Both the position numbers and the translations under genes were made by a program. A DNA stretch of 42,456 bases from Mesohalobacter salilacus (GTDB lineage Bacteria > Bacteroidota > Bacteroidia > Flavobacteriales > Flavobacteriaceae). Location: contig RRZV01000048.1 in assembly GCA_003931895.1 (NCBI GenBank), positions 1-42,456 of the forward strand, read 5' to 3'. Numbering within the stretch: the first letter of the stretch is position 1; the number at the start of each line of letters is the position of its first letter. The notes below the pieces were generated by a model, which worked only from the letters and a program-made list of their open reading frames with translations, ran no database searches and was not told where the DNA came from. This document shows positions 1-42,456 of this stretch, in pieces.

Positions 1-63
1 TTTCAGAATCTTAATAATTTGGTTTTCAGTTGTTATAAGAATCTGAAACGAGTTCAGATTGAC
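1..63. repeat. REP-like inverted repeat at the window edge
   Basis: The block starts with TTTCAGAATCTTA (1-13) and continues to a near reverse complement around 36-48 (ATAAGAATCTGAAA), followed by CGAGTTCAGATTGAC. The right half itself has the CTGAA..TTCAG symmetry. From memory, the CTGAAAC.AGTTCAG core resembles a short repeat common between genes in Bacteroidetes. No open reading frame is supported here. The block lies downstream of the minus-strand lipoprotein gene and may help end its transcript, but the T-run at 88-94 is not attached to a clear stem. Confidence 0.45.
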
Positions 64-117
64 AAAACAACAGGTTTTGAGACGCCTTTTTTTCTTTTAA
101 AGAATTCTGGCTAATTC

Positions 118-684
118 CTATAAAATATCAAGCGAAATCGGAGCTTCAACATCAGTTTCACCACTTGCATTAGTTGGATCGCCACTACTCACACCAGGGG
201 CTTCTTTAATTGGTAAATGAATCAAACGAACAGTTAAAGTCCCGCTGCTAGCATCACCTGTAGTTAATGTAAAATCTAAACCAACAGGATTGCCATTAGC
301 ATCTTGGTCATTGTAACTTATTGTAGCATTTAAATCAGATGAAGGCACATAAAACACTTGGTGATCTAAATCTTCTTCTGCAACTTCTACAGTGATATCT
401 CCGGCCGGTGTTTCTAATTCATTTAAAAATTCTATTGTACCTGAATAAACAGTATTAGCATCTAAATCGTCTGCATTGGTAATGGGCTCGTTTGGACCAT
501 CGCCATCTGGGTCAACAAAGCTTAGGTTTTTAACGTTGCCGTTCTGATCAGTTAATGTCACATTGACTGTTGTAATGACTTCTTCTTCGTTAATAATTTG
601 TGGTGTGGCATTATCGTCGTCGGAGCAGGCAGAAAAAGTAATTAATGCAATAGCCAGAAGGCCAAAAAGTTTAATCGTTTTCAT
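118..684 (-). CDS. Small surface lipoprotein, third gene of a TonB receptor operon
   Basis: The protein has 188 residues and begins MKTIKLFGLLAIALITFSAC. This is a lipoprotein signal peptide with lipobox FSAC and Cys20 as acylation site, followed by an acidic SDDDN stretch. The frame stays open upstream to an ATG at 744, but that start would bury the signal peptide behind 20 residues, so the ATG at 684 is preferred. The mature part is acidic and probably beta-rich, with a DPDGDGPNEP loop and no recognised catalytic motif. It resembles lipoproteins found after metal-type TonB receptors in Flavobacteriia, sometimes labelled type 1 periplasmic binding fold. The receptor gene starts upstream, with about 95 bases between the two, so co-transcription is likely. 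A role as surface partner or metal-binding accessory of the receptor is inferred only. Confidence 0.8.
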   Translation of the reverse strand: MKTIKLFGLLAIALITFSACSDDDNATPQIINEEEVITTVNVTLTDQNGNVKNLSFVDPDGDGPNEPITNADDLDANTVYSGTIEFLNELETPAGDITVEVAEEDLDHQVFYVPSSDLNATISYNDQDANGNPVGLDFTLTTGDASSGTLTVRLIHLPIKEAPGVSSGDPTNASGETDVEAPISLDIL

Positions 685-779
685 AGGTAATTGTTTTAAG
701 TTAAATATTAAATTTTGAGTGTTTAAAGATTGAATCGTTTTCATTGGTATTAAGTTTAAGTTGTTAGTATTAAGTGTTT

Positions 780-3185
780 TTAGTAATTGAGTTTTAGTTG
801 TAATACGAAGTTTCTGCCGATTTCGTCGGCGTAAAATCGTTGTCTGTTTAGATAACTTCTGTAGGTAGTATCAAAAATATTATTGACGCTTAAGGCCACT
901 TGAAGTTCAGCAAAACTGAGTTGAAAAGGCATTTCTGCTCTAAAATTCATCAAGTGATATGCTTCAGGCGGCTGGCTTATGTTAACAAGCGTTTGCTCAA
1001 AATCACCTGTTTCTGAATTGAGAATTGGTGTTGTAAAATTATCGTCTGGAAAACGGGTTTGTTCAAACACCATTTGACTACTTAAAAATAAATTTAAATT
1101 CTGCCATTTTTCAATCTGATAGTTTACACTATTTTGCCAATTTACAGGCGGCATATTGATTAAAGCTCTGTTTCTTGATGTGTCCTCGCCATTGACATAG
1201 GCGAAGTTTGAGTTCAGTGATATATCATCATTAATTTGATAGCCAAGATTTACATCTACACCAAATAATCTGGCATTGGTTTGCCTGTATTCAAAAACAG
1301 GGAAAGCGCCTCGTATGGTTTGTTCAATTCCATTGGGTTCAAGCAAAATATAATCATCAATGAAATTATAATAGGTTGAAATATCAAACTGCCAATTTTC
1401 AAATTTTCGTTTGAGCTGAGTTGAAATTTTAAAAGATTGTTCACTATCTATTCTCAAATCCCCAATTTCAATATTGGCTATGCTGTGGTGTAAACCATCA
1501 CTAAACAATTCTGAAGGATTTGGGGCTCGAGAAGCTGTACCTATATTGGTATTCCATTCCCAATCTTTAAAATTATATTGCATCCCCAGGTTAGCTGAGA
1601 CATTATGGTAATCAAAGTCAGGATTAGTTAAAAGCTGTGTTCCAAAATCTTCAACAATAATATCAGCAAAATCAGCTTGATAATTTCGCTCGTCCCAACG
1701 GCTCAGACGATAAAACTTTTGAGCGTCAATATTTGTAAAATCGTATCGAACCCCAGCATTAAAATACAAATTGTCAGAAGCTTGATAGTTGGCTGTCCAA
1801 AACCCTGCAATTTTATACATTTCGTAGTCTGGAATTAAGCGTCTAACACCTGTGTCGGGATTGGCAAAGTTGTCCTGATAAGTCAACTCAATACCTATTT
1901 TAGAAGAAAAATTATCAAGTTTATCGTATTTAAGTTTGGTAATAAAATTGTGTGTTTGAAGTTCTAAATCTAAAGCAGGTATCCCTGAGCGGTCACCGCG
2001 TCTAATATCAAACTCTTTCCGCCTATTGTTTTGATAGGCATACTGCAAATCGAGTTGTCCAAAGTTTTTGAATTTTTTAAAAGCATTCACTTTAAATAGT
2101 TGATGAACGACATCTTGCTTTGGTGAATTGATATCGTAAGTAAAATCATCTATAAAACTGGGTTCTTGACTGTTTATCGCTCTAACTAAATCACTAACAT
2201 TTCCAATATGCGAAGCTCTTAAAATTCCTATTTCTGTATCAAACCTTGAATAGAAGGCATCAAAACCATAGTTGATTTTATTCAAGCCTAACCCAACAGC
2301 CAGATTTTGCTCTTCTACACCAGTATTAGACAATATATAGTCAGGCGCTTCAAGGTCGCCCATGCGTTTAAAACTGCCTTGAGCTTTAAAGTACAAGCCA
2401 CTTTTATAAGCCTTTAAAAAATTAGTAGACACGTTCCCACCACGACCATTGCTTGCGCCTGTGATAATAGTTTTGCCCATCAACGTATCTTTTACAGGCG
2501 CTTTTTGAGGTTCAGCAATAATTACACCGCCAATAGCATCGCCACCATATTCAAGCGCTGAACTGCCTTTGATAACTGTAATGTTAGCTGCCGAATTGAT
2601 GTCGATGTTTGGCGCGTGATCTACACCCCATTGTTGATCTTCCATCCTCACATTATTGTTGATAATCAATACGCGAGAGCTGTGAAGTCCTTGTATAACG
2701 GGCTTTACAATAGTATTTCCTGTATTTAAGGACGACACACCCGGTAAAGTTGAAATAGCATCGCCAAGTGTAGCATTACTAAACTGGTCAATGGTTTCAT
2801 GTGAAATTTGAGCTGAGATTGCCGACTTGTCATCAGAATTATAAAGCTCTCCTTTGATCAAAACTTCGTTGAGACTTTCTAAATGATGTTCTAAAGAAAA
2901 ATTTAGTGTTTTACTTTGCTCTAAAACAATTTCTTTTGTCATACTCTCACATTGGACGTGTGAGACGATAATTTCGTATTCACCTGCACAAAGTCCATTG
3001 AACTGATAAAAGCCTTTATTGTTGGTTAAAGTATACTGATTAGAATTCTTTATTTTAACCACTGCGTTTTCTAAAACGGAATTATCATGTAAATCAATGA
3101 CATAGCCTTCTAAGCTTAAATCACATTCTTGAGTATAAGCTAATGTAAAAACAAACGAAAAGAGAAAAATTAATTTAATTTTCAT
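780..3185 (-). CDS. TonB-dependent outer-membrane receptor, probable metal uptake
   Basis: This 801-residue protein has a signal peptide (about 1-18), a carboxypeptidase-regulatory-like beta-sandwich (about 24-100; GYVIDLHDNSVLENAVVKIK), and a plug domain (about 120-230) with LGDAISTLPGVSS and a VIKGSSALEYGGDAIGG signature. A 22-strand barrel follows, ending in an aromatic residue (LQLKLNY). It lacks the SusD partner typical of glycan receptors. It is preceded by a small His/Cys-rich exported protein and followed by a lipoprotein. That arrangement is known for zinc, copper or cobalt-type receptors in Flavobacteriia and resembles DUF2946-receptor pairs in proteobacteria. Metal transport is inferred from context, and the exact substrate cannot be read from the sequence. 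Family membership is near certain. Confidence 0.93.
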   Translation of the reverse strand: MKIKLIFLFSFVFTLAYTQECDLSLEGYVIDLHDNSVLENAVVKIKNSNQYTLTNNKGFYQFNGLCAGEYEIIVSHVQCESMTKEIVLEQSKTLNFSLEHHLESLNEVLIKGELYNSDDKSAISAQISHETIDQFSNATLGDAISTLPGVSSLNTGNTIVKPVIQGLHSSRVLIINNNVRMEDQQWGVDHAPNIDINSAANITVIKGSSALEYGGDAIGGVIIAEPQKAPVKDTLMGKTIITGASNGRGGNVSTNFLKAYKSGLYFKAQGSFKRMGDLEAPDYILSNTGVEEQNLAVGLGLNKINYGFDAFYSRFDTEIGILRASHIGNVSDLVRAINSQEPSFIDDFTYDINSPKQDVVHQLFKVNAFKKFKNFGQLDLQYAYQNNRRKEFDIRRGDRSGIPALDLELQTHNFITKLKYDKLDNFSSKIGIELTYQDNFANPDTGVRRLIPDYEMYKIAGFWTANYQASDNLYFNAGVRYDFTNIDAQKFYRLSRWDERNYQADFADIIVEDFGTQLLTNPDFDYHNVSANLGMQYNFKDWEWNTNIGTASRAPNPSELFSDGLHHSIANIEIGDLRIDSEQSFKISTQLKRKFENWQFDISTYYNFIDDYILLEPNGIEQTIRGAFPVFEYRQTNARLFGVDVNLGYQINDDISLNSNFAYVNGEDTSRNRALINMPPVNWQNSVNYQIEKWQNLNLFLSSQMVFEQTRFPDDNFTTPILNSETGDFEQTLVNISQPPEAYHLMNFRAEMPFQLSFAELQVALSVNNIFDTTYRSYLNRQRFYADEIGRNFVLQLKLNY

Positions 3186-3259
3186 ACATATAATTAATTG
3201 ACAATAAATTAAATACCGTTAAAATCAATAACAGGTATTAAAAAATTTAGACGAAATAA

Positions 3260-3571
3260 TTATATAAATTGAGGTGGAGGTTTGTTGTAATATTTTCCTT
3301 TGAAATAAAGGTTTTGGTAAGTGAAATGATAAGATGAAATATCAACCTTTAAAGAGAACTTATCTTCTAAAAATAAGTTTTCAAAATAGTCGTTTTCAGG
3401 TAAAATTGAAACAGATGTCTCATGGTGTTGATGATGAAGAATACAAATTTCGCATTGCTTGTCATCATTATAATCATTTTCAAAAGTATGTGATAAGCCG
3501 TGTAAATCAACACTATATGTTGCTACGATAAGAAGAAGAAATAAGGCTATATGTTTTTTAAAATTTATCAC
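3260..3571 (-). CDS. Small exported Cys/His-rich protein preceding the TonB receptor
   Basis: A 103-residue protein with an N-terminal hydrophobic signal or membrane segment (about 6-20), then a CEICILHHQHHE cluster (two Cys, four His), and a proline-rich end (NKPPPQFI). The clustered ligands suggest soft-metal binding. The start is a GTG at 3571; the frame has no ATG at all, so the alternatives are this GTG or a rarer start. A TATATTTG -7 box ends only six bases upstream, so the message may be leaderless. It is the first gene of a run with the TonB receptor (74-base gap) and lipoprotein. Similar small proteins ahead of metal-type receptors act in the periplasm or membrane, but no function is proven. 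I do not recognise a named family with certainty. Confidence 0.75.
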   Translation of the reverse strand: MINFKKHIALFLLLIVATYSVDLHGLSHTFENDYNDDKQCEICILHHQHHETSVSILPENDYFENLFLEDKFSLKVDISSYHFTYQNLYFKGKYYNKPPPQFI

Positions 3572-3576
3572 GTTAG

Positions 3577-3605
3577 CAAATATATAGAAATAAACTTGTC
3601 AAGTT
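3577..3605 (-). promoter_or_regulatory. Promoter -7 box and palindromic operator candidate for the metal operon
   Basis: On the minus strand, TATATTTG (3584-3577) matches the Bacteroidetes -7 consensus TAnnTTTG exactly. Immediately upstream lies a perfect palindrome, AACTTG-T-CAAGTT on the plus strand (3593-3605), with six-base arms and a one-base centre. A palindrome covering the spacer of a metal-uptake promoter is where a metal-responsive repressor would bind. The regulator is unknown, and the sequence does not match a classical Fur or Zur box. Confidence 0.45.
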
Positions 3606-3644
3606 AATTTTTTAATATTTTTTTAATTTGATATTTGTTTTATT

Positions 3645-3677
3645 AAAAAAAAGCTGCCCAATCTGGACAGCTTTTAA
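3645..3677 (-). terminator. Rho-independent terminator after the Oar-like receptor gene
   Basis: The arms AAGCTGCCC (3651-3659) and GGACAGCTT (3665-3673) pair with one G-T wobble around a five-base loop. Read on the minus strand, the stem is followed by a run of eight T. It lies just past the stop of the receptor gene at 3698. The plus-strand reading also has a short T run, but no plus-strand gene ends here. Confidence 0.8.
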
Positions 3678-3697
3678 AACTTCATATTTAAGTCAAG

Positions 3698-6600
3698 TTA
3701 AAAGATATATCTTAAACCAAACTGCATTCTCCATCGCGATAACAAGTTACTGTTTGTTACAAAAGTTTCTTGGTTATCAGGATTAAAAGTATAAGTAGGT
3801 TCAAGCGTGTTCGGGTCAACGGTTACGCCAATTGGCTGTTGATTAAACGGCTCTTCAATAATTCCCCAATCTGAGTTAAGCAAATTCCCAAAATTCAAAA
3901 TATCTAAACTGAATTGAATGGTATTAGTTTTATTTTGAGAAATTTTAAAATTATAATCTTGAAGGATTTTAACGTCAACCGTACTTCTCCAAGGTGCTTT
4001 AGCGCCATAACGCTCAAAGAATTCGCCTCGGTTTTCACTCAAGTAATCGTCTTGTTCAATAAATTGGTTAAACGCTTGCGCTTGACCAGGACCAGAAAAG
4101 TTCATTTGACCGATTTCTTCAGCGGTTGGAATATAAATTAAGTCGTTTACTGCACTACCATCATTATTAATATCGCCAGCGTAAGTAAAGTTAAATCGAT
4201 TGCCTTGAGCATATTCTATAAAACTTGATATTGTGGTATTCCATTGTTTAGACTTTCCATAGCTCCAGGCTTTTGACAAAACGGCTATAAATCTATGGTT
4301 GTCTCCATATTTTGAATAGGCTAATACGTCATCATTAGCGTTACCAACTGTTGGATTAAAACTAAAAGCATCACCCGTAATTTCAGCTTCAATGGAGTTG
4401 ACATCTTTAGAATTTAAGTAACTATAAGAAAACATAGCATATAATCCATTATCAAATGTCTTTTTAGCCGAAGCCACTAGGTTGTAAATTCTACCTTTAT
4501 CTGAATTGGTGAAGACAAAAGCGTTATTCTCTAATTTATCAGAGTCTAAATAATATTCTCTAAAATCAACGCCACCAACTCTGCCACTTGGATTCTTTAA
4601 GCCCCAATTTTGAACATGTGCAGCATTGATATCATTGGTATAAGAAAAATCACCAGTAACAATTAAACCATTATTGAATTTATAGTCAACACCTAAACTT
4701 GAACGGTAAACTTGTGGAAATTGAAAATCAGGATCAACGATTTGAAAGAAACCTTGGTCGGCACCACTAACTTGGTTGCCTATCCATACAAAAGGTAATC
4801 GTCCTGTAAAAATTCCGGTACCACCTCGAACTTGTAAAGATTTATCACCATTAACATCCCAATTGAAACCCATTCTTGGAGAAAATAATATTCTATCTGT
4901 TGGGAGCTGTGTAGAATTTAAAGTAGTTTCTTGTTGAGTTTGCGGGTTAAAATAAACTGTTGTTGGGTCAACTGTAGCGCCGTTATCAGTGTCGATAAAA
5001 TCTTGTATTTTTTCATCAGTATCAAAATACTCAGGTTTATCAAACCTTAAGCCTAAAGTTAATTTAAAGTCGTCTGATACGTTCCATTCGTCTTGAAAAT
5101 AAAATGCAAATTGACCGACATTAGTTTCAGCTAATTTCCATCCGCCATCATTTCCAACGCCGTTGGCATTGTTTGAATCAAACACATTTTGAGCAAAAGC
5201 CAAATTGTTAACTAATGCAGAATTTGGACCTGCAGCAGCATCAGCTAGAAAGGCATCTACCGATGGATAAGCATTAAAAGTGCCAAAATATCCGTTAGGG
5301 TTGCCAAAGTTATCATAAGCCGCTAAGTTAAATGAGTTATCAAATTCAAATTTTTCAAAAGAAACACCAACAGTAAATGTGTGATTGCCATAAAAAATAT
5401 TGAGGTTGTTAGTAACTTGAAAAACTTTTTGATCAAGTGAATTATTGATAGAAAAAGGTTCGTGACCAGCAATAATATAATTTGAACCATTACCATCTTG
5501 AATGTTTATTACTGGTGCTGGTGATGATAATGGATTTCTAAAGTCGTTAAATGAAGTATAACCTACTTGAAGTTTGTTAGATACGGTATTACCAAAACTA
5601 GAGTTTAGCTCAAATTGCACTGAATTAAGTTCATTGTTAATTTCGTAACCCGAATTTTCAAATTGTAAAATAGATGCACTTGGCCCTCTAAATCCTAAAG
5701 CTGTAGGGTGAGCAGGTTTTTGTTTAGATGCATCAAGAAAGTTGTAAGTAAAAACCGCTTTGTGATTTTGGTTGATATTCCAGTCTAGTTTAATAATTCC
5801 TTTAGTAGATTCAGAATCAAAATTAAAGCCTTCAAAGGCTCCAGTGTCGTAACCTACGGCAGCTAAAGCTTCTTGAACAGCAATTAAATCACTGGCTAAA
5901 ACACGAGATTCATTAATGGCGCCAGTTCCACGGTTGGGAACAAATGCACTACCTAAATCTGTTCTATCATCTTTTTCAAAGTTAGCAAAAAAGAATAATT
6001 TATCTTTTATAATTGGTCCACCAACGCTAACGCCGTATTGCAATTGTTCAAGATCTGCTTTAAACACATCCTGACCTTCAACTTGGTCTCCCGTCAAGTC
6101 TTCATTTCTAAAAAACGAGTAAGCCGTTCCTTTAAAAGTGTTGTCACCACTTTTAGTTACAGCATTGACAGAAGCTCCTGTAAAACCAGCAAGGGTCACA
6201 TCATAAGGCGCAGTTTGAACTTGAATTTGCTCAATAGCATCAAGTGAAACTGGCTGAGCATCAGTTTGGCCTCCCGGCGTTGCAGCATCTAAACCAAATG
6301 GATTATTAAAAATAGATCCGTCGAGTGAGAAATTGTTAAATTGATCATTTCTACCAGCAAAAGAATTTCCACTTGCTGTTGGCTCTAGTCTTGTAAAATC
6401 TTGTGCAGATCTGGATATTGTTGGCAACCTTTTAATATCTCTGGAAGTCACTTGAGTGGACATTCCGGTTCTTTCACTAGAAAAGGTTGGGTCATCTGAA
6501 ACGGTAATTGTGACTTCATCTAGACTACTAGCTTCTGGTTGTAAAGCTACCTCAAGATTGAAAGTTTCACCTAATTCTAAATTGACACCTTTGGTTTCAA

Positions 6601-6856
6601 ATGTTTGGTAACCTACATAAGAAATTTTAATGGTATAAGGTCCACCAATTTTCATGTTGTTTAGCCTAAAGCGACCATCAAAATTGGTAATACTCCCATA
6701 TTGAGAGCCTGAAGGTTGATGAACGGCAATAACATTTGCATTAGGCAAATTTTCGCCTTGCTCATCTTTTACAACACCAGTAACAGTTGATGTTGTGACC
6801 TGCGCAAAACTGTATGCACAACTTAGGAATAAAATTAACAGCAGAATTTTTTTCAT
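3698..6856 (-). CDS. Oar-like TonB-dependent receptor
   Basis: A 1052-residue outer-membrane protein. It has a signal peptide (about 1-18, ending SFAQ), a carboxypeptidase-regulatory-like domain (about 22-110; TGVVKDEQGENLPNANVIA), and a plug domain (about 120-240) with FNNFSLDGSIFNNPFGLD and the VTKSGDNTFKGTAY segment typical of the Oar subgroup. A long beta-barrel follows, ending LRYIF. Oar proteins were first described in Myxococcus and are abundant in Flavobacteriia, where they are thought to import or export large substrates. The actual ligand is unknown. The gene stands alone, with its own consensus promoter upstream and terminator downstream. A neighbouring receptor (780-3185) is a different, shorter subfamily, so this is not a tandem duplication. 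Confidence 0.92.
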   Translation of the reverse strand: MKKILLLILFLSCAYSFAQVTTSTVTGVVKDEQGENLPNANVIAVHQPSGSQYGSITNFDGRFRLNNMKIGGPYTIKISYVGYQTFETKGVNLELGETFNLEVALQPEASSLDEVTITVSDDPTFSSERTGMSTQVTSRDIKRLPTISRSAQDFTRLEPTASGNSFAGRNDQFNNFSLDGSIFNNPFGLDAATPGGQTDAQPVSLDAIEQIQVQTAPYDVTLAGFTGASVNAVTKSGDNTFKGTAYSFFRNEDLTGDQVEGQDVFKADLEQLQYGVSVGGPIIKDKLFFFANFEKDDRTDLGSAFVPNRGTGAINESRVLASDLIAVQEALAAVGYDTGAFEGFNFDSESTKGIIKLDWNINQNHKAVFTYNFLDASKQKPAHPTALGFRGPSASILQFENSGYEINNELNSVQFELNSSFGNTVSNKLQVGYTSFNDFRNPLSSPAPVINIQDGNGSNYIIAGHEPFSINNSLDQKVFQVTNNLNIFYGNHTFTVGVSFEKFEFDNSFNLAAYDNFGNPNGYFGTFNAYPSVDAFLADAAAGPNSALVNNLAFAQNVFDSNNANGVGNDGGWKLAETNVGQFAFYFQDEWNVSDDFKLTLGLRFDKPEYFDTDEKIQDFIDTDNGATVDPTTVYFNPQTQQETTLNSTQLPTDRILFSPRMGFNWDVNGDKSLQVRGGTGIFTGRLPFVWIGNQVSGADQGFFQIVDPDFQFPQVYRSSLGVDYKFNNGLIVTGDFSYTNDINAAHVQNWGLKNPSGRVGGVDFREYYLDSDKLENNAFVFTNSDKGRIYNLVASAKKTFDNGLYAMFSYSYLNSKDVNSIEAEITGDAFSFNPTVGNANDDVLAYSKYGDNHRFIAVLSKAWSYGKSKQWNTTISSFIEYAQGNRFNFTYAGDINNDGSAVNDLIYIPTAEEIGQMNFSGPGQAQAFNQFIEQDDYLSENRGEFFERYGAKAPWRSTVDVKILQDYNFKISQNKTNTIQFSLDILNFGNLLNSDWGIIEEPFNQQPIGVTVDPNTLEPTYTFNPDNQETFVTNSNLLSRWRMQFGLRYIF

Positions 6857-6879
6857 GATGGGAAGATTTTTGTGTTATG

Positions 6880-6914
6880 CAAAAATAGAATCTTCTTAAC
6901 ATGGTAATAACAAA
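6880..6914 (-). promoter_or_regulatory. Promoter of the Oar-like receptor gene
   Basis: Read on the minus strand, TTTG (6914-6911) is followed after 23 bases by TATTTTTG (6887-6880), an exact match to TAnnTTTG, and then about 23 bases to the ATG at 6856. The spacing is at the long end of the usual 17-23 range for Bacteroidetes promoters. Upstream sequence (about 6927-6955) is AT-rich with GTTAAC-type symmetry. Confidence 0.6.
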
Positions 6915-6954
6915 AAATTGGTTTTTTATTAACATAATGTTGTTAACAAAAAAA

Positions 6955-7380
6955 TTAATACCTCAAATTTTGATTGTATTTCTGTTGAAAAAATAAAAAG
7001 TAATGGTAGAGTAAATAATTGACTTCATAGCCGTAATCTGTTCTAGAGTCATAATCTATTCTAAAAGGGTAGAGTTGAGGGTCAAATCTCGAAGGTTCAT
7101 TGACCCGACTATTGTATTCTGAGACCAGTATTCGATTTTTGTTTTCTAAAAATGTTTGAGAATAATAACCACGCGGTCGTTGTGTGGCTAACCAAGAATT
7201 AAACCCAATTTCAAGAATTATGATTTTGTATTCTAAGCTATCATTAGCAATTTCTATTGTATCGTATTCTTGAGTTTTTTGCGTTTTTTTGGCTTTAAAT
7301 TGATTGGATTTTTCAGTTGCATTACACCCAAGTATGAGTAAAGCTAAACCAATCAAAATATGTAAAGGTTTTATTTTCAT
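6955..7380 (-). CDS. DUF6146-like lipoprotein
   Basis: A 141-residue protein with a lipoprotein signal peptide; the lipobox LILGC puts the acylated Cys at about residue 19. After a Lys/Gln-rich linker, a conserved-looking block runs from about 45 to 141, containing ILEIGFNSWLATQRPRGYYS, LVSEYNSRV and a Tyr-rich YGYEVNYLLYHYFLFFQQKY end. This pattern fits DUF6146, a family of Flavobacteriia lipoproteins without known function. The name is given from memory and is moderately sure. It is the last gene of the serC-serA-rlpA run, 54 bases after rlpA, so it may be co-transcribed and act in the envelope. No catalytic motif is visible. Confidence 0.75.
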   Translation of the reverse strand: MKIKPLHILIGLALLILGCNATEKSNQFKAKKTQKTQEYDTIEIANDSLEYKIIILEIGFNSWLATQRPRGYYSQTFLENKNRILVSEYNSRVNEPSRFDPQLYPFRIDYDSRTDYGYEVNYLLYHYFLFFQQKYNQNLRY

Positions 7381-7434
7381 GCTTTAAAAATACATAAAAC
7401 AATTGTTTAAATTATTATTTTAACGAAAAACAGT

Positions 7435-8067
7435 TCAAGGTTTTAAGGTTGTGACGTAGCCATTTTGAAGCGCATTGGGTAACTGAATTTTATACTTCTC
7501 AGCATCATCACGTGTTTTAAAACTTCCAATAAAAACTTTGAATAATGCTTTACCATCAATAGACTGGGCTTGTATTTGTATCGGCTGTTTTAATTTGTAT
7601 TTCGTTAGTTCAGTAGTATAATTAATTGCGTTTTCTTTTTTAGAATAACTAGCTAGCTGTATGATGTATTTTTCCTCTGAATTTAAAGTTAAGCTACTTG
7701 TTACTGGTTCAAAGATTTGCTTAATTTCAAGCACATCTATTCTAACTCGTAAGATGTTGTCTTTATAAACTCCAATTGAATTTGCAGCACGTTCTGACAA
7801 ATCTATAATTCGACCTTTAATAAATGGTCCACGGTCGTTTATTTTTACTTCTACAGATTGTCTGTTATTTGAATTAGTCACTTTTACCACTGAGCCAAAA
7901 GGTAATGAACGATGAGATGCAACAAGGCTGTCGTGAGAAAACCGTTCTCCACTTTTAGTCATGACACCTTCATGTGCTAAAGGCCTAACAGAAGCAAGGC
8001 CTTGTTGTGTTTGAGCTTGGTTAGGCCAACCCCAAAATATGATTAATATGAACAGTAGTTTGTGCAT
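7435..8067 (-). CDS. rlpA: RlpA-type septal lytic transglycosylase-like protein with SPOR domain
   Basis: A 210-residue protein with a signal peptide (about 1-20), a double-psi beta-barrel RlpA domain (about 22-115) and a C-terminal SPOR domain (about 135-210; KYIIQLASYSKKENA). RlpA enzymes cleave glycan strands lacking stem peptides at the division site, and SPOR binds such denuded glycan. The residues regarded as essential in Pseudomonas RlpA have counterparts: Glu in SGERF, His in ASHRSLPFG and Asp in INDRGPF. The usual aromatic start of the domain (G.ASYY) is altered to GLASVRPLAHEG. The stop of serA lies 3 bases upstream of its start, so it is translated from the serine operon message. 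Family assignment is firm; activity is inferred. Confidence 0.88.
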   Translation of the reverse strand: MHKLLFILIIFWGWPNQAQTQQGLASVRPLAHEGVMTKSGERFSHDSLVASHRSLPFGSVVKVTNSNNRQSVEVKINDRGPFIKGRIIDLSERAANSIGVYKDNILRVRIDVLEIKQIFEPVTSSLTLNSEEKYIIQLASYSKKENAINYTTELTKYKLKQPIQIQAQSIDGKALFKVFIGSFKTRDDAEKYKIQLPNALQNGYVTTLKP

Positions 8068-8070
8068 CCT

Positions 8071-9021
8071 TTATTGACTTAATTCTATAATTTGTTCAGC
8101 AAGTTCAGTGCCTATTCGGTCCTGAGCTTGTGTGGTTGCCCCACCAATATGAGGACTTAATGACAACTTAGGTTGCATTAATAATTTAATTTCAGGTGTT
8201 GGCTCATTTTCAAAAACATCAATAGCAGCAAAACTTAATTTTTTGTTTTCAAGCGCTTTTACAACAGCTTTTTCATCAATTACGCCGCCACGAGCGGTAT
8301 TAATAACAGCTGCACCGTCTTTCATTTTTTCAATTTCCTTAGCTCCTAAAATATAGTCTTTTTGTGAAGGGACATGAAACGTAATGACATCAGATTTTGC
8401 TAAAAGTTCATCAAAATCTACACTTTTTAAATTAAAATTTAAGTGTTGTCCGTCAAAAAATTCAAGCTTCACATCAACTTCATCGGTAAATTTGTCGTGA
8501 ACAATGACATTCATTCCCAAACCAATAGCTCGTTTAATTGTAGCTTGACCAATGCGGCCAATACCAACTACTCCCATAGTTTTGCCTTTGAGTTCAGTAC
8601 CTTTAGCGTAAGATTTTTTGAGTTCTTTAAATTTTGAATCACCTTCAAGCGGCATCTGGCGATTGGCGAGATGTAAAAATCGAAAACCACTTAGGGTATG
8701 AGCTATAACCAATTCCGCTACAGAGTCTGAAGAAGCTGCTGGGGTGTTAATGACTTTAATACCTTTAGACACTGCATAATCCACATCAATATTATCAAGA
8801 CCAACACCGCCACGACCAATAATTTTGAGATCAGGACAAGCGTCAATTAAATCTTTTCTAACTGTTGTTGCACTTCTTACTAAAATCACATCAACATTAT
8901 TGTCATTTAAATAACTTGAAAGTTGTTCTTGGGCGACTTTAGTTTGTATCACTTCGTGACCAGCTTCTTCGAGCATATCTACGCCTGCTTGTGAAACGCC
9001 ATCGTTTGCTAATATTTTCAT
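8071..9021 (-). CDS. serA: D-3-phosphoglycerate dehydrogenase
   Basis: Oxidises 3-phosphoglycerate to 3-phosphohydroxypyruvate with NAD, the first step of serine synthesis in the cytoplasm. The 316-residue protein shows the D-2-hydroxyacid dehydrogenase layout: GGVGLDNID (71-79), the NAD-binding GIGRIG (153-158), NTARGG with the substrate Arg (about 241-246), DVFENEP (about 268-274) and SPHIGG with the catalytic His (about 289-294). It is the short form without the C-terminal ACT domain, so the serine feedback control seen in E. coli SerA is not expected. It lies 26 bases after serC in the same direction, which supports SerA rather than another 2-hydroxyacid dehydrogenase. Confidence 0.93.
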   Translation of the reverse strand: MKILANDGVSQAGVDMLEEAGHEVIQTKVAQEQLSSYLNDNNVDVILVRSATTVRKDLIDACPDLKIIGRGGVGLDNIDVDYAVSKGIKVINTPAASSDSVAELVIAHTLSGFRFLHLANRQMPLEGDSKFKELKKSYAKGTELKGKTMGVVGIGRIGQATIKRAIGLGMNVIVHDKFTDEVDVKLEFFDGQHLNFNLKSVDFDELLAKSDVITFHVPSQKDYILGAKEIEKMKDGAAVINTARGGVIDEKAVVKALENKKLSFAAIDVFENEPTPEIKLLMQPKLSLSPHIGGATTQAQDRIGTELAEQIIELSQ

Positions 9022-9047
9022 TTTAATTTCTTTTTATGTTTAAAAAT

Positions 9048-10112
9048 TTATGCTTTTCGTTCTAATTCGTCCATTATTTCTACTAAAGCGCTCACCGATT
9101 CTTTAGGTAAAGCGTTGTACATCGATGCCCGATAGCCACCAACACTTCTATGACCGTTAACACCATTAATGCCAGCTTCTTTACACATTTCATCAAAACG
9201 TTCTTTTAAAGTGTCGTCAACTAAATTGAATGTGGCATTCATCGTTGAACGGTCTGGTTTATTGGCAAATCCTTTAAATAGTGGATTGATATCAACTTCT
9301 GAATAAATCAGTTTGGCTTTATTTTCATTTTCTTTTTGAATGGCTTCAATTCCGCCTTTGGCTTTTAACCATCTTAAATTGAGCATTGAAGTATAAACCG
9401 CAAAAACAGGAGGTGTATTAAACATACTGTCTTTTCCTATATGAATTTTATAATCTAACATTGAAGGAATATCACGGCTAACTTTACCGAGAATATCTTC
9501 TTTTAAAACAACTAATGTCGCCCCAGCTGGTCCCATGTTTTTTTGTGCACCCGCATAAATTAAATCAAATTGAGAAAAATCAAGTTGTCTTGAAAAGATG
9601 TCACTACTCATATCGCAAACAACAGGAACCTCTGTTTGAGGAAAGTCTTTGATTTGCGTGCCGAAAATAGTGTTGTTACTCGTACAGTGAAAATAATCCA
9701 CATCACTTGGAATACTATAATTTTTAGGTATGTAATTGAAATTTTTATCAGATGAACTGGCGACCACTTCAACTTCAGCTAATTTGCGAGCTTCTTTAAT
9801 AGCTTTGGTAGACCAAGAGCCTGTGTCAAGATAAGCGGCTTTTTTCTCTAATAAATTGTAAGCACTCATGATAAATTGTAAGCTTGCTCCGCCTTGTAAA
9901 AACAAAGCTTGATAGCCTTTGTCTTCAAGTCCTAAAAGTTCAAGAGTTAAAGCACGAGCTTCTTCCATAATATCAACAAAAGCTTTGCTCCTATGCGAAA
10001 TTTCTAAAATTGATAAACCTGAGTTATCTAAATCCATCACGGCTTCTGAAGCTTTTAAAAAGACTTCTTTAGGTAAAATACATGGTCCTGCACTGAAATT
10101 GTGTTTTTTCAT
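9048..10112 (-). CDS. serC: Phosphoserine aminotransferase
   Basis: PLP enzyme that transfers the amino group of glutamate to 3-phosphohydroxypyruvate, giving O-phospho-L-serine. It also acts on the homologous intermediate in pyridoxal phosphate synthesis. The 354-residue protein has the SerC start NFSAGPCILP, SGLSILEISHRS (31-42), a GGASLQF phosphate-binding turn (75-81) and the PLP lysine in GAQKNMGPAG (Lys191). The end GGYRASMYNALP carries the conserved Arg contacts. It follows the LuxC-like reductase gene after 4 bases and precedes serA by 26, so all three are one transcription unit. Phosphoserine from here could feed both serine and the cysteate synthase encoded at 30712-31761. Confidence 0.95.
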   Translation of the reverse strand: MKKHNFSAGPCILPKEVFLKASEAVMDLDNSGLSILEISHRSKAFVDIMEEARALTLELLGLEDKGYQALFLQGGASLQFIMSAYNLLEKKAAYLDTGSWSTKAIKEARKLAEVEVVASSSDKNFNYIPKNYSIPSDVDYFHCTSNNTIFGTQIKDFPQTEVPVVCDMSSDIFSRQLDFSQFDLIYAGAQKNMGPAGATLVVLKEDILGKVSRDIPSMLDYKIHIGKDSMFNTPPVFAVYTSMLNLRWLKAKGGIEAIQKENENKAKLIYSEVDINPLFKGFANKPDRSTMNATFNLVDDTLKERFDEMCKEAGINGVNGHRSVGGYRASMYNALPKESVSALVEIMDELERKA

Positions 10113-10116
10113 AATG

Positions 10117-11169
10117 TTATGTTGTTGAAAGGGTTTGTAAAAATTGAATGGTATCTACACCATCAGCATAGTCTGCTAAATTGGGCTGTTGAGCTTGACC
10201 AAAGTCAAATTTGCATAAGGGGTGATTACCGATGATGCATTGAATTTCTTCTCGATGTTGATTTAAAGATTCCTGAAGTGAATTGTCATCATCAAAAACT
10301 TCATAATTGACCACACCAATAGGAGAAGAAATTTGAGAATCTTCTTTAATGATTAAAAATTCATTGTCTAAAAATTTAGTATCACTCATCAAATAAACAG
10401 CTTTATTATAGTCGTAATTATTAGCATATTTATTGTGGTAAATATAAGAGTTGAATTTTGAAATGGCTTTGAAAAATTGATCAAAATCAAAGTTTTGAGG
10501 AATATATAATTTAGAGACGTTTCTACATCCTAAACCAAAAAATCTGAAAATATCTTCCCCTAATTTTTGAAAATCTTCTATTGTTTCTTGACCTGTTAAA
10601 ACAGCAACACCATTTCTGTTTTTTCTTATGATATGAGGTTTATTTCTAAAGTAATATTCAAAATATCGTGCGGTGTTGTTACTGCCTGTTGCAATAATAG
10701 CATCATAGTTTTTAAGTTGATTCTCTTCAAATTTAATACAAGATTTAAATCCAGGTTGAATTTGAATTAACTGTTCAGCAAGATAGGGAAGAAGTCGTTT
10801 ATCATTAGAAGATAATTTTGCTATGATTTTATGACCAGAAATTAAAGTTGATAAAAAATCGTGAAAGCCCACAAGTGGAATATTACCAGCCATGACAATG
10901 CCAATATTTTTAGCTGAAATTTCTTGGTCAAGATCGTAAGATTTTAGCCAATGATTTAAATTGTTCTCTTGAAGAGATTCTGCCCACTGTTTTAAAGCAA
11001 AACAGACATTTTCTTCTGTAAACCATTGATTTTCGGCCTTGGAAATTTGTAAAACTTCTTCAAATTTTGGATGTTGTTTTGAAGATGTTAAGGAATGTTG
11101 ATCGATTAAACCACTGATATGCTGACCAAGGTCAACAAATGCTGCTTTTCGTTGTTCAAAAGTGAGCAT
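10117..11169 (-). CDS. LuxC-like acyl-CoA reductase family protein, role unknown
   Basis: A 350-residue protein of the LuxC/acyl-CoA reductase family (aldehyde-dehydrogenase fold). Visible features are a nucleotide-binding segment NIGIVMAGNIPLVGFHDFL (88-106), IAKLSSNDKRLLPYL, an IATGSNNTARYFEYYF block (159-174), and GLGCRNVSKLYIP with the probable nucleophile Cys215. LuxC enzymes reduce fatty acyl thioesters to aldehydes. No lux genes are present, and the natural substrate of the Bacteroidetes homologues is unknown to me. The gene begins the serC-serA run (4 bases from serC) and is divergent from a ferredoxin gene 60 bases away. From memory, this grouping recurs in Bacteroidetes and suggests a shared process. 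Family call is strong; function is open. Confidence 0.85.
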   Translation of the reverse strand: MLTFEQRKAAFVDLGQHISGLIDQHSLTSSKQHPKFEEVLQISKAENQWFTEENVCFALKQWAESLQENNLNHWLKSYDLDQEISAKNIGIVMAGNIPLVGFHDFLSTLISGHKIIAKLSSNDKRLLPYLAEQLIQIQPGFKSCIKFEENQLKNYDAIIATGSNNTARYFEYYFRNKPHIIRKNRNGVAVLTGQETIEDFQKLGEDIFRFFGLGCRNVSKLYIPQNFDFDQFFKAISKFNSYIYHNKYANNYDYNKAVYLMSDTKFLDNEFLIIKEDSQISSPIGVVNYEVFDDDNSLQESLNQHREEIQCIIGNHPLCKFDFGQAQQPNLADYADGVDTIQFLQTLSTT

Positions 11170-11173
11170 AAAC

Positions 11174-11204
11174 TTGCTGAATTTTGCTATTATGTTTAAT
11201 TTTG
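11174..11204 (+). promoter_or_regulatory. Promoter of the ferredoxin gene
   Basis: TTG (11174-11176) is followed after 20 bases by TAATTTTG (11197-11204), an exact TAnnTTTG match. The ATG follows at 11230, giving a leader of roughly 20 bases. The divergent minus-strand gene starts at 11169, so its promoter must overlap this region, but no equally good box is visible for it. Confidence 0.6.
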
Positions 11205-11229
11205 AACAAACTTACGATAAAAGAAAAAC

Positions 11230-11580
11230 ATGGCGATTAAGATAACAGATGAATGTATAAATTGTGGAGCATGCGAACCCGAATGCCCCAATACCGCAAT
11301 ATATGAGGGTGCTGATGATTGGCGATATTCTGACGGCACAGACTTAGAAGGTAACGTGGTTTTGCCTAACGGCAAAGAAGCTGATGCTGATGAAGTTCAA
11401 GAACCTGTTAGTGATGAATTCTACTATATTGTTACCGATAAATGCACAGAGTGTATGGGCTTTCACGAAGAACCCCAATGTGCTGCAGTTTGTCCAGTAG
11501 ATTGTTGTGTACCCGATGAAGACAATGAAGAAACGGAAGAAGAATTATTAGGCAAACAGGCTTTTATGCACAAGGAGTAG
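11230..11580 (+). CDS. Two-cluster 4Fe-4S ferredoxin
   Basis: A 116-residue soluble electron carrier. The first cluster motif is C9-x2-C12-x2-C15-x3-C19-P ([12 protein letters not shown]). The second is C72-x2-C75-x8-C84-x3-C88-P, followed by Cys92 and Cys93. The long spacer of the second motif ([13 protein letters not shown]) is the YfhL/Allochromatium-type arrangement, giving low-potential clusters. The C-terminus is a short, strongly acidic and charged tail. The 25-65 region between motifs is longer than in minimal bacterial ferredoxins and is acidic. It is divergent from the LuxC-like reductase gene, which suggests but does not prove a redox partnership. It has its own promoter. Confidence 0.93.
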
Positions 11581-11608
11581 TTTTTTAAACAAATAATGAT
11601 ATTTATTG

Positions 11609-13609
11609 TTATTCAATCCCTTTCTTCATCCACTCTAAAAACACATCCGCATCTGGCTCATAGCCTTTAGGTTGATTGAGTAAATTCAAATCGCTGTCCA
11701 TTAATACATAATAGGGCTGAGAATTGTTCCTGAAATTCACCGTTTGAAATGTTGCCCACTTGTCACCAATCGTTTTGATTTGTTTGATACTCCCGTTAGG
11801 TTTTTTAAAATTAAATTGTTCTTCTTTTGGCAATTCACTGCGTTTATCGACATAAAGTGAAACTAAAATCACATCGTTTTGTAAAGCCTTTAAAACTTGC
11901 GGTTCACTCCAAACTTGTTCTTCCATTTTACGGCAATTGACACAAGCCATTCCTGTAAAATCAATCAACATCGGTTTTCCTGAAGCTTTGGAAGCAGCGA
12001 GACCTTTATCAAAATCTTTGTAGGCAGTTAAGCCTAACGGACCTGAACTATCTTTGTCGTACAAGCTGTAGTTTAATGGTGGTGGAAATCCGCTCAAGAG
12101 TTTCAAATTAGCATAAGACGATTGTGTTAAACCTGGTATAAGATAAACGACAAAGGCTAAAATCACAAGTGAAGAAAACACTCTGCCTTTGCTCAATTTG
12201 ATTTTTTTAGCATCGTGTGGAAATTTAATTTTGCCTAAAAGATAAAGCACAAGAGCCAAACCTATTAGTATCCAAATTCCTATAAATATCTCGCGTTTAA
12301 GTAGTCCCCAATTTTCTACCAAATCGGCATTTGATAAAAATTTGAAAGCTAAGCCGACTTCTAAAAAGCCGAGAACGACTTTAACCGTGTTGAGCCAGCC
12401 GCCACTTTGTGGCATGGCTTTTAACCAATTGGGAAACAAAGCAAATAAGGCAAAAGGCAAGGCTAAGGCCAAACCAAAACCACCCATACCAAAACTCAAT
12501 TGAATAGCACCACCATCAGCAGTTAATGAACCGCCAAGTAGCGAACCCAGAATAGGGCCTGTGCATGAAAACGAAACAATAGCTAGAGTTAAAGCCATAA
12601 AAAATATACCAACAATACCTCCAAAACTCATGGCTTTTTGATCCATTCGGTTACTCCAAGATTGAGGTAAGGTAATTTCATAATACCCAAAAAACGAAAA
12701 AGCAAAAGCCATAAAAATGACAAAAAAGATGATATTTAATACGGTGTTGGTTGAAATATTGTTTAGTATTTCAGGATTGACACTGTCTAATAAATGGAAG
12801 GGTAAACTTAGCAAAAGGTAAATTCCAAAAATAAATAAGCCATAAAGTATAGCATTAAATTTGCCAATCTTCGGTGTTCGCGCCCCTTTGGTAAAAAAGG
12901 AGACCGTCAACGGAATCATAGGGAAAACACAAGGTGTCAACAAGGCTAAAAGTCCACCGATAAACCCCAGGAAAAACAGCATCATATACGATTGTTCTAC
13001 GTTGGTTGAGCTGATCAGTTCTGGATTTTTTATATCTAATTTTAAAGAATTAGTCAAGTTGACGTCGGTTTCATCAACTTCCAAATCCTGACCTAAATTT
13101 TGAAATGAACCGTCAGGATTAATCTGTAATCTAAACGTATGTATTTCAGGAGGTAAACAGCGTTCATCATCACAAACCGAATAGGTCACATCCACTTCAA
13201 TTGGTTGGTCAAATGAAGTTATTTTGATTTTTTGGGTAAAGGCGACTTTTTCTTCAAAATATGTCAAATCGGTTTCAAAAGTTTCATCGTAAGTTTCAAT
13301 ACCTTTAGGTTCGTAGGTGTCGCCAACAAGTTTATAGTGGTTTTGATTTTTAAAGTTAAATGCAGTTGGGATTGGCCCTATGACATCTTCGCCTAAACTT
13401 TTCATTGATGGTAAATGCCAGCCGTCCTCTAATTCAGCGATAAAGGCTAAAGTAAATATGCTGTCGGTTTTGGTGACATCTGCTTTCCATTCAATAGGTT
13501 CTAAAACTTGATTTTGCGAACCAAAATTAATCTGGGCTTTGGCATTAAAACTTAAAAAGCTAATGCTAAATAAAAAAAGGCTTATTTGAAATAGGTGATT
13601 TTTAAACAT
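11609..13609 (-). CDS. dsbD: Protein-disulfide reductase DsbD (thiol-disulfide interchange)
   Basis: This protein moves reducing power from cytoplasmic thioredoxin across the inner membrane to periplasmic thiol proteins. The 666 residues hold a signal peptide (about 1-25), a periplasmic N-terminal domain with the CDDERC redox pair and LPPE (about 155-165), a membrane domain of about eight helices (about 205-490) with the cysteine motifs TPCVFPMIPL and FSCTGPILGSLLGG, and a C-terminal thioredoxin domain with CVNC (556-559). All three DsbD modules and their cysteine pairs are intact. Its start overlaps the tilS end by 28 bases, so translation is likely coupled. The ferredoxin gene converges from the other side with a 28-base gap and no strong terminator. 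Confidence 0.92.
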   Translation of the reverse strand: MFKNHLFQISLFLFSISFLSFNAKAQINFGSQNQVLEPIEWKADVTKTDSIFTLAFIAELEDGWHLPSMKSLGEDVIGPIPTAFNFKNQNHYKLVGDTYEPKGIETYDETFETDLTYFEEKVAFTQKIKITSFDQPIEVDVTYSVCDDERCLPPEIHTFRLQINPDGSFQNLGQDLEVDETDVNLTNSLKLDIKNPELISSTNVEQSYMMLFFLGFIGGLLALLTPCVFPMIPLTVSFFTKGARTPKIGKFNAILYGLFIFGIYLLLSLPFHLLDSVNPEILNNISTNTVLNIIFFVIFMAFAFSFFGYYEITLPQSWSNRMDQKAMSFGGIVGIFFMALTLAIVSFSCTGPILGSLLGGSLTADGGAIQLSFGMGGFGLALALPFALFALFPNWLKAMPQSGGWLNTVKVVLGFLEVGLAFKFLSNADLVENWGLLKREIFIGIWILIGLALVLYLLGKIKFPHDAKKIKLSKGRVFSSLVILAFVVYLIPGLTQSSYANLKLLSGFPPPLNYSLYDKDSSGPLGLTAYKDFDKGLAASKASGKPMLIDFTGMACVNCRKMEEQVWSEPQVLKALQNDVILVSLYVDKRSELPKEEQFNFKKPNGSIKQIKTIGDKWATFQTVNFRNNSQPYYVLMDSDLNLLNQPKGYEPDADVFLEWMKKGIE

Positions 13610-14898
13610 TTTGTTGTCTTATCAGTGATTTTGTAGCGGTCGTCAATTCTTTGATTAACCACCCAAATAATGTCTTGGTTATGGCAAAGCACCCAAACTT
13701 GAGACTTTTCTTTTGTGCTTAATTTTTCGTCTTTCAGAAAGTCGCTTAATTTGCGTTTGCCTTGCATTCCTAACGGACAAAAATAGTCACCTATTTTGTA
13801 AGGACGAAGTAGAAGTTGAGATTTAAGCAAATCTTTAGACAAAAAAGCGATATTTGATTCTGTTTTATCAAAATTTTTAACGATTTCAAAATCTACTTCC
13901 CCCTCTGGAAATGAAACTGTTTTGGGCAGTTTATCCAAATTAATGGTGATGGGTTTTTTCTCATCATTTTTTAAAATAAAAAGTTCTAAAAATCCCCGTT
14001 CTTTAACCAATTTGTGGGTTGAAGAGTTCACAAATTTCCCAACCTGCGCATTGACTAAATCATAAACGCTATCCCAATCAGAAAATCCAAAATCTTTTAG
14101 CAATTCAATTAATATAGTTTTGGGGTGTGGAAAAGTTTCTAAAGTTTTGATGTTAATTTGATACGAATCTTCAGTTGGTTTGACCACTTGCTTAAATACC
14201 ATATTGATGTAATCGTCTAATAGGTCATTCTGTCGGTTGATGTTGTTTTGTGTGGTTTTAAACCGGGCTTGCATATCATCTTCACGCTTTTCAAAAAAAG
14301 GAATGAGATGATGCCGAATCACGTTTCGCAAGTAATTATCAGACGCATTACTTCGGTCTTCTCGCCAATTCAGATTTTGAGATTCTGCATAATTTAAAAT
14401 ATCTTGTCTTGTAAACTCAAGTAGCGGCCTTACAATATTATCTCGCTTTTCAGAAATTCCGGTTAAACCTTTAATTCCCGTGCCGCGAAAGGAATTAATC
14501 AAATAAGTTTCCAAATTATCATCCGCATGATGAGCGGTCATAACCACATCGTAATTTTCTTTTTCTAAACAATCTTTAAACCATTGATATCTGATTTCTC
14601 GAGCAGCGACTTGGGTTGAAAGTTGATGAATATTCGCATAAACTTTAGCATTTTTTTCTAAAACAAAAATAGGGCAGTGATGCGTTTGGGATAAATCTTC
14701 TAAAAACAATTGATCTTCATCACTCTCTTGACCACGAAGTTTAAAATTAACATGACAAATCCCAAACTTCAAGCCCATATTATGACTCAGATGAATCAAA
14801 ACCGTCGAGTCTAAACCGCCACTTGCGGCGATTAAAAACCTTTTATTTTCTGCTTCAGGAACAAGGTATTGAATTTGTTTTTGAAATGAACTTTGCAT
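13582..14898 (-). CDS. tilS: tRNA(Ile)-lysidine synthetase
   Basis: Converts C34 of tRNA-Ile(CAU) to lysidine using ATP and lysine, making it read AUA; essential in most bacteria. The 438-residue protein has the PP-loop ATPase motif AASGGLDSTVL (24-34), GICHVNFKLRGQESDEDQLF (about 52-71), MTAHHADDNLETYL and an FRGTGIKGLTGI block. A C-terminal TilS domain is recognisable in LLRPYKIGDYFCPLGMQGKRKLSDFLKDEK. Length is normal. It follows pabB by 82 bases, a gap that holds an 8-base tandem repeat, and overlaps dsbD by 28 bases. Confidence 0.94.
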   Translation of the reverse strand: MQSSFQKQIQYLVPEAENKRFLIAASGGLDSTVLIHLSHNMGLKFGICHVNFKLRGQESDEDQLFLEDLSQTHHCPIFVLEKNAKVYANIHQLSTQVAAREIRYQWFKDCLEKENYDVVMTAHHADDNLETYLINSFRGTGIKGLTGISEKRDNIVRPLLEFTRQDILNYAESQNLNWREDRSNASDNYLRNVIRHHLIPFFEKREDDMQARFKTTQNNINRQNDLLDDYINMVFKQVVKPTEDSYQINIKTLETFPHPKTILIELLKDFGFSDWDSVYDLVNAQVGKFVNSSTHKLVKERGFLELFILKNDEKKPITINLDKLPKTVSFPEGEVDFEIVKNFDKTESNIAFLSKDLLKSQLLLRPYKIGDYFCPLGMQGKRKLSDFLKDEKLSTKEKSQVWVLCHNQDIIWVVNQRIDDRYKITDKTTKCLKITYFK

Positions 14899-14946
14899 GG
14901 ATTTAAAAGTGGTTATGGACTAAAAAACACAAAACTAACCAAAATC

Positions 14947-14970
14947 CTTAGCGTCTTGGCGTCTTAGCGT
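14947..14970. repeat. Three tandem copies of an 8-base unit
   Basis: CTTAGCGT, CTTGGCGT, CTTAGCGT follow each other without gaps (14947-14954, 14955-14962, 14963-14970) in the 82 bases between the pabB stop and the tilS start. From memory, CTTAGCGT/CTTTGCGT-type runs occur between genes in many Bacteroidetes genomes. No coding or clear termination role is visible. Confidence 0.7.
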
Positions 14971-14980
14971 GAAAAAGTTC

Positions 14981-16279
14981 CTAAGATACTATCTCATTTT
15001 TCAACACTTCCATCAAAGCCTTAGCTTTAAGCAAACATTCTTCATACTCATTTTTGGGTATGGATTTATGTGTGATGGCACTGCCAACCATTAAGCCGGT
15101 ATAATTTTTTGAAGCATTATGCAAAATACTCCGAATGACCACATTAAAATCAAAATCAAATTCGGGTGTGATATAACCCATGCAACCGCTATACAATCCG
15201 CGTTTGGTCGATTCTAAGTCTTCAATAATTTGCATAGCCGAAACTTTTGGCGCTCCCGTCATGCTGCCCATGGGAAATGTGGCTTTTAGAATTTCTTGTA
15301 AACTCGTCTCAGCCTTAAGTTCAGCTGAAATTGTAGAAATCATTTGATGCACTTGTTTAAAACTATAGATTTTGCAAAGTTCTTCAACTTCAACTGAGTT
15401 TTTTTTGGCGATTTTAGATAAATCATTCCGCACCAAATCTACAATCATCACATTTTCAGCAATCTCTTTAGGGTCTTGCTGAAGTTTTAATTTATAGTTT
15501 TTGTCCACTTCGGTATCCTTATGGCGTTTTGCCGTGCCTTTGATGGGTTGAGAGATGAGTTTTGATCCTGATTTCTTTAAAAATCGCTCCGGACTTGCGC
15601 CTAAAGCATACAAATTTTCATGCTTAAAAAAACAAGCAAATGGCGGTTGTGAGATGTCATTTAAATCTTGAAAACACTGATGTGGATTCAATTGATGATT
15701 TTCCGCAAAAAACTCTTGGCAAAAATTCATTTCGTAAATATCGCCACGCTGAATGTGTTTTAAAACGTCTTTGACTTTCGAAAGATAAGTTTGTTTTGAA
15801 ATTTTAGAGTTTAAGTTAATTTGATGAAAAGCCCCATCTGTCGATAAAACACTTTGATTTTCAACAGTGTTAAGATCGTCTTCTATCTCATCGGCTACCA
15901 TATTTAAATAAAGACACTCAACATTTTCACCTTTAATTAAAAACAATTTTTGAGGTTGGAAAAAATACAAATCAGGAAAACTTAGATTGTCATCATTTTT
16001 AGAAGTTAAATTTTCTATGCCGTTTTTAATATCATAACCCAAATAACCAAAAATCCAATCTTGAGTTTGTTTTTGATATTCATCTAAAGCCTCTAAAGCC
16101 TGAGTATAATCTGTTTTAATGGCCGTAAAAGCTTCTACCGCTAAAATAGCATCGTAGTTAGCATTAACATCCTGATTAGAGTTAAGCCAAACAATATCTT
16201 CAAATTGAGCTGACCAATGAAAAAGCTTATGTTTAAAGACTTCAATATCTTGTGGTGAAAAGGTATAGGAGGTTCTCAA
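14981..16279 (-). CDS. pabB: Aminodeoxychorismate synthase component I
   Basis: Uses chorismate and ammonia to form 4-amino-4-deoxychorismate for folate synthesis. The 432-residue protein has an N-terminal TrpE-like domain and a chorismate-binding domain with RGDIYEMNFCQEF (178-190), PIKGTAKR (245-252), DLVRNDLSK and TFPMGSMTGAPK. PIKGT with Lys247 is the signature of PabB; anthranilate synthases carry PIAGT, so TrpE is less likely. The start is TTG at 16279. No ATG fits nearby, and homologues begin at the same place (MRT.xxF). The upstream FMN reductase stops 4 bases before it. The glutamine amidotransferase partner PabA is not in the window. Confidence 0.88.
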   Translation of the reverse strand: MRTSYTFSPQDIEVFKHKLFHWSAQFEDIVWLNSNQDVNANYDAILAVEAFTAIKTDYTQALEALDEYQKQTQDWIFGYLGYDIKNGIENLTSKNDDNLSFPDLYFFQPQKLFLIKGENVECLYLNMVADEIEDDLNTVENQSVLSTDGAFHQINLNSKISKQTYLSKVKDVLKHIQRGDIYEMNFCQEFFAENHQLNPHQCFQDLNDISQPPFACFFKHENLYALGASPERFLKKSGSKLISQPIKGTAKRHKDTEVDKNYKLKLQQDPKEIAENVMIVDLVRNDLSKIAKKNSVEVEELCKIYSFKQVHQMISTISAELKAETSLQEILKATFPMGSMTGAPKVSAMQIIEDLESTKRGLYSGCMGYITPEFDFDFNVVIRSILHNASKNYTGLMVGSAITHKSIPKNEYEECLLKAKALMEVLKNEIVS

Positions 16280-16283
16280 AAAT

Positions 16284-16820
16284 CTAAGCGATTGCTTTTA
16301 AAAATTGATTTAAAGCGGCTTTAAAGTCTTTGTTTTGGTTTTCATCTGTAATGCCTTTGTCTTCAGAAAAACTATGACCAAAAGAGGCTAAAGCAAAACT
16401 GGAAACAATTTCGGCGCCAAATCGTGGCAAAATTTCAACCGCATAATCGTTGGCCATTTGGGCGGCTCCACGACCGGGCGAAGTGCTGAGAATACATAAC
16501 TTTTTATTTTTCAAAAAATCTCTGTCATTTCGCGACAACCAATCTATGCAGTTTTTAAAAAAGGCGGATAGACCGCCATTGTGCTCATTGACTGAAATCA
16601 ATAAGGCATCAACATTTTGAATGTGCTCGTTTAGTTTAACTATAGATTCAGGAATCCCGCTTTGTTCTTCAAAATCTGCACTATACATGGGGATATCAAA
16701 ATCTTTTAAGTTGAGGAGTTCAACTTTATGGTCTTTAATAAGCGAGACCGCATGAGATACAAATTTAAAATTGATTGAAGTCGAGCTGTTAGAACCAGCA
16801 AAAGCCAATATATTTTTCAT
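16284..16820 (-). CDS. NAD(P)H-dependent FMN reductase family protein
   Basis: A 178-residue flavodoxin-fold protein. It starts MKNILAFAGSNSSTSINFKF with the phosphate-binding GSxSxxSxN turn, contains a SVNEHNGGLSAFFKNCIDWLSR segment (FMN contact and ID-W motif) and a STSPGRGAAQMA loop. These features fit the NADPH-dependent FMN reductase/azoreductase family. The physiological acceptor (quinone, azo compound, chromate or free flavin) cannot be told. The frame opens two codons earlier at a TTG (16826), but the ATG at 16820 is preferred. It is first in the run pabB-tilS-dsbD and sits 4 bases from pabB. Confidence 0.86.
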   Translation of the reverse strand: MKNILAFAGSNSSTSINFKFVSHAVSLIKDHKVELLNLKDFDIPMYSADFEEQSGIPESIVKLNEHIQNVDALLISVNEHNGGLSAFFKNCIDWLSRNDRDFLKNKKLCILSTSPGRGAAQMANDYAVEILPRFGAEIVSSFALASFGHSFSEDKGITDENQNKDFKAALNQFLKAIA

Positions 16821-16893
16821 AGCCAAGTATTTTTTAGCAAAAATAAGATAAGCTTAAGACATAGAAAAATGGCTTTTAAAAGTGTGATGTTGG

Positions 16894-16911
16894 AAAAAAC
16901 CTTTCAGGTCT
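16894..16911. repeat. Half copy of the 22456-22488 palindrome
   Basis: AAAAAACCTTTCAGGTCT (16894-16911) matches 22453-22470 at 17 of 18 bases, but the second arm of the palindrome is missing or decayed. It lies in the 203-base gap upstream of the FMN reductase start, a stretch that holds no gene. Confidence 0.6.
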
Positions 16912-16969
16912 AGGTATATTTTCAGGTTTAAAAAGTTTTGATTGAACATTAGGTTTAGATGCTAAAAAG

Positions 16970-17010
16970 TCTCTCACTTCGATAAACTCAGCACAATGCC
17001 TTTTGAGAGA
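16970..17010. repeat. Degenerate REP-like element
   Basis: The arms TCTCTCA (16970-16976) and TGAGAGA (17004-17010) flank CTTCGATAAACTCAGCACA. From memory this core resembles the CTTCGACAAGCTCAG repeat scattered between genes in many genomes, and it is related in type to the elements at 26575-26706. It lies just past the stop of the gene at 17024, where it could help end that transcript. Confidence 0.45.
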
Positions 17011-17023
17011 TTTAGAGAGGCTT

Positions 17024-18490
17024 TTACTTCAAAATCATCCGTTTCGTAATAACTTCTTCGCCGTTGGCAAACAACGTATAAAGATACATCCCGGCACCAT
17101 TGAGGTCGGTGGCGTTGATTTTTAATTCGCCCAAGGTATCTTTAAGCTTGTAAGATTTGAGCATTCTTCCATTTAAATCAAAAACTAAAATCGAAGCCTG
17201 TTTTTGATTTTCTGGCAAGGCATAAGAAATTATGGTGCTGTCACTAAATGGATTAGGATTGTTTTGTTGAAGTTGATAAGCGTTTTTATTGATTTTGTCG
17301 AGTTCTTCGCTTGAGAATTTAGAGCCATACACTACACGGGTTTCGAGTTGTCCTTCTAAATTTTTGACTTTAGCATTTAACTCTTTGATAGCTGCGGTAA
17401 GCTCAGAGATTAAACCGATATAATTGACGGATTTATAGGTTTTGGTATTTTGCAATTCATTCTTTTCATTATAAATTGGATAGACAATTTCTTTAACCAA
17501 TTCTGGATAAACTTTTTCTAACTCTTGAGCAATCAAACCATGTTGAAGGCCTTTGGGCAGGTTCAAGTCTTTATTGTCTTTAAATTTATAGGTATAAGAT
17601 TTAAGTTGTGATAGTTTGTCTAAAACGGCTTCACTTTCATTTAAATCCAGTTTTAAATTCTTGTCAGATGGACCACTACTACCTCCTGTAATATGAACAA
17701 CACCATTAAAAAAACCTGCAAAGCTTGTATTATTGAATGAGCCATTAGGTGTTGCAACACCATTTATAGCATAAGCAAAATTTTGTACATTTTCGTCAGC
17801 AAAAGCTTGTACACCTATATTACTGTTGCTTGTTCCCGCACCAAAACTATCAAATGATGTGTTAGCCAAAATGCCAACCCCATTATTTTGCTGAGTTGTA
17901 TTTACGATTAAACTTGTTGTAAAAGTATCATTTATCAACTTTAGCCTTGATTGTGCAAAGGAACCTGCAATATTGAAATTATTTGTTAATTGAGGTAATA
18001 CTAACGCCCCTTGATTTGTCATCTCAGCCACCAAAGTTGAATTTGTAGATGAAAAACTATCAGCAAACCTAAATTCTAAGTTGCCAGGCTCTTCCTGATC
18101 ATCTATCCATTGAATTCTGGGATCATTATCATCTATATCTTGGTAACCATAAGTTAAGGCTCTGTTTGGGAGTTGAAAACGTAAGCCGTAAACAGTTTGA
18201 TTTTGTGAAGTTTGCAATCTACCTATGGAAAACCAGCGTGAATCATCAAATGAAAAGAAAGTATCACCAGGTCCGTTTGGTGGAACAAAAGCATCTAGTT
18301 GAGTAACTAATCCTGGCCTAAATCTAAATATCTCTGGGGCAACGGGAAATGTTGGTTGTGGTGAAATTCCCGTAAATTGTTGACCAGTTGGGTTATTAAA
18401 AAATCCTTGAACTGGATTATCTGATTGGTTTTGTGCAACACATAATGCATTTAGCATAAAAATAACTGAAAGCAAATAAAACTTTTTCAT
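17024..18490 (-). CDS. T9SS-secreted protein with tail-fibre chaperone (S74) and type A sorting domain
   Basis: This 488-residue protein has a signal peptide (about 1-20), an N-terminal region without recognised motifs that is rich in Asn, Phe and Gln (about 21-270), and a Peptidase_S74 intramolecular chaperone domain (about 274-385; SDKNLKLDL, then GLIAQELEKVYPELV). A short coiled-coil segment (KELNAKVKNLEGQLE) and a T9SS type A sorting domain (about 411-488; NNPNPFSDSTIISYALPE ... ITKRMILK) follow. S74 domains assist trimer folding of fibres and often cleave themselves off. Combined with T9SS export, this suggests a trimeric cell-surface or released fibre. It is divergent from the other T9SS gene at 18626. 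Domain calls are firm; ligand and role are unknown. Confidence 0.87.
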   Translation of the reverse strand: MKKFYLLSVIFMLNALCVAQNQSDNPVQGFFNNPTGQQFTGISPQPTFPVAPEIFRFRPGLVTQLDAFVPPNGPGDTFFSFDDSRWFSIGRLQTSQNQTVYGLRFQLPNRALTYGYQDIDDNDPRIQWIDDQEEPGNLEFRFADSFSSTNSTLVAEMTNQGALVLPQLTNNFNIAGSFAQSRLKLINDTFTTSLIVNTTQQNNGVGILANTSFDSFGAGTSNSNIGVQAFADENVQNFAYAINGVATPNGSFNNTSFAGFFNGVVHITGGSSGPSDKNLKLDLNESEAVLDKLSQLKSYTYKFKDNKDLNLPKGLQHGLIAQELEKVYPELVKEIVYPIYNEKNELQNTKTYKSVNYIGLISELTAAIKELNAKVKNLEGQLETRVVYGSKFSSEELDKINKNAYQLQQNNPNPFSDSTIISYALPENQKQASILVFDLNGRMLKSYKLKDTLGELKINATDLNGAGMYLYTLFANGEEVITKRMILK

Positions 18491-18570
18491 AATTAAAATA
18501 TTTAAGATTAATGCTTTAAAATTACGAATGTATCCCGTTGAAATTCAATACTTTTTTTTTTTTTTTAACT

Positions 18571-18599
18571 TTTAATTAACTATTTTATAGTTAATTAAA
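18571..18599. promoter_or_regulatory. Perfect 12-bp inverted repeat between divergent T9SS genes
   Basis: TTTAATTAACTA (18571-18582) and TAGTTAATTAAA (18588-18599) are exact reverse complements separated by TTTTA. Next to it is a 15-base run of T (18552-18566). The element sits in the 135 bases between the starts at 18490 and 18626, so it is placed to control both genes. An operator, or phase-variable spacing by the homopolymer, are possibilities only. Confidence 0.5.
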
Positions 18600-18625
18600 C
18601 TTTGTATAAATTATAATTTTAGGTT

Positions 18626-21600
18626 ATGAAATACCTTTATCTATTAATTTCGGTTATATTTTTTTCTGTAAGTATAGCACAAGTGCCAACAGATATTCCC
18701 CTAGAATTACGTGCTCAATTTAATGGGCAATTTGATTATATTATTATTGGGAATACGCTTAATGAATTTGACAATTGGCAAACACCACCACCACCATGCC
18801 AAATACTCACTCAATCTTCAGCTACTTTAAATTTACAACCTGATCAGAATATCGTTGCTGCATATTTATATTGGTCTGGAATAGGAGATGGAACACTTAA
18901 CTCAGTAATACAACTAAATGGTAATAATATTAGTGCTGATCAGATAGAAGTTGTAAATCCTTTTGATATTATTTTTGCTCCATATTTTGGTGCAGTCAAG
19001 GATGTTACTGATATTTTAGTGCAAGAGGGTAATGGAATATATACATTTGAAAATCTTGACTTAAATTCTATTATTGGAAATTACTGTTCATCGGCTATAT
19101 ATCATGCTGGTTGGTCAATATTGGTGGTTTATGAAAATAATACTTTACCCATACAACAAGTTAATATTTATGATGGTCTTACTTCTGTCTTTGGTAATGG
19201 TAATAATTTCTCAACTTCGATAAATATTGAAAGTTTAAATGTTGTCAGTACACAAGATGCTCGTATGGGTTACCTGGCATGGAATGGGAGTCCTAATTTG
19301 TTTTTTAACGAAAGTGTTTCGTTTAATGGTAACTTACTCAGCAATCCACCTTTAAATCCTATCGATAACCCCTTTAATGGCACTAACTCCTATACAGGAG
19401 CTACGGATTTATGGAATATGGATCTGGATGTGTTTGATATTTCTAATTTTATATCTGTAGGCGATACTTCAGCAACACTAACATTTACATCAGTGGCTAA
19501 TCGTTTTATTCAAAACGTCGTCACGGTTACTCGCTCTGAGCTTCCCGATGCTACAATAGACTTAATCAACATCAACAATATAGATACTTGTGATGACCGG
19601 GATATCAGCTTAGAAGTCAGCATCAATAATTTTGAATCCAGCGATATCTTACCTGCCAATACGCCATTTTCTGTTTTTGTTTTAGACGCCAATGGTGATG
19701 AAGTATTTCTAGATACGTTTTTTACCCAAAACGATATCCCTATCGATGGCTCTGAAAGCCAAACTGTAGATATCAGTATTCCAAATATTATTCCAGATAG
19801 TACAAATCTCATCCTGAAAGCAAACACCCTTTCAGATAATACCAATCCCATTAATGAAGCAAATCTATTAAATAATATTTTTGAGCAAGAACTTATTATT
19901 GGTCAAACCCCAGTAATTTCAAGTCCACCAAACTCCCTTAACATTTGCGGTAACCTCTCTACAAGCGACCCCGTAGATTTAACTCAAAATGACTTATCAT
20001 CTCTGGGGCTAACTAATCCTGAAGATTTTAACATTCAATATTTTACATTCAACAGCGATGCGCAAACTGGCGACAACCCCATTCCAAATCCTGAAAGCTT
20101 TGTGTTGACCAGCAATCCGCAGAATATTTTTATTCGGGTTGAAAATGCAGATGCACCTGCTTGTTTTAGCCTAGAAAGCTTTACTGTAAGCTATCAAGAC
20201 ACGCCAGACATCCAACAAACCATCAACCTGAACCAATGCCAGGAAAACAGCGAAAGCATTGTTTTTGATTTGACTACCAACGATGCCACAGCCATTGGTA
20301 TTTCAGACCCAAGCAATACTAATATTTCTTACCACGAAACGCTTGCAGATGCCCAAAGTAATAGCGAACCTATTTCAAATCCAGCCAACTATCCGCCACT
20401 CAACAACAGCCAAAACATTTACATCAGAGCAGAAAATGCGAGCAATCCCAGTTGTTTTTCAACGGCTTCTTTTGAAATCAATACGTTTCCTGTGAGTATA
20501 AACAACGTCAACAACTTAAATATTCAGGCTTGTATTTTTCCGGGTGAATCTGCTGTGTTTGATTTAACAGAAAATTCCAGTCTGGCTTTGGGGAATCAAA
20601 ACCCTGATGACATTGAAATCACTTACCATTTGTCAGAAAACGATGCCATCAATGCCAGTAGTCCAATTCCTAATCCCACAGCTTACGAAAACATCAGCGA
20701 CCCGCAAGCCATTTGGATACGCTTAGAAAATACCAATTCACCTGTGGTTTGTTTTTTAACCGCTGAGTTTTCCATTTCAGTGGCCAATGCCGCCCAAGTT
20801 AATTTTACGCCTAATCCACTTCAAGTCTGCGATACCGATAATGATGGTTTTGCTGAATTTGATTTAAGTCAAAGTATTGACGATATCACTTTAAACAACC
20901 CTGATATCAGCGTGAGTTTTCACGAAAGCCAAAACGATGCTGAAACCAATACCAATCCGCTGTCGTCACCATTTACCAACACCATTGCTGATAATCAAAC
21001 CTTGTTTTTTCGCACTGAAGAAACGGGAAATGGCTGTAGTTTTACTGGCAGTTTAGAATTAGACGTTTTGGCCAATCCTGAGTTGGACGTGAGTCCACCG
21101 ACACTCTCAGCTTGTGCTGTTGATGGCAATACGGCTATGTTTGATTTGACGGATATCAATGACGCTATAATTTTAAATAACGATACTGCAAATTTTGATG
21201 TGGCTTATTTTTTATCTGAAAATGAGGCTTTAAATAATACCAATCCTATTGAAAATCCAAACAACTTCACTAACACCGGCAACCCGCAAGCCCTTTGGAT
21301 ACGCGTCAGTGATGATGATAATTGTGTTTCTGTGGCTGAAATTACATTAGACGTCTTAACCGGTGCGGTGATTGAAGATACAACGATTGATGATGTTTTT
21401 TTATGCAGCGAAAATCCTGATGAATTGTTAGTTAATTTTGATTTAACCCAATTTGATAACAGCATCAACCCCAATCCTGATGCTGAAACTTTGGTGGTGT
21501 ATTACGCAGGGCAAAATGATTTTAATAACGGAAATCCTATTGAAAATCCAGAAAATTTTGAAGTCAACACCGCCAATACCACAATCATTGCCGAAGTGGT

Positions 21601-22435
21601 CAATGTCGAAACCCTATGTGTCTCGCCAACACAGGTCAGTTTTGATATCATTCTCAATCCTTTACCCACATTTGAATTACCTGAAACCGCTCAAATCTGT
21701 ATTGATAATTCAACAGGTGAGGTCATAAACACTAATTTTTCACCGCCAACTTTAGATACCAATCTCTCTGAAAGCGCATTTGAGTTTGAATGGTTTTTAA
21801 ACGGCGAGCTTCTCGAAAACACCACTTCAAATCTTGAAGTAACATCTGCCGGAAATTATGAAGTCATCGCCACAGACACGGCAACTAATTGTAGTTTGAG
21901 TCAAACTACCGATGTTGAAGAAATCAATCCGCCGAGTTTTAATGTGCAGATTTTAAGCCCTGCATTTTCGGGGGATAATCGTGTGGAAGTCAACAGCATT
22001 GAAGGCGAGGGCGAGTTTGAATTTCAGTTGGATGATGGCGAATGGCTAAGCTTACCCACAGGTCAATCCCGTTTAATTTTTGAGAGTTTAGAAAGCGGTG
22101 TTCATGTCATTAGTGCCAGAGATATATCGGGTTGCGGGGTGAGCAGTGTTGAGTTTTCAATTCTCGGTTTTCCTCCGTTTTTTACCCCAAACGCTGATGG
22201 TTTTAATGATTTTTGGAACATCAGGACGTTGCGTAATCAACCAAACGCCGTGATTTATATTTTTGACCGTTATGGCAAGTTATTAGAACAAATCAGTCCG
22301 TTAGAAGCGGGTTGGGATGGCATTTACCAAGGCCGGCAGATGCCTGCACAAGACTACTGGTTTAGAGTAGAATTTACAGACCCACAAACCGGAAATCCAG
22401 CGGTGTTTACCAATCATTTTACGTTGAAACGATAG
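18626..22435 (+). CDS. Large T9SS surface protein with six repeats and type B (gliding-type) sorting domain
   Basis: A 1269-residue exported protein. After a signal peptide (1-18) comes a large N-terminal domain (about 20-320; IVAAYLYWSGIGDG, YHAGWSILVVYEN), then a CARDB-like segment (about 325-425). Six related modules of about 95-100 residues start with Cys-containing turns near residues 436, 536, 634, 733, 828 and 925 (pattern CxxxxxxxxFDLT ... NPIxNP ... NPQxIxIRVEN). An Ig-like segment (about 1020-1110) and a T9SS type B sorting domain (about 1185-1269; FFTPNADGFNDFWNIR ... RYGKLL ... GWDG ... FTNHFTLKR) complete it. Type B domains are shared with the gliding adhesin SprB. A role as adhesin or surface-layer protein is inferred. 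By hand count, the N-terminal part is more AT-rich than the repeat part. Confidence 0.88.
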   Translation: MKYLYLLISVIFFSVSIAQVPTDIPLELRAQFNGQFDYIIIGNTLNEFDNWQTPPPPCQILTQSSATLNLQPDQNIVAAYLYWSGIGDGTLNSVIQLNGNNISADQIEVVNPFDIIFAPYFGAVKDVTDILVQEGNGIYTFENLDLNSIIGNYCSSAIYHAGWSILVVYENNTLPIQQVNIYDGLTSVFGNGNNFSTSINIESLNVVSTQDARMGYLAWNGSPNLFFNESVSFNGNLLSNPPLNPIDNPFNGTNSYTGATDLWNMDLDVFDISNFISVGDTSATLTFTSVANRFIQNVVTVTRSELPDATIDLININNIDTCDDRDISLEVSINNFESSDILPANTPFSVFVLDANGDEVFLDTFFTQNDIPIDGSESQTVDISIPNIIPDSTNLILKANTLSDNTNPINEANLLNNIFEQELIIGQTPVISSPPNSLNICGNLSTSDPVDLTQNDLSSLGLTNPEDFNIQYFTFNSDAQTGDNPIPNPESFVLTSNPQNIFIRVENADAPACFSLESFTVSYQDTPDIQQTINLNQCQENSESIVFDLTTNDATAIGISDPSNTNISYHETLADAQSNSEPISNPANYPPLNNSQNIYIRAENASNPSCFSTASFEINTFPVSINNVNNLNIQACIFPGESAVFDLTENSSLALGNQNPDDIEITYHLSENDAINASSPIPNPTAYENISDPQAIWIRLENTNSPVVCFLTAEFSISVANAAQVNFTPNPLQVCDTDNDGFAEFDLSQSIDDITLNNPDISVSFHESQNDAETNTNPLSSPFTNTIADNQTLFFRTEETGNGCSFTGSLELDVLANPELDVSPPTLSACAVDGNTAMFDLTDINDAIILNNDTANFDVAYFLSENEALNNTNPIENPNNFTNTGNPQALWIRVSDDDNCVSVAEITLDVLTGAVIEDTTIDDVFLCSENPDELLVNFDLTQFDNSINPNPDAETLVVYYAGQNDFNNGNPIENPENFEVNTANTTIIAEVVNVETLCVSPTQVSFDIILNPLPTFELPETAQICIDNSTGEVINTNFSPPTLDTNLSESAFEFEWFLNGELLENTTSNLEVTSAGNYEVIATDTATNCSLSQTTDVEEINPPSFNVQILSPAFSGDNRVEVNSIEGEGEFEFQLDDGEWLSLPTGQSRLIFESLESGVHVISARDISGCGVSSVEFSILGFPPFFTPNADGFNDFWNIRTLRNQPNAVIYIFDRYGKLLEQISPLEAGWDGIYQGRQMPAQDYWFRVEFTDPQTGNPAVFTNHFTLKR

Positions 22436-22455
22436 CGTAAGTGCTGATTTAAAAA

Positions 22456-22488
22456 AAACCTTGCAGGTCTCTGAGACCTGCAAGGTTT
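22456..22488. repeat. Perfect 16-bp palindrome, REP-like, possible terminator
   Basis: The arm AAACCTTGCAGGTCTC (22456-22471) and its exact reverse complement (22473-22488) are separated by one base. It follows the stop at 22435 by 20 bases. On the minus strand the stem is followed by a T run (A run 22451-22458); on the plus strand only TTT follows. Its left arm recurs at 16894-16911. From memory, CCTTGCAGGT palindromes are common between genes in Flavobacteriia. Confidence 0.75.
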
Positions 22489-22548
22489 AAAGCGGTATTT
22501 TAAAAACGGAAGTGATATATAAACTCAAAAATTTTGAAATTAAAAAAA

Positions 22549-22567
22549 ACTGCCGTTAAGGGCGGTT
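22549..22567 (-). terminator. Weak terminator for the small gene at 22580-22777
   Basis: On the minus strand AACCGCC pairs with GGCAGTT across CTTAAC with one mismatch, and eight T follow the stem. It starts about 13 bases past the stop codon of the small minus-strand gene. Confidence 0.5.
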
Positions 22568-22579
22568 GATACAATAAAA

Positions 22580-22777
22580 TTAAGAATTGAGAAAAACCTG
22601 ACATCGATTGAGTTCAGGATTTTTGTGAATGAGTGAATTGATAAAAATTCTCAGTTCATCAATTTCATGAGGCAAAAGTCTCTTTACGGCCTTTTCCACT
22701 TCTCTACAAAACAATTTGACATCAAAAGAAACTTTCCTCAAAACTTCTTTTGTGTATTCAAACATTGCTCTTGCCAT
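22580..22777 (-). CDS. Small conserved cytoplasmic protein of Flavobacteriia
   Basis: A 65-residue protein without signal or membrane segment, rich in charged residues and probably all-helical: MARAMFEYTKEVLRKVSFD, then LFCREVEKAVKRLLPHEIDEL and a short end with PELNRCQVFLN. I recall similar 60-65-residue proteins in other Flavobacteriia with the same YTK.VL.KVSFD and LLP.E..EL pattern, which is why it is kept as a gene. Function is unknown. It has a probable terminator downstream and no operon partner. AT-rich sequence of about 290 bases separates it from the divergent icmF gene. Confidence 0.65.
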   Translation of the reverse strand: MARAMFEYTKEVLRKVSFDVKLFCREVEKAVKRLLPHEIDELRIFINSLIHKNPELNRCQVFLNS

Positions 22778-23002
22778 GATGTTTAAATTTTAAGGTTAAG
22801 TAGTTTTAAATCATATATACCATTTTATTTAAAGTCTAAAATAAGTAAATATTTCTAAAAAAAATGTTAATGATAAGTCAAAGCAGCTATTAAAATTTTC
22901 AATGCATTGACATTAAATTATTTATGAATTATTTCTAACAAATATTTAACCTGGACTTTTTCTAATAATAAAATATTTAAAAGAATCTTACTTTTAGTAT
23001 AG

Positions 23003-23037
23003 TTTGGACTCATATTATTTGTAAATTCTTAAATTTA
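23003..23037 (+). promoter_or_regulatory. Possible icmF promoter
   Basis: TTTG (23003-23006) is followed after 23 bases by TAAATTTA (23030-23037), one base off TAnnTTTG, and then 32 bases to the ATG. The whole gap 22778-23069 is very AT-rich, so chance matches are likely. Nothing else was recognised in this stretch. Confidence 0.3.
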
Positions 23038-23069
23038 CACACATTTTTTGATAAAATATAAAATTGATT

Positions 23070-26000
23070 ATGCAACAACCTGAAATTTATAAACCTCAAC
23101 ACAAAGTAAGAATCGTTACAGCTGCTTCCTTATTTGACGGTCATGATGCAGCTATTAATATTATGCGTCGCATTATTCAATCTACAGGTGTAGAAGTGAT
23201 TCACCTTGGCCATGACCGCAGCGTAGATGAGGTTGTGAATTGTGCCATACAAGAAGATGCTAATGCCATTGCCATGACGTCTTATCAAGGTGGGCATAAC
23301 GAGTATTTTAAATATATGTATGATTTACTGAAGGAGAAAAATGCTACACATATCAAAATTTTTGGTGGCGGTGGAGGTGTTATTCTTGAAGAAGAAATCA
23401 AAGAACTCATGGATTATGGCATTACTCGAATTTATTCTCCAGATGATGGTCGTGAAATGGGGTTACAGGGCATGATAAATGATTTGGTGAAAGCCTCTGA
23501 AGCCCCTCTTAATCTCCCCAAAGGGGAGAAATCAGTTCCTTCTAATTATGATGGTTCTTGGTTAAAAAAAATGTCTTCAAATGAAGTTTTAGAGTCTTTA
23601 AAGAAGAAAGAGGTAACAACGATTTCAAGACTGATTTCATTAGCAGAAAATAATCAAGAAGTTTATAAAAAAGTCTTCCCCTCAGGGGAATCCCGAGACT
23701 TCGGGATAGATGGGGCTTCTTCTGTCCCCATTCTCGGCATCACCGGTACAGGCGGCTCTGGAAAGTCTTCTTTGGTCGATGAGTTAGTGCGACGGTTTTT
23801 AGTGGATTTTGACGATAAAACTTTAGCTATCATTTCTGTTGATCCATCAAAACGCAAAACCGGAGGTGCTTTACTCGGTGATAGAATTCGTATGAATGCT
23901 ATCAACTCACCACGGGTTTATATGCGGTCTTTAGCCACGAGACAATCTAACTTGGCATTATCTAAATATGTTCAGGATGCAGTAGAAGTGCTTAAAGCGG
24001 CTCAATTTGATATGATTATTCTCGAAACTTCAGGTATTGGTCAAAGTGACACAGAAATCCTTGACCACAGCGATGCTTCTTTATATGTGATGACACCTGA
24101 GTTTGGTGCAGCGACCCAACTTGAAAAAATTGATATGTTAGATTTTGCAGATTTGGTAGCCATCAACAAATTTGATAAACGCGGTGCGAAAGATGCTTTG
24201 CGCGATGTCAAGAAACAATATCAACGCAATCACAACCTTTGGGATACTGATTTAGACTCGCTTCCTGTTTACGGCACTATTGCGTCTCAATTTAACGATC
24301 CAGGAATGAACATTCTATACAAAAAAATCATGGATTGTATGGAAGAAAAAGCCTCATCTCAACTGAAAAGCAACTACGAAATTTCAGATGAAATGTCTGA
24401 AAAAATCTATATCATTCCACCTAAACGCACCCGTTATTTATCTGAAATCGCAGAAAATAATCGTTCCTATGACGAGGATGTGGAAAAACAAGTCAAGGTT
24501 GCTCAACGGCTTTATGGTATTTATACTACTTTAGTCTCTACGGCAAATGCGTCATCTTTAAACTTAAATTCAAATGGTATTGATGAAGACGATTTAGAAT
24601 CCTATGTTACATCAGAAAATAAGGACTTTATCGAGCTATTGAAAAGTGAATTTGATAAAGTCAAAATGGATTTAAATCCTTATCACTGGGAGAAGATTTT
24701 AGAGTGGGATAAGGTTCAAAAGCGTTACCAAGATGATGTTTACAGCTTTAAGGTTCGAGATAAAGAAATTAAAATTGAAACCCACACAGAGTCTTTATCC
24801 CACCTCAAGATACCTAAAGTCGCTTTGCCAAAATATAAGGCATGGGGAGATTTACTCAAATGGATGCTGCAAGAAAATGTACCAGGTCAATTCCCTTACA
24901 CCGCAGGTTTATATCCATTTAAACGAACTGGTGAAGACCCCACACGGATGTTTGCGGGAGAAGGCGGGCCGGAAAGAACCAACCGACGTTTTCATTATGT
25001 GAGTCATGGTTTGCCTGCAAAACGCCTTTCCACAGCATTTGATTCGGTAACTTTATACGGTAGCGATCCCGACTATCGCCCTGATATTTATGGTAAAATA
25101 GGAAATGCCGGGGTATCTATTTGTTGTCTGGACGACGCCAAAAAACTTTATTCAGGATTCGACTTGGCCAATCCGATGACTTCGGTAAGTATGACGATTA
25201 ATGGTCCAGCACCGATGTTGCTCGGTTTCTTTATGAATGCAGCTATCGATCAGGAATGTGAGAAATACATTAAAGAAAAAGGTCTTGAAAAAGAGATAGA
25301 ATCAAAAATTAAGGAAATTTATAAAGACAAGGGAACTGAAAGACCTGTCTATCACGGTGAAATGCCTGAAGGTAATGATGGTTTAGGCTTAATGTTACTC
25401 GGTGTCACAGGAGACCAAGTTTTGCCAAAGGAAGTTTATGAAAAAATAAAACAGGAGACTATTTCAGTCGTTCGTGGCACGGTTCAGGCTGATATTCTCA
25501 AAGAAGACCAAGCTCAAAATACCTGTATTTTTTCAACAGAATTTGCATTGCGTTTAATGGGTGATGTGCAAGAGTCTTTTATCAAAAATAAAGTCAGAAA
25601 CTTTTATTCGGTCTCTATTTCAGGTTACCACATCGCAGAAGCTGGTGCCAATCCCATTACCCAACTGGCTTTGACCTTATCTAATGGCTTTACTTATGTA
25701 GAATATTATTTGAGCCGTGGTATGGATATTAACAAGTTTGGGCCTAATTTATCCTTCTTTTTTTCTAATGGCATTGATCCGGAATACGCTGTTATAGGTC
25801 GTGTAGCACGACGAATTTGGGCTAAAGCCATGAAGGAAAAATACAAAGCTAATCCACGAGCACAGATGTTGAAATACCACATCCAAACTTCAGGACGCTC
25901 ATTGCACGCTCAAGAGATTGATTTTAATGATATCAGAACCACACTTCAAGCCTTGTATGCAGTTTATGATAATTGTAACTCATTGCATACCAATGCTTAC

Positions 26001-26573
26001 GACGAAGCTATTACCACACCAACTGAAGAATCCGTAAGACGAGCCATGGCGATTCAGTTGATTATCAATAAAGAATTGGGCTTAGCTAAAAATGAAAATC
26101 CAATACAAGGTTCATTTATCATTGAAGAATTGACAGACTTGGTAGAAGAAGCTGTATTGATGGAATTTGATCGTCTAACAGAACGCGGTGGCGTTTTAGG
26201 GGCCATGGAAACCATGTATCAGCGAAGTAAAATACAAGAAGAAAGTTTGCATTATGAAACACTTAAACACAATGGCGATTTTCCCATTATAGGGGTGAAT
26301 ACATTTTTAAGCAGTAAAGGTTCACCAACGGTCAAGCCAAGAGAAGTTATTCGTGCGACAGAAGATGAAAAGGAAAATCAAATTAAAAATTTAAAAAATC
26401 TGCATAAAACTTATGAAGATAGGGCAGAAGACCTATTAGAAAATTTAAAAAATGCCGCTATTAAAAATGACAATATGTTTGACAGCTTGATGGAAGTCAC
26501 TAAATATTGTTCCTTAGGACAAATAACGGACGCCTTATTTGAAGTTGGCGGACAGTATAGACGCAATATGTAA
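23070..26573 (+). CDS. icmF: Fused B12-dependent acyl-CoA mutase with G-protein chaperone (IcmF type)
   Basis: A 1167-residue fusion. From the N-terminus: a cobalamin-binding domain (about 10-140; FDGHDAAIN with the cobalt-ligand His25), a linker (about 141-220), a MeaB-like GTPase (about 221-480; P-loop [12 protein letters not shown] 223-234, [24 protein letters not shown]), and a mutase TIM barrel (about 550-1100; [45 protein letters not shown]). IcmF interconverts isobutyryl- and butyryl-CoA; related fusions act on other acyl-CoAs, so methylmalonyl-CoA mutase family is the safe name. The frame opens two codons earlier at TTG, but the ATG at 23070 is preferred. The linker contains repeat-like, palindromic DNA read in frame (separate entries). 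Gene stands alone. Confidence 0.92.
23502..23530 (+). repeat. Palindromic repeat read in frame inside icmF (first)
   Basis: The stretch contains TCTCCCC (23513-23519) and GGGGAGA (23523-23529), a perfect 7-bp stem with a three-base loop, preceded by CCCCTCTTAA. It encodes [10 protein letters not shown] at residues 145-154, in the linker between the cobalamin and GTPase domains. From memory, the CCTCTTAATCTCCCC.AAGGGGAGA form is a common repeat in Bacteroidetes genomes, mostly between genes. The frame is kept across it. Confidence 0.65.
23676..23707 (+). repeat. Paired palindromic hairpins read in frame inside icmF (second)
   Basis: Two hairpins lie back to back: TTCCCC-TCA-GGGGAA (23676-23690) and ATCCCGA-GACT-TCGGGAT (23690-23707). 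They encode [16 protein letters not shown] (about residues 202-217), just before the GTPase P-loop. The ATCCCGA..TCGGGAT hairpin resembles one seen widely between genes in Bacteroidetes (from memory). The frame remains open. Confidence 0.65.
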
Positions 26574-26574
26574 G

Positions 26575-26706
26575 CAGAGAACCAACTTTTGTGTGCAAAA
26601 GTTGTGTGAATCGCTTATCCTGAGCGAAGCCGAAGGATCTCAGAGAACCAGTTTTTTTGAGAAGATTTGTACAGACTGCTTACCCCGAGCGCAGTCGAGG
26701 GGTTTT
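26575..26706. repeat. Two diverged copies of a 66-base unit with REP-like cores
   Basis: Unit one (26575-26640) starts one base after the codon following the icmF stop, and unit two (26641-26706) follows directly. Both begin CAGAGAACCA and end with related cores: ATCCTGAGCGAAGCCGAAGG in the first, CCCCGAGCGCAGTCGAGGGG in the second. Unit one also contains a perfect hairpin CAACTTTTG-TGTG-CAAAAGTTG (26583-26604). No T run follows, so a terminator role is doubtful. The remaining bases to 26836 are AT-rich and hold nothing recognised. Confidence 0.7.
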
Positions 26707-26836
26707 TGAGTAATAAATATTTATATCAAAAGTTGGAAGAATAACCTATCTCTTGGCAAATAGTATATTTTTATTTCCAGTAAAAAAGTATAATTGCATT
26801 TAAAAAAATAATGATTATTAGAAATCCAAAAAAGTA

Positions 26837-27478
26837 ATGTCATTTCAACCTATTTTAAGTTTTTATCAAAACAAGTTTGATTATCGCAGTATTGATTTAT
26901 CGGAAGATACGCTTATAAAATATAAGGTAGATGTAGCAAACCATTTTTCTTTAATAGAATATCTTGAAAAAGTTAAATCTAAAGCAGATGTTGAAGTGCT
27001 CTATGGAGGCTATCTTGAAAAACGTTCATTATATAACCAAAAAGATTTATTTCAACACCAAAACAAACAACGAAATATTCACTTAGGGATTGATTTTTGG
27101 GCTGAAGCTGGCGAAGATATATTATGTCCGTTTGATGGTGTTGTTCATAGTTTTGCCAATAACAAGGGATTTGGAAACTATGGACCGTGTATTATTTTGA
27201 AACATAATAAAAACCAAGAAGACTTTTATACGCTCTATGGGCACTTGAATAGAGAAAGTCTTTTGAATATAGAAGTTGGTGAATTCATAAAACAAAATCA
27301 AGTTTTTTGTAAACTAGGTGAAGTTGATGAAAATGGAGGTTATGTTCCACATCTTCATTTTCAAATAATAAAAAATATCGAAAATTTTAAAGGAGATTAT
27401 CCTGGCGTTTGTCATGCTGGTGATTTACAATATTATAAAGCAAATACAGTAAATCCAGAAGAGTTCTTGGATTTGTAA
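26837..27478 (+). CDS. M23-family (LytM) metallopeptidase without signal peptide
   Basis: A 213-residue protein with a C-terminal M23 domain (about 78-180). Zinc-ligand and catalytic residues are visible: HLGID (His82, Asp86), YGHL (His136) and HLHFQ (His172, His174). M23 enzymes usually cut peptidoglycan cross-bridges outside the cell, yet the N-terminus (MSFQPILSFYQNKFDYRS) is not a signal peptide and no earlier start adds one. It may be cytoplasmic, use another route, or have a non-wall substrate. It is followed after 26 bases by a DDAH-like hydrolase and then ctlX, all on the plus strand. That suggests a link with peptide, arginine or citrulline breakdown, but this is inference. Confidence 0.85.
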   Translation: MSFQPILSFYQNKFDYRSIDLSEDTLIKYKVDVANHFSLIEYLEKVKSKADVEVLYGGYLEKRSLYNQKDLFQHQNKQRNIHLGIDFWAEAGEDILCPFDGVVHSFANNKGFGNYGPCIILKHNKNQEDFYTLYGHLNRESLLNIEVGEFIKQNQVFCKLGEVDENGGYVPHLHFQIIKNIENFKGDYPGVCHAGDLQYYKANTVNPEEFLDL

Positions 27479-27504
27479 TTTTTTAAAACTCATAAAACTA
27501 ATAA

Positions 27505-28416
27505 ATGAAACTAAATGTCAAAGACGAAACCTCACGGTTAAGAAAAGTCATATTTGGTCGAGCAGATTCTAATGGATCTATTCCAAAATTAGAAGAAGCC
27601 TACGATCCAAAATCTATCCAACATATTAAAAACGGTAATTATCCAAAAGAAGATGATATGGTTAAAGAAATGGATGAAGTTTTAGAAGTATTTAAAAAAT
27701 ACAACGTTGATGTATATCGTCCAGAATTACTAAAAAACTGCAATCAAATATTTTCAAGAGATATTGCTTTTGTAATTGAAGATAAAATTATCAAGTCAAA
27801 TATACTACCAGACCGAGATAAAGAAATTGAAGCTATAAGATATATATTAGATCAAATTCCACAGGAAAATTTAATAAAGCTTCCTGATGAGGCTCATATA
27901 GAAGGTGGCGATGTTATGCCACATAATGACTACATTTTTATAGGAACTTATCGCAGCGCAGATTATTCGGACTATATCACGGCAAGAACAAATATGCAAG
28001 CTGTAATGGCCATAAAAGAACTATTTCCTAATAAAAAAGTAAAGTCTTTTAATTTAAGAAAAAGTAATACCGATCCGTATAACAACGCTTTACATTTAGA
28101 CTGTTGCTTTCAACCTGTAGGTGAAAAATATGCTATTCTACACCAAAACGGATTTCTTGAAGAAACTGAATATCAGTGGTTAGTTGATTTTTTTGGAAAA
28201 AACAATATTTTTGAAATTTCTGCAGAAGAAATGTATGAGATGAATTCTAACATATTTTCAATAGACAAAGACGTTGTGATTTCAGATGCGTCGTTTATGC
28301 GTTTAAACCAATGGTTGAGAAGCAAAAACATTATTGTAGAAGAAGTGCATTACAGAGAAATTGCCAAGCAAGAAGGTTTATTGCGTTGTTCTACATTACC
28401 TTTGCAAAGAGACTGA
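27505..28416 (+). CDS. Dimethylarginine dimethylaminohydrolase / arginine deiminase family protein
   Basis: A 303-residue protein of the guanidino-group modifying superfamily (pentein fold). Key motifs are FSRD (83-86), EGGD (133-136), HLDC (197-200) and LRCSTLPLQRD with the probable nucleophile Cys295, close to the C-terminus as in this family. These enzymes hydrolyse or transfer the amidino carbon of arginine-like substrates. The substrate here (arginine, methylarginine or citrulline-like) cannot be fixed from motifs. The gene is 12 bases before ctlX, a second member of the same superfamily, and 26 after an M23 peptidase. No signal peptide, so cytoplasmic. Confidence 0.87.
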   Translation: MKLNVKDETSRLRKVIFGRADSNGSIPKLEEAYDPKSIQHIKNGNYPKEDDMVKEMDEVLEVFKKYNVDVYRPELLKNCNQIFSRDIAFVIEDKIIKSNILPDRDKEIEAIRYILDQIPQENLIKLPDEAHIEGGDVMPHNDYIFIGTYRSADYSDYITARTNMQAVMAIKELFPNKKVKSFNLRKSNTDPYNNALHLDCCFQPVGEKYAILHQNGFLEETEYQWLVDFFGKNNIFEISAEEMYEMNSNIFSIDKDVVISDASFMRLNQWLRSKNIIVEEVHYREIAKQEGLLRCSTLPLQRD

Positions 28417-28428
28417 AATTGAAGACTA

Positions 28429-29361
28429 ATGAAACAATCTACAGATAAAATTTTAATGATTAGACCCGTGGCTTTTGAAATGAATAAAGAAACGGCAGTC
28501 AATAATTATTTTCAAAAAACTTTAAACTTGAAAACCGATGAGGTTAATACAAGAGTTCAAAAGGAGTTTGATGATTTTGTAAAAGTTTTACAATCTGCTG
28601 GGATTCATGTCTTTGTTTACGAAGATATAGCCGATTTAAAAACTCCAGATTCTATATTTCCAAACAATTGGATTTCATTTCACGAAAATGGAAACATAGT
28701 CCTATATCCGATGTTTGCTGAAAATCGACGTCGCGAAAGACGACAAGATATTTTAGAAGGTTTAGAGAAAAAAGGCTTCCAATTTCATCAAGTTTACGAC
28801 TATACAGCAGCTGAAGATGAAAATGTATTTTTAGAGGGCACAGGTAGTTTAATTTTAGACCGAGAAAACAGAAAAGCTTATTGTGCGTTATCTCCAAGAG
28901 CTAATGAAGAATTATTATTTGAGTTTTGTGAAGATTTTGAATACTTACCCATTCCGTTTAAAGCCTACCAAACTGTTGATAACAAAAGATTGCTAATTTA
29001 TCATACTAACGTTATGATGTGCGTTGGGACTGATATTGCTGTAGTTTGTTTTGATAGTATTGATGACAAAGCTGAAAAAAAATTATTGAGTAAAAGTTTA
29101 AAGGAAGACGGTAAAACCATTATTGAAATTTCTGAAAAACAACTTGAAGCTTATGCGGGAAACATGCTTGAAGTTCAAAATGAAAAAGGAGATAAGTTTT
29201 TAGTGATGAGTACACAAGCTTATGAGAGCTTGAATGAAACTCAAATTCAAAATATAGAGCAACATCTCAAAATTTTACACAGTCCTATAAACACTATTGA
29301 AACTTTAGGTGGCGGTAGTGCGCGTTGTATGATGGCTGAAATTTTTAATGATAAAGCATAA
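28429..29361 (+). CDS. ctlX: Citrulline hydrolase CtlX
   Basis: A 310-residue pentein-fold enzyme. CtlX, first described in Francisella, hydrolyses citrulline to ornithine, carbon dioxide and ammonia. Features are MIRPVAFEMN at the start, PNNWISFH (78-85), VLYPMFAENRRRERR (91-105), EGTGSLILDR (136-145), YHTNVMMCVG (191-200) and GGGSARCMMAEIF with the probable nucleophile Cys300. Length and motif order fit CtlX better than amidinotransferases. It is the last gene of the M23-DDAH-ctlX run; a stem-loop shared with the converging capB gene starts 4 bases past its stop. With the DDAH-like gene it could channel arginine-type substrates to ornithine. Confidence 0.87.
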   Translation: MKQSTDKILMIRPVAFEMNKETAVNNYFQKTLNLKTDEVNTRVQKEFDDFVKVLQSAGIHVFVYEDIADLKTPDSIFPNNWISFHENGNIVLYPMFAENRRRERRQDILEGLEKKGFQFHQVYDYTAAEDENVFLEGTGSLILDRENRKAYCALSPRANEELLFEFCEDFEYLPIPFKAYQTVDNKRLLIYHTNVMMCVGTDIAVVCFDSIDDKAEKKLLSKSLKEDGKTIIEISEKQLEAYAGNMLEVQNEKGDKFLVMSTQAYESLNETQIQNIEQHLKILHSPINTIETLGGGSARCMMAEIFNDKA

Positions 29362-29364
29362 AAA

Positions 29365-29390
29365 ACCTCAAATTCACAAGGATTTGAGGT
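29365..29390 (-). terminator. Terminator between converging ctlX and capB
   Basis: ACCTCAAAT (29365-29373) and ATTTGAGGT (29382-29390) form a perfect 9-bp stem with an eight-base loop. On the minus strand it is followed by a T run, placing it as the capB terminator. On the plus strand the tail is weak (CTTC), but it may still slow ctlX read-through. Confidence 0.75.
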
Positions 29391-29415
29391 CTTCAAGAAT
29401 ATCTATAAGTAAATA

Positions 29416-30666
29416 TTACCCTTTCATGACTTCTTGAGCCATACGTTTGTATATGCCTTTTTCAAGCTTTTCTCTAATGGCAGAAAACGCTACTAAGGTT
29501 TCTTCAATGTCTTGCATAGTATGCGTTGCCGTTGGAATCATTCTCAGCAAAATTAATCCTTTTGGAATAACAGGATAAACTACAATAGAGCAAAAGATAC
29601 CGTAATTTTCTCTTAAGTCTTTCACTAAAGCCATGGCTTCAGGTATGCTGCCTTTTAAGTAAACAGGTGTAACACAACTAGTTGTTGTGCCGATATCAAA
29701 TCCTCGTTTTTTAAGTCCACCTTGAAGCGCATCAACGTTTTCCCACAACTTGTCTTTAAGTTCAGGCATACTTTTTAGCATTTCTAAACGTTTTAAAGCG
29801 CCTTCTACTAGTGACATTTGTAGAGATTTAGCAAACATTTGTGAACGCATATTGTACTTCAAATAATCTATAATTTCTTTATCAGCAGCAATAAATGCCC
29901 CTGTGCTTGCCATAGATTTGGCAAAAGTGGCGAAATAGACATCAATACCATCTTGAACGCCTTGTTCTTCACCAGCGCCTGCACCCGTTTTACCCAATGT
30001 TCCGAAACCGTGAGCATCATCAACAAGCAGTCTGAAGTTGTATTTCTCTTTAAGCTCAACGATTTCTTTGAGCTTACCTTGTTCGCCACGCATTCCAAAA
30101 ACACCTTCTGAAATAAATAAAACACCGCCACCAGTTTGTTCAGCAAGTTTTTCAGCTCTAGCGAGGTTGAGTTCAATACTATCTAAATCATTGTGTCGAT
30201 AAGTGAACCGTTTTCCTAAATGTAAGCGAACACCATCTATAATACAAGCATGAGCATCAACATCATAAACAATCACATCATCTTTACCGACTAAAGCATC
30301 AATCGTTGATAAAATACCTTGGTAGCCAAAATTAAGGACGTAAGCTGCTTCTTTTTGGACAAATTTAGCTAATTCGTCTTGAAGTTTTTCGTGAAGTTCT
30401 GTGTGGCCGCTCATCATTCTAGCACCCATAGGATAGGCACTTCCGTATTTTTTAACGGCTTCTTCATCGGCTTTTCTTACTTCGGGATGATTGGCTAAAC
30501 CTAAGTAATCATTGACACTCCAAGTGATGACTTCTCGTCCTTGAAATTTCATTCTATTACTGATTTGGCCTTCCAACTTTGGAAAGACAAAATAGCCTTC
30601 TGCTTGGTCGGCCCATTTTCCTAAAGGTCCTTTATCTCTGTAAATTTTTGAAAATAAATCTCTCAT
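29416..30666 (-). CDS. capB: Cysteate C-fatty acyltransferase of sulfonolipid synthesis
   Basis: PLP-dependent alpha-oxoamine synthase that condenses cysteate with an acyl thioester to 3-dehydrocapnine. The 416-residue protein starts MRDLFSKIYRDKGPLGKWA, then shows NDYLGLANHP, YPMGARMMSGHTELHEKL, DAHACIIDG with the ring-stacking His (139), DDAHGFGTLG (216-225) and the PLP lysine in TFAKSMASTGAF (Lys250). It strongly resembles, from memory, the Flavobacterium johnsoniae enzyme Fjoh_2419, shown to be needed for capnine and efficient gliding. Glycine C-acetyltransferase or serine palmitoyltransferase are the alternative names for this fold. The frame starts two codons earlier at an ATG (30672); the ATG at 30666 fits homologues. 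It follows capA by about 45 bases, which supports the call. Confidence 0.85.
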   Translation of the reverse strand: MRDLFSKIYRDKGPLGKWADQAEGYFVFPKLEGQISNRMKFQGREVITWSVNDYLGLANHPEVRKADEEAVKKYGSAYPMGARMMSGHTELHEKLQDELAKFVQKEAAYVLNFGYQGILSTIDALVGKDDVIVYDVDAHACIIDGVRLHLGKRFTYRHNDLDSIELNLARAEKLAEQTGGGVLFISEGVFGMRGEQGKLKEIVELKEKYNFRLLVDDAHGFGTLGKTGAGAGEEQGVQDGIDVYFATFAKSMASTGAFIAADKEIIDYLKYNMRSQMFAKSLQMSLVEGALKRLEMLKSMPELKDKLWENVDALQGGLKKRGFDIGTTTSCVTPVYLKGSIPEAMALVKDLRENYGIFCSIVVYPVIPKGLILLRMIPTATHTMQDIEETLVAFSAIREKLEKGIYKRMAQEVMKG

Positions 30667-30711
30667 GTGCATTTGGTTTTCAAACTAACTGTCTAAATTA
30701 ATTATTTATTT

Positions 30712-31761
30712 TTATATTTTGTTAAATTCTTTAACTTTTTTGCTTTCGTTTTCAGATTCTGATTCTAAAAAGCCTTGAGTTTTCATCCAATTATCACTGT
30801 AAATTTTACTCATATATCGTGAGCCGTGATCTGGAAAAATAATCACAACATGGCTGTTTTCATCAAATTCTCCATCCGCATCTAACTGGTAGGTACCCTG
30901 CATAGCGGCACCACTTGTATAGCCAACAAACATACCTTCTGTAACAGCAATTTTTCTCGCCATTAAAGCACTGTCTTTGTCGGTAACTTTTGTGAATTTA
31001 TCAATCACTTCAAAATCTGTAGCGGTTGGAATTAAATTTTTACCTAAACCTTCAATTTTGTATGAATAGATTTCATTTTTATCTAATTCACCTGTTTCAT
31101 GGTATTTTTTTAGAACCGAGCCATAGGCATCAATACCAAGTATTTTAATATCCGGATTTTGTTCTTTTAAATATCTCGCTGTTCCAGAAATCGTTCCGCC
31201 TGTACCACTGCAAGCCACAAGGTGGGTGATTTTACCTTTCGTTTGTTTCCAAATTTCTGGTCCCGTTGATAAATAATGGGCTTCAGTATTCAATTCATTA
31301 AAATATTGATTGATATAAATTGATGGCTTGATTTCTTGATGAAGTTTTTTAGCAACTTCGTAATAAGAACGCGGATCTTCTGGAGCTACGTCCGAAGGAC
31401 AGACATGGACTTCTGCCCCCATAGTTTTGAGTAAGTCAATTTTATCTTGAGATGATTTTGAACTTACAGCTAAAATACATTTATAACCTTTGATGGCCGC
31501 AGCCATAGCAATGCTAAATCCTGTATTACCACTAGTGGTTTCTATAATGGTATCGCCTGGTTTTAAAAGACCTTTTTTTTCTGCATTATTGATAATGTGT
31601 AAAGCAATTCTATCTTTGGCCGAATGTCCTGGGTTTTGAGCTTCGTATTTAACGTGAAATTGACCTCTTAATTGTTCGGTAATTCGGTTCAATTTAACAA
31701 GTGGCGTACAGCCAATTAAGGTCAATAAATTTTCGTGCGTGTTGAGATACTCATCAGCCAT
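30712..31761 (-). CDS. capA: Cysteate synthase (cysteine-synthase family) of sulfonolipid synthesis
   Basis: PLP enzyme of the cysteine synthase/cystathionine beta-synthase family. CapA homologues are reported to join O-phospho-L-serine and sulfite to L-cysteate. The 349-residue protein has NPGHSAKDR with PLP Lys49, the TSGNTG loop (76-81), [11 protein letters not shown] (183-193) and [15 protein letters not shown] near the C-terminus. It has no CBS domains or heme-binding N-terminus. Ordinary cysteine synthase would also show most motifs; the choice rests on direct linkage to the capB-type acyltransferase, as the two are the first pathway steps. The third enzyme, a dehydrocapnine reductase, is not in the window. 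Upstream 240 bases are AT-rich with no clear promoter. Confidence 0.78.
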
Positions 31762-31956
31762 AACATGATTATAATTATGCTTTTAAAAAAAGCAAGTTGC
31801 AAATTTAAAAAATATTTATCAATTAGCTTGAAAGCTTAACGTATTATAGCACGATGCAGTTTTGTTAAATTCTATTTTAATAGTATTACTTTCAATTGTT
31901 ATTAAATTCTAAATAATTTAATACCTTACTTATCATATTAGTAAAAACTATAGAAT

Positions 31957-31985
31957 AAAAAAAGCCCCAAGTCATGAGGCTTTTT
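31957..31985 (-). terminator. Bidirectional-looking terminator after usp
   Basis: AAAAAGCCCC pairs with GAGGCTTTTT around AAGTCAT with one mismatch. T runs flank the stem in both readings. It lies about 18 bases past the stop of the minus-strand usp gene at 32003. The rest of the 240-base gap to capA (31762-31956) is AT-rich and holds nothing recognised. Confidence 0.75.
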
Positions 31986-32002
31986 GTTTGAAACTAAAAA
32001 TA

Positions 32003-32833
32003 CTAAATTTTAAAAGTAATAACTGGCAGTGTAGAGTGGTTAACAACATCTTCTCCAATACTACCATTAAAGAAGTGAGATAAGCCTTTTCTGCCATGAG
32101 TTGGCATAGCAATTAAATCTGCCTTTAAAGCTTTTGCGCCATTGATGACACCGAGTTCAATAGTGTAGTCATTGTAGATTTTAATATTATCAAAATCTGA
32201 CATGCCTGCTTTGTCTAAAAAGCTATTAATTTGTTGAGTGATTTCTTCAGAACTATAAAATTGATTGCCTGGTAAATTCACATATAACAAATGTAGTTTA
32301 GCATCAAAGCTATCGGCAAAGGCTTGTGCTTTTTTGAAGGCATTTAAATTTTCTTCGTCAAAATTAGAAGCAAAAACAATGTCGTTAATCTCAAGTTGTT
32401 CAAGCTCTTGTTTAACAACTAGAACGGGGACGTTAGAATGTCTCACTACTTTTTCAGTGTTGGAACCAATTAAAATTTCATCAATTCCACTGGCACCATT
32501 TGATCCCATGACGATAAAGTCTATGTTTTCTTTCTCTTGAAGCTCTTTAATGGCCATTCTAGGCGAACCAACTTCTACAGTATCTATAACTTTCAAACCT
32601 TCAAGATAGGGTTTGTCTAAAAACTTTGAAAAGCGTTTTTTAGCCATTTTCATAAAGAAAATAATTTGTTCGTCATTGACGTTAAATTGTTCAGTACCAA
32701 ACAAAGTTTCGGCCATTTCAACAACATGTAGGACGTAAAGTTCACCATTATTCTTTCTCGCCAATTCAGCTGCTACTTTTAAAGCATTTTCTGCTGGCTT
32801 TGAAAAATCGACAGGTATTAAAATTTTTTTCAT
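32003..32833 (-). CDS. Universal stress protein, two tandem UspA domains
   Basis: A 276-residue cytoplasmic protein with two UspA folds (about 1-142 and 150-276). The first carries the ATP-binding pattern VMGSNGASGIDEILIGSNTEKVV; the second ends MPTHGRKGLSHFFNGSIGEDVV, also matching G-x2-G-x9-G-S. Tandem Usp proteins respond to energy or oxygen limitation and sense nucleotides. It starts 18 bases after hemN in the same direction, so both are probably one message. The pairing with oxygen-independent heme synthesis suggests a low-oxygen response. Specific role not known. Confidence 0.92.
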   Translation of the reverse strand: MKKILIPVDFSKPAENALKVAAELARKNNGELYVLHVVEMAETLFGTEQFNVNDEQIIFFMKMAKKRFSKFLDKPYLEGLKVIDTVEVGSPRMAIKELQEKENIDFIVMGSNGASGIDEILIGSNTEKVVRHSNVPVLVVKQELEQLEINDIVFASNFDEENLNAFKKAQAFADSFDAKLHLLYVNLPGNQFYSSEEITQQINSFLDKAGMSDFDNIKIYNDYTIELGVINGAKALKADLIAMPTHGRKGLSHFFNGSIGEDVVNHSTLPVITFKI

Positions 32834-32851
32834 TGTATTAGGTTTTTAAGG

Positions 32852-34204
32852 TTAAATAGTCATTGAAAATAATTGGGTATTCGGTTTTTTTCGCAAAAGT
32901 CTTACATCAAAAGCCATACAAATATTTCTGATAAACGCTTTTGAAGTATCAAATACTTTAATATGGTTATTACTAATTTCTATCAAGTCATCATTGATAA
33001 AAGTTTGTAGGTTGTCGTGAATGAGTTGAAGGGTTTTAATATTCAAGTTAGTATTTGTCAAATTCGTTTCAAATTTTGTCATTAAATTTAAGATATGTTG
33101 ACGAATTTCAAGATCTTCTTGTGTTAAAATATGACCTCTAAATATAGGTATTTTATTTTTACGGATTTTATCGTAATAGTCCTCTAATGTTTTTTCATTT
33201 TGAGCAAAGCCAAACCATGCGTCGCTAATAGATGATACACCAAGCCCAATAAGGTGTTGAGTTTGTTGTGTGGTATAACCCATAAAGTTTCTATGTAAAG
33301 TTTTGTTTTGTCTAGCTTGACATAATTCATCATCAGCTAAAGCAAAATGATCCATGCCAATTTCCTGATAACCGTTGTCTTCTAACATCTGTTTGCCTAA
33401 TTCATACTGTAGCCTTTTGGTTTCAGCATCAGGCAGGTCAGAATCTTTAAAACCGCGTTGACCGTTACCCTTTATCCACGGCGTATGAGCATAGCTGTAA
33501 AACGCGATGCGGTCGGGCTTGAGTTGGATGGTTTTTTGAATGGTGTTCAAAATATGCTCAACCGTCTGAAACGGCAAACCATAAATCAAGTCATGCCCTA
33601 CAGAGGTGTAACCAATTTGTCTTGCAGTTTCTGTCACATATTTTACATTTTCAAAACTTTGAATGCGGTGAATGGCTTTTTGAACAGATTCATTATAGTC
33701 TTGAATGCCATAGCTTACACGATTAAAATGATACTCATGCAAAACTTTTAAATGTTCAAATGTGGTATTGTTAGGATGACCTTCAAAGCTAAACGCTGCA
33801 TCTTTTGTGATATAAGTACGTTCTAAAATACCTTTCAATAGAGCAGAAAGATTTTCAGGTGAAAAAAATGTTGGCGTGCCACCACCAAGGTGAATGTCTT
33901 TAACTGTGAGTTTATGTCCATAAACATTGGTGTATAAGTCTAACTCTTTTAAAAGGGCTTTGATATAGGGTTTTTCAACAAGATGTCTTTTAGTAATTCG
34001 TTTATTGCAGGCACAAAATGTACATAAGCTTTCACAAAACGGCAAATGGATATAAAGGCTAATGGGGTCATTAGGGTGAGCTGAACTTTTTACAGTAGAT
34101 AACCATCGATTATATGAAAATGACTCGTCATCCCAGTATGGCACTGTAGGATAACTGGTGTATCGTGGACCTGCAACGTTGTATTTTTTGATTAAATCTT
34201 GCAT
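32852..34204 (-). CDS. hemN: Oxygen-independent coproporphyrinogen III oxidase
   Basis: Radical SAM enzyme that decarboxylates coproporphyrinogen III to protoporphyrinogen IX without oxygen. The 450-residue protein has the cluster motif C57-x3-C61-x2-C64 followed by Cys66 (CESLCTFCAC), the preceding YIHLPFC, GGGTPTFF, and the HemN-specific C-terminal helical domain. An N-terminal GPRYTSYP is typical of true HemN, distinguishing it from HemW (heme chaperone), which lacks this and the CxC cysteine. It leads the hemN-usp unit. Upstream are a TAnnTTTG box and, further out, a Crp/Fnr-like palindrome. Confidence 0.94.
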   Translation of the reverse strand: MQDLIKKYNVAGPRYTSYPTVPYWDDESFSYNRWLSTVKSSAHPNDPISLYIHLPFCESLCTFCACNKRITKRHLVEKPYIKALLKELDLYTNVYGHKLTVKDIHLGGGTPTFFSPENLSALLKGILERTYITKDAAFSFEGHPNNTTFEHLKVLHEYHFNRVSYGIQDYNESVQKAIHRIQSFENVKYVTETARQIGYTSVGHDLIYGLPFQTVEHILNTIQKTIQLKPDRIAFYSYAHTPWIKGNGQRGFKDSDLPDAETKRLQYELGKQMLEDNGYQEIGMDHFALADDELCQARQNKTLHRNFMGYTTQQTQHLIGLGVSSISDAWFGFAQNEKTLEDYYDKIRKNKIPIFRGHILTQEDLEIRQHILNLMTKFETNLTNTNLNIKTLQLIHDNLQTFINDDLIEISNNHIKVFDTSKAFIRNICMAFDVRLLRKKPNTQLFSMTI

Positions 34205-34209
34205 TATAG

Positions 34210-34231
34210 TTTTGTTTGCTAAACAAAATTA
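34210..34231 (-). promoter_or_regulatory. hemN promoter -7 box and leader palindrome
   Basis: On the minus strand TAATTTTG (34231-34224) matches TAnnTTTG exactly. Overlapping and following it is a perfect 8-bp inverted repeat, TTTTGTTT (34210-34217) and AAACAAAA (34221-34228) with centre GCT, ending six bases before the ATG. Such a repeat on the core promoter and leader could be an operator or a weak hairpin covering the start. Confidence 0.45.
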
Positions 34232-34306
34232 ATCCAACGATAGGCTTTTAAAAATGATTTTGCTCATATAAGTCGAAGATAAAACAGAAGTTAAATTCCA
34301 ACATAC

Positions 34307-34322
34307 TGTAACTCTTGTTACA
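34307..34322. promoter_or_regulatory. Crp/Fnr-family-like palindrome between hemN and a desaturase-family gene
   Basis: TGTAAC-TCTT-GTTACA is a perfect 6-bp inverted repeat with a four-base spacer, the geometry of Crp/Fnr family sites. Its centre lies about 42 bases before the expected transcription start of the plus-strand gene at 34357, the usual place for an activator of this family, and about 95 from the hemN start site. The binding protein is not known. Confidence 0.5.
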
Positions 34323-34344
34323 AGCTTTAAACTTAGAAAAATAG

Positions 34345-34352
34345 TATTTTTG
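34345..34352 (+). promoter_or_regulatory. -7 box of the desaturase-family gene
   Basis: TATTTTTG matches TAnnTTTG exactly and ends four bases before the ATG at 34357, so the transcript may be leaderless or nearly so. No good -33 TTG is found at normal distance, which would fit dependence on an activator at 34307-34322. Confidence 0.45.
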
Positions 34353-34356
34353 TAGT

Positions 34357-35229
34357 ATGGAAAAGTATTGGGAAATATTTTTAAATTCTTTTGTAGGCTA
34401 TTTTAATTATCTGGTTGAAGAAATTACTCAACCTAAACTCATGGGATATTTTTATTGGTTGATAGGATTATCACTTTTAGTGATGGTTTTAGAAGTTATT
34501 TTTCCTTGGAGGAAACAACAGAAATTTTTCAGACAGGGATTTTGGTTGGATTTGTTTTATATTTTTTTCAACTTCTTTTTGTTTTCTTTGATAGGTTACA
34601 ATGCGGTTTCTAATGTATTCGTTAACTTGTTTAATGATGCGTTGGCTGCTGTTGGCATTGAAAATTTAGTCGCTATTAATATTGCCCAATTACCGGTGTG
34701 GTCGCAGTTGCTCATCATGTTTATCATTGCCGACTTTATTCAGTGGAATGTTCACGTTCAATTGCATAAGCGTGATTGGCTATGGAAATTTCACAAAGTC
34801 CATCACAGTGTCAAGGAAATGGGGTTTGCTGCGCAATTTCGTTTTCACTTTATGGAAACCGTCATTTATAAATCCATTCAATACGTCCCATTAGCGATGA
34901 TTGGCTTTGGTATTCAAGAATTCTTTTTGGTCCACATGATAGGTGTTTTTATAGGTCATCTTAACCATGCAAATGTGGGTTGGAATTACGGGGTTTTTAA
35001 ATATGTATTAAACAATCCTAAAATGCACATTTGGCATCACGCTAAAGCTCTGCCAACACAACATCAAAAAGGAGTCAATTTTGGTTTGACATTAAGTGTT
35101 TGGGACTATATTTTTGGAACGGCTTATATCCCTAAAGAAGGTAAGAACATCGAACTTGGTTTTGAAAAGGATGAAAACTATCCGAAAAGCTTTTGGGGGC
35201 AAGTGGTGCAGCCTTTTAAGGATAGATAA
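34357..35229 (+). CDS. Sterol desaturase / fatty acid hydroxylase superfamily membrane enzyme
   Basis: A 290-residue integral membrane di-iron oxygenase. Hydrophobic helices run at about 30-50, 62-90, 113-130 and 175-200. The histidine boxes are HVQLH (133-137), HKVHH (146-150), HLNH (201-204) and HIWHH (224-228), with QHQKGVNFG following. The superfamily hydroxylates or desaturates sterols, fatty acids, sphingoid lipids or carotenoids using oxygen. The substrate here is unknown. Since a sulfonolipid cassette lies 3 kb away, lipid hydroxylation is one option, but they are not in one operon. It is divergent from hemN, sharing the 152-base control region, and converges with a split DUF6695-type gene. 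Confidence 0.88.
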   Translation: MEKYWEIFLNSFVGYFNYLVEEITQPKLMGYFYWLIGLSLLVMVLEVIFPWRKQQKFFRQGFWLDLFYIFFNFFLFSLIGYNAVSNVFVNLFNDALAAVGIENLVAINIAQLPVWSQLLIMFIIADFIQWNVHVQLHKRDWLWKFHKVHHSVKEMGFAAQFRFHFMETVIYKSIQYVPLAMIGFGIQEFFLVHMIGVFIGHLNHANVGWNYGVFKYVLNNPKMHIWHHAKALPTQHQKGVNFGLTLSVWDYIFGTAYIPKEGKNIELGFEKDENYPKSFWGQVVQPFKDR

Positions 35230-35237
35230 TTAAGAAT

Positions 35238-35567
35238 TTAAAATTTTGAATTTTGAATTCGATTTAGTTTCAAGATGTTACCACGTTGTTTAATATGCAC
35301 AAACGCACAATGGCTAAGATGAATAAATTTGTAATCCTTGTTTAGGTTTAAACTTTTATTAGAATTCTCAATCTCAAACAATCCTTGACATTCTATTTTT
35401 CCTTTAGGGCTATAACGTGTGATTTCAAACCTGTGGTTTTTTGATGTATAATCTATTGTAAACCAAGACCCTGCACCTTCACCAGCTAACCATTGAGCAT
35501 GCTTAGGTAAAAATTCGGGACGTTGAGGTTCCGGTAAAGTTGGGCTTAAGTTGTTAGGATTTCGCAC
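35238..35567 (-). CDS. DUF6695-like protein, C-terminal part (split by frameshift)
   Basis: A 109-residue frame starting at GTG 35567, overlapping the end of the upstream frame by 22 bases. It carries RNPNNLSPTLPEPQRPEFLP, AQWLAGEGAGSWF and YSPKGKIECQGLF, which I recall as the C-terminal portion of DUF6695-family proteins of about 330-340 residues. The upstream half (219 residues) lies in another frame, and 219 plus 109 gives the family length. The frame extends upstream only four codons (KYRA) before a stop, so a single indel near 35565-35585 would join them. It may be a broken gene, or an independently started second polypeptide. No canonical slippery heptamer is seen. Confidence 0.6.
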   Translation of the reverse strand: MRNPNNLSPTLPEPQRPEFLPKHAQWLAGEGAGSWFTIDYTSKNHRFEITRYSPKGKIECQGLFEIENSNKSLNLNKDYKFIHLSHCAFVHIKQRGNILKLNRIQNSKF

Positions 35568-36205
35568 TGCTCTATATTTTCATTAGATTCAATCTCCTTT
35601 TTGAACAGATTTGCCTTCTGTTGACAACTTAAATTTTTGACGATACCAATAGGAGTAGGACTCAAAGTTCTTGTAAAGGTAAGTTTAAACTTAAGTAGAT
35701 TTGAAGTGACAGCATTAAATAAAACACTGCGCACAAATCTTGAACAGTTGGTGCCTTTAATCACAAACGGGCCATAATCTATCACGCCTTGGTTTTGAAG
35801 AAATTTAGAACGATTAAAAGCCTTGTCAAAATCTATTATGGCCTGGCTAGCATAGAGCTGTCCATCTCCATGGCAAGCAGGATTTGATTGGATTTCATCT
35901 ATAATATCCTGGTAATTAACAAGTACTAATTTATCATTTAGTTGAGCTACTGTTGTAATTGTTAATTCGTGATCGGTAACTTCATCTCTTACACGACCGT
36001 AACCCTTTGGTGCATGATAGCGACCAAAATCAAAATAATGACACTTGCTATTTTTGGGGTTAATCAAAACAATTGCAGAATGCCCAACTTTGTAATAACG
36101 ATTTTTACAAATACCAAAAAACTCCGCAGGTTTATCGTACCATGATCCAGTTTGTTTACATTGGGTTTCAGGCCAGGCTAGAGCAATAGCTAAACTGTTT
36201 GGCAT
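35546..36205 (-). CDS. DUF6695-like protein, N-terminal part (split by frameshift)
   Basis: A 219-residue cytoplasmic protein with GHSAIVLI (41-48, His42), YFDFGRYHAPKGYGRVR (58-73), CHGDG (111-115) and YGPFVIKGTNCSRFV (144-158, Cys154). These blocks fit DUF6695 of Flavobacteriia (name from memory). The order of a GH-hydrophobic block followed by a NCSRFV block resembles circularly permuted papain-fold proteins (YiiX/LRAT type), so a thiol peptidase or amidase is conceivable; this is inference. The last residues (EQCEILTT) seem to be the wrong frame, as family-like sequence continues in the overlapping frame downstream. Its start overlaps the NRDE gene end by 16 bases. Confidence 0.7.
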   Translation of the reverse strand: MPNSLAIALAWPETQCKQTGSWYDKPAEFFGICKNRYYKVGHSAIVLINPKNSKCHYFDFGRYHAPKGYGRVRDEVTDHELTITTVAQLNDKLVLVNYQDIIDEIQSNPACHGDGQLYASQAIIDFDKAFNRSKFLQNQGVIDYGPFVIKGTNCSRFVRSVLFNAVTSNLLKFKLTFTRTLSPTPIGIVKNLSCQQKANLFKKEIESNENIEQCEILTT

Positions 36206-36918
36206 AACGTATTAAGGTTTAATTGATAATTTTTACTAGTCTCTAAATCTTTGTAAATAAAATTTCTGAATTTGGTATTTATGTTGATTTGAGACACACT
36301 TGTTGTTTTTAAATCTTGATCTCTTTGCATCATCATATCATTGGCCTTGTCTTTTGTATAACTTCCCGTATGGAAATTAATAGTATCCTGTGGTTTAATA
36401 GCTTTGTTTTGCCCTAAAAACACATCAAACCAGTCCCTTCGATTCTGTCTTTGAGTTTTGTTGTATAATGTGGCTGATGCCCATATATGGTGCATACTCG
36501 TATCAATATTTTTGGTATACTTTTTAACTCCATCCCAAACCAATTCCATAAAGTCAATAGAATCGTTATGATCTATCATCAAAAGTGTAAAGGGCTCCAC
36601 ATTTTCTAAGTTTACATCTTGAATAAATTTTTGATTAGAGTCGTATAAAAAACGCTCTTTCAAGACTTGTCCTCGACTTCTGTTATAGGGTAATTGGCGC
36701 TGATGCTTTTTAAAAGCTCCATTTAGTAAACACACTGAGATATTTTGATTGGATGAGGCAATCCATGTGCCACCAGCTTTTCTATCCTTAGGATAAACTA
36801 ATTGTTGATCGAGTTCCTTAAACACTTGAGGCGCTAGAGTTGGCCTAGAAGCTTGCTCATCACGATTAGAAGTTAAGCTAAAACCATCTTTATGCTTTAT
36901 GAATGTTACTGTGCACAT
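36190..36918 (-). CDS. NRDE family protein (TANGO2-like)
   Basis: A 242-residue protein starting MCTVTFI, with Cys2 and the NRDE block SNRDEQASRP (17-26), then GGTWIASS and VCLLNGAFKKH. In this family the initiator Met is probably removed, leaving an N-terminal Cys as in Ntn-hydrolases. The eukaryotic relative TANGO2 is linked to heme and lipid handling, and bacterial roles are unknown. The open frame extends upstream by 41 codons to 37041, but that extension lies inside the DinB-like gene and lacks conservation, so the ATG at 36918 is chosen. It overlaps the DinB gene by 13 bases and the DUF6695-like gene by 16, indicating coupled translation. Confidence 0.87.
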   Translation of the reverse strand: MCTVTFIKHKDGFSLTSNRDEQASRPTLAPQVFKELDQQLVYPKDRKAGGTWIASSNQNISVCLLNGAFKKHQRQLPYNRSRGQVLKERFLYDSNQKFIQDVNLENVEPFTLLMIDHNDSIDFMELVWDGVKKYTKNIDTSMHHIWASATLYNKTQRQNRRDWFDVFLGQNKAIKPQDTINFHTGSYTKDKANDMMMQRDQDLKTTSVSQININTKFRNFIYKDLETSKNYQLNLNTLCQTV

Positions 36919-37409
36919 TGTTTTTGATTTCTTAAGGTTGATGGTGCTATTCCAAAACTTTGATCTACTAAATGTAAACAGTTCAATTCTTTTAGTCCTG
37001 TTTTTACTAAAGCTTGATGATGAATACAATGTTCTAAGCAAAACCCGAGTTCCCTATAAAGTGAAGAATGCATACAAACTTCATCATCAACGTCAGAAGT
37101 ATAATTGGCTTTGACTTCAATGCTCCGGTTAGCCTTAATTGTTTTGATTTGATCTATAATTTGATCAATAACATTTGAAGCTACTTCGGGTTGTGACTGA
37201 AGGTCAAGTTGGCGTTTACGCTCATCGTAATTTACAATTTTATCTTCAAGCCCTTTAAATAGACAAATATAAAACTCAAGTGCATGCCTAATATGTTGAC
37301 CAAGGCTAGATTCAAATAAAGTACTGCAGGGCTTTTGGTATTCAGTATCAGAAATATTTTGAGTTAAATCCTTGATTTGATTAAGGTTATCGATGCAGTA
37401 TTCTATCAT
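36906..37409 (-). CDS. DinB-like four-helix metal-binding protein
   Basis: A 167-residue protein with the likely metal ligands of the DinB/YfiT fold: LGQHIRHALEFY (His39, His42) in the first half and EHCIHHQALV (His127, His130, His131) in the second, followed by FGIAPSTLRN. DinB-like proteins include thiol transferases (bacillithiol, mycothiol) and many with unknown activity. It is the first gene of an overlapping minus-strand trio with NRDE and DUF6695-type genes. The start ATG at 37409 has AT-rich upstream sequence with no clear promoter. Family call is good; function is not known. Confidence 0.82.
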   Translation of the reverse strand: MIEYCIDNLNQIKDLTQNISDTEYQKPCSTLFESSLGQHIRHALEFYICLFKGLEDKIVNYDERKRQLDLQSQPEVASNVIDQIIDQIKTIKANRSIEVKANYTSDVDDEVCMHSSLYRELGFCLEHCIHHQALVKTGLKELNCLHLVDQSFGIAPSTLRNQKQCAQ

Positions 37410-37566
37410 AGTTTAAAAAATATCTTAACAAAAATATAATAATCTTTGGATTATTCCATAAATCTAGGCATCTAACCTAAAATAAAGAAACACAAAATAT
37501 GTCGTTTACATTAAAAAAAGTTTACAATTTCTTTATATTAGGAACTTAATTAAAGATGGTCTTATT

Positions 37567-39195
37567 ATGAAAAAAATATTTTATCTATGTCTTATAGGAT
37601 TTTTGATTTCTTGTCAAAATCCTACTCCAGCAGATTTAATTGTATATAATTCAAAAATCTATACTGTTGATAGTGTGTTTTCTGTTCAAGAAGCCATGGC
37701 TATAAAAGATGGTAAAATTTTAGAAGTGAATACAACTGAAAATATTCTAAAGAATTATCAATCAGATAAAAAGCTTGAACTAAAAGACAAATTTATTTAT
37801 CCTGGAATTAATGATGCGCATGCGCATTTGTATGGTCTAGGTCAGAATTTGAGAGGTGTAAATTTAAAAGAAGCCAAAAGCTTTGATGAAATTGTACAAC
37901 GCCTAGTGGATTATCAGAACCAGTATCAATCTGAGTTTATTTTAGGTCGGGGTTGGGATCAAAATGACTGGGATGTGAAAGATTTTCCAACAAAAGATAC
38001 TTTAGACTTCTTGTTTCCAGATACACCAATAGCTCTGACACGAATTGACGGTCATGCCATGTTGGTGAACCAAAAAGCATTAGATCTAGCAGGTATTGAT
38101 GAAAATACAGAAGCCAATGGTGGAGAAATTATAAAGGAAAATGATAAGCTTACAGGTGTACTTGTCGATAATCCTATGTCTAAAATTAAAGCTATAATTC
38201 CACCGTTAACAAAAGCTGAGGTGAAAGAAGCACTGTTGAAAGCTGAAGCCATTGCCTTAGAAAACGGATTGACGAGCCTTACCGATGCGGGCTTGTCTAA
38301 AGAAGTGATATTGACAATTAAAGAGATGCATAAAAACAATGAACTAAAAATTCGCATCAACGCTATGGTTAGCAATACCCGGGAAGATATTGATTATTTT
38401 CTCAATAAAGGCATTCTAAAAACCCCAAGGCTTCGTGTAGGCTCAGTTAAAGTCTATGCTGATGGAGCTTTAGGTTCTCGTGGTGCGGCTTTAAAAGAAC
38501 CTTACACCGATCAAGCCAATCATTTTGGAGCTATGGTGATTAGTTTAGACAACTTTGATGATTTAGCTAAAAAATTAGCTAAATCTGAATTTCAAATGAA
38601 TACACATGCCATTGGCGATTCGGCTAACTCGGTCGTATTAAAAACCTATCAAAAATACCTCAATGAAACACCTGACAGACGATGGCGAGTAGAACACGCG
38701 CAAGTTTTAGACTCAGCTGAGTACAATTATTTTTCTAAAAATATCATACCCTCAGTTCAACCAACACATGCTACAAGCGATATGTACTGGGCTGAAGATA
38801 GGTTAGGCGAGCAGCGTATCAAACATGCTTATGCTTACAAAAGACTTTTGGATGAGGCTGGTGTTTTGCCTTTAGGTACAGACTTCCCTGTGGAGGAAGT
38901 TAATCCCATGTTGACATTTTACGCTGCTGTAAGCAGACAAGATACAAAGGGATATCCAGAAAACGGCTTTCAACCTCAAAATGCTTTATCTCGAAAAGCA
39001 ACCTTAAAAGGAATGACCATCTGGGCGGCATTTGCAGCTTTTGAAGACCAAGAAAAAGGAAGTTTAGAAGTAGGAAAATTTGCAGATTTTATTATCTTAA
39101 ACAAAGACTTAATGACTATTGATGTCAATAAAGTACCTGAACTGAAAGTACAGAAAACTTATATCAATGGGGAATTGGTTTATGAAAATAATTGA
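37567..39195 (+). CDS. YtcJ-like amidohydrolase, lipoprotein
   Basis: A 542-residue metal-dependent hydrolase of the amidohydrolase_3 (YtcJ) group. The start MKKIFYLCLIGFLISC is a lipoprotein signal with Cys16 as lipid site, so the enzyme is probably anchored outside the cytoplasm, unlike most of the family. Metal-site motifs are NDAHAHLYG (82-90), VYADGALGSRG, NTHAIGDSANS, RVEHAQV and PLGTDFPVEEVNP near the end. The substrate (imidazolone-like, formamide or other cyclic amide) is not readable. It precedes nnr by 57 bases and hutH further on, all on plus. HutH proximity makes an imidazole-related substrate imaginable but unproven. Confidence 0.88.
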   Translation: MKKIFYLCLIGFLISCQNPTPADLIVYNSKIYTVDSVFSVQEAMAIKDGKILEVNTTENILKNYQSDKKLELKDKFIYPGINDAHAHLYGLGQNLRGVNLKEAKSFDEIVQRLVDYQNQYQSEFILGRGWDQNDWDVKDFPTKDTLDFLFPDTPIALTRIDGHAMLVNQKALDLAGIDENTEANGGEIIKENDKLTGVLVDNPMSKIKAIIPPLTKAEVKEALLKAEAIALENGLTSLTDAGLSKEVILTIKEMHKNNELKIRINAMVSNTREDIDYFLNKGILKTPRLRVGSVKVYADGALGSRGAALKEPYTDQANHFGAMVISLDNFDDLAKKLAKSEFQMNTHAIGDSANSVVLKTYQKYLNETPDRRWRVEHAQVLDSAEYNYFSKNIIPSVQPTHATSDMYWAEDRLGEQRIKHAYAYKRLLDEAGVLPLGTDFPVEEVNPMLTFYAAVSRQDTKGYPENGFQPQNALSRKATLKGMTIWAAFAAFEDQEKGSLEVGKFADFIILNKDLMTIDVNKVPELKVQKTYINGELVYENN

Positions 39196-39252
39196 AAACA
39201 CTCTGCAATTTTATCCTTAGGTCGATAGAAAGATTTAAAAGAAGTAAATTAA

Positions 39253-40767
39253 ATGAAAATATTAACGCCATCTCAACTTCAAAAAACTGATGCTTATACG
39301 ATTGAACATCAGCAAATTTCTTCGTGGGAATTGATGGAACGCGCATCATTGGCCGCTTTAAAAGAAATAAAGAACATAACACTAAATCCACAGCCAGTAA
39401 CTGTTTTAGCAGGAAGTGGAAATAATGGTGGTGATGGTTTGGCTATAGCTTATCATCTTGATCAATTGGGCTACAAGGTCAATGTTTTGTTATTAAAATA
39501 CACGCCTAAATTGTCTAAAGACTGTAAAATCAATTTAGACCGTTTAAAAGCTAACACTTCAATTAACATCCAAGAATATATTGACACTTCATCTATTGAA
39601 GATTTAAAAATAGAATCTATTATTATTGACGCTGTTTTTGGAATAGGCTTAAACCGAACATTGCCCAATTTTGTTGAAAAAATTATTTCAAGTGCTAATA
39701 AGAGAACTGCGCTTCGTATTGCTGTTGATCTGCCGAGTGGCTTATTTCTTAGTAAATTAACCCCTGAAAATGCTAAAGTATTTAAAGCTGAATATACGTT
39801 GACATTTCAGTGTCCAAAACTCAATTTCTTTTTACCTGCTTATGGAAATGACCTCGGGGAAATCAAAATTATTGATATTGGTTTAGATCAAGATTTTATT
39901 GATCATCTTGAAACAGAATATGAATATGTAGATGAAAAATTTATAACTAAATTTTATAAAACCCGTCAACGTTTTTCACACAAGGGTAATTATGGACATT
40001 TGCTTATTGTTGGTGGTCAATACGGTATGATGGGTAGTGTGAGTTTAGCGGCCAAATCAGCGTTGAAGTCAGGCGTTGGTAAAGTGACAGTTTTAAGCCC
40101 TAAATGTGGCGTTGAGGTTTTACAGCAGTCCGTCCCAGAAGCTATGGTAATTGCAGCAGATCAAAATGAATCTGTAAGTCCAAAAGAGTTAAAATTTGAA
40201 CCTTCAAATATTTGTATTGGTATGGGTTTAGGTCAAAGTGAACAAGCATTAGGTACATTAAAATATTTTATAACAGAAGCCAAAACCCCTATGCTAATTG
40301 ATGCTGATGGTATTAATCTATTAGCCCAAAACAAAGACTTTCTCAAAGCTTTACCTGCTCAAAGTATATTAACGCCACATCAAGGCGAACTTAAAAGATT
40401 AATAGGCGAGTGGCAAGATGATTATGATAAACTTGAAAAGGTGAAATCCTTTGTCAAAACTTATAATGTAATTTTGGTTGCAAAAGATGCTTATACTTTT
40501 ATAGCAAGTCAAGATAAAATTTATATCAATTCCACAGGCAATGCAGGTCTAGCAACAGCAGGAAGTGGCGATACCTTGTCTGGCATTATTTCGAGCTTCC
40601 TTTGCCAAAAATATTTACCAATAGAAGCTTCAATTTTAGGTGTTTATGCTCATGGCAAAGCTGCTGATATCTACGCTAATAAATATGATGAAAATTCTTT
40701 GATTGCATCAGATATTATTAAATATTTAAAAAATGTGTTTTTACAATTAAAATCTCACAAACATTAG
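39253..40767 (+). CDS. nnr: Bifunctional NAD(P)H-hydrate epimerase / dehydratase
   Basis: Repairs hydrated NAD(P)H. The N-terminal half (about 1-215) is the epimerase NnrE: MKILTPSQLQKTDAYTIE, SWELMERAS, AGSGNNGGDGLAIAYHL and IIDAVFGIGLNR. The C-terminal half (about 235-504) is the ADP/ATP-dependent dehydratase NnrD: FSHKGNYGHLLIVGGQYGMMGS, LTPHQGEL and NAGLATAGSGDTLSGIISSFL. Both halves look complete. It lies between an amidohydrolase gene and hutH on the plus strand, with small gaps (57 and 46 bases); a single transcript is possible. Cytoplasmic housekeeping. Confidence 0.95.
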   Translation: MKILTPSQLQKTDAYTIEHQQISSWELMERASLAALKEIKNITLNPQPVTVLAGSGNNGGDGLAIAYHLDQLGYKVNVLLLKYTPKLSKDCKINLDRLKANTSINIQEYIDTSSIEDLKIESIIIDAVFGIGLNRTLPNFVEKIISSANKRTALRIAVDLPSGLFLSKLTPENAKVFKAEYTLTFQCPKLNFFLPAYGNDLGEIKIIDIGLDQDFIDHLETEYEYVDEKFITKFYKTRQRFSHKGNYGHLLIVGGQYGMMGSVSLAAKSALKSGVGKVTVLSPKCGVEVLQQSVPEAMVIAADQNESVSPKELKFEPSNICIGMGLGQSEQALGTLKYFITEAKTPMLIDADGINLLAQNKDFLKALPAQSILTPHQGELKRLIGEWQDDYDKLEKVKSFVKTYNVILVAKDAYTFIASQDKIYINSTGNAGLATAGSGDTLSGIISSFLCQKYLPIEASILGVYAHGKAADIYANKYDENSLIASDIIKYLKNVFLQLKSHKH

Positions 40768-40813
40768 TTTATAAAATGTTAATTTCGCATTACAAATTTA
40801 GTAGAGGTAAATT

Positions 40814-42322
40814 ATGTCTAAAGTTCATTATATTAATTCTAAACCACTATCAGTTGATAATGTTGAAACCATTTTGAATTCAAATTATCAGCTTGAGTTA
40901 AGCAGTGAAGCCCGTCAAAATATAATAAAATGTAGAAATTATTTAGATAATAAGCAAAACCAAAACGACCTTCCTATGTACGGAATCAACACAGGTTTTG
41001 GGTCTTTATGTAACGTCAAAATTTCTAAAGAACACCTAGCTCAACTTCAAGAAAATCTAGTGCTTTCTCATGCTTGTGGTACAGGCAATCAAGTAAAAGA
41101 TGAGATAGTTAAACTGATGATTTTTTTAAAAATTCAGTCTTTGAGTTATGGCTATTCTGGCGTGAGTTTAGAGCTTGTAGAACGATTGATTTTCTTTTAC
41201 AATAACAATATTATTCCATTAGTTTACGAACAAGGATCACTAGGCGCATCGGGTGATTTAGCTCCTTTAGCTCATATGTCATTGCCACTATTAGGTAAAG
41301 GTAAAGTCAAATATAAAAATCAAATCAGAAAAAGTACTAAGGTCTTAAATGAATTAAATATACAAGCCTTATCACTCAAATCCAAAGAAGGCTTAGCTTT
41401 ACTTAACGGCACACAATTTATGAGCGCACACGGTGTTTGGGCTTTGATTCAAGCCAAATACCTTATGGGTTATGCGGATTTCATAGGAGCGATCTCTGCA
41501 GATGCTTTTGATTGTAATTTATCACCCTTTGATGATTTGGTGCACAAAGTTAGACCACATAAAGGTCAATTGGAAACCGCAAAACAAGTAAGAAATTATT
41601 TAAAAGGTAGTGAAATTGCTGTCCGAGAAAAGGAAAATGTTCAGGACCCTTACTCTTTCCGATGTATTCCTCAAGTACATGGCGCTACAAAGGATGCTAT
41701 AAGTTATGTATTTAAGACTGTAAAAACAGAAATTAATGCGGTAACCGACAACCCTAATATTTTTGTAGAAGACGATAAAGTCATTTCTGGAGGTAATTTT
41801 CACGGTCAGCCTTTAGCTATTGCAATGGATGTCATGGCTATAGCTTTATCAGAACTGGGGAATATTTCAGAACGCCGAACTTATCAATTAGTTTCTGGCT
41901 TAAGAGGCTTACCCGATTTTTTAGTCGATAATCCCGGTTTGAATAGTGGATTTATGATTCCGCAGTATACTGCAGCTAGTATTGTGAGTCAAAATAAACA
42001 ATTGTGTACACCAGCAAGCGTTGATTCTATTGTCTCCTCTAACGGTCAAGAAGATCACGTCAGTATGGGTGCTAATGCAGCCACTAAATTGCTAAAAGTT
42101 GTTGACAATATTGAAACGATATTAGCAATTGAGCTATTCAATGCCAGTCAAGCCTTATTTTTTAGAAGACCTTTAAAAAGTTCAGAACATATTGAAAATT
42201 TTCTGTCTCTTTATCAGAAAAAAATTCCTATTGTTAAAAACGATAAATTGATGTCTGAAGAGATTTTTAAGACAAAAGAATTTTTATCTACAAATGATGC
42301 TAAAAGTTTTTTAAAGTTATAA
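40814..42322 (+). CDS. hutH: Histidine ammonia-lyase
   Basis: Removes ammonia from L-histidine to give urocanate, the first step of histidine breakdown. The 502-residue protein has YGINTGFGSL (57-66, with the catalytic Tyr57), the MIO-forming ASG triad (145-147) in GSLGASGDLAPLAHMSLPLLG, then TDNPNIF, SGGNFHGQPLA and SSNGQEDHVSMGANAATK. These fit the HutH branch; tyrosine or phenylalanine lyases share the fold and are less likely. The usual partners hutU, hutI and hutG are absent from the window; they may lie beyond its edge, but a tRNA gene follows immediately. AGAGG at 40803-40807 offers a weak ribosome site. Confidence 0.92.
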   Translation: MSKVHYINSKPLSVDNVETILNSNYQLELSSEARQNIIKCRNYLDNKQNQNDLPMYGINTGFGSLCNVKISKEHLAQLQENLVLSHACGTGNQVKDEIVKLMIFLKIQSLSYGYSGVSLELVERLIFFYNNNIIPLVYEQGSLGASGDLAPLAHMSLPLLGKGKVKYKNQIRKSTKVLNELNIQALSLKSKEGLALLNGTQFMSAHGVWALIQAKYLMGYADFIGAISADAFDCNLSPFDDLVHKVRPHKGQLETAKQVRNYLKGSEIAVREKENVQDPYSFRCIPQVHGATKDAISYVFKTVKTEINAVTDNPNIFVEDDKVISGGNFHGQPLAIAMDVMAIALSELGNISERRTYQLVSGLRGLPDFLVDNPGLNSGFMIPQYTAASIVSQNKQLCTPASVDSIVSSNGQEDHVSMGANAATKLLKVVDNIETILAIELFNASQALFFRRPLKSSEHIENFLSLYQKKIPIVKNDKLMSEEIFKTKEFLSTNDAKSFLKL

Positions 42323-42342
42323 ATTTGCGACTCATTTATTTT

Positions 42343-42417
42343 CGGGATGTAGCTTAGTCCGGTTAAAGTGCGCGTCTGGGGGGCGCGAGATCGGAGGTTC
42401 GAATCCTCTCATCCCGA
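42343..42417 (+). tRNA. tRNA-Pro, anticodon GGG
   Basis: Acceptor arm CGGGATG (42343-42349) pairs with CATCCCG (42410-42416), with discriminator A at 42417. The anticodon stem CGCGT/GCGCG encloses the loop CTGGGGG, giving anticodon GGG (Pro). The T arm GAGG-TTCGAAT-CCTC is canonical. CCA is not encoded (ACT follows). It starts 20 bases after the hutH stop. Confidence 0.95.
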
Positions 42418-42456
42418 CTTTGTTTTTTAAAGTTTTATTTCCTAAAATATTCATCG

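Follow-up and report, generated by a model that had tools for sequence, protein, structure and literature searches.

Rickettsia palindromic elements (RPEs), which were reportedly described by Ogata et al. in 2000 and 2002, have a length of roughly 100–150 bp. REPINs and BIMEs are each composed of two REPs in inverted orientation. In-frame palindromes have already been described in the form of RPEs, which are palindromic repeats that lie between genes and in frame in conserved protein genes of Rickettsia, where they are tolerated as extra peptide (PMC2229807, accessible text). Intragenic REPs of the GTAG/CGTC type are reported from several phyla, sometimes two per gene and including tRNA synthetase genes, and REPs that differ from each other occupy nearly the same position in two Xanthomonas recB genes (PMC3733652, accessible text). 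In Bacteroidetes, tnpA_REP genes of subclass 2.4 contain REPs, and those of subclass 2.6 are surrounded by atypical structures (PMC6006769, accessible text).

The icmF gene described here very probably holds, in its linker, two in-frame copies of a dispersed, ~33-bp flavobacterial REP-like palindrome that entered as small insertions. As with RPEs, the repeats occur between genes and in frame in conserved protein genes, apparently as tolerated extra peptide (compare PMC2229807, accessible text), and repeat-free orthologues exist for icmF and thyA. Unlike RPEs, they belong to another phylum and measure ~33 bp, a separation made by description and not by RPE sequence; they occupy two sites of one gene in opposite orientation in several lineages; and in two host genes they lie beside a DUF559 nuclease domain. 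The likeness to RPEs that was drawn in the initial annotation stands as regards the way the elements work, but the name does not carry over because the element is only about 33 bp long.

Like the intragenic GTAG/CGTC REPs, the family comprises short REPs inside genes, those of tRNA synthetases included, and unlike them it has no such tag and usually a GGCTT tail; icmF, thyA, E1 and E2 are not named among the intragenic hosts in the accessible main text of PMC3733652. With the REPs inside tnpA_REP genes it shares the Bacteroidetes setting and an in-gene insertion that keeps the frame. Those REPs, in contrast, lie in or beside the Y1 gene (PMC6006769, accessible text), and the present family was not found around 20 Y1 loci. 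The icmF pair is inverted and close (site 1 minus, site 2 plus), as in REPINs, but it encloses a conserved enzyme helix and no RAYT link was found.

A literature search, with most subscription papers outside its reach, returned nothing on this repeat family, and no paper that reports REPs in icmF or links DUF559 to REPs. Coding palindromes themselves are already known, and the family in Bacteroidetes enzyme genes adds a variant. It extends them to that phylum and to well-studied enzymes, namely thymidylate synthase, IleRS, LeuRS, E1, E2 and IcmF. Repeat-free sister genes offer a direct test of the idea that selfish DNA is a source of neutral linker peptide, and of the speed at which such peptide is domesticated.

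Two palindromic sites in the icmF linker

The window is the whole stretch of DNA that was analysed, 42,456 nucleotides in length. Within it, the features of interest are as follows.

23070..26573, plus strand: icmF, a B12-dependent acyl-CoA mutase fusion of 1167 aa with no internal stop.
23499..23531, minus element orientation: site 1, a REP-like element read in frame as residues 144–154, located with the R2 model described below.
23500..23512, minus strand: C-rich tail of site 1, AAGCCCCTCTTAA, base-paired to the tail of site 2 in predicted RNA.
23513..23529, no strand assigned: site 1 hairpin TCTCCCC-AAA-GGGGAGA, with a 7-bp stem and 3-nt loop, read from the letters of the sequence.
23532..23609, plus strand: extra linker segment between the sites, which recurs in a number of other IcmFs, the majority of which carry REPs.
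23613..23651, plus strand: conserved inter-site helix, the helix being taken from a poor structure model.
23676..23690, plus strand: site 2 hairpin, TTCCCCTCAGGGGAA, of a worn REP-like element whose homologous site elsewhere matches the family.
23690..23707, no strand assigned: second palindrome, ATCCCGAGACTTCGGGAT (ATCCCGA-GACT-TCGGGAT), nested in site 2 and missing from the 93%-identical gene of genome G019.
23708..23719, plus strand: G-rich tail of site 2, AGATGGGGCTTC, from sequence and RNA prediction.

The icmF product has B12-binding, MeaB (GTPase) and MM_CoA_mutase domains (Pfam) and has a homologue of solved structure in isobutyryl-CoA mutase fused (4xc6). The linker meant here runs from the B12 domain to the P-loop; in the accessible text of the IcmF structure paper, the same word denotes a different stretch, after the G domain (PMC10481361). 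The existence of both in-frame, palindrome-rich stretches pointed out in the initial annotation is confirmed: they are present in full-length icmF, code for residues 144–154 and 203–217, and sit in the linker where they had been placed.

Site 2 as a whole spans 23676–23719 and is ordered hairpin, second palindrome, G-rich tail. The two sites have opposite orientations, with hairpins facing inward and tails outward, and bracket the conserved helix, which immediately precedes the P-loop of the GTPase. In predicted RNA of the window the two tails pair (z −3.1), and in the icmF of Flavobacterium UBA5153 (L060) both whole sites do so (z −5.8). In three other species, the sites are 125 nt apart. The AlphaFold model of IcmF is poor (mean pLDDT 59.3, pTM 0.39); both REP-coded stretches appear as coil, with pLDDT below 50 at 146–163 and 206–216, a call given little weight because 20 other IcmF segments also fall below 50. 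From the reading frames, the palindromic repeat DNA in icmF and in other enzyme genes is predicted to become protein.

The second palindrome belongs to a family of its own, TCCCGA...TCGGGA, which is nested in REP copies at window positions 23690–23707 and in genome G003 (L415, 1010–1072).

A dispersed repeat family in and between genes

The repeat family is ~33 bp long; each element has a pyrimidine/purine hairpin of 7–8 bp and, behind it, a G-rich tail with GGCTT as its frequent ending. Its copies are dispersed through the flavobacterial genomes of this group and lie mostly outside genes. No GTAG/GTGG or CGTC tag is present at the hairpin foot in the alignment consensus, the outer end of which reads AAGCC / GGCTT. 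BLAST with 60-nt queries recovered few copies and covariance models, 33 positions long, were used instead; covariation counts drew on sequences partly picked for their hairpins. The R2 model was trained on 16 copies that lie outside coding sequence in four other species; it contains no icmF copy and no sequence from the genome to which the window belongs.

Site 1 is shown to be a member of the family by its match to R2 (46.2 bits, E 5.3e-12) and by its copies in the genome. The wider model, R1, gives 45.2 bits, a match that is by construction since site 1 of the window is among its training copies. Given 45 loci, R2 also recognises the icmF repeats in many of them. Site 2 of the window has no R2 match at E≤1, scores 12.2 bits with R1 (E 0.16, below significance) and is single-copy in its own genome by BLAST, the only further match being 15 nt. 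It is counted as a repeat because the homologous site in other species fits the family, matching R2 at L021, L041, L059, L060, L166, L185 and L215. In the window, site 2 is a composite in which the second palindrome is nested within, and splits, a worn copy of opposite orientation; the 93%-identical G019 gene has a simpler form. Thus the resemblance to dispersed intergenic repeats asserted in the initial annotation holds for site 1, by family model and genomic copies, and fails for site 2 on its own score. Likewise, a search of the genome finds dispersed non-coding and further in-frame copies of site 1, whereas site 2 taken alone would pass for single-copy sequence. Overall, the reading of the icmF linker as containing repeats of an ordinary intergenic type is supported.

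Conserved genes other than icmF also contain in-frame copies of this family. In the genome of the window, R1 at E≤1 yields 25 matches, of which 9 are in frame in 7 genes and 16 lie in gaps or gene leaders; at E≤0.1, 5 of 19 are in frame. The hosts are icmF, thyA, ileS, E1, two E2-type acyltransferases and a C39-peptidase ABC transporter, and the fused E1 dehydrogenase carries two tandem in-frame copies. Those in thyA and the two E2 genes, together with the second E1 copy, are weaker R1 matches (E 0.13–0.49); of these, R2 also detects the one in thyA (E 0.002) and one of those in E2 genes (E 0.018). In four other genomes of the genus, 60 of the 65 model matches were examined and 12 are in frame by open reading frame, chiefly in leuS, ileS and sucB-like genes, with gene names assigned by eye.

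The thyA insert consists of 30 bp, or 10 codons, in frame after FFQFYV, and is present in 2 of 24 genus genes, that of the window's genome and that of G021. Among the others, 21 genes read directly have a short loop and L353 has the short length; the insert is also missing in both solved thymidylate synthases that were aligned. It presumably lies just after the PPCH motif bearing the catalytic Cys. By eye, the E1 genes of G003, G014 and G021 have REP-like sequence in the same loop as the E1 copies above. In the variable E1 loop an in-frame, TTCCCGC...GCGGGAA-like palindrome was also seen in G010 (L382) and G005 (L395), and a weaker one in G002 (L385).

The inverted arrangement of icmF recurs elsewhere. 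Among the 150 matches listed, 12 of 14 opposite-orientation pairs within 300 bp outside icmF have their tails outward, as in icmF; same-direction pairs within 300 bp also number 14. The p value for this polarity is 0.013, or 0.003 if the two exceptions, which are one and the same leuS pair seen in two species, are counted once.

Chance palindromes were ruled out by codon shuffles and by a within-gene control that sets the linker against the rest of the gene. The IcmF set comprised 252 genes (250 distinct): 25 of the genus, 80 from genome-contig records and 147 from a family sample. This last was the best 150 of the 281 genomes with a match, out of 397 searched, less three already in the set, and it leans to close homologues since only the best 150 matches were used. 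Across the 252 genes, the linkers (47,946 nt in total) have 26 exact REP-like hairpins and the rest of the genes (806,787 nt) has 4, a ~110-fold greater density in the linker; with 1–2 mismatches allowed, the counts are 48 and 24. The linker counts include non-repeats, namely 1 of the 26 exact hairpins (L116, a run of ISSAEN codons) and 8 of the 48 counted with mismatches allowed. Seven ISSAEN rows of the other linker type (L077, L079, L116, L159, L194, L241, L258) were removed by hand before the tree counts given below and are still within the 48, as is L116 within the 26; L110, of that other type, was retained as a one-site row in the tree counts. In 2000 synonymous-codon shuffles of the window icmF, at least two GC-rich linker hairpins arose at a frequency of 0.0005 (mean 0.055).

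Distribution among relatives and probable renewal of the sites

Both sites are present by eye in 8 of the 25 icmF linkers of the genus (L011, L012, L017, L019, L021, L023, L026, L035), six of which the program scores at both sites and two at one. The other 17 linkers show neither repeat by eye, L014 among them possibly holding relics; this alignment of relatives favours the reading of the initial annotation at site 1. The IcmF of G006 is 92% identical to that of the window and has no repeats, its segment being 57 aa vs 81 aa, and the G006 genome has zero family copies at E≤0.1 among the candidates scored, at most 150 per genome. Outside the genus, the repeat was seen in Salegentibacter (L041) and Flavobacterium UBA5153 (L060), and further icmF loci with it are L059, L081, L090, L113, L161, L166, L185, L215, L223, L240 and L287. 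The named relatives place the source of the window in Flavobacteriaceae or close to that family. Over all 252 IcmFs, the program finds both sites in 16 and one site in 9, including one lone match in the other linker type.

Position, orientation and frame of both sites are alike by eye in the lineages compared. The repeat sequences vary between lineages, and site 1 is nearly identical in the window and in G110 (L185). LPKGK-like peptides also occur in some IcmFs that lack the hairpin; in some lineages such a peptide may have outlived the palindrome. On a FastTree tree with the linker left out, 15 changes are required to account for the 16 genes with both sites, about the number for shuffled labels (mean 15.6), and well-supported branches force 12 of the 15; gain and loss are indistinguishable on it. 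Sites 1 and 2 co-occur, with ~11 independent pairs for and none against (medians; median p ~0.001). On the same linker-free tree, two types of IcmF linker (FPEVAKDTLDKIH and another) are scattered with 29 changes, as if exchanged.

The presence of icmF repeats goes together with the number of family copies in the genome. At E≤0.1, with at most 150 candidates per genome scored, such that counts may be low, the 8 genomes with icmF repeats hold 4–40 copies (mean 17.5) and the 17 without hold 0–13 (mean 4.5). The difference has a p of 0.0009, or 0.0035 after two copies are subtracted from each, kinship being ignored in both. Exceptions are G011, G014 and G021, with 13, 10 and 13 copies and no icmF repeats, and G013, with repeats and 4 copies. 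The comparison left out G016 and G023, which have no full icmF, and kept G017, which is 52% complete.

The DNA of site 1 is far more alike across lineages than the synonymous sites of the gene. In seven genes of different lineages, fourfold sites of site 1 agree in 118 of 130 pairwise comparisons (0.91) vs 0.34 in the rest of the gene; since these genes were picked for a repeat-like site 1, the test favours agreement within the hairpin. Between the sites, fourfold agreement is 49/96 (0.51), and third positions agree at 0.62 vs 0.49 for the gene. For codons outside the hairpin, 13 genes were picked by peptide alone, 6 of them congeners: Ser is TCC in 13 of 13, vs 9% gene usage, and Pro is CCA in 12 of 13, vs 47%. 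Where the PSLxLPKG peptide is shared, the fourfold agreement and the TCC codon contradict the possibility, raised in the initial annotation, of ordinary linker residues shared by all relatives with diverged codons. Plain vertical descent with neither renewal nor constraint does not explain the codon agreement.

The copies would have entered the icmF linker as small in-frame insertions. Their persistence may be due to the lack of stops in the frame in which the element is read and to a linker that can accommodate additional peptide rich in Pro, Gly, Ser, Lys and Glu; a function for the repeat in the enzyme need not be assumed. As site 1 DNA is so much more alike than the synonymous sites of the gene, the icmF sites were probably renewed, by repeat insertion or conversion from genomic copies, and not merely inherited. 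Of these, renewal from copies elsewhere in the genome agrees best with the association between icmF repeats and copy number, and horizontal exchange of the linker perhaps adds to it. The position, orientation and frame, which look constant by eye in the lineages compared, count against this explanation, because one old insertion per site fits them better than many new ones.

Among the alternatives, it is conceivable, though on balance unlikely, that the IcmF linker or the whole gene was exchanged between genera and carried the repeats along, the repeats themselves seldom moving. The 29-change scatter of the two linker types would agree with this, as would the near-identity of site 1 here and in G110 and the intermediate synonymous identity between the sites; because that inter-site segment is also more alike than the gene, exchange may explain part of the pattern. 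The repeat, however, is far more alike than the inter-site DNA (0.91 vs 0.51), its presence in icmF tracks copy number, and lone elements of this family enter genes unrelated to icmF.

A further alternative, which we consider improbable, is one old entry per site and retention at the nucleotide level for a role in DNA or mRNA, for example as paired hairpins that slow inter-domain translation. Most sampled IcmFs have no repeats (16/252 with both sites by program), presence follows genomic copy number, and lineages differ in sequence, with a second palindrome splitting site 2 here. These facts weigh against such a role in spite of the same site, orientation and frame seen by eye in the lineages compared, the co-occurrence of sites in independent pairs (median 11 vs 0), the RNA pairing predicted for the tails in the window and the whole sites in L060, and an identity of repeat DNA that exceeds the synonymous expectation.

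DUF559 nucleases and Y1 transposases as candidate movers

PF04480 (DUF559), a nuclease domain that we take to be Vsr-like, has 20 matches in the genus. An R1 repeat lies within 400 bp of 14 of these (p 3e-6), a value that overstates independence because the DUF559 loci are related and that was obtained with longer flanks than at the comparison loci. Among the 20, L458 and L460 are one gene in pieces and L454 is a different nuclease family (Pfam). Nine of the domains are in frame in LeuRS (five: G002, G003, G004, G021, G025) or IleRS (four: G009, G011, G013, G019). All nine have an R1 repeat within ~100 bp, six of them on both sides, and R2 gives a flanking match at eight, with none at L447. 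The four host genes that were checked passed the leuS or ileS NCBIfam cut-off. The nine insertions are perhaps two events, not nine, and the IleRS gene in the genome of the window has an empty site where other genomes carry DUF559. As seen at L441–L448 and L450, the DUF559 domains inserted in LeuRS and IleRS genes are bordered by inverted REP-like repeats.

Copies are more numerous in DUF559-bearing genomes (p 0.001, or 0.005 with G015 moved, since its match belongs to another nuclease family). The six genomes with zero copies at E≤0.1 have no DUF559, and G010, G014 and G015 have 10–19 copies and no DUF559, with at most 150 candidates per genome scored in all. A home-made DUF559 profile found nothing in 80 icmF neighbourhoods from genome-contig records, which were searched as neighbourhoods and not as whole genomes.

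These correlations leave room for a bolder reading, which we hold to be less likely than not: a mobile element, REP(-)-DUF559 nuclease-REP(+), would have the repeats as its ends and leave them behind as solo remnants, with the nuclease spreading them. Confidence in this reading was slightly lowered on account of G015. Such an element would be open in frame throughout and would insert into essential genes as a translated domain, and the icmF pair would then be two of its solo repeats. A part for the nuclease in moving the repeats is proposed on the strength of this correlation; if the link is true, an enzyme other than a RAYT stands behind a REP family.

It is doubtful that this is instead a classical REP system whose copies are moved by a Y1 (HuH) RAYT transposase, a mover that was looked for and found unsupported. 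Y1_Tnp matches, 61 in all, occur in 24 of 27 genus genomes, and their number correlates weakly with copy number (rho 0.47, p 0.014); the atypical structures flanking Bacteroidetes RAYTs of subclass 2.6 would also suit this view (PMC6006769, accessible text). Yet the surroundings of 20 of the 61 matches, 44.5 kb in total, contain no copy by either model, three of these loci being clipped by contig ends and four coming from genomes with 0–2 copies. In addition, G015 (90% complete) has 19 copies among the candidates scored (at most 150) and no Y1_Tnp match, and the consensus is without a GTAG-type foot.

Finally, ordinary linker codons, palindromic by accident and with no dispersed repeat, are scarcely credible and already refuted for site 1: the single-copy status of site 2 by BLAST in its own genome and the LPKGK-like peptides of some hairpin-free IcmFs are outweighed by the independent family model, the linker-only enrichment, the dispersed copies and the precise thyA insert.

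Two minor observations concern other repeats. A second subfamily, with the tail GGGTGTT or similar, adjoins stand-alone DUF559 genes (L449, L453, L456, L457, L459), 4 of these 5 being of the NHNILPYT type; it is also found in the genome of the window (L314, L315, L320) and hints at a pairing of repeat and nuclease. In the C39 ABC transporter gene of that genome (L005, ~1440–1500), a further in-frame stretch, CTTCGACTTCGCTCAGCAC, adjoins the REP and presumably resembles another widespread bacterial repeat.
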